A DNA stretch of 59,539 bases from an uncultured Pirellulaceae bacterium. GTDB lineage: Bacteria; Planctomycetota; Planctomycetia; Pirellulales; Pirellulaceae. The translations under genes and the position numbers were made by a program. Positions 1 to 59,539 of this stretch are shown one piece after another. The notes beneath the pieces were generated by a model, which saw only the letters and a list, made by a program, of their open reading frames with translations, searched no databases and had not been told where the DNA came from. Position 1 is the first letter of the stretch; each line of letters begins with the position of its first letter. The DNA lies in contig CALJOA010000045.1 of NCBI GenBank assembly GCA_937981585.1, positions 1-59,539 of the forward strand. Reading direction: 5' to 3'.

Positions 1-111
1 CGCTGCTGAGAAGGTTTACGAATCGTTTTCATCGGAACTCAATAGAAAAACAAGAACTACAAAAAACTAGCGCATTTGGGAATATAAGATAATCCACAAG
101 TGAGGCCTTTT

Positions 112-144
112 GTCGGGCGCATCAAGAGTGCCCGACCTACGATT
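112..144. repeat. Dispersed GTCGGGC...GCCCGAC palindrome, copy 1
   Basis: An inverted repeat (GTCGGGC, short loop, GCCCGAC followed by CTACGAT) lies in the gene-free first 239 bases. A related copy in the opposite orientation lies at 18189-18222. Nothing else is recognisable in the stretch, which is downstream of the minus-strand Lon-like gene. Confidence 0.6.
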
Positions 145-239
145 GGTCGGTATTGGTCGCTAGTCTGCGTCCCGGTTTAGATTCAAAACAGTCTGCCTCA
201 AAACTTTGGATTCAAACGACAATAACGTCAGGAAGTTAT

Positions 240-2801
240 TCAAGGCTTGAACCTTGATTCCGACTCTGCATCTCGACGACTTTGTTTTCTTGGATCGTTG
301 CTGGGTGGAGAAATCGGCTGATCATCGTCGGACGGAGACGACTCCTCTACGCTGGCAACCTTGGCCACGGAAATTGGACTGGCCAATGTCAGACGCCAGA
401 AGTTCTCGACTTCATCGTGCGCTTTTGCCAACAAAGAGCCCTCAGGATAGTCGCCGTTTTCATCGGGTCGACCGGCCCTTGTTCCCGTCATCAATTCAAT
501 CGCGTCGTAGATATTGTCAACGGCGTAAACGTGGAACTTGCCCTTGGCACATGCTTCGACAACGTCTTCGCGAAGCATCAAATCACCTGCGTTGGATTTG
601 GGAACCACAACGCCTTGGTCTCCGGTCAATCCAAAATAGTCACAAGCGTCAAAGAAACCTTCGATCTTTTCGTTCACTCCACCGATCGCTTCGAGGTGAC
701 CATGTTGATCGATCGCGCCCGTCATCGACATCGACTGCTTGATTGGGATCCCAGTTAGAGCACTGAGAAGACAAACGATCTCGGCACCCGACGCCGAATC
801 TCCGTCGATGCCACCGTAGCTTTGTTCAAACGCCAGCGACGCACTAAACGTCATCGGGTGTTCAGTACGAAGCAAGTGCCGCATCAGACCACCGAGAATA
901 TGAAAACCCTTGGTGTGAATCGAGCCCGACATTTGCGCGCGGCCCTCGATGTTGATCAGCCCAGCGCTTCCCGGACCAATCGTGGCAGTGATGCGAGCCG
1001 GAAAACCATACGTCAGTGGACCTGAATGCATCACGGCCAAGCCGTTGATTTGCCCGATGACCTCGCCGTCGGTTTGAACCATGATCGTTTGGCTTTCAAC
1101 CATCTCACGAAACTTTCGGGACGGGAGGCTTGCGCGGGCCTTGGTTCGTTTGATCGCAGATTTGACATGCTCGTCGGTGACGGCATCGTCGTCTTTGGCC
1201 AAAAAAGCGGCTTCGCGCGCGATGTCGGCGATGCGACCGAACTTAGCCGTTAACCGATCGCGCCGGGCAACGATTCTGGCGCCATGCTCGGCAAGCGCCC
1301 CAACTGCAGACCGATGAAATGGCGGAAGATTTTCAGAAGCCGTCAAACCTGCCACAACGCTGGCGTACTGACTGACTCCGTTGCTGTCACGCTGTAACTC
1401 ACTATCGAAGTCGGCAAGGACTTTGAACAGTTCGCGGAAATCTGGATCGGCATGGTCGAGTTGATAATAAGTCTGCATGTCACCAATCAGAATCACGCGC
1501 ACTTTGATTGGAATTGGTTCGGGTTGAGTCACGACCGTCTGCCGCATCCAACCCATCTCTGGCGGAACGATCTCCAGCCGGCCCGTTCGCAACGTCCGCA
1601 TCAGTGCTCGCCAAGCACCCGGTTCGGAAATCACATCGTTGACGTCGAGAACGAGGTAGCCGTTGTCGGCTTGGAGAAGCGCTCCAGCACGGATTCCTCG
1701 ATAGTCCGAAACCGCCATCCCACCAGGTCCGAATTCCGGGTCAACGGTTCCGAGCAAATTGATCAAGCTGGGAGTGTTCTCTTCAATCACCGGACGCAAC
1801 GTTTCTTCTTCCTGAGAAAGCACCACGTTGACGCCGTACAACTCCTTGAAATCAGGACGATGCTCTTCATCAGATTGCAGATGATTTTCGACGACGTCGT
1901 CGATGACTTCTCCGATATACGTTTTGACCGCTTCGCCGGGAAACTTCTCAAGGACGGTGCTGGTGCACTGACTCGAAAGCTGACGGGCAACTTTCTCCAT
2001 CTGCTGGCGAATTTCCCTTGTCGCGGCTCGAATCAGTTCACTGACTTGGCGACCGGTTTCCTGCATTCGCTTTTGGTACTTGGGAAGTGCTTCTTCATAT
2101 TGCGTTAGTTGTTCTGGTTTGGCCTTCCCATCGGCGATCAACGCCTTGAGCTGCTCTGGAGGAACGGGGTTGCCGTCGACAACCGGCATGACCAACGTCT
2201 GTGACGCAGGTCCCTGTTGGACTTGAACCATCGCCATACCGTTGGCTTCGATTTCTTTTTCCAACGGCTCAGTAGCGGCTTTGATTTCTTCCTGAACGCG
2301 ATCCTGGATGGCCTGTCGCTCTCCTCGGTACGGCTCGCCGTCAAGCGACTTGATCAATCCTTCTTCGAAAAACTCAGCAACCGAAAGCATCTCTTTGCGA
2401 AACTCATGAGCCGTCCCGGGAGGCAGCGTTACCAACCTTGGATGATCAGGACGATTGAAATTGTGGACGTAACAGAAATCGCGATTGGCGTCGGATTGAG
2501 GCTGAAGTTGATTCAGCATCTGACGCACCATTGTGTTGCGACCCGTTCCACGCGCTCCGCGAACGTAGACGTTCTGTCCAGTAGCCAAACACTCGATGCC
2601 AAACTTCAATGCTTCGTAGGCGGTCGGTTGCCCAACGACTCCAGGAGCCGGGTCAATCTCAGCCGTCGTTTCGAATTTCAAGCAGTCGAGGTCGCACTTC
2701 CAACGCAGCAGCTCTGGTGGAACTTTGGTTGCCGTCGCATCGGAGGCAGCTTTGCCCTTCTTTTTCTTCTCTGTTTTCTGGCTGTTCTTTTTGGCTGGCA
2801 T
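240..2801 (-). CDS. Lon-related ATP-dependent protease (AAA_32/Lon C-terminal family)
   Basis: This is an 853-residue cytoplasmic ATP-dependent serine protease of the Lon-related family with a split AAA region. After a Lys-rich N-terminus (residues 1-20) comes a P-loop reading GARGTGRNT, with Arg in place of the usual Lys, which to my knowledge occurs in this family. A long helical insertion follows (roughly 150-330), then the rest of the ATPase module (about 340-560). The C-terminal Lon proteolytic domain carries catalytic Ser669 in GDSAS and Lys712 in GGVNEKIEGF. The 43-residue spacing matches the Ser-Lys dyad of E. coli Lon. The last 40 residues are polar and probably disordered. The family is thought to degrade misfolded or regulatory proteins; the substrate is unknown here. 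No strong ribosome binding site precedes the ATG. The gene stands alone, divergent from the TolC-like gene. Confidence 0.93.
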   Translation of the reverse strand: MPAKKNSQKTEKKKKGKAASDATATKVPPELLRWKCDLDCLKFETTAEIDPAPGVVGQPTAYEALKFGIECLATGQNVYVRGARGTGRNTMVRQMLNQLQPQSDANRDFCYVHNFNRPDHPRLVTLPPGTAHEFRKEMLSVAEFFEEGLIKSLDGEPYRGERQAIQDRVQEEIKAATEPLEKEIEANGMAMVQVQQGPASQTLVMPVVDGNPVPPEQLKALIADGKAKPEQLTQYEEALPKYQKRMQETGRQVSELIRAATREIRQQMEKVARQLSSQCTSTVLEKFPGEAVKTYIGEVIDDVVENHLQSDEEHRPDFKELYGVNVVLSQEEETLRPVIEENTPSLINLLGTVDPEFGPGGMAVSDYRGIRAGALLQADNGYLVLDVNDVISEPGAWRALMRTLRTGRLEIVPPEMGWMRQTVVTQPEPIPIKVRVILIGDMQTYYQLDHADPDFRELFKVLADFDSELQRDSNGVSQYASVVAGLTASENLPPFHRSAVGALAEHGARIVARRDRLTAKFGRIADIAREAAFLAKDDDAVTDEHVKSAIKRTKARASLPSRKFREMVESQTIMVQTDGEVIGQINGLAVMHSGPLTYGFPARITATIGPGSAGLINIEGRAQMSGSIHTKGFHILGGLMRHLLRTEHPMTFSASLAFEQSYGGIDGDSASGAEIVCLLSALTGIPIKQSMSMTGAIDQHGHLEAIGGVNEKIEGFFDACDYFGLTGDQGVVVPKSNAGDLMLREDVVEACAKGKFHVYAVDNIYDAIELMTGTRAGRPDENGDYPEGSLLAKAHDEVENFWRLTLASPISVAKVASVEESSPSDDDQPISPPSNDPRKQSRRDAESESRFKP

Positions 2802-3190
2802 GTCTGTCGTTTTGTTGGTGACCGGAGTTCGTATAGTCTGGGCTTATCGAAGGTCATCTTAGAACATCATGCCAGCAGTTTGTAGCTAGTACATCGGAAA
2901 GGTAGTTAGAAACACAGAATCTTGAATCTTCGTGGTCGCAAAAAATCGACTCTGTGCTCCCTGTGCCTCTGTGTTTCAAATCCCGTTTGAATTGATGCGC
3001 GCCGAAACGTTGCGATTGAGCATTTGATCCAACCCCAAAGCTAGCAATAAGACAGGTTAACTGGAGCGACGTTGCTATGGCAAACTCGCCCTTTCGCCCC
3101 GCAGAGTCTTCGAGGTCGATAAATTGAATCGAAGCGGTATTTTTTGACATTCCGAACAGCTCAAGCGACCCAACTCCTATTCGAGCACTT
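2802..3190. other. Divergent intergenic region with an AAACACAGA/TCTGTGTTT repeat
   Basis: This 389-bp spacer separates the Lon-like gene from the efflux operon, so it should hold both promoters. An imperfect inverted repeat at about 2910-2979 has arms AAACACAGA and TCTGTGTTT. Its CTGTGCCTCTGTG core resembles the element at 51075-51143. No riboswitch or small gene was recognised. Confidence 0.5.
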
Positions 3191-5104
3191 ATGACCTCGC
3201 GGCAAGAGACCTTCACTTGGTCTCTCATCTTGATCTGCGCGACAGCGTTTGTCTTTTTGACTTACGTTGACAAAACCTATGCGCAGTCGAGCTCTCGCCG
3301 CGGCTTGGATCAAGGTCCCCCAACGAACTCAGTTGGGGTCCAATCGACTCAATCGACACCAGAACTGTTGGCGCTACCAACGCAAACTCCAGCTCCGCTG
3401 ACCGCGACCGCGCCAATCGCAAAACCAACCCCACGTTACAACGATTCAACTTCCGCGCGGGTTGCCGAAGCCAATCCGATCGAAAGCCCAATGACTCGTC
3501 AGATTCGAAGTCAACTAAGCAAGAAACGGACTTTCCAAACCGGCGTGCGTTCTGCGCCCAATCGAAGTCGCGCCCTTTACAACATTCGCAACGAGCGGCG
3601 GCAACAAGACACCCAGACCGTCGAAGAGTTGCTTGAAGAAATGGACCGTGCACCGACTGGGCAACTGTCACCCTCGACGACCGATCCCGGACGTCCTTCT
3701 GATCCCAGGCTTCCCGCCGACAATGAAATGCGAAACGGTGGAGGATCACAACCGATCGAGCCTGCCTTTGACGGCCAGCGTTCGAACGAGACCTTCGGCT
3801 CAACCAACAATCAGCTGAGCCCTCAAACGTTTATGCCGGTCCCACGACGGACGGAAAATAAATCGGGCTCAGTCGTGCGGAGTTCAGAACAGAATTCAAA
3901 CTCACAGAATTCGAACTCATCAACGCACGGTTTGCCCACCAGCGGCTACAACGAGTTGGGGTTTTTCGAAATGCAGGCGATCAGGAACCACCCGACACTC
4001 AATGCTTCCTTGGCGCGGATACTGACGGCGCGACACGAAGCGCTTCAGGCCGGCCTTCACCCCAACCCGAGCCTGGGCCTGTTTATTGACGAAGCCGGAA
4101 ATGAAAACGATCCGGGACTCTGGGGCGCCTACCTGCAACGAAATCATATTCGCGGCAACAAACTAGCGCTTGGTCGAGAGATTAAAAACCGGGAAGCCAC
4201 GGTACTGGAGGTTGAGTTCGAAACCCAGGTTATTCGGATCAGGACCGATGTTCGTACGGCGTTCTACCGGCTTTTGATCGCCAAAGAAAAACTAAACTTG
4301 ATGTATGAGCTTTCCCAAACGCAGCAGTACGCAGTCGAGAAATCAAAACAGCTTTTCGACGCCGGCGAGACTCCCAGAACCGATGTCTTACAGACCGAGC
4401 TGCAACTTCAGCGAACCGAAGTCCTGATAGCGCAGTTGGAAAGTACTTTCGAGAACGCTTGGCGCGAACTGACATCAGTCGTGGGAGACCCGGAACTTGA
4501 ACCTCGACTTGTAACCGGCGACCTCAACCCGATCGTCGAGCAGGTGAGTTTCGAAGAGTGCCGCGACCACATCCTCAGTTACAGCCCCGAGCTGCAATCG
4601 GCCCAAGCCGAAATGGATCGGATCCGCTGCACAATCGACCGAGAAATTGCCGAAACGATTCCTGACTACCAAACACAACTCAGGGTCGGTCGGGACTCAA
4701 CAACGAATCACTTCTTTACCGGATTGCAGGTTCAAATACCGCTTCAGATTTGCGATCAAAATCAAGGGAACATTGCTGCAGCCAAATCAAGATTGATGGC
4801 GGCTCAACATGATCTCGAACGAATCAAACTTGATTTGTCAAAACGACTGGCGATGGAGTATCGCCAATACGAATCGGCGCTTGCCAAAACGAACATGTAC
4901 AGGAACAAGCTTCTTCCAAAATCGAAACAGACACTGGATTTGTTGCAGCAGGGCTATCCTTCAGAAGTCAGTTTCCTGCAACTTTCAACCGCACAGCAGG
5001 CTGTGATCGACATCACGCTTGAGTACCTCGACACGCTAAATCTCGTTTGGAAAAGTCGTTTAAAGATCGAAGGGTTGCTACTGGACAACAGTCTTGCCAA
5101 GTAG
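3191..5104 (+). CDS. TolC family outer-membrane efflux protein
   Basis: The product (637 residues) is the predicted outer-membrane channel of a tripartite RND efflux system. A signal peptide covers about residues 1-32, with a hydrophobic core and a YAQ-type cleavage region. Residues 33 to about 250 are Ser/Asn/Gln/Pro-rich and look disordered. The OEP domain starts near residue 252 and fills the rest, with long alpha-helical hairpin segments full of Gln, Glu and Arg. The OEP part alone is close to a typical TolC/CusC length, so the N-terminal linker is an addition of about 215 residues. The adaptor gene follows after 70 bp and the pump gene after it, which supports one efflux operon. The first ATG fits the signal peptide. 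Confidence 0.88.
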   Translation: MTSRQETFTWSLILICATAFVFLTYVDKTYAQSSSRRGLDQGPPTNSVGVQSTQSTPELLALPTQTPAPLTATAPIAKPTPRYNDSTSARVAEANPIESPMTRQIRSQLSKKRTFQTGVRSAPNRSRALYNIRNERRQQDTQTVEELLEEMDRAPTGQLSPSTTDPGRPSDPRLPADNEMRNGGGSQPIEPAFDGQRSNETFGSTNNQLSPQTFMPVPRRTENKSGSVVRSSEQNSNSQNSNSSTHGLPTSGYNELGFFEMQAIRNHPTLNASLARILTARHEALQAGLHPNPSLGLFIDEAGNENDPGLWGAYLQRNHIRGNKLALGREIKNREATVLEVEFETQVIRIRTDVRTAFYRLLIAKEKLNLMYELSQTQQYAVEKSKQLFDAGETPRTDVLQTELQLQRTEVLIAQLESTFENAWRELTSVVGDPELEPRLVTGDLNPIVEQVSFEECRDHILSYSPELQSAQAEMDRIRCTIDREIAETIPDYQTQLRVGRDSTTNHFFTGLQVQIPLQICDQNQGNIAAAKSRLMAAQHDLERIKLDLSKRLAMEYRQYESALAKTNMYRNKLLPKSKQTLDLLQQGYPSEVSFLQLSTAQQAVIDITLEYLDTLNLVWKSRLKIEGLLLDNSLAK

Positions 5105-5127
5105 CGAAGCAGTTTACGTGATAATGC

Positions 5128-5133
5128 TATAAT
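5128..5133 (+). promoter_or_regulatory. Possible -10 box (TATAAT) upstream of the adaptor gene
   Basis: A perfect TATAAT lies 41 bp before the adaptor ATG, in the 70-bp gap after the TolC-like gene. No convincing -35 box is seen at the proper distance, so an internal promoter is only a possibility. Confidence 0.25.
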
Positions 5134-5174
5134 CAGCCGACTACTTTGGTCGCCATCGAGTAACCAAGACAACA

Positions 5175-6662
5175 ATGACACGCACAGCATCAAACAACTC
5201 GAGAAACATCTGGCCGACGCTGTTGTTGTGCGCCGTGCTTTTGGCCGTTGGAGGAATCGCTGGGTTTTTGCTTCGCCCTGTCATCTTGCCCGAGGTCGCC
5301 CAAACGGATGAAGGACAAGACCCGGAGTCTGGCGGAGCAGGGCACGGCTCGAGTGCGATCGTGGTGATCAATGAGAAGACACTCGACAACATGAACTTGA
5401 AGTACGGCAAGTTCGAGGTGCGTGACTATTTTCAAACGATCCGTATTCCGGCTCAGGTCGTTGAACGGATTCCGCAATCTCGTCGGAGCGTTTCGGCTCC
5501 GATCGCCGGCCGCGTCACGAAAGTCTTTGTTGCCAAAGGCCAAGCCGTCCGGCCTGGTGAAAAACTGTTTGACGTTCGCATCACCGACCAATCGATTGCC
5601 GACTCGCAGGTTGGCCTGCTCGAAGTGTTCGCCAACTTGGAGATCAGCCGAGCAAAAAAACAACGGCTGGAGAATCTTGGAACAGGAGTTGTGGCTGGCA
5701 AGCAGCTGATGGAGGCCGATTTCGAAATTAAGAAGCTAACCGATCGGCGGGCTGCGTTGATTCAGGAGCTTCGGGCGCGAGGGATGGGCGAAGAACAGAT
5801 CAAGACGTTCATCAAAACGAAACAACTCGCCAAGGACATCACGATCTTTGCACCGGCATTGGAAAAGGCGCCGTCGTCTTCGCCACCCGAATCGGCCCCA
5901 GCGCTGACGATCACTCCGGCTTCCGCAACGATCGGGCAGCCAGCCGCATCAACGATGCTGCAGGCCGACGATCAGTACTTTACTGTCGAGTCAATCTCGG
6001 CGCTGCAAGGATCGGCTCTAAAACTTGGTGATCCACTGTGTAGCTTGACCCATCACAGCGAGTTGCTGATCAAAGGACTCGCGTTCGAAAGCGACGTCGA
6101 CAAGATCGCCAACGCAAACCAAAACGGCTGGAAGTTCACGGCTCAGTTTGGCGAAGGCCCCGACGCGCTGGTCCGTGAGGGATTGCCGCTTTACAAAGTC
6201 GAAAACCATGTCGATACCCAATCGCAAACGTTTCCCGTGTTCGTAGAAATTGAAAACGAAATCATCAATCAGACGTCAGACGCCCAGAACCGTAAGTACG
6301 TCAATTGGCGATTCAAGCCGGGCCAAAGGGCTCACCTCGAGGTTCCGATCGAAATGTGGAAGTCACAAGTCGTCGTGCCGATGGCGGCCGTTGTTCGTGA
6401 AGGCCCTGAGACGTTTGTGTTTATGAAAATCAGTCACACGCACGAGTCGGCCGATGGCACGCTTGATCACGAATTCCAAAAAGTACCGGTGCAGGTGCTG
6501 CACACCGATAAACGGTTTGCGGTACTCAAAAAGGATGTTCGGCTCGACGTTTACGAAAAGTACGCGTTGGACCAAGCGTATCAGCTGAATCTGGCGTTGA
6601 AACTGGCCGCTGGTGGAGGCGCCGATCCGCATGCGGGCCACGATCATCCGCATCCGCACTGA
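5175..6662 (+). CDS. RND efflux periplasmic adaptor (CusB/CzcB-like membrane fusion protein)
   Basis: This 495-residue adaptor would link the RND pump to the outer-membrane channel. One N-terminal membrane anchor spans about residues 14-36. The first half of the lipoyl-like barrel-sandwich is seen in SAPIAGRVTKVFV and KGQAVRPGEKLF (about 110-135). An alpha-helical hairpin follows (about 140-210), then a Pro/Ala/Ser-rich insertion (about 230-265), the beta-barrel and the membrane-proximal domain. The C-terminus ends in a His-rich tail (DPHAGHDHPHPH), a feature of metal-handling adaptors that suggests Cu, Ag or Zn as substrate. It lies 70 bp after the TolC-like gene and 100 bp before the pump gene. 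Confidence 0.88.
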   Translation: MTRTASNNSRNIWPTLLLCAVLLAVGGIAGFLLRPVILPEVAQTDEGQDPESGGAGHGSSAIVVINEKTLDNMNLKYGKFEVRDYFQTIRIPAQVVERIPQSRRSVSAPIAGRVTKVFVAKGQAVRPGEKLFDVRITDQSIADSQVGLLEVFANLEISRAKKQRLENLGTGVVAGKQLMEADFEIKKLTDRRAALIQELRARGMGEEQIKTFIKTKQLAKDITIFAPALEKAPSSSPPESAPALTITPASATIGQPAASTMLQADDQYFTVESISALQGSALKLGDPLCSLTHHSELLIKGLAFESDVDKIANANQNGWKFTAQFGEGPDALVREGLPLYKVENHVDTQSQTFPVFVEIENEIINQTSDAQNRKYVNWRFKPGQRAHLEVPIEMWKSQVVVPMAAVVREGPETFVFMKISHTHESADGTLDHEFQKVPVQVLHTDKRFAVLKKDVRLDVYEKYALDQAYQLNLALKLAAGGGADPHAGHDHPHPH

Positions 6663-6762
6663 TCCGGCAAGAAGTAAGCTTGGAAGAAATGATTCCCGAT
6701 AGCCGACAAATTTTCAGGCCGTGATCCAATCCTGACGCCTTCGTCGAAATGAAATCCTGACA

Positions 6763-9700
6763 ATGCTTAACGCCATCATCAAACTTGCGCTACATCGTCG
6801 CGCGATCGTTTTGTGTTTGGCGCTCGCCGCGATCGTCATCGGTGGTTTGGCGATCAAAGAGCTTCCTGTTGATGTGTTGCCCGATCTGACTCGTCCGCGT
6901 GTGACGATCATCACCGAGTGCGAAGGAATGGCGCCCGAAGAAGTCGAGCGCGAAGTCACCATTCCGTTGGAAACAGCGGTCAACGGCGCTGCCGGCGTTA
7001 TTGCCGTCCGCAGTAAATCCGACGTCGGTCTCTCGGTCATCAACGTTGAGTTCGATTGGGGAACCGATATTTATCGTTCGCGGCAGATCGTGAACGAGCG
7101 CATGGCACTTGCCAGACAGCAACTCCCCGACAGGGTCCAGCCGCGACTGGGTCCACTGTCGTCGTTGTTGGGACAGATTATGCTGATCGGAATGTGGAGT
7201 GACACGGGTTCAACTGAACCGATGGAAATGCGCACGCTGGCCGACTGGGTTGTCAAAAAGCGGCTTCAACAAATTGCTGGGATCTCGGAAGTCATCACGA
7301 TGGGCGGCGGTCGCAAGCAGTACCACGTGCTGGTCGATATTCATGAGCTTCACAAGTTCGACATCTCGCTCCAGCAAATCGAAGAAGCCCTCACCAAGAC
7401 CAACATGAACGTCAACGGCGGTTACGTGGATCGAAATTCACGGGAGTTCTTGGTTCGCGGGATCGGGCGTATCAATGATATCGAAGAACTCCGCCGGATC
7501 GTGATTCGCGACGATAGCGACCGTGCTGTTCTGCTTGAAAATGTCGCTACGATCCAGCCAACACCGCAGGTCCAGCGCGGCGACTCCAGCATCAACGGCC
7601 AAATGGGTGTCGTGCTGACGATTCAGAAACAACCTTCGGCCGACACGAGAGCGCTTTCCGAAGAAATCGAAAAGGCGTTGGTTGAACTCCGGCCCGGTCT
7701 GCCCGAAGACATCAATCTGGAGATCACCTATCAACAACGCGACTTCATTGACCACAGTATCGGCAATGTCGTCGATGCGCTGAGGGATGGCTCGATCCTG
7801 GTTGTCATCGTGCTGTTCCTGTTTCTGTTCAACGCCCGAACAACGTTGATTACGTTGACGGCGATCCCCGTCTCAATCCTTGTTACCGCGTTGGTGTTTC
7901 GGTATTTCAATCTCTCAATCAACGTGATGACACTGGGCGGGATAGCGATCGCGCTGGGTGAGTTGGTGGACGACGCGATTGTTGATGTTGAGAATATTTA
8001 CAGACGCCTCCGTCAGAATTCGCGACTGGAACGTCCGAGACCAATCCTCAAAGTGATTTTCGAAGCCAGCGTCGAGGTACGCAACGCGATCATCATCTCC
8101 ACGATACTGGTGATCGTTGTATTCTCTCCGTTGTTTGCGCTGAGTGGAATTTCGGGACGGATGTTTATCCCGCTGGGCGTGGCTTACATCGTATCCATTA
8201 TCGCTTCGACCGTCGTTTCGTTGACGCTGACTCCGGTGCTTTCGTATTTTTTGCTGCGCAACACCAAATCCAAATCAGAACGGACTGACAGCTTTGTCGT
8301 GCGCGGATTGAAAGCCTGTTTCTCACCGCTGGTCAGGCTGAGCATGTCAAAAGTCGGATTCTCGGTACTCTTACTTTCGACGCTGCTCGCAGTATCGGTT
8401 TGCTCGCTGGTCGCGTACCGAATGGGTCAGGAGTGGATCCCCAAGTTCGATGAAGGCTCGATGCAGATGAACATGTATGCCGAACCTGGAACGTCGCTGC
8501 AGACGTCGCTTGAAATCAGCGCCAACGCCAACAAGGAGCTGCTCAAGCTGGTCCACAGCGAAGACAATCCCAACGGCTTTATCAACTATTTCACCGGGCG
8601 AACCGGGCGGGCCGAGAACGACGAACATGTGATGGGCGTCAACACGACCGAATACACCATCACGATGGCTGACGGGCATGGCAAATCTCGAGATGAGATC
8701 ATCGAGATCCTTGAGGACACCGCAGCTGTACTGCCGAACGTTGGAAGTGAAACCGATCAGCCGATCGCGCACATGATCAGTCACTTGATCTCTGGTTCAA
8801 CGGCGCAAATCGCGGTCAAGCTGTTTGGCGACGATCTCGGCACCTTGCGACGAAAGGGAAACGAGATCCGGGACGCGATCGCGGAAGTCCCTGGGATCAA
8901 GCCGCCCAAGATGGAACAACAGCAGGTCATCCCGCAGCTGAGAATCGAACCCGACTACGAACAATTAGCGGCTTACAAACTGAGTCTGGCAAAAGTTTTC
9001 GGCATGGTCGAGATGGCGATGCAAGGGAAAGTCGTTTCACAGATGGTGGAACAGGAAAGAACATTTGAAATTGTGATTCGATTCCCAAAGCACTACCGGG
9101 AGAACTTTGAAGAGCTTGGACGGATTCCAATCGAGTTGCCCGACGGCGGTTCGGTTCCGCTTTCGACCGTCGCCAAAGTGTATCAATACGGTGGACCTAA
9201 CACGATTAACCGGGAAGAATCTCGGCGGCGGGTGATCATCCGGGTCTATACCGACGACAAAGATCTCGCCACAGCGGTCACAGATATCAAGAAAGTGGTT
9301 GAGGAAAAAGTCGAACTGCCCGAAGGCTACATCGTGCAGTATGGCGGTCAGTTCGAAGCCCAATCCCAAGCCCTGCGGCAGATGCTGATTCTGTCGGTGG
9401 TAGCGCTACTGGTCGTGTTTGTGATCCTTTACTCGAGCTACTCTTCTTTCAACATCGTGTTTCAGATTCTGTTCGCTTTGCCGATCGCGTTTGTGGGTGG
9501 TGTTCTGGCGTTGAAGCTGACGGACCAAGTCTTCACGACCTCGGCGATGGTTGGTTTTATATCGCTAGGTGGAATCGCGGCCCGGAATGGCCTACTGTTG
9601 GTTTCGACTTATTTGGACAACTCGAATTCCAACGGCGAAATCACCAAGCGTGAGATTCTCGATGGAAGCCTCGAAAGAATGACTCCGGTGTTGATGACCG

Positions 9701-9897
9701 CTCTAACTACGGGAATCGGTTTGCTACCCTTAATTTTTTCCGGCAACCTCCCTGGACGCGAAATACTCTATCCGGTTGCGACGGTAATTGTTGGTGGCTT
9801 GATAACGTCGACGATTTGTGAATTTCTAATTCGCCCCGGCCTGTTCTACTTCTTGGGCCCAACAAGAACGCTGGGCGAAGAAGATTCTCTGATGTGA
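6763..9897 (+). CDS. Heavy-metal efflux RND pump, CusA/CzcA family
   Basis: This 1044-residue inner-membrane proton-driven pump has the usual length and twelve-helix layout of the heavy-metal efflux RND family. TM1 is at about 14-32 and two large periplasmic loops follow TM1 and TM7. In TM4 the relay region has Ala397, Asp403 and Glu410. The pattern A-D-E matches CusA (A399, D405, E412), whereas CzcA has D-D-E, so monovalent copper or silver is the more likely substrate. Extra acids E400, D404 and D408 sit in the same helix. A Met-rich run (M567, M569, M571) lies near the periplasmic cleft region where CusA uses methionines, although the exact CusA Met positions do not align perfectly. Third gene of the efflux operon. 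Confidence 0.92.
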   Translation: MLNAIIKLALHRRAIVLCLALAAIVIGGLAIKELPVDVLPDLTRPRVTIITECEGMAPEEVEREVTIPLETAVNGAAGVIAVRSKSDVGLSVINVEFDWGTDIYRSRQIVNERMALARQQLPDRVQPRLGPLSSLLGQIMLIGMWSDTGSTEPMEMRTLADWVVKKRLQQIAGISEVITMGGGRKQYHVLVDIHELHKFDISLQQIEEALTKTNMNVNGGYVDRNSREFLVRGIGRINDIEELRRIVIRDDSDRAVLLENVATIQPTPQVQRGDSSINGQMGVVLTIQKQPSADTRALSEEIEKALVELRPGLPEDINLEITYQQRDFIDHSIGNVVDALRDGSILVVIVLFLFLFNARTTLITLTAIPVSILVTALVFRYFNLSINVMTLGGIAIALGELVDDAIVDVENIYRRLRQNSRLERPRPILKVIFEASVEVRNAIIISTILVIVVFSPLFALSGISGRMFIPLGVAYIVSIIASTVVSLTLTPVLSYFLLRNTKSKSERTDSFVVRGLKACFSPLVRLSMSKVGFSVLLLSTLLAVSVCSLVAYRMGQEWIPKFDEGSMQMNMYAEPGTSLQTSLEISANANKELLKLVHSEDNPNGFINYFTGRTGRAENDEHVMGVNTTEYTITMADGHGKSRDEIIEILEDTAAVLPNVGSETDQPIAHMISHLISGSTAQIAVKLFGDDLGTLRRKGNEIRDAIAEVPGIKPPKMEQQQVIPQLRIEPDYEQLAAYKLSLAKVFGMVEMAMQGKVVSQMVEQERTFEIVIRFPKHYRENFEELGRIPIELPDGGSVPLSTVAKVYQYGGPNTINREESRRRVIIRVYTDDKDLATAVTDIKKVVEEKVELPEGYIVQYGGQFEAQSQALRQMLILSVVALLVVFVILYSSYSSFNIVFQILFALPIAFVGGVLALKLTDQVFTTSAMVGFISLGGIAARNGLLLVSTYLDNSNSNGEITKREILDGSLERMTPVLMTALTTGIGLLPLIFSGNLPGREILYPVATVIVGGLITSTICEFLIRPGLFYFLGPTRTLGEEDSLM

Positions 9898-9961
9898 AGT
9901 GTTTACGAGTGTTGAACTGCCAAAACGGCAACCAATGGCTGATTTCTGCGTTTGGATTCGT

Positions 9962-10027
9962 AAAGTAGCACGGCTGTCCCAGCCGTGAATATCCTCCAGA
10001 AAACGGCTGGGACAGCCGTTCCACTAT
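9962..10027. repeat. Dispersed TAGCACGGCTGTCCCAGCCGT palindromic element, copy 1
   Basis: An imperfect inverted repeat about 65 bp long begins AGTAGCACGGCTGTCCCAGC and its second arm reads ACGGCTGGGACAGCCGTT. It lies 65 bp after the pump gene. Related copies are at 26908-26985 and 44753-44840, always outside genes. It could act as a transcript 3' end, but there is no T-tract. Confidence 0.8.
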
Positions 10028-10101
10028 CGATCATTGTATTGACCAAGATTCTGGCATTCTTGCTATAGACGCCCATGTAATCCTTGGTACAGTGGACCTG
10101 T

Positions 10102-10282
10102 CGAGGTGGTGACTGCTTGAGCGTTTTCAAGTGGTTAAAGGGAATCCAGTGAAACTCTGGAACGGCCCCGCCGCTGTATCCGGTGCCAAGTCATTCCAAT
10201 CTGTATGCCATTGTCGCAAGTTTGTTATTAGCGATGAGAAGGCGGAATTGATTTACCGGGAGTCAGAATACCTGCCCCCTCG
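10102..10282 (+). promoter_or_regulatory. Cobalamin (B12) riboswitch aptamer
   Basis: The conserved cobalamin-riboswitch blocks occur in order. GGGAATCCAGTGAAACTCTG starts at 10140, followed by GAACGGCCCCGCCGCTGTA, close to the E. coli btuB leader. Next come TGCCATTG (10205-10212), the GCGATGAGAAGGCGG segment, and finally ACCGGGAGTCAGAATACCTG with CC after it. The closing P1 stem can be drawn as CGAGG (10102-10106) with CCTCG (10278-10282). The expression platform would lie in the 57 bases before the ATG at 10340. Binding of adenosyl- or hydroxocobalamin would be expected to turn the downstream genes off. The downstream genes are a DUF1559 protein and a PEP-CTERM protein, not recognised B12 transport or synthesis genes. 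Confidence 0.9.
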
Positions 10283-10339
10283 AGACCTTCGGCGATGTTC
10301 TGCGCGGGACGAGCTTGTCGAGCCAATCGAATTCAAAAA

Positions 10340-11221
10340 ATGTCACGTTACATTGAGCCAAATTGCGCTGCGCTATCGGTTCGTCGACGCGCCTTTACTT
10401 TGGTAGAGTTGCTGGTCGTGATTGCGATTATCGGAATCCTGATCGGTATGCTGCTCCCGGCAATTCAAGCAGTTCGCGAATCAGCGCGCCGGACGGTCTG
10501 CGGCAACAACATCCGCCAGATCGGTTTAGCGCTGCACAGTCACTTGACAGCTCGCGGCAGGTTTCCTGCTGGTGGAATCGAGACGCACTACCGAATGCCA
10601 GGTCCGCGAAAACAGATTTCGTGGATGGTGGCTTGTCTTCCATACCTCGAACAAGCCGCTGTGTTTGACCTCTTTAGCTATGATCATTCCTATGATTCGC
10701 TGACCAACAATGCAGCTACCTCTCACGTTATTACGACTTATATATGCCCATCGGTATCTCGATCGTTTCACAATTCGGGGGACCTCAACGACAATGGAAC
10801 TTGGGATCCTGGCGACAATATGGGCCTGACTGATTACGGTGGAATGCACGGTTTGTCCAAGCCGCCTTTTTTGTCGTTTAACCAGCAACAACCGCCCTGG
10901 GTTCACGTCCCCGAACACCGCGGGGGAATGTCGTACGAAGTTGAGTTGAAACCGGCTGAGTTCCGCGACGGATTGTCAAACACGGTGATGGTCGCCGAAT
11001 GCGTTCGTGGAAATCGCTTCCAATCCGAGTGGTCCAACGGCCAAAACCTGTTCGACCAACACTTTGAAAACCCAATCAACGCAAGCCGCAACAATGAGAT
11101 TTTCAGCGAGCATCCAGCTGGTGCAATGCTGCTTTATGGTGACGGACACACCCGGTTTAGCTCAAAAACGATGGACCAGAACGTGCTCAATGCGTCATTG
11201 ACTCGAGCAGGCAGTGACTAA
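10340..11221 (+). CDS. DUF1559 domain protein with type IV prepilin-like N-terminus
   Basis: A 293-residue pseudopilin-like protein of the family greatly expanded in planctomycetes. After RRRA the segment [18 protein letters not shown] is a class III prepilin signal, with Phe19 as +1 and Glu23 as +5; Ala replaces the usual Gly at -1. The C-terminus has the DUF1559 signature with [16 protein letters not shown]. The product is expected at the cell envelope after prepilin peptidase processing; the function of the family is not established. An upstream in-frame ATG at 10295 would start only 13 bases after the riboswitch P1 stem and add a non-conserved leader, so I prefer 10340, although no Shine-Dalgarno site is visible at either. 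It is the first gene behind the cobalamin riboswitch and is followed 79 bp later by the PEP-CTERM gene. Confidence 0.9.
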
Positions 11222-11300
11222 CGATTAACCCAAAACAAAATAAATAGCCCTAGATAGAACAGCCTTAAATAGAATAGACCCAGAGACGAACAACAAGATT

Positions 11301-12137
11301 ATGCAACTCCTTCTCAAGAAAACTAATCAGATGACCCGCCGTATTTTTAACCTGTGTTTGACCACAACTTTGCTGGCTTCAATTTCTTTGTTCTCAGGAA
11401 CTTCGTTTGCCGATTTGACCACTGATCAATCGGACGCCAACGGTGACTTGATCGTCGCTGAGGAATATTACGGGCCGGGAGGCATTGTTTCTTCCGCCGA
11501 TGATGCCAGTTTCGCCAACACTTCCTATCTGGTGATTGATCACGGTGATGGAAGTACTCCAATCGCTTATGGTTATCGTTGGAACGATGCAGCAACGACA
11601 GGTGAGACGATGTTCTCCGACATCGTGTTTGGAACTCTGGGCAACAGCAATGACGAAGAACTATTTGCAAAAGTTCAAACGTTCTCGTTTGGAAAGCTGA
11701 TCGTCGGAATCGGGTACAACAGCGACGATGACACCAGCTGGGGTGATCTGAGTGACGGGACTGTGATGACAGACTTTGCCACCACCAACGGAATTTTTGA
11801 AACGGCTCAAACGGCTGCGTTGGTCTCCTCTGTTGATGTTTCGGATTCCTATCAAGAGGGAGACAGCGACTTTACTCGTGGATGGGTCTATTTTGATGCC
11901 GACTCCAATCCTTATACCGGCCCGCCTTCGGGTTGGGGGGATCCTGCGGGAGTTGGTTTTTCCGATCGAATTCTGACCGATGGCGCTTGGGACGGATGGG
12001 TTTTTGATTCCGATTTTACTGTCTTTGGAGACCAAGCACCCGGAACCCCTGAAACGGTTGCGGTTCCAGAACCAGGGAGTCTGTTATTTCTGTGGGCTGG
12101 AGGAATTACGATCTGGTTGCGACGGCCCAGACGCTAG
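11301..12137 (+). CDS. PEP-CTERM sorting-domain exported protein
   Basis: This 278-residue secreted protein has an N-terminal signal peptide (to about residue 38, ending SFA-D; an inner ATG at 11331 is also possible) and a C-terminal sorting tag. The tag is VPEPGS (about 255-260), a hydrophobic helix and the basic end WLRRPRR. Such tags direct proteins to exosortase-like processing at the envelope. The mature part is rich in Asp, Gly, Ser and Thr, with a GYRWN segment near residue 93, and looks like a beta-rich extracellular domain. I do not recognise the domain. It probably shares the transcript controlled by the cobalamin riboswitch, so it may be produced under B12 limitation; a role in B12 capture is inference only. 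Confidence 0.85.
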   Translation: MQLLLKKTNQMTRRIFNLCLTTTLLASISLFSGTSFADLTTDQSDANGDLIVAEEYYGPGGIVSSADDASFANTSYLVIDHGDGSTPIAYGYRWNDAATTGETMFSDIVFGTLGNSNDEELFAKVQTFSFGKLIVGIGYNSDDDTSWGDLSDGTVMTDFATTNGIFETAQTAALVSSVDVSDSYQEGDSDFTRGWVYFDADSNPYTGPPSGWGDPAGVGFSDRILTDGAWDGWVFDSDFTVFGDQAPGTPETVAVPEPGSLLFLWAGGITIWLRRPRR

Positions 12138-12179
12138 ACCGTATTTCAAAATCCATTGAGCGTTCGCTATACATGTGAG

Positions 12180-12204
12180 ATTTCGAAGTTTTTGTCTTCG
12201 AAAT
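12180..12204 (+). other. Perfect 9-bp hairpin after the PEP-CTERM gene
   Basis: ATTTCGAAG and CTTCGAAAT form a perfect stem around a TTTTTGT loop, 43 bp past the stop codon. There is no U-tract after it, so a terminator role is uncertain; it may instead stabilise the 3' end. Confidence 0.4.
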
Positions 12205-12376
12205 AGGCTTTGAAATGCTCCTAACATCTCTAAGCGTCGTGACAATTCCTGATTGCATTCGATGTGCTTACTTTTCACGGTTGCCATTTGGGTTTCAACT
12301 TTGGTTTAAATGATGATAGTGACCGCGTTGCGCGCTGATTGATTTGGCGCAGCCCCGCCGACTGATTCTAATGCTG

Positions 12377-12403
12377 TAACAGGTAAGCGCAGTCTTACTG
12401 TTA
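12377..12403 (+). promoter_or_regulatory. Inverted repeat directly before the ETR1-like kinase gene
   Basis: TAACAGGTAAG and CTTACTGTTA form a stem with one bulged G around CGCAGT. It lies 18 bp before the ATG and just before the probable GGAG ribosome binding site at 12411-12414. It could be a regulator operator or an RNA structure that controls translation. Confidence 0.35.
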
Positions 12404-12421
12404 ACTTTACGGAGCTTTCGG

Positions 12422-14431
12422 ATGGGAAATTTTTTTTCCAAGCTGTTTGATTTCAACACCAGCGACTTCCCACGGCGCTGGGATTGCGGCAACTGGGAGA
12501 GCTTTCATGGTTGGCTGCATATTATCTCAGATCTTGCTGTTTTCGGGGCGTATACCGCCATTCCGATCGTTATTCTGTTTTTCGCCTGGCGAAGAAAACG
12601 CAACAACAAACCAGTACAATTCCCCGGCCTGTTCTGGCTTTTTTGCGGATTCATTTTTGCGTGTGGAACCGTACACCTAATCGAAGCCGCGATCTTCTTT
12701 GCTCCTGTTTACCGGATCTCTGCCGTTGTAAAATTTGCGACTGCCGTGGTTTCCTGGGCGACAGTCTTGTCGTTGATCAAGTTCTCTCCTAAAGCTCTCG
12801 CAATGCCGACGTTGAGCTCTCTCAACAAGCAGCTTGAACAAGAGACTGCGTCGCTCCGTTCTACCCAGAAGCAGCTGACGGCCGCGCTCGAGGAGCTACA
12901 GAACTCCTATCGACTATTTGATGCGGTCTTGACCAATGTCGGCGCAGGAGTGGTCGCCGTGGATACAAAAGGCGAGCCTTTACTGGTCAACCCGGCCGCG
13001 AATCGAATTTCTGGAATGTCAATGGAAGCCGAATTCGGTGACTGGCTCAACCAATACGATGTATTTCTAGAAGACGGAAAAACACCCTGTGAACCAGAAA
13101 ACCTTCCGTTGGCCCGCGCGATCGCAGGTGAGACAGTGTCAGGGGAGTATCTCAATCGCAATAAGAAAACCAACAAAGACACATGGGTTCGGGTCAAGGC
13201 AACACGGGTTCTGGACGGGAATCACGAGTCCATGGGCGCAGTAATTGTTTTCGACGAGATTACAGAGTCAAGGGAAAGGCGAGCTCGGCTGGAAGAATCT
13301 CAAATCGAAACGGAGACCGAGTTGATCGAAACCAATCGACAACTTAGCCAGGTATTAAACTCCATCACTGATGTCATTTGGACCGGTGAAAAAACATCAA
13401 ATGGATTGGACTTTAAGTACATGTCGCCGGCGATTGAGCGTCTCACTGGTCTTCCAGCCGAGGATCTACTTGGCGATGCCAAGACTTATATCTCCTGTAT
13501 CAATGAAGAAGATTTGGAGAGAATGAAAAAAACCATCAGATCATTTGTCTCCGGAACCCAAGACACGATTCAAGCCGAGTATCGAATCAACCATTCAGAT
13601 GGAAGCATTCGCTGGATTCGCAATCGAGTTGTTCGTGAGATTCAAAATGGCACGCACTCTTTCCATGGCGTCATTTCTGACATCGATCAAGAAAAAAAGA
13701 CTGCCAGGGCCCTGTTTCAAGCAGAAAGATTAGCCTCTCTGGGCACGCTGTCGGCGGGACTGGCACATGAGATCAACAACCCACTGGGCGCGATGATGCT
13801 CACGACAGAAACTGCGCTCAGGCAGCTCGACTCCGAAACCGGCAGTAAAAAAGAAATTTCAAAGTCACTGCTCAACGTGATGGATCAAATCGAGCGATGC
13901 TCAAGAATTGTCGACGGAGTTTTGATGTTCGCTAAGAACGAATCCTCGGAAAAAGCTCCTCACTTGATGCTAGACGTCGCTCAACGCGCTAGAGATATGA
14001 TGCTGTTCAAAGCCAGACCCAAGAATATTTCAATTTCTCTGAGGGACGAAAGCTCGGATGCAACCGTAGTCGTCAATCCGATCGAACTTGAGCAAGTCAT
14101 TGTGAACCTGATCTCCAATGCGATCGACGCCTCCCCCGAATCATCGGATGTCCAAGTGAGAATCCGGCAATTTGGCGACTCGGTAGAAGTTGCGGTTCAC
14201 GATGATGGAAGCGGGGTCGATGAGTCGATCAGAGAGGCAGCCTTCGACCCATTTTTCACTTCGAAGCGAGAATCTGGCGGGACTGGGTTGGGGCTAAGCA
14301 TGTGCCACACAATCGTTACTGACCATGGCGGGACAATCGAGATTCGTGATTCACAGTTCAAACAGGGGGCCGAAGTTCGAATCCTGATTCCGATTGCACC
14401 GATTGAGCCGAGCCGTCAAACAACCGATTGA
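12422..14431 (+). CDS. Ethylene-receptor-like (ETR1-type) sensor histidine kinase with two PAS domains
   Basis: A 669-residue membrane kinase. Three N-terminal helices (about 33-120) match the ethylene-binding domain of plant ETR1 and cyanobacterial homologues. Asp37, Tyr44, Ile47, Pro48, Ile78, Cys81 and His85 correspond in identity and spacing to ETR1 D25, Y32, I35, P36, I62, C65 and H69. Cys81 and His85 would bind Cu(I). A coiled segment (about 122-158), a first PAS (about 160-275) and a second PAS/PAC (about 300-425) follow. Then come the DHp helix with phospho-acceptor His449 in AHEINNPLG and a HATPase with NLISNAID, DDGSGVD and GTGLGLSM. There is no receiver domain. The response regulator 194 bp downstream is the likely partner. 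A GGAG motif 8 bp upstream supports this ATG. Confidence 0.93.
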   Translation: MGNFFSKLFDFNTSDFPRRWDCGNWESFHGWLHIISDLAVFGAYTAIPIVILFFAWRRKRNNKPVQFPGLFWLFCGFIFACGTVHLIEAAIFFAPVYRISAVVKFATAVVSWATVLSLIKFSPKALAMPTLSSLNKQLEQETASLRSTQKQLTAALEELQNSYRLFDAVLTNVGAGVVAVDTKGEPLLVNPAANRISGMSMEAEFGDWLNQYDVFLEDGKTPCEPENLPLARAIAGETVSGEYLNRNKKTNKDTWVRVKATRVLDGNHESMGAVIVFDEITESRERRARLEESQIETETELIETNRQLSQVLNSITDVIWTGEKTSNGLDFKYMSPAIERLTGLPAEDLLGDAKTYISCINEEDLERMKKTIRSFVSGTQDTIQAEYRINHSDGSIRWIRNRVVREIQNGTHSFHGVISDIDQEKKTARALFQAERLASLGTLSAGLAHEINNPLGAMMLTTETALRQLDSETGSKKEISKSLLNVMDQIERCSRIVDGVLMFAKNESSEKAPHLMLDVAQRARDMMLFKARPKNISISLRDESSDATVVVNPIELEQVIVNLISNAIDASPESSDVQVRIRQFGDSVEVAVHDDGSGVDESIREAAFDPFFTSKRESGGTGLGLSMCHTIVTDHGGTIEIRDSQFKQGAEVRILIPIAPIEPSRQTTD

Positions 14432-14625
14432 GCGATTTTCTCATTGGGCGCTTCGATTTGGAAGAACTGCAATGATCAGCATTTTTTTGGCGCACAAAAG
14501 CGCCTTGAAGCAATATACTGAGGAGGTGTTTGGCCTCACACAAGGAGCCCCGCAAACCGGGCGGTCACGACGGTTTTTCATTGGCGTTTGTAACATAGTA
14601 AAAAAGCGTTTCACGCGAGAATCGA

Positions 14626-15279
14626 ATGAGTATGAACCTCGAAGCACCCAAACCAGCTGGACAACAAGATCTAGAACTTGAAGCATCTAAACGAAATTTA
14701 ATCGTTTACGTTGTTGAAGACGACGAAGCGATGCGGACTTCGATTAGTGGCTTGTTGACGGGTGAGTCGATCAAGCATCGCCTGTACGAGTCCCCACAAA
14801 CGTTTCTTGAAGAGTTCTCAAAAGAGCCCGGCGTGCTGCTGCTCGACCTGCGGCTTCCTGGAATCAATGGAATTGAACTGTACCAACTGTTGCGTGAGAA
14901 AGGCGTCAACTTGCCGTTCATCATGATTTCGGGCAACGCCTCAATCCAAAACGCCGTCGATTCAATGAGACTTGGTGCGGTTGATTTTCTTGAAAAACCA
15001 TTTCGCTCGCGGGCACTGCTTGAATCAATCGATAAAGCCTTCACCACGATCACCAAGAACAAGGACATCAATCGACGCTTGAGTCTGTTATCTGACCGTG
15101 AAACAGAATTTCTTGGCTACATCAAAGAAGGTTTGAGCGTTAAATCCATCTCTCACCAACTAAACATCAGTCCGAAAACCGGGCACGCGCATCGTCGCAG
15201 TATTCACCAAAAGATGGGTGTCGATTCGGATGCCTATCTGGTCAAGATGTTGCAGTCGCTGAATACAAATCACGAGTAA
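14626..15279 (+). CDS. FixJ-type response regulator (REC plus LuxR-like HTH)
   Basis: A 217-residue DNA-binding response regulator. The receiver domain (about 25-135) has the acidic pair in VEDDEA, phospho-acceptor Asp74 in LLLDLRLPG and Lys124 in FLEKPF. A short linker leads to a LuxR-type helix-turn-helix (about 150-210) with LSDRETEFL and LNISPKTGHAHRR. The recognition helix has GHAHRR where most FixJ relatives have VEVHR-like residues, so its operator may differ. It lies downstream of the ETR1-like kinase and is the probable phosphotransfer partner. A strong terminator follows 31 bp after the stop. Confidence 0.93.
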   Translation: MSMNLEAPKPAGQQDLELEASKRNLIVYVVEDDEAMRTSISGLLTGESIKHRLYESPQTFLEEFSKEPGVLLLDLRLPGINGIELYQLLREKGVNLPFIMISGNASIQNAVDSMRLGAVDFLEKPFRSRALLESIDKAFTTITKNKDINRRLSLLSDRETEFLGYIKEGLSVKSISHQLNISPKTGHAHRRSIHQKMGVDSDAYLVKMLQSLNTNHE

Positions 15280-15310
15280 GTTGGCAACATTTTGTTGCAT
15301 AAACTCATGG

Positions 15311-15346
15311 GCCCGAAGTGCTTGCGCTTCGGGCTCTTTTTTTTTT
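15311..15346 (+). terminator. Rho-independent terminator after the response regulator
   Basis: GCCCGAAG and CTTCGGGC form a perfect GC-rich stem around TGCTTGCG, followed by CT and a run of ten T. It ends the kinase/regulator unit. Confidence 0.92.
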
Positions 15347-15672
15347 GCAACGATTGCGAATCGAACCAACATTCCTGCTATGAACATTTCGCGCACATCG
15401 AGCCGATCGATGAAGCGAAAACGAAACGTTGAGTTGCTCGCTTTCCACGCTGAGGCAAAAAAACAACACCTTGAATGAGACAAAGGCTGGCCTCGCTCAA
15501 CAAAAACCCAGTGTTTTAGGCCGTTTTGGAAACTCGGTTGCATCAATTTAGTTTGGAACTTCTTTTGCTCTTTAGCTCGGCATCTACCAACAGTGAGGTT
15601 TACGTTCGTTGGCAAACTTCTTGTCAAGAAACCTCAACACAATCACAGATTCACACGACCAGGAAAATTCAA

Positions 15673-18021
15673 ATGAGCCTTAGAGAAAACTTGCCAAGCC
15701 TTGCCAATTTCATTTCCAAACTAGACACCCTCAAGCGTGATGCAAAGACTACGAAGCAACAACGAGAAAGCATCGAATTGCTGGAGCAACGCATCATGTT
15801 CTCAGCCACTCAGGCTGGCGCGTTTTTTGATGGCTGTCTCGACCATGACAATATGGATTATCTCGGTTTCGATAACAACCTCGAAGAGCTGTTTAGCGGC
15901 TCTCCAGAGCACAGTGATGAGATCGCCAACTTAGTCAACGAATTATTCAGTGGAAATGAAGCTCCAGTCGACACAGTCGCTGACGATATCATCAAGGGCA
16001 CTTCTGGCGACGATGACATCGACGGAACAGCGGCCGACGAAACCATCACCGGTCGTCAAGGTAACGACCATCTTCACGGACAAGGCGGCGATGACGTTGT
16101 TCGAGGTGGAACTGGAAATGACGTTGTCGAAGGAAACTCCGGCAATGACATCGTCAAGGGTGGCGCTGGAAACGATGCAGTTTACGGCGGCTCCGGAAAT
16201 GACATGATCTTCGGCGGACGAGGCAATGACATCCTCAACGGAGGCGGAGGCGATGAAATGCTTTCAGGTGGAGCAGGACACGACATCATTGACGGCGGAA
16301 CAGGCTACGACACCGTTCATGTCGACGGAAACTCTACCGACTACAAAGTAGAAGCCTCCGATAAAGGCGGGTTTAAAATTACCGGTATTGACGGCAGCGT
16401 TGCAGAGGTGACTAACATCGAAGAGATCGCCTTTTTGTGGGACAAAGTAAACCTCAAAGCCGATGATCTAGCCAACATTGCTAATCCTCCTGTAGTTGAG
16501 GCTCCAATCGTTGAGGCTCCTGTAGTGGAAGCTCCTGTAGTCGAAGCTCCAATGATTGAGACTCCTGTGGTCGAAGTTCCAGTAGTTGAAGCTCCAGTCG
16601 ACACAGTCGCTGACGATATCATCAAGGGCACTTCTGGCGACGATGACATCGACGGAACAGCAGCCGACGAAACCATCACCGGTCGTCAAGGTAACGACCA
16701 TCTTCACGGACAAGGCGGCGATGACGTTGTTCGAGGTGGAACTGGAAATGACGTTGTCGAAGGAAACTCTGGCAATGACATCGTCAAGGGTGGCGCTGGA
16801 AACGATGCAGTTTACGGCGGCCCCGGAAATGACATGATCTTCGGCGGACGAGGCAATGACATCCTCAACGGAGGCGGAGGCGATGAAATGCTTTCAGGTG
16901 GAGCAGGACACGACATCATTGACGGCGGAACAGGCTACGACACCGTTCATGTTGACGGAAACTCTACCGACTACAAAGTAGAAGCCTCCGATAAAGGCGG
17001 GTTTAAAATTACCGGCATTGACGGCAGCGTTGCAGAGGTGACTAACATCGAAGAGATCGCCTTCTTGTGGGACAAAGTAAACCTCAAAGCCGATGATCTA
17101 GCCAACATTGCTAACGGGAAAGCTCCTGTAGTAGAAGCCCCGATCGTTGAAGCTCCAGTAGTTGAAGCTCCAGTAGTTGAAGCTCCAGTAGTTGAAGCTC
17201 CAGTAGTTGAGGCACCAGTAGTTGAAGCCCCGATCGTTGAAGCTCCTGTGGTTGAGGCTCCTGTAGTGGAAGCCCCGATCGTTGAAGCTCCAGTAGTTGA
17301 AACTCCGGTAGTTGAAACTCCGGTAGTTGAAGCTCCGGCAGCTCAGCCCACATACGTTGTGGAAGTCATCAACGGCACCAACACTGAGTTCTTCGCCACA
17401 CCGGTTTGGTTTGGACTGCACGACGGAAGCTTCGACCTCTTTGATGCTGGAAGTTCGGCCAGCAACGCTCTGGAAGTCATTGCAGAGTTGGGCGATGTAA
17501 ATCCGCTGACTGCGGCCTTCGAAGCGGCACCGGGAACTCCTGGTGACATCAACGGAGTAGTCAGGGGTGGAGCGACAGGCATTCCTCCAATCTCACCAGG
17601 TGAAACTGGAACAGGATCCTTTGAAGTCATCAATCCAGCTAACTACCAGTACTTTAGCTTTGCTTCAATGGTCATTCCATCGAACGACACTTTCATTGGA
17701 AATGACAACGCACTGGAGTACCGAATCTTTGATGACAACGGAAATTTCCTTGGAAACAACGGCGTCTTTGAAATTCAGGTTACCAACATCTACGATGCCG
17801 GAACTGAAATCAACGACGGTTCGGCCAATGGTGGAGGAGCCTTCATTGCGGGTGCTGACGAGTTCGGTGGTGCCGCTGAAAACGGCGTTGTAACACGTGC
17901 AACAGATTTGTCTGAATTCCAAGGTGTCAATACACCCAACGGTTTGACGATCAACGATACGACACTTGGTGCGGGTGAATCGTTCGCCACCATTCGGATC
18001 ATCGAAGTACCGGCTGTGTAA
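15673..18021 (+). CDS. RTX calcium-repeat and spondin-domain surface protein with LEPR-like N-terminal motif
   Basis: A 782-residue exported protein. Near the N-terminus LEQRIMFSA (37-45) is a variant of the planctomycete LEPR-XLL motif found on large secreted proteins. Two nearly identical modules (about 97-271 and 307-481) each begin with IIKGTSGDDDIDGT, contain tandem GGxGNDxx calcium-binding nonapeptides and end in a short beta domain. They are joined and followed by VVEAP pentapeptide linkers, the second being about 75 residues long. The C-terminal part (about 557-782) starts VVEVINGTN and resembles a bacterial Spondin_N domain (TPVWFGLHDGSFDLFD). An upstream in-frame start at 15526 would add 49 unrelated residues; AGGAAAA before 15673 and the conserved motif position favour the inner ATG. 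Calcium-stabilised adhesin or surface-layer role is inferred. Confidence 0.88.
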   Translation: MSLRENLPSLANFISKLDTLKRDAKTTKQQRESIELLEQRIMFSATQAGAFFDGCLDHDNMDYLGFDNNLEELFSGSPEHSDEIANLVNELFSGNEAPVDTVADDIIKGTSGDDDIDGTAADETITGRQGNDHLHGQGGDDVVRGGTGNDVVEGNSGNDIVKGGAGNDAVYGGSGNDMIFGGRGNDILNGGGGDEMLSGGAGHDIIDGGTGYDTVHVDGNSTDYKVEASDKGGFKITGIDGSVAEVTNIEEIAFLWDKVNLKADDLANIANPPVVEAPIVEAPVVEAPVVEAPMIETPVVEVPVVEAPVDTVADDIIKGTSGDDDIDGTAADETITGRQGNDHLHGQGGDDVVRGGTGNDVVEGNSGNDIVKGGAGNDAVYGGPGNDMIFGGRGNDILNGGGGDEMLSGGAGHDIIDGGTGYDTVHVDGNSTDYKVEASDKGGFKITGIDGSVAEVTNIEEIAFLWDKVNLKADDLANIANGKAPVVEAPIVEAPVVEAPVVEAPVVEAPVVEAPVVEAPIVEAPVVEAPVVEAPIVEAPVVETPVVETPVVEAPAAQPTYVVEVINGTNTEFFATPVWFGLHDGSFDLFDAGSSASNALEVIAELGDVNPLTAAFEAAPGTPGDINGVVRGGATGIPPISPGETGTGSFEVINPANYQYFSFASMVIPSNDTFIGNDNALEYRIFDDNGNFLGNNGVFEIQVTNIYDAGTEINDGSANGGGAFIAGADEFGGAAENGVVTRATDLSEFQGVNTPNGLTINDTTLGAGESFATIRIIEVPAV
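15961..16484 (+). repeat. 524-bp direct repeat within the RTX gene, copy 1
   Basis: This segment is repeated at 16591-17114 with an offset of 630 bp (210 codons). By eye only about six bases differ, nearly all silent; one changes Ser to Pro in a GGxGND block. That is about 99 percent identity, which points to a recent in-frame duplication or gene conversion. Confidence 0.92.
16591..17114 (+). repeat. 524-bp direct repeat within the RTX gene, copy 2
   Basis: Second copy of the module encoding calcium-binding repeats. It begins, like copy 1, at GCTCCAGTCGACACAGTCGC, so the duplication boundary falls inside the VEAP linker, which suggests the linker repeats served as the recombination site. Confidence 0.92.
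17125..17340 (+). repeat. 15-bp tandem repeat encoding VVEAP/IVEAP/VVETP
   Basis: About fourteen copies of a 15-bp unit (GTAGTTGAAGCTCCA and variants) encode a Pro/Glu/Val stalk between the second calcium module and the spondin-like domain. A shorter set (16488-16590) lies between the two modules. Copy number is likely to vary between strains. Confidence 0.88.
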
Positions 18022-18111
18022 CATTCGACTTAGCTGTTGCTAACGATGTCTTTCGGTTCAACGAGCTTAGCCTCAGTGGCTAGGCCAACTGAAAGATGAA
18101 AAGATAACCAA

Positions 18112-18160
18112 AGCGGAGCCCGTCAAGACACATGTGTCTTGGCGGGCTACCGCTTTTTTT
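18112..18160 (+). terminator. Rho-independent terminator after the RTX/spondin gene
   Basis: A long stem pairs AGCGG-AGCCCG-CAAGACAC with GTGTCTTG-CGGGCT-CCGCT, with a mismatch, followed by a T-run at 18153-18160. Confidence 0.9.
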
Positions 18161-18188
18161 GTTGGAGTAGTTATTCAAACTGAGCGAT

Positions 18189-18222
18189 CGTAGGTCGGGC
18201 ACTTCGGGCACTCTTGCCCGAC
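18189..18222. repeat. Dispersed GTCGGGC...GCCCGAC palindrome, copy 2
   Basis: CGTAGGTCGGGCACTTCGGG followed by CACTCTTGCCCGAC is the reverse-oriented relative of the element at 112-144. It lies between the RTX terminator and the convergent dnaE operon. Confidence 0.6.
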
Positions 18223-18294
18223 TCGAGTTTTACAGAATTGAAATGAAAGTTGAAGACAGGATTTACATGATCAACAAGATGTTGCGCGATCATG

Positions 18295-18774
18295 TCAATC
18301 ATGTTTATCTTGTCCAAAATCATTGCTGGACTTCCGCCAGAGATAAATGATCAGCCCACCGACAAGTGCGATGGGCACCCCTTCGCCGGCGGTCCAGTAA
18401 AGCGGCATGTCAGATGTCAAATCGATACCCAACATCGTCAAGCCAATGATCACGTGCAGCCAACCGAAAACGCCGACCAAAGGCCAATACCGTTTCATGT
18501 CGCAAGAAACGTACAGCATCAGTGCACCATGAACGGCGTAGAGCAGGGAAGTCGAACGCGCTAGGTATCTGGTTATCGGAGCGTCAGGAAATTCTCCCAA
18601 ACCTAACCAGGCGTGCCATTGGGCTATCGTTTCGACGGGTAGAAAAACAGCAAACGCCGCCGCCATCAACCCGCATCCAATGACCGCCATTAAAGCACGC
18701 AGGATCTTTGCGGACGACGAGTCAAATCGGATTTCGGGATCGCAACGATTGGGGCCAGAGCCAGCTTCATTCAT
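18295..18774 (-). CDS. Four-helix inner-membrane protein of unknown function
   Basis: A 159-residue protein with a polar N-terminus and about four hydrophobic helices (roughly 24-46, 68-90, 97-115, 128-146), ending in a charged tail. No motif is recognised. It starts 7 bp after the dnaE stop on the same strand, so it is very likely co-transcribed with dnaE; this gives no clear functional hint. Confidence 0.75.
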   Translation of the reverse strand: MNEAGSGPNRCDPEIRFDSSSAKILRALMAVIGCGLMAAAFAVFLPVETIAQWHAWLGLGEFPDAPITRYLARSTSLLYAVHGALMLYVSCDMKRYWPLVGVFGWLHVIIGLTMLGIDLTSDMPLYWTAGEGVPIALVGGLIIYLWRKSSNDFGQDKHD

Positions 18775-18781
18775 CGTTTAC

Positions 18782-21700
18782 CTACCGGCCCCACTTTCTG
18801 GGCTCCGCCTTGGCCGACAACGATTTACGATCAATCAACATCTCCACCGATGTCTTGCCCAACAATTCCGTCAGCCGACTGGTCAACTGATCGTTGATGT
18901 CGATCCGCTTGTTTGATTCCAGCTCAACGCGCATTCCGTCTTCGAGAATGACTTCAATCTTCAACTCGCGATTGCCAGGATAACCTCGAAGAATCTCATA
19001 GGCGTTCTTGAGCCCATCTTCTCCGTGCTTCTGCTGATCGATCATAATCTTGACCCCGTGAGTCAGATTTTGATCGAGCTGACTGATCGGAATCACCTTG
19101 TCAACGATCATGTTGGCCTCGTCACCTCCTCGGTAGTCCAACCGTCCCTGCAAAACGACAACCTCATCGGCGATCACTTTATCGCCGAACTTCGCGAAAT
19201 CCTGAGGCCACAGAATACAACGGATCGCTCCGTCAACATCTTCAAGATCGAACATCGCATACTTGGTCGGTGAGTTCGGATCGCGCGGGTTCTTGACGTG
19301 TGATTGCTTGACCGAAGAAATCATGCCTCCCAGGCTCACGCGATCCCGGTCTTTGGTTCCCTCAAGGCCAGAAGTTTTGTGCGAACAATAACGGGTCAAC
19401 TGATCCTCAAACTGAGCCAAAGGGTGACTGGTCAGGTAGTAACCCAACACCTCTTTCTCTGCACCGAGCAACATTCGCTCTTCCCATTCGTCCATCTCCG
19501 GAAGAACAACTGCAACCTCCTGACCGTCGTCATCGACATCGTCGTCGCTTCCAAAGAGGCTTTTTTGGCCGCTCTTTTTGTCGGCGATCACTGCGGCGCC
19601 CGATTGGAGCGCCCGGTCAACGACGGCCGAAAGCTGCGACCGCTTGGCACCAAAACAATCCATCGCCCCGGCTTTGATCAACGTTTCGATTGACGAGCGA
19701 TTGCATTTGGACGACTCAACCCGTTCGCAAAAATCAAAGATGTCCTTGAACGGTCCGTTTTCGGTTCGCTCATCAACGATGGCTTGAGCCGCCGAACCAC
19801 CACAACCCTTGATCGCCGACATCGCGAAGTGAATCTTCCCATCGGCGACGATAAACTCGACTCCAGAATGGTTGATGCATGGCGCGACAACTTCAACCTC
19901 CATCCGGTCACAGTCCTCAAGGTGTTCGACCAGCGAATCCTTGCTGGTAAAGTTTCGGCCCGGGATATCACCCGAAAGCAGTGCCGCCATGAACTCAACG
20001 GGATAGTGAGCCTTCAAGTACGCCGTTTGCCAAGCGATGGCAGCGTATGCGGTTGAATGACTCTTGTTAAAACCGTAACCCGCAAACTTCAGGATCATGT
20101 CCCACATGTCCTGAGCGTCTTTTTTCGAAAGCCCCTGCTCAACCGCGCCGACCATGTACGCCTCATGGTTGTTGGCGATGATCTTTTCTTTCTTCTTGCT
20201 GATCGCCTTGATACACGTGTACGCAGCGGCCAGAGGAATCTTGCCCAATCGGTTGAGGATCTGCATCACCTGTTCCTGATACACCATCACGCCGTGGGTT
20301 TCCTCGAGAATCTCTCTGAGCACGTCGAGTTTGTACTCCGCCGGTTTGCGACCGTGCTTGACATCGATGTACTGCTGAACCATCCCGCCTTCGAGTGGGC
20401 CGGGGCGATAAAGAGCGTTGGTCGCGATGATGTCGCGGAAATGGTCGGGCTTCATCTTCTGAAGCAAGTCACGAATTCCGCCACTCTCCAACTGGAAAAC
20501 GCCCCGGGTATCACCGCTTTGCAGCAGTTTGAAAGTCGCTTCATCATCCAAAGGAAAATCAAGCGTGTTGACGGTCTTGCCAGTCGTTTGCTTGATCAGC
20601 TTGACCGCGTTACTGAGAATCGTCAGGGTCCTGAGCCCCAAAAAATCCATCTTCAAAAGCCCAGCCGCTTCGACGTCGTTCATCGACCACTGCGTGATTA
20701 CATCGTCTTTGCCTGCCACACGTCCCAGCGGAACGTAGTCCGTCAAAGGTCCATCACTGATCACGACTGCAGCCGCGTGCGTGCCAACGTTTCGCGCGAG
20801 TCCCTCAAGCTTCAAAGCAAAGTCAATCATCTCTTGGACTTCCGGGTCGCCGTCGTAGACACCGCGAAGTTCGCCGCTGGAGTCGAGGGCTTCTTCAAGC
20901 GAAATCCCGAGCTTGTCCGGGATCATCCCGGTGATCTGGTTCACCCGAGCCAGCGGAATCCCCAACACGCGCCCGACATCCTTGATCGCCGCGCGGGCTT
21001 TCATCGTTCCAAACGTCCCGATCTGCGCCACGCTGTCTTCGCCGTACTTTTCCTTGACGTAGCGGATGATCTCGCCGCGACGCTCTTTACAAAAGTCGAT
21101 ATCAATATCAGGGGCTTCGAGCCGGTTTTCGTCGAGGAATCGCTCGAAAAGCAAACTGTATTTCAGTGGGCAAACATGCGAAAGATACAATGCATAACAA
21201 ACGATCGCACCTACGCCACTACCACGCGCGGTTGAAGGAATGTCGCGCTGACGGGCTTGCTCAACAAAGTCCCAACAGATCAGAAAGTAGTTGGCAAAAC
21301 CAAGCTTGTTGATCACCCCAAGTTCACGATTAAGACGATCCATCACGGGCTGGGAAAACTCGCCATTGGGCATCATTTCCTCGTTGCCGGCATAACGGTC
21401 CCTCAACCCTTTGATGCACAAGTCTCGCAATTCGTCTTCGGGCGAACGGCCCTGCGGCAAATCAAAAACCGGGAAAAACCGCTCACCCAGTTCCAGTTCG
21501 ATATCAACCGAATCGGCGATTTCCTGACTTCGCGCAACCGCATCCTCAAGCCCCGAAAAATTTCGATACATCTCCTCTGGTGGACGAAGGTAGAATTGAT
21601 TTCCTTCCATCTTCATTCGGCTGCTGTCGGTGCGAAACCGGCCCATGTTGATGCACAGCATCACGTCCTGTGCTTCGGCATCGTCCTGATCGACATAGTG

Positions 21701-22345
21701 ACAGTCGCTGGTCGCTACCAGCGGCAACCCAACGCTGTTGGCGATTTCGACGGCCCCCTGGAGCTGGGGCTTTTGAATGTCGACATTGTTATTCATGATC
21801 TCGAGGAAGTACCGGTCCCCGAAGAGTTGATGAAACCACTTTGCGACATCTTTGGCTTCGTTGAGTTCATCTTCGGCGCCGTTGCCACCGCGCAAGATCG
21901 CACGACTGAATTCGCTTGAAACGCAACCGCTTAGACAGATGATCCCCTCGTGGTGAGCTTCCAAAAGCTCTTTGTCGATCCGCGGTTTGAAGTAAAAACC
22001 GTCGAGGCTTGCATGCGATGCCATCTTCACCAGGTTCTTGAAACCGGTGATGTTCTGACACAGTAGGGTCAAGTGATAACTGGAATCCTTGCCACGCCCC
22101 CCCGATCTCTCCTTGCGACTGCCGGGCGCAATGTAAGCCTCGTAACCGATGATCGGGTTGATCTGTTTGGATTTACACTCGCGATAAAACTCCAGCGCAC
22201 CATGCATATTCCCATGGTCGGTCAACGCCAAGGCGTTCATCCCGTGGTCCACCGTCCGCTGAACGAGCTTGGGAATTGAGCTCGCTCCGTCGAGGAGACT
22301 GTAATGGCTGTGGCAATGAAGATGGACAAAAGGACGCTCGGACAT
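18782..22345 (-). CDS. dnaE: DNA polymerase III alpha subunit
   Basis: The 1187-residue replicative polymerase subunit, close to the 1160 of E. coli DnaE. The N-terminal PHP domain opens with HLHCHSHYSLLDGAS. The palm holds the catalytic acids D413 and D415 in PDIDIDF. The thumb and finger regions follow (RPGPLEGGMVQQYI, GFNKSHSTAYA), then helix-hairpin-helix and an OB-fold (about 990-1070: VSLGGMISSVKQ). It copies both strands at the replication fork with the clamp and clamp loader. The gene reads first, followed 7 bp later by a small membrane-protein gene. The 268-bp spacer to the divergent coiled-coil gene should contain its promoter. Confidence 0.98.
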   Translation of the reverse strand: MSERPFVHLHCHSHYSLLDGASSIPKLVQRTVDHGMNALALTDHGNMHGALEFYRECKSKQINPIIGYEAYIAPGSRKERSGGRGKDSSYHLTLLCQNITGFKNLVKMASHASLDGFYFKPRIDKELLEAHHEGIICLSGCVSSEFSRAILRGGNGAEDELNEAKDVAKWFHQLFGDRYFLEIMNNNVDIQKPQLQGAVEIANSVGLPLVATSDCHYVDQDDAEAQDVMLCINMGRFRTDSSRMKMEGNQFYLRPPEEMYRNFSGLEDAVARSQEIADSVDIELELGERFFPVFDLPQGRSPEDELRDLCIKGLRDRYAGNEEMMPNGEFSQPVMDRLNRELGVINKLGFANYFLICWDFVEQARQRDIPSTARGSGVGAIVCYALYLSHVCPLKYSLLFERFLDENRLEAPDIDIDFCKERRGEIIRYVKEKYGEDSVAQIGTFGTMKARAAIKDVGRVLGIPLARVNQITGMIPDKLGISLEEALDSSGELRGVYDGDPEVQEMIDFALKLEGLARNVGTHAAAVVISDGPLTDYVPLGRVAGKDDVITQWSMNDVEAAGLLKMDFLGLRTLTILSNAVKLIKQTTGKTVNTLDFPLDDEATFKLLQSGDTRGVFQLESGGIRDLLQKMKPDHFRDIIATNALYRPGPLEGGMVQQYIDVKHGRKPAEYKLDVLREILEETHGVMVYQEQVMQILNRLGKIPLAAAYTCIKAISKKKEKIIANNHEAYMVGAVEQGLSKKDAQDMWDMILKFAGYGFNKSHSTAYAAIAWQTAYLKAHYPVEFMAALLSGDIPGRNFTSKDSLVEHLEDCDRMEVEVVAPCINHSGVEFIVADGKIHFAMSAIKGCGGSAAQAIVDERTENGPFKDIFDFCERVESSKCNRSSIETLIKAGAMDCFGAKRSQLSAVVDRALQSGAAVIADKKSGQKSLFGSDDDVDDDGQEVAVVLPEMDEWEERMLLGAEKEVLGYYLTSHPLAQFEDQLTRYCSHKTSGLEGTKDRDRVSLGGMISSVKQSHVKNPRDPNSPTKYAMFDLEDVDGAIRCILWPQDFAKFGDKVIADEVVVLQGRLDYRGGDEANMIVDKVIPISQLDQNLTHGVKIMIDQQKHGEDGLKNAYEILRGYPGNRELKIEVILEDGMRVELESNKRIDINDQLTSRLTELLGKTSVEMLIDRKSLSAKAEPRKWGR

Positions 22346-22613
22346 CGGCTTTTCGGCTTCCTGCGGAGATCTGATTCGAAGTCTGGATCGCTGATTCTAA
22401 GCGACGTTCGCCATGCTGCCTACGGTTTTAACTTGAGAGGTAGTTGCCTATCGAAAAAAACAGTTATGCCAATTGATCCGCCAATTGATCCACCCCAAAA
22501 CCAATGTCGGTAAAAGTCGAATTTATGCTGCCAACTGCCAATCCTGACCTATCTTTTCCTGAGTGCTAACTCACCTTTTTGGCACTCTTTGGTTCACCCC
22601 ATGAAACCCCACC

Positions 22614-23747
22614 ATGTCAAGTCGCAACAAACGTAAATCAAAATCCAGCAAATCGAATTCTGGCCAGCACAATAGCCAGAAGAAACCCAGCCCCACTGCC
22701 CAAATCCTTGAGCATGTGGAGTGGCTCATTGCGCTTCACGAAGAGCGCGGCGAGCCGGCAATGTCGGTCGGTGGCTCTGATGCGGCGAACTTGGACGTCA
22801 ATGATCTCGCTAAAGGTCTGGTTGAGAAGATTGAGCCAAAGATCGTAAACCGATTTGACGCAATCGAAGAGAAACTTGCGGCCTTCAAGTCAAATGACTT
22901 CGAAAGTTCGAGCCTCAATGGTGCGGGATTGGAATCGCTTATCGAGAGATTCGATGCAATCGAGTCAAAGCTGACTACGATCGAGGAAACGATTCAGAAT
23001 TCTGATGACCCAATTGGGACAGACTCCAACCTCGAGGAACGATTCGAGGCGATCGATACACGACTTGGGAAGGTCGCTGAAGCGATCGCCGGACAGCAGA
23101 AGCTGATCGAAAGTCAAAGCCAAAATCAAGGCTCGGCAACAAACGCTTCGATCGTGGAGTCCTTTCAAACCCAGTTCTCCGAAATGTTGAGCCAAATGAA
23201 ACAGGAGCTGGCAGCAGTCTCGACAATCAAGGCGAATTCGATTCAAGAAGCCAGCGATGAACTCGACAGCGAAAAACAAGAGGCCGCGCTAGGCCCGGAC
23301 TGGAGCCGTCAAAAACAGGCCATGCTTTCCAAGTACGGCATTGACCCCGAGCACCGCCCCGACATGGCTCCACCAACCGAACCAGATCCGGTTATGGAAA
23401 CAACCATGGCTGATGAAACACTCAGCGAGGAGCTCAGCGCTACAGTCCAGTTGGATACTGAAGAAACGGTTTCTACTGAGCCCGAGGAAATTCAACGGAT
23501 TAAGAAAGAGCTTAACTCAAAGCTTCGCGACGCTGAAGTAAACCTGTCAATCGAGCGGGCCAAGCTCAGCCAGCTTGAAGCCGAACTTGAGTCCAAGCAA
23601 ATTGAACTCGAGCGTCGTGACTCAGAATTGAGTGCAAAGTACAAAGGCCGACAGAACTCCAATTCGGACTCCGAACAATTCAGCCTGCTGGACCGCTTGA
23701 AGAAACACTTAACCGCAAAAGACAGAAAAAACCTCGATCGGATCTGA
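22614..23747 (+). CDS. Coiled-coil protein of unknown function
   Basis: A 377-residue soluble, highly charged protein. Residues 1-28 are Ser/Lys/Asn-rich. A short ordered patch (about 30-60, LEHVEWLIALHEERGEPAMSV) is followed by heptad-like helices in which FDAIE(S/E)KL recurs about three times between 80 and 160. A second long coiled coil lies at about 288-345 (KLRDAEVNLSIERAKLSQLE). The C-terminus is basic. There is no signal peptide or membrane helix. A scaffold or cytoskeletal-like role is possible, but the sequence gives no direct evidence. It is divergent from dnaE. Confidence 0.8.
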   Translation: MSSRNKRKSKSSKSNSGQHNSQKKPSPTAQILEHVEWLIALHEERGEPAMSVGGSDAANLDVNDLAKGLVEKIEPKIVNRFDAIEEKLAAFKSNDFESSSLNGAGLESLIERFDAIESKLTTIEETIQNSDDPIGTDSNLEERFEAIDTRLGKVAEAIAGQQKLIESQSQNQGSATNASIVESFQTQFSEMLSQMKQELAAVSTIKANSIQEASDELDSEKQEAALGPDWSRQKQAMLSKYGIDPEHRPDMAPPTEPDPVMETTMADETLSEELSATVQLDTEETVSTEPEEIQRIKKELNSKLRDAEVNLSIERAKLSQLEAELESKQIELERRDSELSAKYKGRQNSNSDSEQFSLLDRLKKHLTAKDRKNLDRI

Positions 23748-24225
23748 ACGAATTTTTCGATAAATGACGCTCGACCCCGACGAAGCTAGGGTTCTTTACC
23801 AACCGTCATTCCCGCGCAGGCGGGAATCCCGTCTTTTAATGCTTCGATGGACCCCACCTGGCGGGAGTGATTTGACCTGCTAGCTCCAACACAATCACTT
23901 GAGTGAAGCCCCCCTCCAACGCTGCCAAAACCAACTGCTATTGTCTGGGCCAGAATCATTCTGGTATCAAAAACGTTAATTGTGTGTGGAGGTGCGCCCG
24001 CTGCGGTGGAATTCCTTTACGCCAAACTAGCCAAACTATTAACGGCATGGAAGCCGACCGTAGTTGAAAGTACTGCGTCTAACCGTTGTTCCTTGTGAAC
24101 TGCTGAATCTCAGCCAGACGGAAAGACGAAGTTACTGCAATACGACATGGCCATGCCAATACGATTCCCGAACCGAGTTTGACAAGCCCCTGATCGCTCG
24201 TCGAATTCAACTTGGAAAAAGTGCC
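23748..24225. other. Intergenic region with ATTCCCGCGCAGGCGGGAAT palindrome
   Basis: A perfect palindrome (23808-23827) is set in GTC...CCCGTC, like repeats scattered in many bacterial genomes and the Neisseria dRS3-type element. It is followed by CCCGTCTTTTA, so it may also end the upstream transcript. The rest (to the start chosen for the DUF11 gene) has no clear feature. Confidence 0.55.
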
Positions 24226-26904
24226 ATGAGCGATTCTGAAAACGACTACGAAGAAGAAACTGGCCCACGTTTCAACAAAGCAATCCTCGGAAGGATTCTT
24301 GCTGTTGGCTTGTTCGTTGCCCTTGGAACTTTCGCCGTCGTTCAATCGATGAGAGGTAACGACAACGACGCCTCAAATACCGAAACAACCGGTGGGCAAC
24401 TTGCTGAAGGACTAGGCGACGCTGCCGAGAAGCTAAAGTCGGGTGTCTCTACTACGGCCAGCGACCTCAAAAAGGCAGCAGGAAACGCGTTCAACAAAAC
24501 CACCGATGCGCTAACTCCCAAGAAAAATGCATTTGTTGGCAACACTTCTGTCAGGCCAAACGTCGTCAAGCCGGCCAGTTCTGAATTCGCGGTTAAATCA
24601 AATCCAAACTTGCCCAACTCAAAACCGCTAGTCTCAAAACCCGGTGGCTTTCAGCCATTAAAGACTCCTGTGGTCGTTTCAAAACCGGTCACCAACAACC
24701 CGGCTAAAGCCCCCGAGCGATTCGCCCAAGCACCCGGCGGAGCGCCTATCATTGGCAACAACGGAGGATTTGCCCCACGAACAACCAGTCCAAACAGTGC
24801 GTTTGCGACCAAGACGCCTTCGAATTCTTTCGGTGGAAACTCAACGGCCGGAAAATTCGGTGCTGCCGCCAACAACTTGAAATCGAATATCAATACCGCT
24901 GCCGATGACCTGTTGCGAAAAACAAGCGAGACGGCCAAATCGACCGGTCAATCGTTCAAGAATTCGTTTGGAGATGCGGCCAGAAAAACCGGCGCGGCGC
25001 TCAAGCCTAAATCGAACTTTACTCCGCCAGTGGTCAAATCGGACTTCGGTCGCCCAGGCAACAATTCTCCATTCGCGAATTCGAATAAGGTGACTGCTTC
25101 GACATCCGATCCAGCGAAAAGACCAGACTCACGAGCGTTTGGGGCAAAAACGTTTGCGCCACCCAAGAATCAAAAATCTGCAACACTCAACACGCAGCGA
25201 GAACTGGCCCCGATTTCAACCAACCGTTCCAATCAGACAACCAGTCCGTTTGGAGCTCAATCGGGTGGTTCGACTTCGCGATCCTCCGGTGGCTCAACGT
25301 TTAACTCGAATCGAAAACCCGCGCCGGCTTCTTCCAACACGCGCCGACCATCAACTCAATCGCCATTCGCCGCATCGAATCAACGCCCCACTTCACCAAG
25401 TAAATCATCTCCGTTCTCGGGTGCCTCAAACTCGCAAACCAACAGTCGGGCCGGCACTAGTGTTCGCTCGGCAACCGATCTGGGCGGGCTTGCGACACTC
25501 AGTAGAAACGTCCCCGGTGACCGACAGTTAGAAGGAGTTCAGGCACCGGCGCTAACGGTTGAGAAACTTTCGCCACGAGAAATTCAGGTGAATCAGACCG
25601 CTGACTTTCAACTGATCATCAAGAACGTCGGGCGTGTATCAGCCGAGGACGTCAAGGTCTTTGACCAGACTCCAATTGGAACCCAGTTCATTGGAGCTTC
25701 GCCTCAACCGGCCAGCAGCCGAGGCGGTGACCTTCGCTGGGACATCGGAACGCTTCGACCGGGACAGGAAAAACGAATCAAGATCCAACTTAAACCGACC
25801 CGACACGGCGAAATCGGCAGTGTCGCTCACGTAACATTTGCGACTCAGGCTTCAATGCGGACGCTGGTCACCAAACCAGTGCTTGAGATTGTCCATCAGG
25901 CCAAGAATGTCCATCTGATCGGTGACGACGTCGTGTTCGACATTACGGTCAAGAACAAAGGCGACGGGCCGGCCAACAATGTGATGATTCAAGAAGACGT
26001 TCCCAAGCAGCTGGAATTCCAGGACGGCAGCCAAGCGATCGAGTATCCGATTGGCACGTTGATGCCAGGACAATCCAAGCGGCTTCGACTGGCACTCAAA
26101 GCGGCTCAAATTGGCAAGATCCGCAACGTGATGTTCGCTTCTGCCGACGGAGGCCTCGAAGCCAAGCACGAACTTCCCCTCGAAGTCGTTGCGCCAAATC
26201 TCGTTGCAAAATCTGACGGACCCACACGACGCTTTCTCCAGCGAAATGTCGCACACAGTTTTTCGGTTGCCAACAATGGAACAGCCAAGGCCACCAACGT
26301 CGAGCTGATCGCTCGGTTGCCCAGCGGGCTGAGGTTCCAGGCGGCCAACAACCAAGGTCGCTACGACTCCAATGCACATTCGGTTTATTGGAGTCTTGCC
26401 GAGCTTGCTCGTGATGCCAAAGCAACGGTCGAATTAAAAACAACGCCAGTCGAAATCGGCACCCAGCCAATCAAGTTCGAAACTCTTGCCGACCTAGAAG
26501 TTCGCGCCAGCGTTGTACAGCCAATGAATGTCGAGCACTTGGTCGATGTGTTCTTTGACATCGACGACGTTGTCGATCCAATCGAAATTGGAAGTAACAC
26601 GAGCTACAAGATTAGAGTCGTCAACCAGGGCACCAAAGCCGCAACCAATGTGCGACTTGGTGTAACGTTTCCAAGAGGGCTTCAGCCGACTGCCGTCAAC
26701 GGTTCGATTCGCCATCAGATCAATGGGCAACAGATCGCGTTTGAGCCGATCAACAGCATGAGCCCGGGCGACGAGATCAGCTTTGAAATCGAAAGCAAGG
26801 GTCAATCCGCTGGCGACCATCGCGTGGAAGTCAACATGCAGACCGACGGCCGCCAAACGACAGTGACCAAAGAAGAAACGACACGAGTCTACTCAGACCG
26901 GTAA
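24226..26904 (+). CDS. Membrane-anchored DUF11-repeat protein with long disordered region
   Basis: An 892-residue envelope protein. A cytoplasmic acidic N-terminus (1-20) is followed by one membrane helix (about 25-44). A very long Ser/Thr/Asn/Pro/Gly-rich stretch (about 50-425) contains a recurring FxxP/NS-type pattern. The C-terminal half (about 440-892) has four to five DUF11/CARDB-like beta-sandwich repeats with motifs such as LTVEKLSPREIQVNQTADFQ, DVVFDITVKNKGDGPANNV and TSYKIRVVNQGTKAATNVR. These repeats usually form rigid extracellular stalks. The frame opens at 24064, but ATG 24226 gives the natural acidic start before the helix; upstream residues look like out-of-gene translation. 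Confidence 0.82.
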   Translation: MSDSENDYEEETGPRFNKAILGRILAVGLFVALGTFAVVQSMRGNDNDASNTETTGGQLAEGLGDAAEKLKSGVSTTASDLKKAAGNAFNKTTDALTPKKNAFVGNTSVRPNVVKPASSEFAVKSNPNLPNSKPLVSKPGGFQPLKTPVVVSKPVTNNPAKAPERFAQAPGGAPIIGNNGGFAPRTTSPNSAFATKTPSNSFGGNSTAGKFGAAANNLKSNINTAADDLLRKTSETAKSTGQSFKNSFGDAARKTGAALKPKSNFTPPVVKSDFGRPGNNSPFANSNKVTASTSDPAKRPDSRAFGAKTFAPPKNQKSATLNTQRELAPISTNRSNQTTSPFGAQSGGSTSRSSGGSTFNSNRKPAPASSNTRRPSTQSPFAASNQRPTSPSKSSPFSGASNSQTNSRAGTSVRSATDLGGLATLSRNVPGDRQLEGVQAPALTVEKLSPREIQVNQTADFQLIIKNVGRVSAEDVKVFDQTPIGTQFIGASPQPASSRGGDLRWDIGTLRPGQEKRIKIQLKPTRHGEIGSVAHVTFATQASMRTLVTKPVLEIVHQAKNVHLIGDDVVFDITVKNKGDGPANNVMIQEDVPKQLEFQDGSQAIEYPIGTLMPGQSKRLRLALKAAQIGKIRNVMFASADGGLEAKHELPLEVVAPNLVAKSDGPTRRFLQRNVAHSFSVANNGTAKATNVELIARLPSGLRFQAANNQGRYDSNAHSVYWSLAELARDAKATVELKTTPVEIGTQPIKFETLADLEVRASVVQPMNVEHLVDVFFDIDDVVDPIEIGSNTSYKIRVVNQGTKAATNVRLGVTFPRGLQPTAVNGSIRHQINGQQIAFEPINSMSPGDEISFEIESKGQSAGDHRVEVNMQTDGRQTTVTKEETTRVYSDR

Positions 26905-27206
26905 TCATAGTAGCACGGCTGTCCCAGCCGTGAACCTGCTCTGAACCTGCTCAAAACACAGATGGGACAGCCGTGCTACTTTACGAATCCCATCGTTGAA
27001 GAATCCACTTGATTCCACGCTTTAGCATTGCGACGGGCGGGCCCCGCCAACGCTTTCGGTTTTGATGCGTATTTCCGCGTGTACTTCAAAAACTTCTCCA
27101 ATCTCTCCTCAATTTTGCCCATTAAGCAAATCGGGGGCATCTGATAGGATGGCGGATTCAATTTTTGCTCGAACCCTGTCACCAAAATCGTGTCCTTGGA
27201 GAAGCC
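26905..27206. other. Intergenic region with TAGCACGGCTGTCCCAGCCGT element, copy 2
   Basis: The palindromic element at 26908-26985 starts 4 bp after the DUF11 gene: TAGTAGCACGGCTGTCCCAG on one arm and GGGACAGCCGTGCTACT on the other. It may serve as the transcript end. The remaining part before tpiA holds TAGGAT near 27145 as a possible -10 box and no gene. Confidence 0.75.
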
Positions 27207-27971
27207 GTGAGACGTCCACTAATTGCCGGTAACTGGAAAATGAATTTGAATCGCGCCGATGCAGTGGCCCTGGCCAAGGGCTTGGCTGACGCTGACACCA
27301 GTGTCGACTGCGACATTCTTGTTTGTCCTTCCAACGTTTACCTTGACGCGGTCTCAAATGCCATTTCGGGTTCAGGAATTTCCATCGGCGCACAGGATGT
27401 TTACTTCGAAGCCAGCGGAGCCTTCACTGGCGAGACCAGCACTTCCATGATCGCTGATGTCGGGTGTACTTATGTGATCCTAGGACACAGCGAGCGACGC
27501 CATGTGATTGGCGAATGTGACATGCTGATCAATAAGAAAGTCGTTTCGGCTCTGGCAGCAGGACTGACTCCCGTGCTTTGTGTAGGTGAAACGCTGGAAG
27601 ATCGTGAGGCTGGCAATACCCAGAAAGTCGTCGAGTCCCAGTTCGATGGATCGTTGGCTGGGTTGACCGAGGATCAGATCCGCAAAACCGTAATCGCTTA
27701 CGAACCGGTTTGGGCGATCGGAACCGGCAAAACGGCCTCTCCTGAGCAGGCTCAGGAGGTCCACGCTGACCTTCGCAAATTGTTGGCCGACCGCTATAAT
27801 TCCGAGACTTCTGAGACGGTCCGAATTCTTTACGGCGGAAGCGTAAAACCAGCCAACGCAGCTGATTTGATGTCGCAGGCCGACATCGATGGAGCACTTG
27901 TTGGCGGTGCGTCGCTAAAGGCCGATAGCTTTGCCGCAATTATCAATGCTGCCGGTGTTGCTGCGGCTTAG
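27207..27971 (+). CDS. tpiA: Triosephosphate isomerase
   Basis: A 254-residue cytoplasmic glycolytic enzyme interconverting dihydroxyacetone phosphate and glyceraldehyde 3-phosphate. The barrel shows the substrate Lys in GNWKMN, catalytic His in LGHSERR, catalytic Glu in [12 protein letters not shown] (the end of this motif starts the phosphate loop) and the phosphate-binding LYGGSVKP and [10 protein letters not shown] chose the GTG at 27207 (giving [13 protein letters not shown]) because it matches the family start and has TTGGAGA five bases upstream. An ORF extension to 27165 adds 14 non-conserved residues. It heads a plus-strand housekeeping run that continues with secG. Confidence 0.97.
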
Positions 27972-28053
27972 CCTCCTAAGAAAAAAAGCAACAAGCAGTC
28001 AGACTGATTACTGACCTGCAACACTCGACTATAAACAACACTCGAATTCGAGA

Positions 28054-28734
28054 ATGAAAATGGCTGTGGTTCAACTTATCTCAAACGTGACTTTGCTCGG
28101 CGCTGCGTTCGGTTTGGTAATGCTCCAAGCGTTACTTTTGCTTTCGTCGCTTTTCCTCATGATGCTGGTTCTGGTCCAGCGCGGCAAAGGCGGCGGTTTG
28201 ACAGGTGCACTTGGCGGCATGGGCGGCCAAAGCGCATTTGGCTCCAAGGCCGGTGACGCATTTACGAAAATCACTGTTATCACCGCTATGGTTTGGATCA
28301 TGTTATGCATGGTTACGATCGCGGCTTATAACCCGCCTCCAAAAGCCAAAACCGCAGCCGACAAAAGAGCAACTTCTGGAATGGGCGCAGCCACCGAGCC
28401 AGGTGACGCGGCAGCGGAAGGTAGTGCAGCAGCGGCTGGCGAATCTGCCACTGGCACAACTGGATCTGGAGGAGCTACAGCAACTGGTTCGGGAACAGCC
28501 GGCCAGAGCGAAGGTTCAACTCAAAACGGATCTAGCCCGGCAACCGATGGCCCAACAGACGGAGTCTCAACCGAATCAACTGAATCGACCAGTTCGCTTG
28601 AATTGAACCAATCAACTCAGGACACACCCCCGGCAACGGTCGAAGGGTCAACTGGAGACACAGCCATCGTTCCGGAAATCGAGCTGAACCTTGATGGCCC
28701 CGAAACTCCCGCCGCGACTCCAACAGGCAACTAG
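28054..28734 (+). CDS. secG: Protein-export translocase subunit SecG with long C-terminal extension
   Basis: SecG is a small partner of SecYE in the Sec translocon. Residues 1-95 are canonical: two membrane helices (about 12-35 and 70-90) joined by the conserved [17 protein letters not shown] and QSAFG segment. Residues 100-226 form an Ala/Gly/Ser/Thr-rich acidic tail that is absent from typical SecG of about 75-120 residues, probably cytoplasmic or periplasmic and disordered depending on topology. It lies 82 bp after tpiA, a common neighbourhood for secG. Start ATG 28054, with a second Met two codons on. Confidence 0.93.
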
Positions 28735-28783
28735 CGTCTGTTCCTTTTAATCGGGCGCTTCGAAGTGCCCAGAAGGGTTCTCC

Positions 28784-29653
28784 TTGTTACTCAGCATGAC
28801 CGGTCATGGACAGGCCTCAGTCCAGAATGATCAGGTTCGCGTTGTGGCCGAAATCAAGTCGGTCAACAACCGGTTTCTCAAGACCAACATCAACTCCGAT
28901 CTCGATACGGATCATCAAGCCAAACTTGAGACGCTGGTTAAGCAGAACATCAAACGCGGCAGCGTCAATCTCCGAGTCAAAACGCAGCTGCTCGATTCGT
29001 CCAATGAGTGCAAACTCAATGAGTCAGCCATTCGGGCCTATTGGCTACAACTTTCTGAAATTGCGGGGGGCAGCCAATCGGTCAACGTTGAGTCCATTTT
29101 GCATTTGCCGGGTGTCGTCGACACCAGCATCGACGATTCGTTAAACACAATCGTGTGGCCCGTCGCTGAACAAGCCGTCAAAGAAGCACTTGAGAAACTG
29201 GACCAGATGCGAACGGTCGAGGGCGAGGTCATGAAAAAAGACATGCTTGCCAACGCGGACTCAATTGCTGAAAAACTTGAGTCGGTCAAACAACTTGCTC
29301 CACGCGTAATCGAGGGCTACTCCAAGCGAATGACTGACCGGATCAACAGTCTCTTGGAAGCACATGACGTTTCCATTGAACCGTCGGCCATCATTAAAGA
29401 GGTCGGAGTATTTGCCGAAAAGGTCGACATTTCCGAAGAAACAGTTCGACTTGGAAGCCACGTACAGCAGTTCAAACAGATTGCTAGTGCCCCACAATCC
29501 GAGGGAAAGAAACTGGACTTTCTCGTTCAGGAGATGCTTAGAGAAACCAACACGATTGGCTCCAAGGCCAACGACGTGGAAATCGCCAACAACGTAGTTG
29601 CAATCAAGACGGCAATCGAGCGGATTCGCGAGATGGTTCAAAACGTTGAATAA
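28784..29653 (+). CDS. YicC family endoribonuclease-like protein
   Basis: A 289-residue protein of the YicC/YloC family, reported in other bacteria to act as an endoribonuclease in RNA turnover. It starts with the family signature (LLSMTGHGQA) and ends with the DUF1732 region FLVQEMLRETNTIGSKAND, which is strongly conserved. I accept the TTG start because AGAAGGG lies just upstream and the family start is at this position; ATG 28796 is the alternative. It precedes gmk, as in many bacteria. Confidence 0.93.
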   Translation: MLLSMTGHGQASVQNDQVRVVAEIKSVNNRFLKTNINSDLDTDHQAKLETLVKQNIKRGSVNLRVKTQLLDSSNECKLNESAIRAYWLQLSEIAGGSQSVNVESILHLPGVVDTSIDDSLNTIVWPVAEQAVKEALEKLDQMRTVEGEVMKKDMLANADSIAEKLESVKQLAPRVIEGYSKRMTDRINSLLEAHDVSIEPSAIIKEVGVFAEKVDISEETVRLGSHVQQFKQIASAPQSEGKKLDFLVQEMLRETNTIGSKANDVEIANNVVAIKTAIERIREMVQNVE

Positions 29654-29683
29654 CTTCGTCAGCTTGCAGCAGGGTGGTGTAAA

Positions 29684-30349
29684 ATGAACCAACCAGAACG
29701 TCAGTCCAAGGTAAAACCTGTAGGTCCGGCAAATCAGGATCGGGCCGAGACGGGTGGCGAAATGTCCAAATCAGAATCGAGCAAAACGGGAAAGGTTGTC
29801 ATCATCTCCGGGCCGTCCGGGGTTGGAAAGACATCCGTTCTGCGACTTCTTTTCGAGGAGTCCAAGCTCCCGTTGGTCGAAAGTGTCTCAGCCACGACCA
29901 GACCCCAGCGAGAGGGAGAGACTGCCGGAACGAGCTACCACTACCTCAGCAAAGAACAGTTTGAAAAGCACCGCCAGAACAACGATTTTTTGGAATACTG
30001 CGAGGTTTTCGGATACGGCCACTGGTATGGAACGCTGCGAGAGCCAGTTACCACTGGTCTTGAAGCGGGAAACTGGATAGTTTTAGAGGTAGATGTTGAA
30101 GGGGCCGCGAAGGTCTTGAAAACTTATTTCGATGCAATCACAATCTTTATTCACCCGGGAAGCATCGAAGAACTTGAACGGCGTCTGCGTGGACGCGGCA
30201 CCGAATCCGAAGAAGTTCTAAAGCGTCGACTCGAAGTGGCACAACACGAGCTGGACGCATCCACGATTTATCGACACATCGTAATCAATAAATCAGTCGC
30301 ACAGACTGTCAACGATATTTGTGAGCTTTTAGAAGCAGAGAGAAACTGA
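29684..30349 (+). CDS. gmk: Guanylate kinase
   Basis: This enzyme phosphorylates GMP to GDP with ATP in purine nucleotide metabolism. It is 221 residues from the first ATG, which has AGGGTGG upstream; the conserved core begins near the second ATG (29762). It shows the P-loop GPSGVGKTS, the GMP-binding SATTRPQREGE and YHYLS segments, EVDVEGA, and HPGSIEELERRLRGRGTES of the lid. Its TGA stop is directly followed by the rpoZ ATG, so translation is probably coupled. Confidence 0.97.
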   Translation: MNQPERQSKVKPVGPANQDRAETGGEMSKSESSKTGKVVIISGPSGVGKTSVLRLLFEESKLPLVESVSATTRPQREGETAGTSYHYLSKEQFEKHRQNNDFLEYCEVFGYGHWYGTLREPVTTGLEAGNWIVLEVDVEGAAKVLKTYFDAITIFIHPGSIEELERRLRGRGTESEEVLKRRLEVAQHELDASTIYRHIVINKSVAQTVNDICELLEAERN

Positions 30350-30610
30350 ATGTACGACGAGCTGAAAGAAGAAGAAATTGTCCGCAAAGTCGGTGGGCGT
30401 TTCAAGTTGTCAACGCTGATTCAAAAGCGAATGGTTCAACTGAACAAAGGCGCTCGCCCGCTAGTCGAAACCAACATCGATGACAAAATGGCGATCGTGC
30501 TTCAGGAAATCCTGCAAGACAAAATCTATCTCGACACATCTTCCAACGTCGCGGTCGCGGGATCTCCTGATTTCGACGACACTCCAGAGTTGAACTTGGA
30601 CGATCTGTAA
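30350..30610 (+). CDS. rpoZ: DNA-directed RNA polymerase omega subunit
   Basis: An 86-residue protein directly abutting gmk. The RpoZ core is visible in [20 protein letters not shown] and in the helix [13 protein letters not shown]. Omega helps fold and assemble the beta-prime subunit. The acidic C-terminal tail (about 65-86) is variable in the family. The gmk-rpoZ-coaBC order supports the call. Confidence 0.93.
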
Positions 30611-30655
30611 ATCGATCGTTTGATAGCGCAGTCTGACAAGCAAGTCCGATATTAA

Positions 30656-31192
30656 GTGGCTGATAAAGAAATCATCATTGCCGTAACCGGAGGCGTGGCT
30701 GCTTTTAAAGCCGCCGCGCTGACTAGTCAGCTAGTGCAAGCCGGCCACTCTGTTCGCGCCGTCATGACACAGTCGGCGCAGAAGTTCGTCGGCCCAGCTA
30801 CGTTTGCGGCGTTGACCGGTCAATCTGTCGTCACCGAGCTGTTTGATCCGCAGTTTCCGCTGGGTGCACATATTGAACTGGCGCGCAAGGCGCAATTATT
30901 ATGCGTTGCTCCAGCAACCGCCAACTTTATCGCCAACGCCGCCAATGGGATCGCCAACGATCTGATTAGCACATTGTATTTATGCTTCACCGGACCGGTG
31001 ATTGTCGCTCCGGCAATGAACTGCGAGATGTGGGACAAACCAGCGGTCGGCAGAAACGTAGAACAGATTCGTGCCGACGGAGTTCAGATTGTTGACCCGC
31101 AAGAGGGTTGGCTGAGTTGCCGAGCCAAAGGCATGGGGCGAATGGCGGCGCCTGAAGATATCGCCAAGACGATTTCGGACGCGTTGTCTTAA
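30656..31192 (+). CDS. coaC: Phosphopantothenoylcysteine decarboxylase (separate CoaC)
   Basis: A 178-residue flavoprotein of the HFCD family that would convert phosphopantothenoylcysteine to phosphopantetheine, a step of coenzyme A synthesis. It shows the FMN-binding start AVTGGVAAFKAA, the PATANFIAN segment, the PAMN substrate motif and the C-terminal GWLSCRAKGMGRM with the catalytic Cys. The frame opens with GTG (30656). In most bacteria this domain is fused to CoaB; here it ends with a stop codon 24 bp before the next gene. Confidence 0.93.
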   Translation: MADKEIIIAVTGGVAAFKAAALTSQLVQAGHSVRAVMTQSAQKFVGPATFAALTGQSVVTELFDPQFPLGAHIELARKAQLLCVAPATANFIANAANGIANDLISTLYLCFTGPVIVAPAMNCEMWDKPAVGRNVEQIRADGVQIVDPQEGWLSCRAKGMGRMAAPEDIAKTISDALS

Positions 31193-31216
31193 TTCGCTTT
31201 TTTGGTGCTTGGATTC

Positions 31217-31849
31217 ATGGCACACATCCTGATCACTTCCGGACCAACGCGGCAATACCTCGATCCTGTCCGCTATCTCAGCAACGCGTCGAGCGGCAAA
31301 ATGGGTTCGTGTTTAGCGCGGTCCGCCTTGGAACTGGGACACGATGTGACCATAGTTAGCGGGCCAGTTACGACCCAATACCCAAATCAGGCTACGGTCA
31401 TCGACGTTGTATCGACTCAGGACATGCTTGAAGCAGCCGTTGAGGCCTATCAGTCCAGTGATGGAGTTATCGCTGCCGCAGCGCCTTGTGACTTTCAGCC
31501 AGCGACTTTCTCCGAGCAGAAGATCAAGAAAACCCATGAGGCGTTTGAACTGAAACTCGTCGAAACAACAGATATTCTTGCCGAGCTTGGATCCCAAAAG
31601 CGACCCGATCAATGGTCAGTCGGTTTTGCGCTGGAAACCGAGGATGGAAAGAATCGTGCTTTGGAAAAACTTCGCAAGAAGAACTGCGACTTGATCGTGC
31701 TCAACGGGCCTTCGGCAATCGACTCGCCAGGTAATCAAGTCGACATCATCTCGCCCGACGGCAAAGTGGCACTTTCGGTTGATGGCTCCAAGGAAGAAGT
31801 GGCTCGTGAGATTCTCAAAGTTATTGAGAAACGGTTGATATCAAACTAG
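31217..31849 (+). CDS. coaB: Phosphopantothenate-cysteine ligase (separate CoaB)
   Basis: A 210-residue enzyme that joins phosphopantothenate to cysteine. The N-terminal ILITSGPTRQYLDPVRYLSN and ASSGKMG are the nucleotide-binding signature of CoaB. VGFALET and LIVLNGPS follow in the usual order. ATG 31217 gives the normal family start; an in-frame TTG at 31202 would add five residues. Together with the preceding CoaC it replaces the usual fused CoaBC. It ends the housekeeping run. Confidence 0.94.
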   Translation: MAHILITSGPTRQYLDPVRYLSNASSGKMGSCLARSALELGHDVTIVSGPVTTQYPNQATVIDVVSTQDMLEAAVEAYQSSDGVIAAAAPCDFQPATFSEQKIKKTHEAFELKLVETTDILAELGSQKRPDQWSVGFALETEDGKNRALEKLRKKNCDLIVLNGPSAIDSPGNQVDIISPDGKVALSVDGSKEEVAREILKVIEKRLISN

Positions 31850-31852
31850 TGG

Positions 31853-34360
31853 TTAGAGTAGCTCGCCTCTCCGAGGCGAGTTTTCATGCGAGCTACTCAA
31901 CTGGAGCGCCGCGTCCAGTTCGTTCAGACTAAGCTCGATCTGTGACGCTAGATCACTTTGAAGCTCTTCTTGCCCGAATCTGACTTCGTTGAAAAGCTCG
32001 GTGATCTCGTGAACTGTCGAGCTGATCAAGCCGGAATCTGGGTGAGAATCGTAGGCCGACGCGACTGCGCCTGCAAACTCTCGATGCGTCTGGCTTGGCG
32101 AGCGAGTCAAATTGTGCCGCTCAAGAATCTCGGCCATCCGATGGTAGAACTGAACTGAACTGTTTTGCGTCGCCCCCTCTCGAACCCACTTGCCCAGTTT
32201 TGGTGCGATCAAGGAAATCGCTCCAGCAATCAATTTTCTCAAACGTCCCGGCTCTTTTTGCTTTCCCGGTGTAGAACTTTTGTTCGCCAGCACGCCTCGC
32301 AACCAAGTCCAAAAGAAGACCAACAGCAAAAGCCCGCCCATCAAATACTTGAACACCGGTTTGGTCGCTATTCTCGAGGCTGAATCAATTCGACGTTCCC
32401 ACCGAAGAACATCAAAGTTGCGGAGCATGTTGATGATGGGACCACTGAAAGCGGACGCGTTCACTCCTGACTGGTTCTCCATCCCGAGTACATAGTCGTC
32501 CCAAGCCGTTCGCGCCAATTCGATTGCCTCTTCGCCTACTCCGGCATCGTCCGATTCGGGGGTCTCGGGGGTCGGGTCCAATCTCAGCCAAGCCCCGCCG
32601 GGACCGGCTTGCCCCGATTCGACCATTTCGGGCGTACAGTCTTCGGGTCGCAAATAGGCTTCCACCCACGCATGTGCATTTTTGGCGCGGACCATGTAGC
32701 TACCCGAGAGCGTATTCTCTTTGGCCCCCTGAAATCCAACAACCAACCTGGCCGGAATATTCTTGTTGCGAAGCATGACCGTAAGGGCAGAAGCAAAAAG
32801 TTCGCACTGGCCATGGCGATGGTTTTTGACAAAGTCTTCAATCGGATCGAGATCGTCATTTCGTTTGACTTTGCGAAAATCCAGCGTGTAAGTGAACCGG
32901 CCAGGCTTGAGAAAATAATTTTCCATGCTGCGCAGAAGTGCAATTCGAGGAAGCGCCTCCGCTGAGTTCGCATCACCAAGTTCGGCAGCCAACTCTCGCT
33001 CAAGCCTATTCGCCAATCGGACGAGGCTCGGATACCTCTCAGGATCCATCTGGGTCAGCCACTCGCGCTGCGGCGGATCGGCGGACATTGGAAGCTGTTG
33101 ATAGTTCTTGGTGTTCGAAATGTAGGGCCAAGCCTCGAAGAACCTTCCTTTTTCGTCAACCAACGTTTGAGCAACGTACGAAAATGGAGCCAGTCCAATT
33201 GACTGATGGGTTCTACTTCGCGTCAGCGCGGAGACTTCGTGACAGAACAATAATTCGCCCGGAGTTCCTTCGGAACGATAAAATGGCATCAAACCGTAAA
33301 TCAATGGATCGGTCGATTCTTCCAACGCAAGCTTCTGACAAATTTGTCGACCTTGATTAAAGGGGGCGTGTGGAATCGACTGATAAACGTCATTGAAAAC
33401 GCGATCGTGAGGTGCACGCCAATTCGTTTTTCCATCTTCGATGACCAGATTGGAAAGCGCCAAACCGCGAAAGTACGGCGGGTTGCCAACAATCGAAACG
33501 GGCTCTCCCGTATCGCGATACTGGAAATCAACCCGGAACATCAACTTGTTGGATTGGACGATAAGTCCTCGCTCGTCCAAATCAACAGACTTGGACACGC
33601 CCGTTGAACTGACTTTGACGCTGGTTGGCCCAAACCATGGCGCGGTGTGCCTGGGGACGAGGAAGAACAGGATCGACGTAAAAACTGCCGAGACAGCAAT
33701 CCACATCAGCAGTTGATAAACCAAGGGCCGAATCGTTGAGTCGTGCCGTGACGGCGGCTCAAAAAAGACAAGTGGCTCGACAGTGGTCTGGTGTGAAGCG
33801 TCAGTTTGGTTTGAAGCGGCACTGTCGACCAAGTCTAGCTGATTTCGTGTCTTCCACAGTTGAACTGAACGGCGGTTTCTATTGTTGATATCAAACGAAT
33901 CGGTGTGGACCGACTGAAGAACCATCGCCAAACCGACCACAACGAAATAGACAAGGAACAGCAATCCGGCTTCGAAGTTAAGTGAGAAAATCGCCGCAAC
34001 AACGACTTGCAGCAAACTCAACACCAGGATTTGCCAATTCAAACGGGGAGTCTTTTCCTGAAACATCAACACCGTTTGCAGGTAAACCAACAGATTGGCG
34101 ACAGAAACGAGCTTGCCCATTCCGTCTTCGGAGAAAAAATCCTTCATCGCCAAAAACAGAATAACAATTGAGGCCACGTTGGCCAGAAAACCTCTGATCC
34201 TGAACAGCTTGAACCAGTCTGTAACTATAAACCCAATCACAGCGCCCACGACGCCGATCGCAATCATGCGCATGCTTTCCATACTCATCCCCAACAGTAG
34301 GCTACTGATCAAGACGAGCGCAAGAAGCGTCAACTGGATTAGACGTTTGACTTCAATCAT
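31853..34360 (-). CDS. DUF3488/transglutaminase-like membrane protein
   Basis: An 835-residue membrane protein. About six helices lie in the first 190 residues and another near 245, then an extracytoplasmic transglutaminase-like domain with catalytic Cys519 in RHGQCELFA, His563 in NAHAWVEAY and Asp in WLRLDPTP. One more helix (near 675-695) precedes a C-terminal region of the DUF4129 type. Members of this family accompany MoxR ATPases and DUF58 proteins; their reaction is not firmly known. The start is set at ATG 34360, whose ATGATTGA overlaps the DUF58 stop and implies translational coupling. A longer reading to 34474 would run inside the DUF58 gene. Confidence 0.93.
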   Translation of the reverse strand: MIEVKRLIQLTLLALVLISSLLLGMSMESMRMIAIGVVGAVIGFIVTDWFKLFRIRGFLANVASIVILFLAMKDFFSEDGMGKLVSVANLLVYLQTVLMFQEKTPRLNWQILVLSLLQVVVAAIFSLNFEAGLLFLVYFVVVGLAMVLQSVHTDSFDINNRNRRSVQLWKTRNQLDLVDSAASNQTDASHQTTVEPLVFFEPPSRHDSTIRPLVYQLLMWIAVSAVFTSILFFLVPRHTAPWFGPTSVKVSSTGVSKSVDLDERGLIVQSNKLMFRVDFQYRDTGEPVSIVGNPPYFRGLALSNLVIEDGKTNWRAPHDRVFNDVYQSIPHAPFNQGRQICQKLALEESTDPLIYGLMPFYRSEGTPGELLFCHEVSALTRSRTHQSIGLAPFSYVAQTLVDEKGRFFEAWPYISNTKNYQQLPMSADPPQREWLTQMDPERYPSLVRLANRLERELAAELGDANSAEALPRIALLRSMENYFLKPGRFTYTLDFRKVKRNDDLDPIEDFVKNHRHGQCELFASALTVMLRNKNIPARLVVGFQGAKENTLSGSYMVRAKNAHAWVEAYLRPEDCTPEMVESGQAGPGGAWLRLDPTPETPESDDAGVGEEAIELARTAWDDYVLGMENQSGVNASAFSGPIINMLRNFDVLRWERRIDSASRIATKPVFKYLMGGLLLLVFFWTWLRGVLANKSSTPGKQKEPGRLRKLIAGAISLIAPKLGKWVREGATQNSSVQFYHRMAEILERHNLTRSPSQTHREFAGAVASAYDSHPDSGLISSTVHEITELFNEVRFGQEELQSDLASQIELSLNELDAALQLSSSHENSPRRGELL
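31862..31884 (+). terminator. Hairpin terminator shared by convergent genes
   Basis: CTCGCCTC and GAGGCGAG form a perfect stem with a three-base loop, followed by TTTT on the plus strand. It lies 12 bp past the coaB stop and overlaps the last codons of the minus-strand transglutaminase gene. Confidence 0.75.
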
Positions 34361-35789
34361 TGAACGGCAAGTCGGCCTCGCTAAGGGTAGGAAAGGGTAC
34401 TGAGATATTCTCCGACACATCGTGTTTGGCGGGATCAAGCCGAAACAATGTTTCAAACTCTTCTGAATCAACACAGATCCATCGAATCAAGGGAACGATC
34501 TGGCGCAACCGACGGGCCAGTCGGTTGGCATCCCCATTAAAGTCCGAACCTTCGACCAATTGCTGAGCGTCGAAATCCGGTTCGAGGATTGCAGGTCGCT
34601 CGCGCGAACTAACGACGTAGACCGGAGTAAGTCGTGAAACGCGCTGGGCGACAGCAAAAATTGAATCGACCACATCGGGGTCTTCTGAGGGTTCGGCTTG
34701 GGCCAACTCGGTCATTAGATGTGGAATAATTGAGTATCGTGAACGGCTATGGCAAACCTCCGTCTTGCGGCCGCAAACCCCAACTGCAACCTGCCCTTGG
34801 ACCGAACTGCCCATGTTCAACATCGCGGTTGCAGTAAAGCTCAGGGCGAGTTCGCACAACTCCGCCGCTCGCTGATCGCCTGCGGGGCAATACAAGTCGT
34901 TAACCAGCGCGAAGTCCCGATTGTTTGGCTGATCGTGTTCCTTGACGATCGGCTGACCCATTCTCGCCGTGGTCCGCCAATGAATATTCTTTTTGCTGTC
35001 GCCTGATCGCCACGAGCGAAGCGCGTAAAACTCATCCCGCTGAATTGAACGGCGCCGCCTGATCGCATCTGCCCCTGAAGCGATCGACTCCACCCGTTTC
35101 TCCCACGTCGGATGGATGTGGCCAAGCTCAGGTGCAACGAAAACCGTTTCCTGCTCGGGAATATGAAACCGAGATACGATCAAACCGAACGGAAACGTAG
35201 TTGAAATCGTTGCCGGTCCAATAACATACTCTCCTCGACAAGCGAAAAAGACACAGTACGATTCAATTTCTGTGGCCTCACTATTGATCCTTGGAAAACC
35301 AAGCTTCGCGTTGTATCTGGTATCGCGCCCAGATTTCTGAGAGAGCCTGTCAGTGATTTCACCGAACCATCGGGAGAACCAGCCTTCACCCCTAGAGAGA
35401 TTGGGGCCTGCCGGAGTGGTATTCGATTGCCCATCGGCTTGGTTCACCGGCAAAATCGAATCGTTAACAACTACATTCCAGGCTGATAATCGTTTGCTTT
35501 GTCGGTTGTGACACGTCCATTGGACCATCGACGAATCGTTGGCGTGGATTTTGGTAGGAATGAAACGCGACCCCGATAGCGAACGCATTCGACTGACCGC
35601 AAGTCGCCAATTGAGCATGATAGGCGCGACCATCATGCCGGCCATAAAAATCAGCAAATTTACATTGCGAAGAACCGCTCCGACGGCAATGAAGACCAGC
35701 ACGACCAGATAAACCCAGCCTTCAGGTGTCAGTTTGATTTCCCGCAGACTATCACGGCGTTTCAAATTGGGCCGCTTTGGTTGAGACAA
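34353..35789 (-). CDS. DUF58 domain protein
   Basis: A 478-residue protein with two close membrane helices (about 27-65), a beta-rich middle part and the DUF58 signature EFYALRSWRSGDSKKNIHW (about 252-270). A vWA-like fold follows. Such proteins pair with MoxR AAA ATPases and transglutaminase-like proteins, where they are thought to help assemble or activate envelope complexes. The gene overlaps the downstream transglutaminase gene by 8 bases, and the MoxR gene lies 252 bp upstream. Confidence 0.93.
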   Translation of the reverse strand: MSQPKRPNLKRRDSLREIKLTPEGWVYLVVLVFIAVGAVLRNVNLLIFMAGMMVAPIMLNWRLAVSRMRSLSGSRFIPTKIHANDSSMVQWTCHNRQSKRLSAWNVVVNDSILPVNQADGQSNTTPAGPNLSRGEGWFSRWFGEITDRLSQKSGRDTRYNAKLGFPRINSEATEIESYCVFFACRGEYVIGPATISTTFPFGLIVSRFHIPEQETVFVAPELGHIHPTWEKRVESIASGADAIRRRRSIQRDEFYALRSWRSGDSKKNIHWRTTARMGQPIVKEHDQPNNRDFALVNDLYCPAGDQRAAELCELALSFTATAMLNMGSSVQGQVAVGVCGRKTEVCHSRSRYSIIPHLMTELAQAEPSEDPDVVDSIFAVAQRVSRLTPVYVVSSRERPAILEPDFDAQQLVEGSDFNGDANRLARRLRQIVPLIRWICVDSEEFETLFRLDPAKHDVSENISVPFPTLSEADLPFND

Positions 35790-35906
35790 TGCAGGCTCCT
35801 CTGGTGATTAAGCGTGCGACGGATCCTAGCCGACCAAGCTAGCTAGCGGGTAACTCGAAATCCAGGCTGCGGCAGGCCGATACTGGCCTCTATTATAAAT
35901 TGATTC

Positions 35907-35984
35907 CCCGGGAGTGCGAAGCTCCTGTTGAGCTTGAACTGCCCGATACCGCTGGCTCAGCAGGAGCTTCGCCCTCCCAGGAAC
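35907..35984. repeat. Dispersed GCGAAGCTCCTGCTGAGC palindrome, copy 1
   Basis: An inverted repeat of about 75 bp between the MoxR and DUF58 genes has arms with GCGAAGCTCCTGTTGAGC and GGCTCAGCAGGAGCTTCGC. Related copies lie at 54285-54359 (intergenic) and 48877-48940 (inside a gene). Confidence 0.85.
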
Positions 35985-36041
35985 TTTTGTTTTCCAATTT
36001 AATACAAGTTGGCTACGTGAGTCTAAAATTCTAAGCTGACA

Positions 36042-37034
36042 CTACGTGGGAAGCGCAACTGAGCCGAGAATCTCAGCCATGAGGGCCTCGGAATCTTCAC
36101 GTTGGCTACCCTGAATTCCATCTCGCATCTGTATCCGATGGCTGAGAACCGGAATGGCTAGATTTTTTGCGTCATCGGGAATCACGTAGTCGCGACCATC
36201 TACAAACGCAGCTGACTGAACGGCACGATACCACGCCAACGCGCCACGCGTGCTAACCCCAACGCTGAGCTCCGTAGAGTCACGTGTTGCGTGAACGACA
36301 TCGAGCATGTAACCCGAGATCGAATCATCAACGGCTACGGATTTAACTGCCGCCTGCATCTCCAGAACCCGTCTCCAGTCACAACATGGCTCAACCTCAT
36401 CTACCGGATCACCTGTGCGATGACTCGTGAGAATAGACGCCTCGAATTCCCGGTCCGGATATCCCATCGAAATTCTCAACAGAAACCGGTCCAACTGACT
36501 TTCGGGCAGCAAATAGGTGCCCTCGAACTCAAACGGATTCTGAGTCGCAATGACCATAAACGGTTTAGCCAGCTGATGGGTCACGCCGTCAATACTGACT
36601 TGCGCTTCACTCATCGCTTCGAGAAGTGCACTTTGAGTCCGTGGCGGGGCGCGATTGATTTCGTCGGCCAACACGAAATTGTTAAAGATTGGACCTTCGT
36701 TGAACTGAAACGACGATGTCTGGGAATTGAAAACCGAGCTGCCCACGATGTCACTGGGCAAAAGATCTGGCGTGAACTGAATCCGCGAAAACGATCCGGC
36801 AACACTCGAAGAAATCGCACGACCCATCAACGTCTTGCCGACGCCTGGAACGTCTTCGAGCAGCACGTGTTCGTCAGCAAGAAGAGCGATCAAGCACAGT
36901 CGTGCAACGTCAATTTTCCCTAAAACGACCTGGGCCACATTCTGGAGCAGCCGATCTGCACTGACGTGCAGTTCTTTTATCGAAATACTGCTCTCGCGCA
37001 GTTCATCGAAAATGGTATTATCTTTTTTGTCCAA
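36042..37034 (-). CDS. MoxR family AAA+ ATPase
   Basis: A 330-residue cytoplasmic ATPase with Walker A in DVPGVGKTLMGRA, Walker B in NFVLADEINRAPP, sensor 1 in MVIATQNPFEFEGTY and the sensor 2 region with STRGALAW. MoxR proteins act as chaperones that insert cofactors or remodel complexes, typically with DUF58/vWA partners. Here it is the first gene of a minus-strand set MoxR, DUF58, transglutaminase. The repeat between MoxR and DUF58 may cause transcript attenuation within the set. Confidence 0.95.
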   Translation of the reverse strand: MDKKDNTIFDELRESSISIKELHVSADRLLQNVAQVVLGKIDVARLCLIALLADEHVLLEDVPGVGKTLMGRAISSSVAGSFSRIQFTPDLLPSDIVGSSVFNSQTSSFQFNEGPIFNNFVLADEINRAPPRTQSALLEAMSEAQVSIDGVTHQLAKPFMVIATQNPFEFEGTYLLPESQLDRFLLRISMGYPDREFEASILTSHRTGDPVDEVEPCCDWRRVLEMQAAVKSVAVDDSISGYMLDVVHATRDSTELSVGVSTRGALAWYRAVQSAAFVDGRDYVIPDDAKNLAIPVLSHRIQMRDGIQGSQREDSEALMAEILGSVALPT

Positions 37035-37197
37035 CGATCTCGCCTCAAATCGCCGCTTGCCGCGAGGCCGGATGCCTCATGTTCGACATTCGTCGGCCTA
37101 AGTTTAACAGCTATCGAGAACGATGTCTTGAACCCGTTAATCAATCGGCACAGAAGGCATTAAGGTAGTGGTTCGTCCAAGCTGGAATGATTATTTG

Positions 37198-37258
37198 CCG
37201 TAGTGGATTTCGCCAGAAATCCTCGGCTGATTAAGAATTCTGGCGAATCCCACTACGA
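37198..37258. repeat. CGTAGTGGATTTCGCCAGAA inverted repeat
   Basis: CGTAGTGGATTTCGCCAGAA and TTCTGGCGAATCCCACTACG form a nearly perfect 20-bp inverted repeat with a 20-base loop. It lies in the 284-bp gap between the MoxR gene and a minus-strand small membrane-protein gene. Nothing else is recognised in that gap. Confidence 0.85.
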
Positions 37259-37318
37259 CATGTCAATTCAGGTCTGACAGACCAGCCGATTCCGCGAGGC
37301 AAAAGTACCATGCGATTT

Positions 37319-37627
37319 TCACTGGTTTAGGAACTCGTTGGTGCGCCACGGGAATCCCTCCAAAAGCGAACCAAACTTACTCAGTTCGAGGAAGAGAAAC
37401 AGGGTCGCCAAAGAGACACAAATCAGTGAAAACAGTAACAATCCATCGAAAACACTGAACGACTTCAACCAAGACTTCCTCTGGTCAGCGGGAGCATCGT
37501 CAGCGGCACTACCAAATGATTCTTCTTGGGATACCTCGGGTGTCAAAACAGCATCGTCCACCGCTGCTTCAGCAACGTCGGCCGCTTGATCAAACATATC
37601 GTCGGCTTCGAGAATGTTATCGGACAT
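37319..37627 (-). CDS. Small acidic single-pass membrane protein
   Basis: A 102-residue protein. The first 50 residues are strongly acidic and Ala-rich, then KSWLKSF leads into a membrane helix (about 63-84), and a short tail follows. No family is recognised. It is the last of three closely packed minus-strand genes and lies 24 bp after the 74-residue gene, so the three probably work together. Confidence 0.7.
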   Translation of the reverse strand: MSDNILEADDMFDQAADVAEAAVDDAVLTPEVSQEESFGSAADDAPADQRKSWLKSFSVFDGLLLFSLICVSLATLFLFLELSKFGSLLEGFPWRTNEFLNQ

Positions 37628-37651
37628 AGGAGACTCAACTTGTTGACGCAG

Positions 37652-37876
37652 TTAATATTTGTCCGCATCGATAAAAAACATAATTGCAGCTGCGGTAAGG
37701 AAAACAAAGGACATGATCAACATCACTGAATAGATGCTGAATCCTTGCTTTCGATATTGAGGAGCTTCCGGGGCAGACGACTGGTCCATCATCCCTGCTT
37801 CTTCGTAAGGCGAATCGATCGTCGCAGTCGCAAATGGATCCTCACCGAATTCAGAGTTTACTTGTGACATGATCAC
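37652..37876 (-). CDS. Small single-pass membrane protein
   Basis: A 74-residue protein with an acidic, Pro-containing N-terminus, RKQGFSIYSV, a membrane helix (about 48-68) and a charged end (FFIDADKY). An inner Met (MSQVNSEF, third codon) may be the true start. It overlaps the upstream coiled-coil gene by 26 bases and therefore appears translationally coupled. Function unknown. Confidence 0.7.
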   Translation of the reverse strand: MIMSQVNSEFGEDPFATATIDSPYEEAGMMDQSSAPEAPQYRKQGFSIYSVMLIMSFVFLTAAAIMFFIDADKY

Positions 37877-38675
37877 CCTCTCTGACAGAATCCTTCATGT
37901 AGTCTTTGACGACCTTGAGTACACAGAGATCTTCTTTGGTCGTGACAACAGTACCTTTTCCAATAAAGCGATCCTGACGATAGATGTCCATGACATGGTC
38001 TACTCGAACACCATCATCAGACCCCAGCTTGACTGCGAAGTAGCCATCGCCACCAATTCGCAGCACAACACCGTCGACCTTGGGCGGAATATGGCTGGTC
38101 AATGAAGCAGGAGTCAGGCTATTGGCCTTAAGCACTCGATCGGCTTGAGCAAGTTTGGCAACGATGTCTCCTTCTTTTTCTTCGAGCAGTTCGATCTGAT
38201 TTTTCAACTCGTATGTCTGACTGGTCAACGTTCGGACCAACGAGTATTGCAGTGCGACGTCATCGACAAGCTTGGAATTGTTTTGCTTGAGAGCCTCGAT
38301 CTCGGAGTCCTGCTGCTTGATGCGATTGTTGACTTGCTCAAGCTCTGCAAGTCGTGCCTGGCTGATCTCGGTGGACTTGCGATACTGAGCTTCCTTGGTG
38401 ATGAAGTCTTCGCGAGCTCGTTTGAGCTGCGACTCCAACTGACCCAGCTGCATCGCACGACTGACTCGCTCAGCTGACAACAGCTTGAGTTTCTCGTCGG
38501 TGTTTGTCTTGGCTTCGTTGACGCGATTCTGCGCCGCCTTGGCATCGGCCTGCATCTGTGAAGCAATGTCTTTCCAGTTTCGATGAGACGCACCCACCAT
38601 CACTGAAATCACGAGAAAGCAAATACTCATGAAGAAAATCAAAAGCGTGAAAATCTTTCCCATCAAGCTCATCAA
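37851..38675 (-). CDS. Membrane-anchored coiled-coil protein with C-terminal beta domain
   Basis: A 274-residue protein with an N-terminal membrane anchor (about 7-28), a long coiled coil (about 35-185, many Gln, Glu, Lys and Arg heptads) and a small C-terminal beta domain (about 200-272). That last part contains LRIGGDGYFAVKLGSDDGVR and GKGTVVTTKEDLCVLKVV, and a GDHVTS end. The layout recalls MreC- or FlgT-like envelope proteins in outline only; no specific homology is claimed. First gene of the three-gene cluster. Confidence 0.78.
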   Translation of the reverse strand: MMSLMGKIFTLLIFFMSICFLVISVMVGASHRNWKDIASQMQADAKAAQNRVNEAKTNTDEKLKLLSAERVSRAMQLGQLESQLKRAREDFITKEAQYRKSTEISQARLAELEQVNNRIKQQDSEIEALKQNNSKLVDDVALQYSLVRTLTSQTYELKNQIELLEEKEGDIVAKLAQADRVLKANSLTPASLTSHIPPKVDGVVLRIGGDGYFAVKLGSDDGVRVDHVMDIYRQDRFIGKGTVVTTKEDLCVLKVVKDYMKDSVREGDHVTSKL

Positions 38676-39112
38676 AGCACCTCTTTGCGACCAAGCACTG
38701 GATAACCAATCTGGTCAATTTGAAATCGTTTATTTCTTCTTTAACGTCAAATCGCTCTTACTCTAGCACCACTGAAGGATGGAGCCCCAGACCGATGTTT
38801 AAGTATAGTTGCCGGAATTTTGGCTTGCCAATGAATTGACAGAATAAGCCCAAATGTCCGACTTTCTCCACAGTCGTATCTACCACTTTAGCATCGGCAA
38901 ACTGCTATCGCTGGTCTGAAGATTCCATCACATAGAAGCCAAAATGAACCTATCTGCAGCGCTCTGGGCCATTTGCGAGGAACGAAATGGGCAATCCTTG
39001 TGACCGATAAAACCCGACATTCGACATCAGCCTACCAAATTGCCTGAAATCAGCGTCAAGCGACTCGAAACAGGACAGTTTGTCAAAGCCTATCGCCGAC
39101 CGAATCGCCAAT
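38676..39112. other. Intergenic region without recognised feature
   Basis: These 437 bp separate the coiled-coil cluster from the pyrB/EEP pair, both on the minus strand. It should carry the promoter of the cluster. I see no hairpin with T-run, repeat or conserved RNA motif. Confidence 0.4.
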
Positions 39113-40132
39113 TCAAAATTCGAAATCCATGATCAGTGCCCGGTGGTCTGAACCGAGGTCCTGGTCGACGTTCAACTTTCGAACCAAAATGTCCTGGCTA
39201 ACCAGGGCATGATCAATCTTGAGTCCGCCCAGCCAAGTCGGAAACACGTACCACGTTGGAGTTGGACCAAACGCCTCACTGGCATCGTTAAAATTTCCTG
39301 CAGAGACAACCTTCTTGAAATTTGGGGACCAAGGCGACAAATTAAAATCGCCTACCATCACATTGGCCGTCGAGGAATCAAATCGCTCCACGACATTGAT
39401 CAACTGCTCGTTTCTGGCATCCCAATTCCTTTGGTTCATTGGGGGAATAGGATGTGTCCCAATGATCCTCAGCGGCTTGTCCCCGACATTGGTAAAGGTC
39501 ACGTCGATTGAGGGCAGCCGGAGCGCGCGAGAATTGAAAGCCTCCAGTTGACTCCACGGCTTTTTCGAGAGAAATGCGATCCCAAAATTGTCTTCGCGAG
39601 ATCTAAACTCAGCGTGAGGGTATTCATCGCCAAGCCCTTCCTTGAGAACTTGTCGCCAGACAGAATCGACTTCCATCAGGACGACAAAATCAGGCGAGGC
39701 TTTCTGGATCGAATTGACGACCTCATCCCATTTTCGATTTTTGGTCAACAGATTGAGCGACATCAATCTCAGTTCACCGGAACCCGAGGTCACATCTTGT
39801 TGCCCAACCGTCGTCGGCCCAACAATGTAGCCGTAAACATAAGGCCAAATTGGGATCGCATTAACCGTAAACGCGATCAAGCAAACCAGCATCCACCACC
39901 AACGACGGGCCACCGCAAACAGCAACACCAAGGCGAACAATCCCAATGCCCACTGAACCCGCAATTGAGCAACCAGATCTGCAGCCCAGTTTGTCTGAGC
40001 CCAAAGCGCAGCGACCGTCGCAATGATTCCGCCCAATGCTCCCATCTTGAGCATCGAAAAATAGAAAAGAGCCGTCGGATTGGGAGGGGCGTCGGTGAAG
40101 GCCGGATCGGTTTGCACATTCATCGACTTCAA
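39113..40132 (-). CDS. Endonuclease/exonuclease/phosphatase-fold membrane protein
   Basis: A 339-residue protein with three N-terminal membrane helices (about 25-45, 52-70, 75-98) followed by an EEP-fold catalytic domain. The metal-binding Glu is in LMEVDSVW, catalytic residues are in IGTHPIPP and VGDFNLSPWS, and the final Asp-His pair is in LGSDHRALI. The substrate (nucleic acid, phospholipid or phosphoinositide-like) cannot be told. The frame starts with TTG overlapping the pyrB stop (TTGA); ATG 40123 is an equally good start. It is co-transcribed with pyrB. Confidence 0.88.
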   Translation of the reverse strand: MKSMNVQTDPAFTDAPPNPTALFYFSMLKMGALGGIIATVAALWAQTNWAADLVAQLRVQWALGLFALVLLFAVARRWWWMLVCLIAFTVNAIPIWPYVYGYIVGPTTVGQQDVTSGSGELRLMSLNLLTKNRKWDEVVNSIQKASPDFVVLMEVDSVWRQVLKEGLGDEYPHAEFRSREDNFGIAFLSKKPWSQLEAFNSRALRLPSIDVTFTNVGDKPLRIIGTHPIPPMNQRNWDARNEQLINVVERFDSSTANVMVGDFNLSPWSPNFKKVVSAGNFNDASEAFGPTPTWYVFPTWLGGLKIDHALVSQDILVRKLNVDQDLGSDHRALIMDFEF

Positions 40133-41325
40133 CCTCGAGCTGGCATGACGTCCCGATAGGCCAGATAAAGCGTGTCCGCGGCGTCAAACAAATGCACCAG
40201 CAGAGCAGCCCGGGCCCACATTCCGTTTCTGGCTTGTCGAAAATACATCGCTCGAGAATCCGAATCGATCTCTGTCGGAATCTCGCCAACAACACTGTCC
40301 CTGGGAAACGGATGAAGAATCGGTGTATAGGTTTTCAACTGAGCGACGCGCTCCACCGTCAATCGAAAAGGCTCAAGATCAATCGCCGCAATCTCCGATT
40401 CGGCTTGCTCGGAATTGTGTTCCCGCTGAATTCGGGTCATGTACAGACAATCGACTTGACCAAGCAAACTCTGCCCGTTGAACTCGGCGTCAAGGCTTTG
40501 AAACTCTTCCACCATCACGCCGGACCTTTTCAAATAGTCTTTCAGCTCAGCGTCAAGATTCAGGACTTCGTGATCAGGCGAAACGAAAAACATTCGCACA
40601 TCAGGATATTGAGCAAGCACCGTTGCCAGTGAGCGAACCGTTCGACCGCGACCGATGTCCCCGACAAACGCATAAGTCTTGCCAGCCGGTCCCGGTGTCA
40701 AACCCGGATACTGCTCGCGCAGCTGATCCAGTCGCGAAGCCCGCTCGGCCGAAGACTGATCAAAATCAAACGTCCGAATGATCGTATACATATCCAACAA
40801 CGCCTGAGTTGGATGCTCATCCGATCCGGCTCCGGCGTTGACAATTGGAACCGAGCGGCGTTCCTGGTTTTCAAGGTCGTTCATCAAATACGCACAGCAC
40901 TCGGCAAAGTTTCCAATCTGGGACCGCATGATGATGACGTCGAAGTAGCTACTAAACATGCGAATCGAATCCATCCTCGATTCACGTTTGACTTCGGAGG
41001 ATGTTTTAGGATCTCGCACTTCGTTACAGGTCAAACCCAGAATTTGACAGGCCGCCATAAATGACAGGAACGTCCGTGTCGATGGCTGGGTGAAGTAAAG
41101 CATGGCTCGTTTATGAGCCAAAAGCTGACGGAGGCGCTGATTGCCGCTAGGATTGCGATTCATTTTGCGAATCATGTCAGCCGAGTGACAGAGTTTTTCC
41201 AGCAATGGAATGGTCAACTGCGAGGCGGAAATCAAGTGCTTCAAACGACCTTGCCTTTGGAACTCAACGTTCTTCTGATCAAGCGGGCGTTCTAACAACG
41301 ATTCAAACTCAGCAAATTCCTGCAT
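40129..41325 (-). CDS. pyrB: Aspartate carbamoyltransferase (PyrB-like)
   Basis: A 398-residue enzyme of the aspartate/ornithine carbamoyltransferase family, which would make carbamoyl aspartate for pyrimidine synthesis. Carbamoyl-phosphate contacts are seen in FTQPSTRTFLSF, the HPTQALLD motif is present, and GDIGRGRTVRSL and HPFPRDSVVGEI fit the aspartate domain. It is longer than E. coli PyrB (about 310) through N- and C-terminal additions and an insertion at about 190-215. Ornithine-type motifs are absent, so the aspartate enzyme is preferred. No regulatory-chain gene is next to it. Confidence 0.88.
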   Translation of the reverse strand: MQEFAEFESLLERPLDQKNVEFQRQGRLKHLISASQLTIPLLEKLCHSADMIRKMNRNPSGNQRLRQLLAHKRAMLYFTQPSTRTFLSFMAACQILGLTCNEVRDPKTSSEVKRESRMDSIRMFSSYFDVIIMRSQIGNFAECCAYLMNDLENQERRSVPIVNAGAGSDEHPTQALLDMYTIIRTFDFDQSSAERASRLDQLREQYPGLTPGPAGKTYAFVGDIGRGRTVRSLATVLAQYPDVRMFFVSPDHEVLNLDAELKDYLKRSGVMVEEFQSLDAEFNGQSLLGQVDCLYMTRIQREHNSEQAESEIAAIDLEPFRLTVERVAQLKTYTPILHPFPRDSVVGEIPTEIDSDSRAMYFRQARNGMWARAALLVHLFDAADTLYLAYRDVMPARG

Positions 41326-41512
41326 CAGTGCTCAATGAAAAAGGAAGTTTGGGCCGGCAATGTTCTCAGCGTTGGTCGGCGGGAACAAAACCAACATCTG
41401 TATCGAAATGTTTCGAAATGTTTCGAAGCAAACGTTTCGAAGCTTAATGGCAAGGTATTATGCACATGTTTTGAGACTGGAAAATGGTCATAGTTCCATA
41501 TCAACACAATAA

Positions 41513-41555
41513 AAAAGGCATGCCCTGAAAAGAGCATGCCTTTTTCCTTATAAAT
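41513..41555 (-). terminator. Terminator of the S41 protease gene (bidirectional type)
   Basis: AAAAAAGGCATGC and GCATGCCTTTTT form a stem around CCTGAAAAGA. On the minus strand the T-run follows the stem 11 bp past the S41 protease stop; the plus strand also carries T's. Confidence 0.88.
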
Positions 41556-41566
41556 TCGATCGCCCG

Positions 41567-43336
41567 CTACCTTTCAGCAAACTGACGATTCTGTAGTTCG
41601 CTTCGTAGCGAACCGTTAGCACTGACTTGCTTTCGCTGCTGCATCGTCCGCAACGCGGTTTGAATACCGACTCGTAAACCGGCATCGTCTTCGTCTACAG
41701 CATCTCGAGCACTTGCCTTGGCAGTCTGATGAACCTGCACGTCGGCTTTGACGCCAACCTGACTGATCGGACGCCCGGTGGGCGAATAAAATTTCGCGGT
41801 TGTAAGTCGAACGCCGCCGCCGGAGACATTGAGCGGAAAGATTCCTTGGACGCTTCCTTTGCCGTAGCTTTGGTGCCCAACGATCACACCACGTTTATGA
41901 TCTCGAATCGCAGCCGCAAAAATCTCGCTGGCGCTGGCGGAGTTTTCGTCTACCAGAACAACCAACGGTACTCGCCAGGTGCTTGCCAAGTTGGCTTGAT
42001 GAGTAAAGTCCTCCATCGGATTGCGTCCCTTGGTTGAAACGATAACACCGTCGCCGACAAACCGGTCGGCGACTTCGACGGAAGCCGACAACAATCCGCC
42101 CGGGTTACCACGAACGTCAACGATCAGAGAACGCATTCCCTCACGATGAAGCTTCCAAAGTGCTGCATCAAAATCGCGAGCGGTTGTCTTCTGGAAATTG
42201 GTCAACCGTACATAAGCCACACCGTTGGCCGGGTCGACAATTCCGACTTCGTCCACGCTGGGAATCTCAACACGCCGCCGCTCCAATTGAATCGTTTGTG
42301 GTCGCTGCTCACGATCGATGGTGATACTGACAAAGCTACCCTCAGGGCCACGCATCAGATCTGCAGCCTTTTCGCTGCCTACCTCGGAGACTTGACGACC
42401 ATCGACTGCCGTCAAACGATCGCCTCTGACGATACCGCCACGTCCTGCTGAGCCCTCAGCAATCACGTTGACAATCTCCAGATGATCGGGATGAGTTCGC
42501 AATTCAACGCCCAGTCCAACGAAGTTGCCTTCGATCTGTGACATCGTTTCTCTGTACTGATTGCTCGACATGAATGCGGAATATGGATCCAGCGCCGAAA
42601 TCGCGCCACACACGAACTCGTACATCGTGGCTTGGTTGCTCAATCCAATCGAATGATTCAAAAACTGAGCCGTTTCTGTAGCGACCATGTAGGCGTCATG
42701 CCGGTTGTGAACCGCCGCCGTCTCAAGTCGCTTTCTAGTCGCGATGATCGTCGAACGCACTTCTTCGGGAGCGATGCCGGGAAGATTGACCTTTTGAAAA
42801 TCCGGAGACATCAAGGCGACTTCCAAAGCCGTCAATCCATAACTTGCCAGATCGGCCCAGTTAGGTTCGTCTACGTAGTATGATTGCACTTTCAACAGAA
42901 CTTCGGCGTACACGTTCATTGCCGTGTTGCCGTCTGTGGAAGCGATTGATTTCAGAAAGCTGGTGTCAGAATATCTGCGACCCAGATCAAAATGAATCCT
43001 GGCCACAGAACGCCTCGTCTGAAGCGATTTGTTGTTAGGGAACTCTCGCAGCGTCGCCTGATAGAGGCTAAGCGCCTCGCCCCAGCGCTGGCTCTTTTCA
43101 AGCTGCGCCCCTTGGGAAAGGACTGACTCCGCTTCTGAAATGCCGATTTGAGCGACTGCGAGCTGGGGTTGCGAATCGACTTGGGTTTCGAACTGTGCCG
43201 AATCAACGGTTAGTTGTTCGAATTGAGCGTGTGCTTGTGAGGCACAGGTCGATATCATTGCGATTACCAACACGGTTGAGAGACATACGCGACGAAGATT
43301 CATCCAGACTGAGCGCATGTTGAGTGTGATGTCCAT
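41567..43336 (-). CDS. Secreted S41 carboxy-terminal processing protease with PDZ domain
   Basis: A 589-residue periplasmic serine protease. A signal peptide (about 1-37, ending AHA-Q) precedes a helical N-terminal region with a TPR-like part (about 60-125). The PDZ domain is at about 265-345 (VGLGVELRTHPDHLEIVNV, RGGIVRGDRL). The S41 core has VRGNPGGLLS, the catalytic Ser in ENSASASEIF and Lys in QSYGKGSVQG. The family trims C-termini of periplasmic proteins. The start is the first of several in-frame ATGs (43336, 43318, 43303) and remains uncertain. Confidence 0.93.
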   Translation of the reverse strand: MDITLNMRSVWMNLRRVCLSTVLVIAMISTCASQAHAQFEQLTVDSAQFETQVDSQPQLAVAQIGISEAESVLSQGAQLEKSQRWGEALSLYQATLREFPNNKSLQTRRSVARIHFDLGRRYSDTSFLKSIASTDGNTAMNVYAEVLLKVQSYYVDEPNWADLASYGLTALEVALMSPDFQKVNLPGIAPEEVRSTIIATRKRLETAAVHNRHDAYMVATETAQFLNHSIGLSNQATMYEFVCGAISALDPYSAFMSSNQYRETMSQIEGNFVGLGVELRTHPDHLEIVNVIAEGSAGRGGIVRGDRLTAVDGRQVSEVGSEKAADLMRGPEGSFVSITIDREQRPQTIQLERRRVEIPSVDEVGIVDPANGVAYVRLTNFQKTTARDFDAALWKLHREGMRSLIVDVRGNPGGLLSASVEVADRFVGDGVIVSTKGRNPMEDFTHQANLASTWRVPLVVLVDENSASASEIFAAAIRDHKRGVIVGHQSYGKGSVQGIFPLNVSGGGVRLTTAKFYSPTGRPISQVGVKADVQVHQTAKASARDAVDEDDAGLRVGIQTALRTMQQRKQVSANGSLRSELQNRQFAER

Positions 43337-43988
43337 ACTAAAATTGCCATCCTACAGAAGGTGACTCACGCTACTTCTGCTTGCTACTTTGATTTGGGAG
43401 CGAAGCGAGCAGGTAGTGTCAGTCAGATCAGGAACCGGCCCATTGGCGCACCCATGGTGATGCAAAGCCAATACAAAAAGCCGGTAAATCATTGATCACG
43501 TTTTTACTGCGGTCAAAAAAATTCAAACATCTTTCGTCCGCGAAATCCGCACAACCAAACAAGGCAATGACAAGCGATACGATGACAACGGTCGGTCAAA
43601 GTTGAAGGCGTGTCGGGCAGTGCAGTTCATCCCTGGCAATGACATTACGAAGCCAGAAAAACATTGGTTCAGAACAAACTCCTGCTGTAATAATCACTAG
43701 CTTTTAACACGGTGACCTGATGTAACATTTCCAAATTGTCGCTTGATCCACCGATATGATTGCCAAAACGAACGCCCCATTTTGCCACTGGCATTGTTGG
43801 GCCTTGGCACCTTGCTCCGCATACCGGAGCTATCGCTCAAACGGCTCGGAAAACGACGAGCCGACTCTGAAATTTCTACAATCGTGCCTTGGATCAGCGC
43901 ATAAAAAACGCCTCAAGATAATACAAGAGGCGTGTCCCAGATGGTCAGTGGTTGCACTGTTCCGGGAAGGTTAGGGCTGTTTGTGTTC
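43337..43988. other. Large intergenic region, 652 bp
   Basis: It lies upstream of the S41 protease gene and downstream of the Arg-rich orphan, both minus strand. Apart from the terminator listed separately I see no convincing gene. A 72-codon plus-strand frame at 43756 has no start signal and a composition unlike the neighbours. No known RNA motif was recognised. Confidence 0.4.
43904..43935 (-). terminator. Terminator of the Arg-rich hypothetical gene
   Basis: On the minus strand ACGCCTCTTG and an AAGAGGCGT-type complement form a stem around a short AT-rich loop, followed by TTTTTT at its end (43909-43904). It lies about 53 bp past the stop of the upstream gene. Confidence 0.8.
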
Positions 43989-44456
43989 TTAAATCGTAGT
44001 AGGAGTTGAAATTGGGGCCGAATCAATCGACATCTTGGGAACCGGTACGGTCCCTGGCTCGGCAACCGTTTTACGCCTGCGTCGCCGTTTGACTTTCTTC
44101 TGACTCCACTCTTTGGTTAGCGACTCGAATACATCAGGCGATTCATACCGCACAACCGAACTACTTTCTGGAAGCGGTCCAACCAAACCCTTGAACAGAG
44201 GCAAGCCTCTCAAACTCAAGTCCGTGCTGCAGTCATCGATTCCAATTTGATCATGAAGCTGTGTTATTTGGTCAAAGCCGTCGAAGTCTTTGGTCTTTAT
44301 CGAGCCATCTGAAGCTCGCGTTACGACCCTGATGATTTTTTCTGAAGCCATGGAATCCCTCTCTGAGGTAAGGTTGCTTTTCGTGCTAACCAGCGCCCCA
44401 CTGTTCCAATTTGATTGGGGGATTCGATTCCTTCGACTCACTGTGTTGTTACTCAT
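43989..44456 (-). CDS. Hypothetical protein with Arg/Lys-rich segment
   Basis: A protein of 155 residues from the first ATG, or 120 residues from ATG 44351, which I think more likely because AGAGAGGGA lies just before it. The conserved-looking part starts SEKIIRVVTRASDGSIKTKD. A highly basic run (KKVKRRRRRKT) lies near the C-terminus, followed by a Pro/Ser/Thr-rich tail. No family is recognised; nucleic-acid binding is possible because of the basic run. It stands alone and has its own terminator. Confidence 0.65.
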   Translation of the reverse strand: MSNNTVSRRNRIPQSNWNSGALVSTKSNLTSERDSMASEKIIRVVTRASDGSIKTKDFDGFDQITQLHDQIGIDDCSTDLSLRGLPLFKGLVGPLPESSSVVRYESPDVFESLTKEWSQKKVKRRRRRKTVAEPGTVPVPKMSIDSAPISTPTTI

Positions 44457-44862
44457 CGGAAAAGTGAAAGCACTTTAGCGAGAAGAGTTGCCAGCAGTGC
44501 TACGTCGCCAACAATCAAGAGAACCGCTATGCCCGGTTGGTAGGTTGGAATCGAAAAAAACGAAAATCGTTTTGCAATATAACGATTAATACGTTTTTGC
44601 CACGCTCAGGTCGTACGCTAATGGGACTTTGACCAATAGAAGCTCCTTGCTAGACAGGATCGGTTTCAAGCAAGGCAGATTGAAGAGATACCGGTTTTAA
44701 CGGCTAGTCCGAACTACAAGCAGGCACGCACTATGTCCGCGGTTTCTCGTTTAGTAGCACGGCTGTCCCTGCCGTGACCAAGCTGCAAAACGAACAACGA
44801 ACAAGCTGCAAAACGGCTGGGACAGCCGTTCTACTATCGATCAACTCTACCTACTCGATCGC
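44457..44862. other. Intergenic region with TAGCACGGCTGTCCCAGCCGT element, copy 3
   Basis: The palindromic element at 44753-44840 reads TAGTAGCACGGCTGTCCCTG at its left and AACGGCTGGGACAGCCGTTC at its right. It lies 23 bp past the stop of the giant minus-strand gene, where it could act as a 3' transcript structure. Inside the loop, AACAAGCTGCAAAACG-like segments are repeated. No gene is seen in the rest. Confidence 0.8.
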
Positions 44863-47800
44863 TCACTCAACCCCAATCGTGGCCACTGATTCTTTCTCGC
44901 CAACGGTTTTCAGTTGAATGGTTCGCCGGTCAACTCGTTCGCTGTCTCTGCCGTAGTCACGATAGATCATCAAGTGAACTTTATTGCGAAGCTCCGTTCG
45001 GTTCTGTCCGTTGCCAAAGTACTTCACCTTGATCTCATACTTGCCTTTGGGAGCAACTGTGTTGAGATACATTTCGGGACCAAAACCAGTCGTGATATCC
45101 GAGGTGATCCCACCACCAGAACGAGTTTTCTTGTTCTCGTAACTACACTCTTCACCTGATGGTTCAACGACGTGAAGATCGACATCGGTTTGATCCGTGT
45201 TCCACATCATCGTGATGACAACATCGGCGGATGAAAACTTCATATCCTTCTTCAGCGTTTCCAAACGAGCAGCCGCAAACTCAGGAACAGAAGACTCCAG
45301 CTTACCACTCTTGATCTTGCGTAGCAGGTGCATGTACTGCGTCGATACGATCTGTTTAAATTCATTGCCCTGACGCTCAAACGTCCCGCCCAGTGCAACT
45401 TCGTAGTATACGATTGCCATGTCCGACTGCCCGAGCTGTGTCAAACACTGACCAAGCGCCGGATAAATACTACCTTGGAAAGGTCGAGCCCGAGCGACGC
45501 GCTTGAGTAAATGAAAAGCCTGCGCCGGACGCTCCAGCTCCATCGCCGTAAACGCCACATCGCGGGCGATGACGATGTCGCCAGGATTGCGTTCGACAAG
45601 CGAACTGTAAACCTTAATTGCCTCATCGACCGAACTTCCAGCGCGCCGACTGGCTTCGGCCGCAATTTTCTCATAGTCCAAACGTTCCGATTTCAGCGCC
45701 GACAGATAAGTCTCAGAGAACTCCTTTTTTTCGGTTAGCGAACACTCAAGCGGTTTTGAAATCGCGACGATTTCGATGTCGTCCATTGCCAGTTTGAGTG
45801 CGGTCGGCATTTTGAAGCTCATACCGGGCATCGTTTCCAGTCGCTTCAGCCAAGCCAGCGTTTGGGCTTTCGGGTCCGCCAGTGTATCTGCCGACTTCTT
45901 CATCGTGTCAGCGATCAAGTCTTTGGCGACCCTTGATTTAATGACAAACAAATCCTCTTCCGGCCTGATGTTAAACCGCTGGTAGTCGGCCTCTGTTTCG
46001 AGCATTAAGAGCGAGCAAGTATCGCCCGTGACGCGAAAGTGCCGAGCGTACGAGGCAGCAACATCGAACACTTTCGCGCCCAGGCTTTCCAATTGTCCGA
46101 CCGCGACTTGGCCGTACAACCTTGAGGCAAGCTCTGATTCAACCTGCTCAACCGCGTTGAGCGCGATTGAAATCGTTTTTGTGTCTGAACCCTGATCGAG
46201 ATCCAACTCGATCGGTCCCTCAAGCTCTCCACGTCCGACAATCGTCAGTGACTGGCCCGGGTAAACCCATTGCACGCGTCCGGCAGTCATGGTGTCGGTC
46301 GCACCAGCAGCGGTTACCGAGTTGAGCTTCCACGGCCGCTTGCGATGGGCTGTCGAAGCCGTCTTGATCTCGTCCTCGGTGGCGACACTGAACACGGCTC
46401 CGCCAGATTCACCGGCCAGGAATCGCAAACTTGCGATCGAGGTTCCGGTCAGTCCGGTTTGATAAGCGAACAGGCTGCCAAGGTTGTCGTCCGCGAGTTG
46501 CCGCCCGATCAGGCGCAGATTGGTCTCACCCCAAGTCGCCGCGCCATCGCTTAGCAAAAACAGATCCGGGCGCTGTGACTCGCTTGATTGAGGAGATTGA
46601 AAAGCCCAATCGGCATTGGTGATTTGCGAAATCGCTCCGTACAGATCGGTAGCACCCTCAAGCGCTAACGTATCGCAAGTCGCCATCAACGCCTCAACAT
46701 TCTCGGGTGTATTGGCGACGTAACCGTCTTTCCAAAAATGCGAATCCACGTTGAAGAACAGAACATTGAAGTGCTTCATCGAATCGCGATTGTTGGTCAA
46801 CGTCGACCTAAGCATCTCCAACCAGACATTGAACTTGTCGGGGTTACTGCTCAGCGACGTGTCGACCATGAAGATTCCAACGGGGCTTCCTTTGACTTCT
46901 TCGACCGGCAGATCGGGCTTGATTTGAATTCCCCAGAATTCACCTTCGTCTTCGTCAGAAGAGTGAAGCAGAATTTGAGACGCAGTGGCCGCCACCTTAA
47001 TTCCGTTTGCCTGCTTGCCAAGAAAACGGTGAAGCTGATGACTCTTGCCTTTGATGACATTCTCCGACGGTTCCGAATCTGGAGTAACGTTGTACTCAAC
47101 TCCTGCGACGGGCTGAATATTGAGGTCGACCTGACATTGGCCCGGCTCTTCTGGAAGGTCCAACTGATACGTCCAACCGCCATCGGTCTGCGTCAAGTTA
47201 ACGTCGTACCCGATTACGATCCGGTGCAGTTTTTTCGGAGCAAGCGGAAAGACACGAGCGTTGAACACGCCGGCGCCTGACCATTCGACCAAGGCAGGAT
47301 CAATTTTTCGGCGAACGGTTTCGCGGTACGCATGAGCCGCTTTTTCGCGCGGAACCATGCGGGCTTCTTTGACATTCTCCCAAACGTCTTTGCGCGCCTC
47401 GCGAATCTCGGGTGCACCGAGCGAAACAAACTGCGTTCCGTCGTCGAGAAATTCTGAGGCGGCCAATTCGCCTTTGGGTTGGAGATCGTAAGCACTTTCG
47501 CCAAACGCGAAATAGTACAACGAAGCATCATCGGGAAGCCGAAGTTTGAAGTTGCCTTCGAGCTGTTCACTTCGATCGTTGTAATAAAAGCAGTCGATCA
47601 ACACCCGCGCCCGGAACCCGTCGACCTGGACATTGACCTGCATCCCGGTCAGATCAAGCTCGTCTTTGTCGCCAACCATCAAACGGGTCGTATTGGGAAC
47701 GGCTTTGACCCGTTTCCAGGTTCGCGTCCGCCGGACCTCGGCGTTACGCTTGGCCAGACTTTTGTCTAGCGTTTTCAACACGTCCGAAACATCAAATCCC

Positions 47801-49980
47801 GGCTTCTTCCTGGACTCGTCCTGCCCCGCGGACTTGCCGGACAACTCATTAGACAACACGACCGCCAACCGTCGCGCTTGGGCATCAGGATCGGCAGGCT
47901 TACCTGTCGCGTTTTCGGAAGGTGTGGCTTCTTCGAGGTCGTCATCCCAAGTCGTTGCGGATTGCCGAATCAACTCCTCCAGTTTGAACTCGGTTTTACC
48001 TTTAGGATCAAGTCCAGAAGCAAGTTCGGTGATCAACTGGTCGGCTTTTGTTTGATCCAATGACAGCACAGTGTAAGGGACCTGCACGGTGTAGTTCTGA
48101 GTTACCTGCTCGGTCGTAGGAACTTGCACCGTGTAGTTTTGAGTTACCATTTCAGTGTAAGTAACTTCTAATTGGTAGGTCTCCTCTTTACCGTTGACCA
48201 TTCGAGTTCGGTCTTCCATTCTCGTTCGGGTCACCGGAACCTGCAGCGTTTTCGTCTCGGTCCTCATGCGCGTTGTTGGCACGGCACGAGTCTTGGTTTC
48301 CGATCTTGTTTTAGTGACAAAATCCAAACCGAGGTCTTTGATTTGTTGAGGTGCGTTTCCACTGGTCGCAGATTCGGGTTGGTTTCCGTATGCAGAAGCA
48401 ATAGCACCACCAACAACAGGGGCTCCAGAAGCGACCCGACCAGCAGCGGCGCTTCTCATATTTTCCTTTTGAGCCAGTTCGCTGTTCTTTGCGGCGCTAC
48501 CAACTACCGCCATTCCTGGGCGGGCAAAGCTCGGAGTCAGTTCTCCGGTCTGATCTGGTTGCGAGTCTTGGAAACGTTCCCACGCTTCAATTGTGGACTT
48601 CAACTTCTCGACGTCCCTGTGACCGGGGCCAAGCCGACTTTGCAGCGAGTTGAGTTCAATCTTCTGCTCACTGATTCGTAACTCAATGTTCCGCAGCTCA
48701 ATGTTTTGATCCGCAGGTGCCTCGGTCGCAGGTCTAGCTCCAGCGGCACCCATCCGGTTAGCTTGTCTTTGATTCCCTGGCACGCCCATTTGTGCCTCCG
48801 GCTTTGGCAGCATTACTGCAGGGGCGGGCTCGTATTGGATTGCATCTTCCGCTTCAGCATTCCCGTCCAAGAATCCGGGCGAAGCTCCTGCTGAGTTTGA
48901 AGTACTAGATGGCGCCGGCTCAGCAGGAGCTTCGCCCCGACGACCGTTACGGCCGCTATCTTTAGTATCAGATGCCATTGGATCGGCCTGGGACATTGCC
49001 TCTTCTTCGTCTTTGCTCCACATTCCAGTGATACGTCGCCCACCAAACATCTGCTCGCCGGATTGACCTGTAGACTGAGAACCCGAATTCAATTTTCCCC
49101 GCAATTGCGGATCGAAGTCGTCGAACATCGGTTTGTTTTCACCGTCTCCACCACCTACCCTTTCCATCAACTTCGGCAAAGGGGGGGCAAGGGTCGTCTC
49201 AAGCGGCATCTTGGAATCAATAACTGGAACATCACTCGTACCCTCCTGTCTGCCGCCTTCTTGACCAGCGCCTTCTTGTCCAGCACCTTCTTGTGCGCCG
49301 CCCCTCGAAATCTCGCCACCTGCTAAAAATTCAGCCATTCTTTCACGGGCAGGAAGCTCTTGTTTCATAAGATCGACTTCGGCATCATCGCCTGCAACAT
49401 CTCCAACAGCCGTCGTCGGTAGTTGAGATTCCTCCTCCGATTGGTACGCGTACTTATCCTTCACATTCTCATCTGCCTTGGCTTTGATATCTTCAAGCGC
49501 CGGCTTACTGAGCTGCTGGGCCTGTTCCATCCTGGACGCAACGCCGGGCGCGTTACCAGCGCCATCAAAGTAAAGAGCTCCACCGACCAGCAAACCGATC
49601 AAACTGGCCGCCAAAGCGATCGGCAACCACCGGCGCGATCTTCTCGGCACAACCGCACCGTCGGACTCGGCCGCCACCAACTTGTCTGATTTGGCAGAAC
49701 CAGAAACTACCGCTGGGCCACCATTGACCAGACCATCTCCCGATTCTTGCAACACGATCCGCGTCAATTCGGACTTCTGCTGATCGTGCAATGTCATCGG
49801 AGCTTCGGTCTGGTAAGCCGAACCAAGCAATTCGACAGCGACTCGAATTTCCTCAACCGCAGCAGCCAACTCCGCAGAGCCGGAGATCGCGCTACGGATT
49901 TCCTCGGCCTCGGTTGGGCTTAGTTCGCCCAGCACAAACGCGGTCAATCGAGGATCGTCTTTTTTAATTGTGTTACTCAT
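44863..49980 (-). CDS. Giant anti-sigma/VIT/von Willebrand factor A/DUF2135 membrane protein
   Basis: 1705 residues. Residues 1-60 (LTAFVLGELSPTEAEEIRSA) resemble the anti-sigma-like N-termini of planctomycete ECF partners. One membrane helix lies at 119-137. A long low-complexity part follows (140-575), then a stretch of TRTRMED/YTVQVP repeats (about 575-650). A VIT domain (about 770-890) and a vWA domain with MIDAS motif D1040-x-S1042-x-S1044, TDLY and LSDG lie next. TPR-like helices (about 1440-1540) and a C-terminal DUF2135 beta domain (about 1588-1705) finish it. It follows the ECF sigma gene by 189 bp, which suggests that it holds the sigma factor at the membrane. Residues 347-368 derive from a dispersed DNA repeat. 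Confidence 0.9.
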   Translation of the reverse strand: MSNTIKKDDPRLTAFVLGELSPTEAEEIRSAISGSAELAAAVEEIRVAVELLGSAYQTEAPMTLHDQQKSELTRIVLQESGDGLVNGGPAVVSGSAKSDKLVAAESDGAVVPRRSRRWLPIALAASLIGLLVGGALYFDGAGNAPGVASRMEQAQQLSKPALEDIKAKADENVKDKYAYQSEEESQLPTTAVGDVAGDDAEVDLMKQELPARERMAEFLAGGEISRGGAQEGAGQEGAGQEGGRQEGTSDVPVIDSKMPLETTLAPPLPKLMERVGGGDGENKPMFDDFDPQLRGKLNSGSQSTGQSGEQMFGGRRITGMWSKDEEEAMSQADPMASDTKDSGRNGRRGEAPAEPAPSSTSNSAGASPGFLDGNAEAEDAIQYEPAPAVMLPKPEAQMGVPGNQRQANRMGAAGARPATEAPADQNIELRNIELRISEQKIELNSLQSRLGPGHRDVEKLKSTIEAWERFQDSQPDQTGELTPSFARPGMAVVGSAAKNSELAQKENMRSAAAGRVASGAPVVGGAIASAYGNQPESATSGNAPQQIKDLGLDFVTKTRSETKTRAVPTTRMRTETKTLQVPVTRTRMEDRTRMVNGKEETYQLEVTYTEMVTQNYTVQVPTTEQVTQNYTVQVPYTVLSLDQTKADQLITELASGLDPKGKTEFKLEELIRQSATTWDDDLEEATPSENATGKPADPDAQARRLAVVLSNELSGKSAGQDESRKKPGFDVSDVLKTLDKSLAKRNAEVRRTRTWKRVKAVPNTTRLMVGDKDELDLTGMQVNVQVDGFRARVLIDCFYYNDRSEQLEGNFKLRLPDDASLYYFAFGESAYDLQPKGELAASEFLDDGTQFVSLGAPEIREARKDVWENVKEARMVPREKAAHAYRETVRRKIDPALVEWSGAGVFNARVFPLAPKKLHRIVIGYDVNLTQTDGGWTYQLDLPEEPGQCQVDLNIQPVAGVEYNVTPDSEPSENVIKGKSHQLHRFLGKQANGIKVAATASQILLHSSDEDEGEFWGIQIKPDLPVEEVKGSPVGIFMVDTSLSSNPDKFNVWLEMLRSTLTNNRDSMKHFNVLFFNVDSHFWKDGYVANTPENVEALMATCDTLALEGATDLYGAISQITNADWAFQSPQSSESQRPDLFLLSDGAATWGETNLRLIGRQLADDNLGSLFAYQTGLTGTSIASLRFLAGESGGAVFSVATEDEIKTASTAHRKRPWKLNSVTAAGATDTMTAGRVQWVYPGQSLTIVGRGELEGPIELDLDQGSDTKTISIALNAVEQVESELASRLYGQVAVGQLESLGAKVFDVAASYARHFRVTGDTCSLLMLETEADYQRFNIRPEEDLFVIKSRVAKDLIADTMKKSADTLADPKAQTLAWLKRLETMPGMSFKMPTALKLAMDDIEIVAISKPLECSLTEKKEFSETYLSALKSERLDYEKIAAEASRRAGSSVDEAIKVYSSLVERNPGDIVIARDVAFTAMELERPAQAFHLLKRVARARPFQGSIYPALGQCLTQLGQSDMAIVYYEVALGGTFERQGNEFKQIVSTQYMHLLRKIKSGKLESSVPEFAAARLETLKKDMKFSSADVVITMMWNTDQTDVDLHVVEPSGEECSYENKKTRSGGGITSDITTGFGPEMYLNTVAPKGKYEIKVKYFGNGQNRTELRNKVHLMIYRDYGRDSERVDRRTIQLKTVGEKESVATIGVE
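48877..48940. repeat. Dispersed GCGAAGCTCCTGCTGAGC palindrome inside a coding region
   Basis: This 64-bp inverted repeat matches the intergenic copies at 35907-35984 and 54285-54359, with arms GGGCGAAGCTCCTGCTGAG and GGCTCAGCAGGAGCTTCGCC. It lies in the giant vWA gene without breaking the frame and encodes the peptide RGEAPAEPAPSSTSNSAGAS. The host region is low-complexity and would tolerate an insertion. Confidence 0.88.
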
Positions 49981-50060
49981 TTGTCAACCTTGGAGTGGTT
50001 TTGATCAACGACACCTTGCCTTTGATCGTGATTCAATTGAATCTGCCTCAATGCTCGTTT

Positions 50061-50145
50061 TTTCAAAATTCAAAATTCAAAATTAAAAATTTGCAATTTG
50101 GATCAATACTCAATACTCAATACTCAATACTCAATACTCAATACT
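50061..50145. repeat. Heptanucleotide tandem repeats
   Basis: Two short tandem arrays lie between the sigma factor gene and the giant vWA gene. Three TTCAAAA units (50062-50082) are followed by six perfect CAATACT units (50104-50145). They are in the 189-bp leader of the downstream gene and could vary in copy number by slippage. Confidence 0.92.
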
Positions 50146-50169
50146 CCATGCTTGGCATTCACTACTCAT

Positions 50170-50727
50170 TCACTGCTGCACCAATCTTTGTCGAAGCTTC
50201 GAAATTGCAGTGTGCAAAATAAAGCCAACGTTGGAGCTGCTCAGCCCGGTGACCTCAGCAATTTCTTTGTAGCTCAGCCCGGCGTTAAATTTGAGTCGCA
50301 AGACTTCCTGTTGTCGCTCAGGCAATCGGGCAATTTGTTTCAACAGTCCTTTTGCCGTTTCGGATTTTTCAAGCCGCGCAACCGGATCGACTGACGCATC
50401 CGATTGTCCTTCGAGGTGATCGGTTAACTGATTTTCGGGTGCCAGTTTCATACGACGCTCCTTGCGACAAACATCAATCGCTCGATTACGACAGACGGTA
50501 AACAACCACTGGGCCACCCGGGGACGAAGCTCTTCATTGGGATGGCGACAAAGCTGCAAAAACGTGTCTTGAACCACGTCACGGGCAGTTTCCAAATCAT
50601 GAACAAAGTGATTGGCGTAGCGCAGCAGCGAACCTTCATGCTCCTCAATCGCACAAAGAACCCAATCCTCAGTCCCGCCGGCTGTTGCCGAGCTGGGGAC
50701 CAATGCTGGCCTGATTTCGTCGTTCAT
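50170..50727 (-). CDS. ECF-type RNA polymerase sigma factor
   Basis: A 185-residue ECF sigma factor. Region 2 has LLRYANHFVHDLETARDVVQDTFLQLCR and the -10 recognition helix ending AQWLFTVCRNRAIDVCRKERR. Region 4 has LPERQQEVLRLKFNAGLSYKEIAEVTGLSS. I set the start at ATG 50727 (MNDEIRPAL), which has GGA upstream and the usual family length; the frame stays open to 50802. The next gene on the strand encodes a membrane protein with an anti-sigma-like N-terminus. Target promoters are unknown, but autoregulation is common for such pairs. Confidence 0.94.
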   Translation of the reverse strand: MNDEIRPALVPSSATAGGTEDWVLCAIEEHEGSLLRYANHFVHDLETARDVVQDTFLQLCRHPNEELRPRVAQWLFTVCRNRAIDVCRKERRMKLAPENQLTDHLEGQSDASVDPVARLEKSETAKGLLKQIARLPERQQEVLRLKFNAGLSYKEIAEVTGLSSSNVGFILHTAISKLRQRLVQQ

Positions 50728-51247
50728 AATTGTTCCGTGGATTATTCCCAGACGACTTCGTTCAAAGCACTGTCTGGACTTACGCGGTTCAAAAGCAATC
50801 ACGAACCGCCACTGGTTCCATTAGAGGCTTTTTTGCGCAATCCCCAAAATATGCGGTAAACCCGGGAGAGATAGGCTCCAACCGCGGGATAGGCATATTG
50901 TCTGTCAGACAGCGCGTTAGTTCGGTCATGCATCCGCAGGCAGGCAACTTGCATCAGTTCCAGCCTCTGAGCGTAAAAGCAGAACCGCTAATAGACGCTA
51001 ATGAACATTAATGATTCTTGAAAAGCAGCGCTTAGGTGATTGGCGGCGTATTCCGTTCCGTAGGATGATTGATAGAGGCGCAGAGGAAGCAGAGTTCTTT
51101 CCCGACTTTCTCCGCGCTCTCTGCGCCTCTGCGTTTTCAAAAAAGAAGTGCAGAAGCCGCCGGTTCAAACAACGAAACCTGCACCGCTTTTACCGGCTCA
51201 CAAATTACATTGGCGTCTATTAGCGTTCATCAGCGGTTAAACACCCC
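50728..51247. other. Intergenic region built of nested repeats
   Basis: Between the sigma factor and membrane protease genes lie three repeat segments. ACCGCTAATAGACGCTAATG is in 50981-51016, GGCGCAGAG...CTCTGCGCC forms an inverted repeat at 51075-51143, and ATTGGCGTCTATTAGCGTTC lies at 51209-51240. The outer two are reverse-oriented relatives of each other and of 54476-54553, so the inner element sits between two copies of another repeat. No gene is supported here. Confidence 0.65.
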
Positions 51248-52117
51248 TCATCTTGACTGATACTTTTGTGGCAGAAAACCAGTTATCGCATAAACAATAA
51301 CTGCAGCAATACTACACAACACCACCGCCAAACCAAGAATCGCAAACAGCGGTCCCATGGTGCCAACCATCGTGTTGACCATCCGATCGGCATCGACACC
51401 CGCCAGCGCCAACAGAAACACGCCCGCGATCAACACCGTGCCAACGATGAACACGCCGTTCCACGCGCCTTCATAGTCGCTGGGACTCGGTGCCATGTGA
51501 GTACCAACGCACAGCACCAGGTAGATGAAGACCCAAAACCTTGCGGTAAAGAAATTCTGGAAGTGGATCACGCTGCCAAAAATTGTTGTGGCAATCCCAA
51601 TTGATTTTTCGATCGCGTCACCCTCGGCATCGGCTCCAGTGAGTTCCAATGCGCTGCGAGCTGCTTCCGGGTAAAACATCCAAAGCAATAGCGCCAGCGC
51701 AATCGAACCTCCGATCAACGGCGCGATCCCAATGAAGAAATTGCCAAATCGCTGGAATCGATTCCGGGTATCAAACGTGTGGACAACGTAGCCCAGGCGC
51801 CCCGATTTTTGATCTGGCTCGAACAACGCGATCTCTTTGATCTTGTGGCGAAAGACCCAGCACATAAACGCATGGCTAAGCTCATGGATAGGCGTTCCCA
51901 ACCAACCGGTCCACAAAACGCTTTTCCAACCGAACCGCTCTGCCAATCTGCCTTCAGTGATTCTCTCAAGCCAGTGAATCACCATCGCAAACGCAACAAA
52001 GGGAGCCAGCAGGATGAACAGAAGCTTGAAGGTCTCGATCAGAATAGGACCCACCGCGCCGACAAGGCAGGCAGCAAAGGCTTGGGAAGCGATCGGGTAA
52101 GCGGGTTCAATCATCAA
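51248..52117 (-). CDS. Polytopic membrane zinc metalloprotease-like protein (HExxH)
   Basis: A 289-residue inner-membrane protein with about six helices. The sequence GTPIHELSHAFMCWVF (73-88) gives a zinc-binding HExxH motif with His78, Glu79 and His82 next to a membrane segment, as in M50 site-2 proteases. An Asp in APSPSDYEGAW (about 213) lies after a helix and could be the third zinc ligand, although the classic NPDG motif of M50 is not seen. Another GFG-type segment links the helices. Substrate unknown. Because the ECF sigma/anti-sigma pair is the downstream neighbour on the same strand, release of the sigma factor by proteolysis is a possible but unproven role. Confidence 0.8.
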   Translation of the reverse strand: MMIEPAYPIASQAFAACLVGAVGPILIETFKLLFILLAPFVAFAMVIHWLERITEGRLAERFGWKSVLWTGWLGTPIHELSHAFMCWVFRHKIKEIALFEPDQKSGRLGYVVHTFDTRNRFQRFGNFFIGIAPLIGGSIALALLLWMFYPEAARSALELTGADAEGDAIEKSIGIATTIFGSVIHFQNFFTARFWVFIYLVLCVGTHMAPSPSDYEGAWNGVFIVGTVLIAGVFLLALAGVDADRMVNTMVGTMGPLFAILGLAVVLCSIAAVIVYAITGFLPQKYQSR

Positions 52118-52319
52118 GGTTCAATCGTTGGCAAAGTTCAACTAGGCCAGCTGAGCAAATACAAGCTTCCTGTTACAGCACGCGGAACGTAAACTGGGAA
52201 GCAAAATGGGTCTCTGTCTCTGTTACAGTGATTCAATCCCTGCTAGTTTTAGTCGTTCTCAATCCGATCGACGAGTCCAATACCAACCCCATAAAGGCAC
52301 AGGAAACCATTCATCGACG

Positions 52320-52748
52320 ATGAACCAACTCAGACAAATCAAGCGAAGTGAACTTAAACCCGACGAAGTCCTCTGTACCTACTGTACGGCTAAATGCTGC
52401 CGATATTTTTCCCTGGCGATCGACAAGCCCCGAACTGCGGCAGATTTTGACTATTTGAGATGGTATCTGCTGCATGATTTTGCCAGCGTGTTCACCGAAG
52501 GCGACTCGTGGTTCATTTTGGTTCACACAAAATGCAAACACTTGCAAGACGACAATCGTTGTGGCATCTACCAAACGCGGCCCCAAATCTGCCGAGACTA
52601 TACGACCAAGAATTGCGAGTACGAAGACGACTACACTTACGATCGGTACTTTGAAACCGGCGAGCAAATTGCCGAGTATTCCAATGCTCGATTCAATGAA
52701 CCGGAAACTTTTCGAACCCCCAAACCTGGATTGCCGATCTTGAATTAG
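52320..52748 (+). CDS. YkgJ-type cysteine-cluster protein
   Basis: A 142-residue cytoplasmic protein. Cysteines in CTYCTAKCC (20-28), TKCKHL, RCGIYQTRPQICRDY and TKNCEY match the YkgJ/UPF0153 putative zinc- or iron-binding cluster family, whose function is unknown. ATG 52320 is preferred (AGGAAA upstream, compact family length) over the frame opening at 52206. hisS starts 43 bp after the stop, so the two probably share a transcript. Confidence 0.88.
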   Translation: MNQLRQIKRSELKPDEVLCTYCTAKCCRYFSLAIDKPRTAADFDYLRWYLLHDFASVFTEGDSWFILVHTKCKHLQDDNRCGIYQTRPQICRDYTTKNCEYEDDYTYDRYFETGEQIAEYSNARFNEPETFRTPKPGLPILN

Positions 52749-52791
52749 TACTTTGCTAAGGCTCATATTGCCAACTTCAGAAACAAAACAC

Positions 52792-54159
52792 ATGTCAAAT
52801 CAACTTATTCAGCCTCGCACCTTGAGCGGGTTTCGTGACTTTCTCCCTGAGTCGATGATCCCCCGGGAACGGCTGATGGAAACGGCTCGAGAAGTCTATC
52901 GCTCGTACGGATTCGTCCCGATTGATACGCCGACACTGGAGTATTCGGAAATACTCTGTGGCAAAGGAAGCGAAGAAACCGATCGGCAAATGTATCGTTT
53001 CATGCAAGGCAAGCGTGATGTGGCGATGCGTTTTGATTTGACGGTTCCACTTGCCCGATTTGCGGCGCAGTACTGCAATGAGCTTGGCCTGCCATTTAAG
53101 CGTTACCAGATCGGCAACGTGTGGCGAGGCGAGCGACCCCAGGCCGGACGCTATCGCGAGTTCGCCCAATGCGATTTTGACACGATCGGAACGACTTCGA
53201 TCGCAAGTGACATTGAAACAGTGTTGGTGATCAACGATCTGATGCGGGCGATCGGGTTTGAAAAATTCAAAATCCGCATGAACAACCGGAAGGTCCTTAA
53301 CGGCGTTTTGGAAAAGGCAAATCTCTCTGAGCACAGCGTCTGTGTGCTCAGAGCGCTGGACAAGCTTGGCAAGATCGGACCTGAAAAAGTCAAACAGGAA
53401 ATGCTGGAGACGACCGATGCTACCGGCGAGCAAGCGGACCAGATTCTCCAATTGGCCAAGATCCAGGGATCATCAGCAGATGTCATCAAACAACTGGGAC
53501 CGATTTGCGCCGGCAACGAGCTGGCCGAGCTTGGTCGTGATCAAATCAACCAAGTCGTCAGTGCCGCCCAAGCCGTCGGGTTGACCGACGATAATCTCAC
53601 GATCGACGTTTCGATTGCCCGTGGACTGGACTACTACACCGGAACGATCGTCGAGACGTTTCTGGATGACTTGCCGTCCTTCGGCAGCGTATGTTCGGGT
53701 GGCCGCTACGACAATCTGGCTCAGCTTTATACCAAACAGGAATTGCCCGGCATCGGAGCTTCGCTCGGCCTCGACCGCTTGCTCGCCGCGATGCAGGAAT
53801 TGAACTTGATCTCCGGCACGCGATCAACCGCTGACGTCCTGATCGTTCAATTTGAACAGGAGAAGCTGAACGATTATCTCAAGATCGCGTCGGACCTTCG
53901 TGCAAGTGGAATCAACACAGAGGTATTTCCTGAAGCGGTGATTTCGGCACCAAGTTTCAAGATGAAGCCAAAAAGGCTGAACCAACAATTCAAGTACGCT
54001 AACCGTCGCGGAATCCCAGCAGTCATCATCGCCGGCGGAGACGAAATGGCGGCCGGCGTCGTCAAGATTAAATGGATGGAAGACGGCTCGGAGTCAGAGT
54101 TGCCGCTGGAGTCCGGTTCTACCGCGATCGCTCAATGGCTCAAGGAAAAACTCAGCTAG
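52792..54159 (+). CDS. hisS: Histidyl-tRNA synthetase
   Basis: A 455-residue class II aminoacyl-tRNA synthetase that charges tRNA-His. Motif 1 lies after LSGFRDFLPESM; motif 2 is in RPQAGRYREFAQCDFDTIG; the His-specific ARGLDYYTGTIVE and the SVCSGGRYDNLAQLY segments are present; motif 3 is in GIGASLGLDRLLA. The C-terminal anticodon-binding domain (about 350-455) completes it. ATG 52792 fits the family start; an in-frame extension to 52753 covers the intergenic space after the Cys-cluster gene. Confidence 0.97.
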   Translation: MSNQLIQPRTLSGFRDFLPESMIPRERLMETAREVYRSYGFVPIDTPTLEYSEILCGKGSEETDRQMYRFMQGKRDVAMRFDLTVPLARFAAQYCNELGLPFKRYQIGNVWRGERPQAGRYREFAQCDFDTIGTTSIASDIETVLVINDLMRAIGFEKFKIRMNNRKVLNGVLEKANLSEHSVCVLRALDKLGKIGPEKVKQEMLETTDATGEQADQILQLAKIQGSSADVIKQLGPICAGNELAELGRDQINQVVSAAQAVGLTDDNLTIDVSIARGLDYYTGTIVETFLDDLPSFGSVCSGGRYDNLAQLYTKQELPGIGASLGLDRLLAAMQELNLISGTRSTADVLIVQFEQEKLNDYLKIASDLRASGINTEVFPEAVISAPSFKMKPKRLNQQFKYANRRGIPAVIIAGGDEMAAGVVKIKWMEDGSESELPLESGSTAIAQWLKEKLS

Positions 54160-54617
54160 TCGCTTCGCTGCTTCTTGAATTTAGGGTTGCTTGTCAAAGT
54201 AGTAAGTCTCGGAGAGATTGATCTCATGAGCAATTTTGGCGCTTAGGCGCTAAGCCGCGTTTGAAAATGTCAAAACATAGACTCTCGGGAGGGCGAAGCT
54301 CCCGCTGAGCCGGTGTCATCTGGCGCTTCAGGCTCAGCAGGAGTTTCGCCCTCCCGAGGAAGCAATTTACAAAACGGGTCTAGCTGTATCCCCACTCGCT
54401 TGCGCTTCGAGCTCGTATTGAAGTTGTGTCGTTGGACTAGTTGATCGACAAATCTGAAACGGTTAGTTCGAAATATAACCGCCAATAAACGCAAATGGAC
54501 GCAAATGAAACCAGAATTTGTATTCGCGTTTATTAGCGTTCATTCGCGGTTAAAAATCCGGCAAGCATTCTCACGCAAGCGGGCACGTTCAGCCCTGACA
54601 GACTACGATTCGTTTTG
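54160..54617. other. Intergenic region with two repeat elements between convergent genes
   Basis: Between hisS and the convergent sulfatase gene lie an 75-bp GCGAAGCTCC/GGAGTTTCGC palindrome (54285-54359) and an AATAAACGC...GCGTTTATT inverted repeat (54476-54553) that ends GCGTTCATTCGCGGTTAAAA. The latter has relatives at 50981-51016 and 51209-51240. No T-run terminator or gene was recognised. Confidence 0.75.
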
Positions 54618-56096
54618 CTACTTCTTTTTTGATTTGGCTTTTGAGTCCTTACTGCGGTGAAGCAAAAAACGCTCGTGTAATTCTGCAACCAAATCGGGAT
54701 GATTGGCGGCGACGTTGCGTTTTTCTTCCGGATCTTCTTCGAGGTTCATCAGTTGCCATTGGCTCTGATCCGGTTCGCCTTTTCCGTATTTTACGGCTTT
54801 CCAGTTCTTGTATCGAATCGCCCAGCGGTTGATGGGTGAATTCCAAATCCAATAAAAGTCACGATCTGGAATCTGCTTGCCGTCTAACAAGACGGGCAAC
54901 AAATCGACGCCATCCCATTTGAACGATTCAGTTTCCCGGATCTTCAGGACGCTGGCCAACGTCGGAAACCAGTCGATGATATGAGTTGTTTGATTAACTT
55001 GACGGGGCTCGATTTTTGCAGGCCAGTAAATGAAGCCTGGAACATGGATTCCGCCTTCCCAAACATCCAATTTCTTGCCTCGCAAATCGTCCGGCTGGTT
55101 GTAATCACTCAGCGGGTAGTTGTCAGGGTAACCGCCGCCACGGTTGTCCACCCAGGGTCCGTTGTCCGAGGAAAACAGAATCAAAGTATGTTCAATTTGG
55201 CCGGTTTCCTGAAGCGATTTGACAACCTCTCCAACGGCGTGGTCGAGATGGTGGATCGTGGCAAGCAACAGACGCTTGTCGCGAGATTTTTCGGATTGGA
55301 TCTTTCCAGCCGGATCGTTGAACCAACGAATCTTGTCTTCGTTGAGCCAGCGATCGTTATTCTCCGGATCGGGCTGGGTCGGCGTATCGACAAACTCACC
55401 ACGCTCATCCAGCGGCGTGTGCGGCGCATGGAATGGCAAGTAAAGAAAGAATGGATCCTCGCGATCTTTGCGAATGAACTTGATGGCTTCTTCGTAGCAC
55501 AAGTCGGTAACGTGCCGTCCGTTTTGATAGCCCGGAATAATCTCGTGGTCACGATGCCAAGTCGGATCGTAGGGCGTATCGTCTTTCGCGTGATAGCGGT
55601 GGTCGTACATTCCCACAGCTCCAGTTAGCGAACCATAACTCGAATCAAATCCGAAATGATTCGGGCCGTGTTTCGCCGTTGAACCAAGATGCCATTTGCC
55701 ACTGATAAACGTATCGTAGCCATTGTCTTGAAACATCGCCGCCATCGTAGGCGTGCCCAATGGAAATGCCGCCTCGTTGTTGGCTTGTTGAGCCGCCCCA
55801 CCAAAACGGCTTGGATAGCGTCCAGTCATCAACGCCACACGCGTCGGCGTACATTGCGGCATGACGTAGTGATTGACTAGCCTGGCCCCGGCATTGGCAA
55901 GCCTGTCCAGATTCGGGCTATAGACATTCGGGTTGTTGTATCCAATGTCCGCCCAGCCCTGATCGTCACTGATAATCACCACAACGTTGGGCCGTTGATC
56001 GGCAGTTTTGTCCTCGGCAAGCAAAGTTTGCGGTTGGGCAACACAATCCAACGCAACAATCAAAACGAAAAGCAAAGAAGAACGGATAGGTTTCAT
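54618..56096 (-). CDS. Secreted formylglycine-dependent sulfatase (S1 family)
   Basis: A 492-residue exported sulfatase. A signal peptide covers about 1-27. Metal ligands Asp44 and Asp45 are in IISDDQGW, and the sulfatase signature CTPTR has Cys82, to be converted to formylglycine, and Arg86. The FISGKWHLG and SSDNGPW segments of the active site are also present. It should hydrolyse sulfate esters, probably of marine polysaccharides, which is inference from the family. No maturase gene lies nearby. The C-terminus is Lys-rich (SKAKSKKK). Confidence 0.95.
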   Translation of the reverse strand: MKPIRSSLLFVLIVALDCVAQPQTLLAEDKTADQRPNVVVIISDDQGWADIGYNNPNVYSPNLDRLANAGARLVNHYVMPQCTPTRVALMTGRYPSRFGGAAQQANNEAAFPLGTPTMAAMFQDNGYDTFISGKWHLGSTAKHGPNHFGFDSSYGSLTGAVGMYDHRYHAKDDTPYDPTWHRDHEIIPGYQNGRHVTDLCYEEAIKFIRKDREDPFFLYLPFHAPHTPLDERGEFVDTPTQPDPENNDRWLNEDKIRWFNDPAGKIQSEKSRDKRLLLATIHHLDHAVGEVVKSLQETGQIEHTLILFSSDNGPWVDNRGGGYPDNYPLSDYNQPDDLRGKKLDVWEGGIHVPGFIYWPAKIEPRQVNQTTHIIDWFPTLASVLKIRETESFKWDGVDLLPVLLDGKQIPDRDFYWIWNSPINRWAIRYKNWKAVKYGKGEPDQSQWQLMNLEEDPEEKRNVAANHPDLVAELHERFLLHRSKDSKAKSKKK

Positions 56097-56250
56097 ATCG
56101 TGTCCCGCAGGCCTCTTAAAGTTGGTTTGTCAGATCGCCCTGATGAAATTAAACTAGATCCGTCAGAGCCGAAATGAAGTCTTTCGACTCGAGCTACTAT
56201 AATCAACTCTACGATTTGCCACAGACTTCACAAACAAAACGATATCATCG

Positions 56251-56481
56251 ATGTACGAACAAAAAGAATACTACCTCGCGTATGGGCTTGTCGCAGTTTG
56301 CTTGCTGTTGGGAATGCTGATGGTTTGCATTCCACGGCCACGCAAATCCGAAGTCATCGATAAGGAACAAGCGGCCAAAGACAAGAAGCTGAAGGTCCGG
56401 CAAAAGGCGGCGGCCAAGAAAAAGAAAGCCGCTGAGAAAGCTAAAGGCAAAAAAGCAAAAGCCAGAAAAAAGAAAAAGTAG
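56251..56481 (+). CDS. Small membrane protein with Lys-rich tail
   Basis: A 76-residue protein with one membrane helix (about 9-28) followed by a cytoplasmic tail with 50 percent Lys/Ala (about 33-76), ending KARKKKK. No family is recognised. Such tails often bind nucleic acid or acidic lipids. It is divergent from the sulfatase gene. Confidence 0.7.
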   Translation: MYEQKEYYLAYGLVAVCLLLGMLMVCIPRPRKSEVIDKEQAAKDKKLKVRQKAAAKKKKAAEKAKGKKAKARKKKK

Positions 56482-56517
56482 AGCTACCGCGCCGAAAAAA
56501 TTCAGGCACAGACTAAC

Positions 56518-56805
56518 CTACTCTTCAGATGAAGTAGCCGAGACTTGTTTCTGATGCCTGCGACTCCGGAGCGCCAAAGCCCAAACTCCCAGAAACGTCC
56601 CCATCGTCAAAACCATAATCAGTGGACGTCGAATATCGGTCGAGGCTTGGGTTTGAAACAAACCCGTCGCGAGCAACAAACACCAGCCGATCAGAACGGC
56701 AAACAGGATCGCAACACCTCGTGACTTGCGCTTGGTTGGCAACGGAATGCTTTTTGCTTGCTCGGCCGAATCGGATGAGGAGTTGGTAGGTTTGGCTTGG
56801 TTCAT
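56518..56805 (-). CDS. Small two-helix membrane protein
   Basis: A 95-residue protein: polar N-terminus (1-27), two membrane helices (about 30-50 and 62-82), and a basic-to-acidic tail. No family is recognised. It is convergent with the Lys-rich gene and divergent from the next small gene. Confidence 0.65.
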   Translation of the reverse strand: MNQAKPTNSSSDSAEQAKSIPLPTKRKSRGVAILFAVLIGWCLLLATGLFQTQASTDIRRPLIMVLTMGTFLGVWALALRSRRHQKQVSATSSEE

Positions 56806-56890
56806 AATCCGAATTATAGACTAAAACTGTCAAACTTAATTGTGGCTTTCCGAAGCCCCCCGTTAATTTCCACACTCTAATCTGCCATCC

Positions 56891-57154
56891 ATGTCGAAAG
56901 CGAAACCCAAGTCCAAACCCGCTCAATCCCGTTCGACGGGTTCGCTAGGATGTGGTTTCATTGCGATCAATGGACTTGTGCTGATCATTCTGCTGGTCGC
57001 CAACATTTTTTTTGTCCGAGCGTTTTTCAGTACCAATTTGTCGGGACTCGATGACCGCTTTTTTCAAGCGTCGCAGTTCATGCTTCCGATCATCATGATC
57101 TTCATTGAGTATTGGCTGTTCGACTTTTTTCGCGGAAATCAAAGGAAGTATTGA
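56891..57154 (+). CDS. Small two-helix membrane protein with basic N-terminus
   Basis: An 87-residue protein with a Lys/Ser-rich N-terminus, helices at about 23-47 and 61-79, and a basic end. Length and layout resemble small planctomycete membrane proteins of unknown role. It is unrelated by sequence to its neighbours as far as can be seen. Confidence 0.65.
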   Translation: MSKAKPKSKPAQSRSTGSLGCGFIAINGLVLIILLVANIFFVRAFFSTNLSGLDDRFFQASQFMLPIIMIFIEYWLFDFFRGNQRKY

Positions 57155-57435
57155 CCCTAAATTGGTCAGGGCCGAGGTCGCACTTTAGCGGCTCTCAAAG
57201 CCTTGAATGCACAAACGGTATCAACCGTACGCGTGAGATTCTGAACAGCTTGCCAACTCTTGGCTTTTCAAATGACAATCTGGTATTCCAAATAAAAGCA
57301 ATGCCGCTTAACTTCACCGTAAGCATGAATTCACCTTGAATCACCAAGAGCGAGACTTAATATGCAGACTGCATGAAAATCGCTGTTGGGCGCCTCAAGA
57401 ATTACGAACCCTGAATTTTAGAAGGATCTGACTAA

Positions 57436-57900
57436 ATGTTTCAATTAAGCCTACCCAAAACGGCAGTAGTGCTGAGCGTTTTCACTCTGGTTACGATGAT
57501 CTCGGGCGTTGCCAACGCCCAATCTGGCACGCGCAGCGGCGCCGGAAGTCCAGGTGGCTTTAGCGCCGGGTCAGCGACCCGAAGTGTAGCGCCATCCTAT
57601 GCCCCGACTCAATCGTACGCCGCCCCAACTCAATCGTACGCCGCTCCAACTCAATCGTTCGGACAGAACCCATCATTTGCACCGGTTGGTTCCCCAACTC
57701 CGGCTTTCGCTCCAGCTGGTTCTTTCGCCCAGCCATTTACCACCGGAGCGACGTCAGGATGTTCTGGTTGCTCGGGATGCAACTTGCCACCGATACCAAC
57801 GACTTGCGGAACCTGGCAGTATCCGCCTCTGGTCCCCGGTGCTCGTTCGATTTTTCCCAACCGCCCTCGAAGGTCGAACTGCAATAGTTGCGGTTACTAA
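57436..57900 (+). CDS. Small secreted Ser/Pro/Ala-rich protein with cysteine motifs
   Basis: A 154-residue exported protein. A signal peptide covers about 1-28 (ends ANAQ). The mature part has tandem APTQSYA heptads (about 54-76) and Pro/Ala/Phe-rich segments. A cysteine cluster CSGCSGCN (about 112-119) precedes PPIPTTCG, and the end reads CNSCGY. The cysteines suggest metal binding or disulfide cross-links. Function unknown. AGAAGGA lies about 12 bp before the ATG. Confidence 0.78.
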   Translation: MFQLSLPKTAVVLSVFTLVTMISGVANAQSGTRSGAGSPGGFSAGSATRSVAPSYAPTQSYAAPTQSYAAPTQSFGQNPSFAPVGSPTPAFAPAGSFAQPFTTGATSGCSGCSGCNLPPIPTTCGTWQYPPLVPGARSIFPNRPRRSNCNSCGY

Positions 57901-57929
57901 CTCAACTACATTCGATCGATCAATCACTC

Positions 57930-57966
57930 AATTAAGCCGCGTGCTCCAATCGCGCGGCTTGATTGA
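57930..57966 (+). terminator. Probable bidirectional hairpin terminator
   Basis: AAGCCGCG and CGCGGCTT form a stem around TGCTCCAATCG, flanked by CAATT and GATTG that extend it imperfectly. It lies between two convergent genes 30 bp past the first stop. The T-run is poor. Confidence 0.5.
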
Positions 57967-57989
57967 ACTTTACGTTGACAACGACCAAA

Positions 57990-59539
57990 CTACTTGAGCT
58001 CGCTTGGGGCACGGGCAGTGTGCGGCGAGGTATCTTTCTTGATGTCGATCAAGCTTGATCCGATTGCAAACTTTGAATTGGAAACCTGTACTGCTCGAAT
58101 AACACACCGCCCACTGACATCTCTTGGAATCAGAATTTCGGCTTTGAACGCACCCGATTGATCAACCTCAATGGTCTGCGTCGTGCAAACAAGTTTCTGG
58201 GCTTCTTCATAAGTCTTCTGGTACTGGGCGAACGACAGCTCACCTGAGTCGTAATCCTTGCGACGAGGCGGACGATACCGAAGCCGATCACGCTGATAGG
58301 CCAGCTCAATGGTCACTTTTCCTGGCGAATCAACAACGCCCTTGATTTCCAACGTTTCGCCCTGAGTGGTTTTGCCCGGACAAGCCAACTCAATTTTGTC
58401 GGGCCGTTTCAACTTTAACAGCGGATCGCCAACCAAGTGAATCAACTGCACGTGTTCCAGTCGCTCCTGTTTGAGCATTGCCGGCATCGGGCTGAACGTC
58501 TTTCCCATTCCCTCGATTAGATCGCGGTACTCCTGATTGTTTTCGCTTCCGGTAACCATTCGACGCTTCGACACCGTCATCAATTCGCCCAGCGTTTGCG
58601 CGTCTCCTTCGAAAAACTCATGTACCATTTCGAGTGAAAGCAAACTCATCGCGTACGGCATCGTAACTCGCGTTCCGCAGATCGCTGCGATCGGTCCTTT
58701 CTCCTGACGCAACATCGTTTCCGCCAGACAGTCGTGCGGATCATCATTGGCTCCCGTATAGCAGGCCAAAAACACGGCGATCGGATTGCCGGATCGACAA
58801 CTGAGCTGAGCGACCGTTTGGCCATCGAGGATTTCGTGACTTTGGTCAGGCATATAGATTTTGTCGAGCCGATGTCGGGCACCGTGACCAATGTAGACCC
58901 AAAACATACAGCCTTCATTGAATCGCTCAATCGAACATTCTGAGAATCGCCGTGGGTCTGGACAGTAAGGACTTGTCCAACTTCCGTACGTCATCTTCGT
59001 TTCGTAGCCAGCGGGAATCAGATCGGTGAGGATCTGTTTGGTTGTCTGCTCAAGCATTCCATCGATCACCCGACCAAATCCGCCAACCCCGGCAACAACG
59101 TTGATGCGACGACGCCATTGCTGAGAACCTGATTGATTGGATTCGTATTGGATGATCCGATCAGTGAACCGCTCAATCTCAGCTGCCGAGTCAACCGGCA
59201 GCCGCCCAATTGAGAGATCCTGGATCCCATCGTCGTCCAAGTCAACATAAGTGTGATCGGTCGCGATCTCAGGTTCAGAACCGAACCTAACGTTGACTTT
59301 GGCCGCGATGAAGTCAGTGGGTACAAGGTCGTGATGATCGGCGTGAACGTCTCCCGAATCGCCAACCAGAAAAACGTGCTTAAGCGAACCTTTAGATGCA
59401 ACGTCACGAATCTGTTTCTTGATGCCCGCGGCAGTCGGGGCAGGGGAGAGCACTCCGATTGAATAGCCTTGCTTGGTGCGATACTCAATCCACTTGGAAA
59501 GCGACGGTTGAAACCGCTCTGGGCAAATTACTAGAACGT
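57990..59539 (-). CDS. Gingipain-like C25 peptidase (partial, continues past the window)
   Basis: The frame has no stop up to the window edge, so the gene starts beyond 59539; a GTG at 59453 is only an internal codon. The visible 516 codons contain a C25-type start (LVICPERFQPSLSKWIEY, then HVFLVGDSGD), ADHTYVD-like beta strands with DLSIGRLPV, catalytic His in YIGHGARH and catalytic Cys in FLACYTGAND. A C-terminal Ig-like beta domain follows (about the last 130 residues). Family members are secreted cysteine proteases; a signal peptide would lie outside the window. No type IX sorting domain is seen at the C-terminus. Confidence 0.85.
   Translation of the reverse strand, partial: VLVICPERFQPSLSKWIEYRTKQGYSIGVLSPAPTAAGIKKQIRDVASKGSLKHVFLVGDSGDVHADHHDLVPTDFIAAKVNVRFGSEPEIATDHTYVDLDDDGIQDLSIGRLPVDSAAEIERFTDRIIQYESNQSGSQQWRRRINVVAGVGGFGRVIDGMLEQTTKQILTDLIPAGYETKMTYGSWTSPYCPDPRRFSECSIERFNEGCMFWVYIGHGARHRLDKIYMPDQSHEILDGQTVAQLSCRSGNPIAVFLACYTGANDDPHDCLAETMLRQEKGPIAAICGTRVTMPYAMSLLSLEMVHEFFEGDAQTLGELMTVSKRRMVTGSENNQEYRDLIEGMGKTFSPMPAMLKQERLEHVQLIHLVGDPLLKLKRPDKIELACPGKTTQGETLEIKGVVDSPGKVTIELAYQRDRLRYRPPRRKDYDSGELSFAQYQKTYEEAQKLVCTTQTIEVDQSGAFKAEILIPRDVSGRCVIRAVQVSNSKFAIGSSLIDIKKDTSPHTARAPSELK

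Follow-up and report, generated by a model that had tools for sequence, protein, structure and literature searches.

A putative ethylene-receptor histidine kinase beside a FixJ-like response regulator in an uncultured member of the Pirellulaceae

Putative ethylene receptors with a range of output domains are on record from many bacteria, above all from cyanobacteria and proteobacteria (PMC7700396, PMC6682694, PMC11819568); an ethylene-binding domain is therefore not new in bacteria, as an earlier note on this DNA had acknowledged. In the accessible literature, receptors of established function come only from cyanobacteria and one Azospirillum. For AzoEtr1 of Azospirillum brasilense, ethylene binding was measured and was lost on disruption of the gene, and the first 130 amino acids bound ethylene when expressed in yeast (PMC11819568). 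SynEtr1 of Synechocystis transfers phosphate to a regulator that activates transcription (PMC11819568, PMC6682694). In the open-access literature we found no report of planctomycete ethylene receptors, although one may exist elsewhere.

The locus considered here lies in a window, meaning the whole stretch of DNA that was analyzed, of 59,539 nucleotides (contig CALJOA010000045.1). Its host is indeed a planctomycete, belonging to the same family (Pirellulaceae) as Blastopirellula marina DSM 3645 and Rhodopirellula sp. JC639. The features under discussion, with positions numbered in the window, are as follows.

12422..14431, + strand: predicted sensor histidine kinase, 669 aa, with ETR1_N, two PAS, HisKA and HATPase_c domains (ORF with ACGGAG 5' of the ATG; Pfam matches above cut-off)
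12506..12805, + strand: putative ethylene-binding (ETR1_N) domain, aa 29-128, helices at about aa 27-60, 68-90 and 97-127 (PF25487, AlphaFold2)
12530..12565, + strand: helix 1 site D37, Y44, I47, P48, matching ETR1 D25, Y32, I35, P36 (alignment; conservation of 98.7% or more per column across 152 ORFs)
12566..12652, + strand: gap from P48 to I78, with loop RRKRNNKPVQF (alignment A1; count of the P-to-I spacing)
12653..12676, + strand: helix 2 site I78, C81, H85, matching ETR1 I62, C65, H69, the C and H being Cu(I) ligands in ETR1 (alignment)
12731..12733, + strand: K104 in helix 3, matching ETR1 K91 and AzoEtr1 K98 (alignment)
12932..13276, + strand: PAS domain 1, aa 171-285 (PAS_9 / PAS_4, Pfam)
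13415..13684, + strand: PAS domain 2, aa 332-421 (PAS_3 / PAS, Pfam)
13739..14395, + strand: HisKA (H449) and HATPase_c core, FixL/ZraS/AtoS-like, motifs intact (Pfam, NCBIfam and PDB matches)
14626..15279, + strand: FixJ-like response regulator, 217 aa, with a receiver (D74, K124) and a GerE/LuxR DNA-binding domain; probable partner of the kinase (Pfam, 83 and 55 bits)
About 15309..15346, + strand: strong predicted intrinsic terminator at the end of the kinase-regulator unit (12-bp stem, 8 G-C pairs, T10)

The N-terminal domain of the kinase

Focusing on the N-terminus of the kinase, we found that it matches the curated ETR1_N profile (PF25487) at 98.1 bits, well above the cut-off of 27, with positions 2-97 of the 97 in the model covered. 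The E value of 3.7e-28 excludes a chance match, and the profile search thus agrees with the ethylene-binding domain that had been recognized from the letters alone. The host genome holds no second ETR1_N copy. AlphaFold2, run on alignment A1, predicted three N-terminal transmembrane helices (mean pLDDT 88.3), and no solved structure resembling the domain was retrieved either by sequence profile or by fold. The loop joining helices 1 and 2 is basic, which suggests an N-out topology with the kinase inside.

The domain is 37% identical to that of AzoEtr1 over 120 aa (E=1e-21) and 35% identical to that of Arabidopsis ETR1 over 101 aa. The AzoEtr1 locus compared here (L032:5977-7551, on a plasmid of A. 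brasilense Sp7) encodes 525 aa in a PAS-histidine kinase layout and is overlapped downstream by a receiver gene, which fits the published description (PMC11819568). On the strength of the profile, the AzoEtr1 alignment and the predicted three-helix fold, we assign the N-terminus to the ethylene-binding-domain family; judged by sequence, it is a true member of the ETR1_N family of plant and bacterial ethylene receptors.

Other genes surround the kinase. The one directly upstream (11301-12137) encodes a protein with a PEP-CTERM-like tail at its end (VPEPGSLLFLWAGGITIWLRRPRR) and no Pfam or NCBIfam match. Further upstream, at 3191-9897, is a three-gene RND efflux operon of the CusA/CzcA type. The protein encoded at 15526-18021 has RTX-type calcium-binding repeats, arranged in two long blocks of near-identical sequence, and a linker made of VEAPVVEAP repeats.

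Ligand-site residues and loop length

The earlier note had proposed that Asp37, Tyr44, Ile47, Pro48, Ile78, Cys81 and His85 match, in identity and in spacing, the seven ETR1 residues needed for copper and ethylene binding. All seven aligned with their ETR1 counterparts, at the positions claimed. Each of the seven columns is kept in 148-152 of 152 ETR1_N ORFs (at least 97%), a set in which the window gene stands three times and which, having been gathered through similarity to planctomycete members, is a biased sample. Such conservation marks the seven residues as a family signature, not a coincidence. The lysine of helix 3 is also present (K104), and its equivalents in ETR1 (K91) and AzoEtr1 (K98) have been implicated in receptor output (PMC11819568).

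The spacing, by contrast, agreed only in part. Within helix 1 (D-7-Y-3-I-1-P) and helix 2 (I-3-C-4-H) it is that of ETR1, whereas between the helices P48 and I78 are separated by 30 residues, compared with 26 in ETR1 (P36-I62). A separation of 26 is common in the family and not known to be required: among the ETR1_N ORFs examined, it occurred in 134, with 27 in 14 and 25 in one. A value of 30 was seen in three rows only, all of them the window gene itself; its gap between helices 1 and 2 thus exceeds that of ETR1 by four residues and that of every relative found by three to five. As read from the alignment, this spacing is loop-length variation. One clearly degenerate copy occurs elsewhere in the family: about 8 kb from an intact copy, Zavarzinella formosa (L093, minus strand) carries a second ETR1_N domain in which the Tyr and Cys of the site are missing (D C V P L I H).

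The probable FixJ-like partner and competing explanations

Pfam recovered both PAS domains, the HisKA/HATPase core and a neighboring FixJ-like regulator composed of receiver and GerE domains, bearing out the two PAS domains and the FixJ-type neighbor of the earlier note. The kinase core is nearest to FixL, ZraS and AtoS, and its best PDB matches are FixL chimeras. FixJ was the best NCBIfam match of the regulator, at 154 bits and thus under the 255-bit equivalog cut-off, which makes the protein FixJ-like, not FixJ. With a FixL-like core next to a FixJ-like neighbor, the two form a pair of matching class, and regulators of the FixJ and NtrC types are common partners of FixL/ZraS/AtoS kinases. 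The genes are separated by 194 bp, so their co-transcription is uncertain; no terminator is predicted between them.

Among 81 ETR1_N members, 30 contain a receiver within the protein, 41 have one within 2 kb, and 63 have either their own or one no more than 2 kb away, as does the window kinase; in the domain-layout survey, a receiver domain was carried by 30 of 86 ETR1_N kinases. Only two other members (L054 and L037) have a GerE-type regulator nearby, and a conserved FixJ-type partner was found neither around 80 relatives nor in Pirellulaceae.

The best explanation for this arrangement is that the kinase probably serves as a membrane sensor of ethylene/Cu(I) feeding the FixJ-type regulator at 14626-15279. 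Cu(I) would be held by C81 and H85 within the three transmembrane helices, with D37 and K104 in positioning roles, and ethylene (or a similar small alkene) would bind the copper in the membrane and alter autophosphorylation at H449. The signal may be relayed by the two cytoplasmic PAS domains, or these may add a second cue; phosphate would then pass to D74 of the adjacent regulator, whose GerE domain would change transcription of target genes. We infer copper and ethylene binding, the sign of the response, phosphotransfer and targets, with ethylene binding by the kinase argued by analogy to AzoEtr1. Ethylene sensing is favored by the 98-bit ETR1_N match, the seven residues and K91 equivalent, the likeness to AzoEtr1, the three-helix model and the FixL/FixJ-class pair; counting against it are the longer gap between helices 1 and 2, the lack of a detected copper P-type ATPase and the 194-bp distance from kinase to regulator.

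The ETR1_N domain might instead have a structural role, as a membrane anchor or as a dimer module, or it might bind another small molecule, leaving the PAS domains as the real sensors. PAS domains are frequent in the ETR1_N family, light is sensed through a second domain in SynEtr1 (PMC6682694), and the window gene alone has the longer helix 1-2 loop, all of which would suit this reading. A mere anchor, however, would be expected to lose site residues, as the degenerate copy of L093 did, whereas all ligand-site residues persist in the window kinase and in nearly every relative, across several phyla. We therefore consider this explanation unlikely.

Alternatively, Cu(I) (or silver) itself could be sensed at the Cys/His site in the control of metal efflux, for instance through the CusA-type RND operon 2.5 kb upstream, which is on the same strand as the kinase and combines a CusA/CzcA-family permease (TIGR00914, 760 bits; cut-off 701) with adaptor and outer-membrane genes. 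Two unrelated genes separate that operon from the kinase, however, and only 3 of 80 other members have a CusA-like gene within 10 kb, two of these genes being only remotely similar (about 23% identity). A copper P-type ATPase motif is near none of the 80, and the residues required for ethylene binding that are not metal ligands (Y, I, P, I) are conserved as well. A copper-efflux link, tested through the gene neighborhoods of the members, is thus unsupported, and metal sensing as such seems quite improbable. The 80%-complete host genome gave no match to copper P-type ATPase (TIGR01511) or E1-E2 ATPase (PF00122), although the latter is present in 14 of 14 control genomes; given the incompleteness of the assembly, this is weak evidence. 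One heavy-metal-associated domain was found in the host, in a permease-like ORF.

That the N-terminus belongs to some other multi-helix membrane sensor family, its residue matches being coincidental, is refuted by the profile search (ETR1_N at E=3.7e-28, with no other membrane family reported by Pfam or NCBIfam); no point in its favor was found, and we give it practically no chance.

Distribution and comparison with known receptors

The ETR1_N domain was found in 42 of 392 sampled Planctomycetota genomes and in 60 of 241 Pirellulaceae genomes, the host being counted in both. Blastopirellula marina, a culturable relative, has two copies. With the domain this widespread in the phylum, its use in a planctomycete is weak grounds for the special interest that the earlier note had attached to it. 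Outside Planctomycetota, named relatives were seen in Verrucomicrobiota, Myxococcota and Bacteroidota, among other groups. Loci gathered with alignment A2, narrower than A1, are biased to close relatives. Within the host genus, a match turned up in a single further genome, with 50% identity across the domain, and at least 20 have none, a patchiness that points to gain by transfer or to frequent loss. The nearest rows in the domain tree, in which few forks are resolved, are an Omnitrophota MAG (L034) and a Planctomyces sp. MAG (L042), with SH-aLRT values of 85 and 91. A phage origin of the locus is unsupported, there being no phage match, as is a plasmid origin, plasmid relatives being less than 60% identical.

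Six loci (L074, L037, L072, L076, L092 and L097) encode ETR1_N proteins of about 190-240 aa that have no kinase domain. In a Phycisphaeraceae MAG (L074:9926-13856), the kinase-less protein is followed by a CHASE-domain histidine kinase (CHASE E=2.5e-40) and then a receiver; a PAS kinase follows in L037 and a hybrid kinase in L092. Kinase-less ETR1_N proteins may be separate subunits, with assembly frameshifts as the alternative.

By sequence comparison, such receptors are common in bacteria and the window kinase is a further, putative member, mildly unusual in its loop and output partner. It is doubtful that the longer loop and FixJ-type output define a distinct receptor branch converting a volatile alkene (or Cu(I) status) into transcription in free-living planctomycetes; if true, this would be gas signaling unrelated to plants. 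That the domain is so frequent in Planctomycetota and Verrucomicrobiota suggests that ethylene may be sensed by many bacteria with no evident plant partner. With its kinase present in one copy and a DNA-binding regulator next to it, the window locus would offer a convenient system for reading out a response.

Among the known receptors, AzoEtr1 shares with the window kinase the N-terminal domain with all seven residues and the helix 3 lysine, a PAS domain, the HisKA/HATPase core and a receiver gene directly downstream. It differs in having one PAS domain where the window kinase has two, a helix 1-2 loop four residues shorter, and a stand-alone receiver partner without a DNA-binding domain. Arabidopsis ETR1 has its seven binding residues and K91 all matched in the window kinase, and carries GAF in place of PAS. 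Plant ethylene receptors act mainly through Ser/Thr kinase, unlike the FixJ-type regulator output proposed here (PMC11819568). SynEtr1 (slr1212), compared by description only, likewise joins an ethylene-binding domain to a further sensor region and a histidine kinase (PMC11819568, PMC6682694), but that sensor is a cyanobacteriochrome light sensor where the window kinase has plain PAS. Finally, ETR1_N kinases of other Planctomycetota, Verrucomicrobiota and Myxococcota (L034-L113) have the same domain and residues, coupled to outputs that vary.
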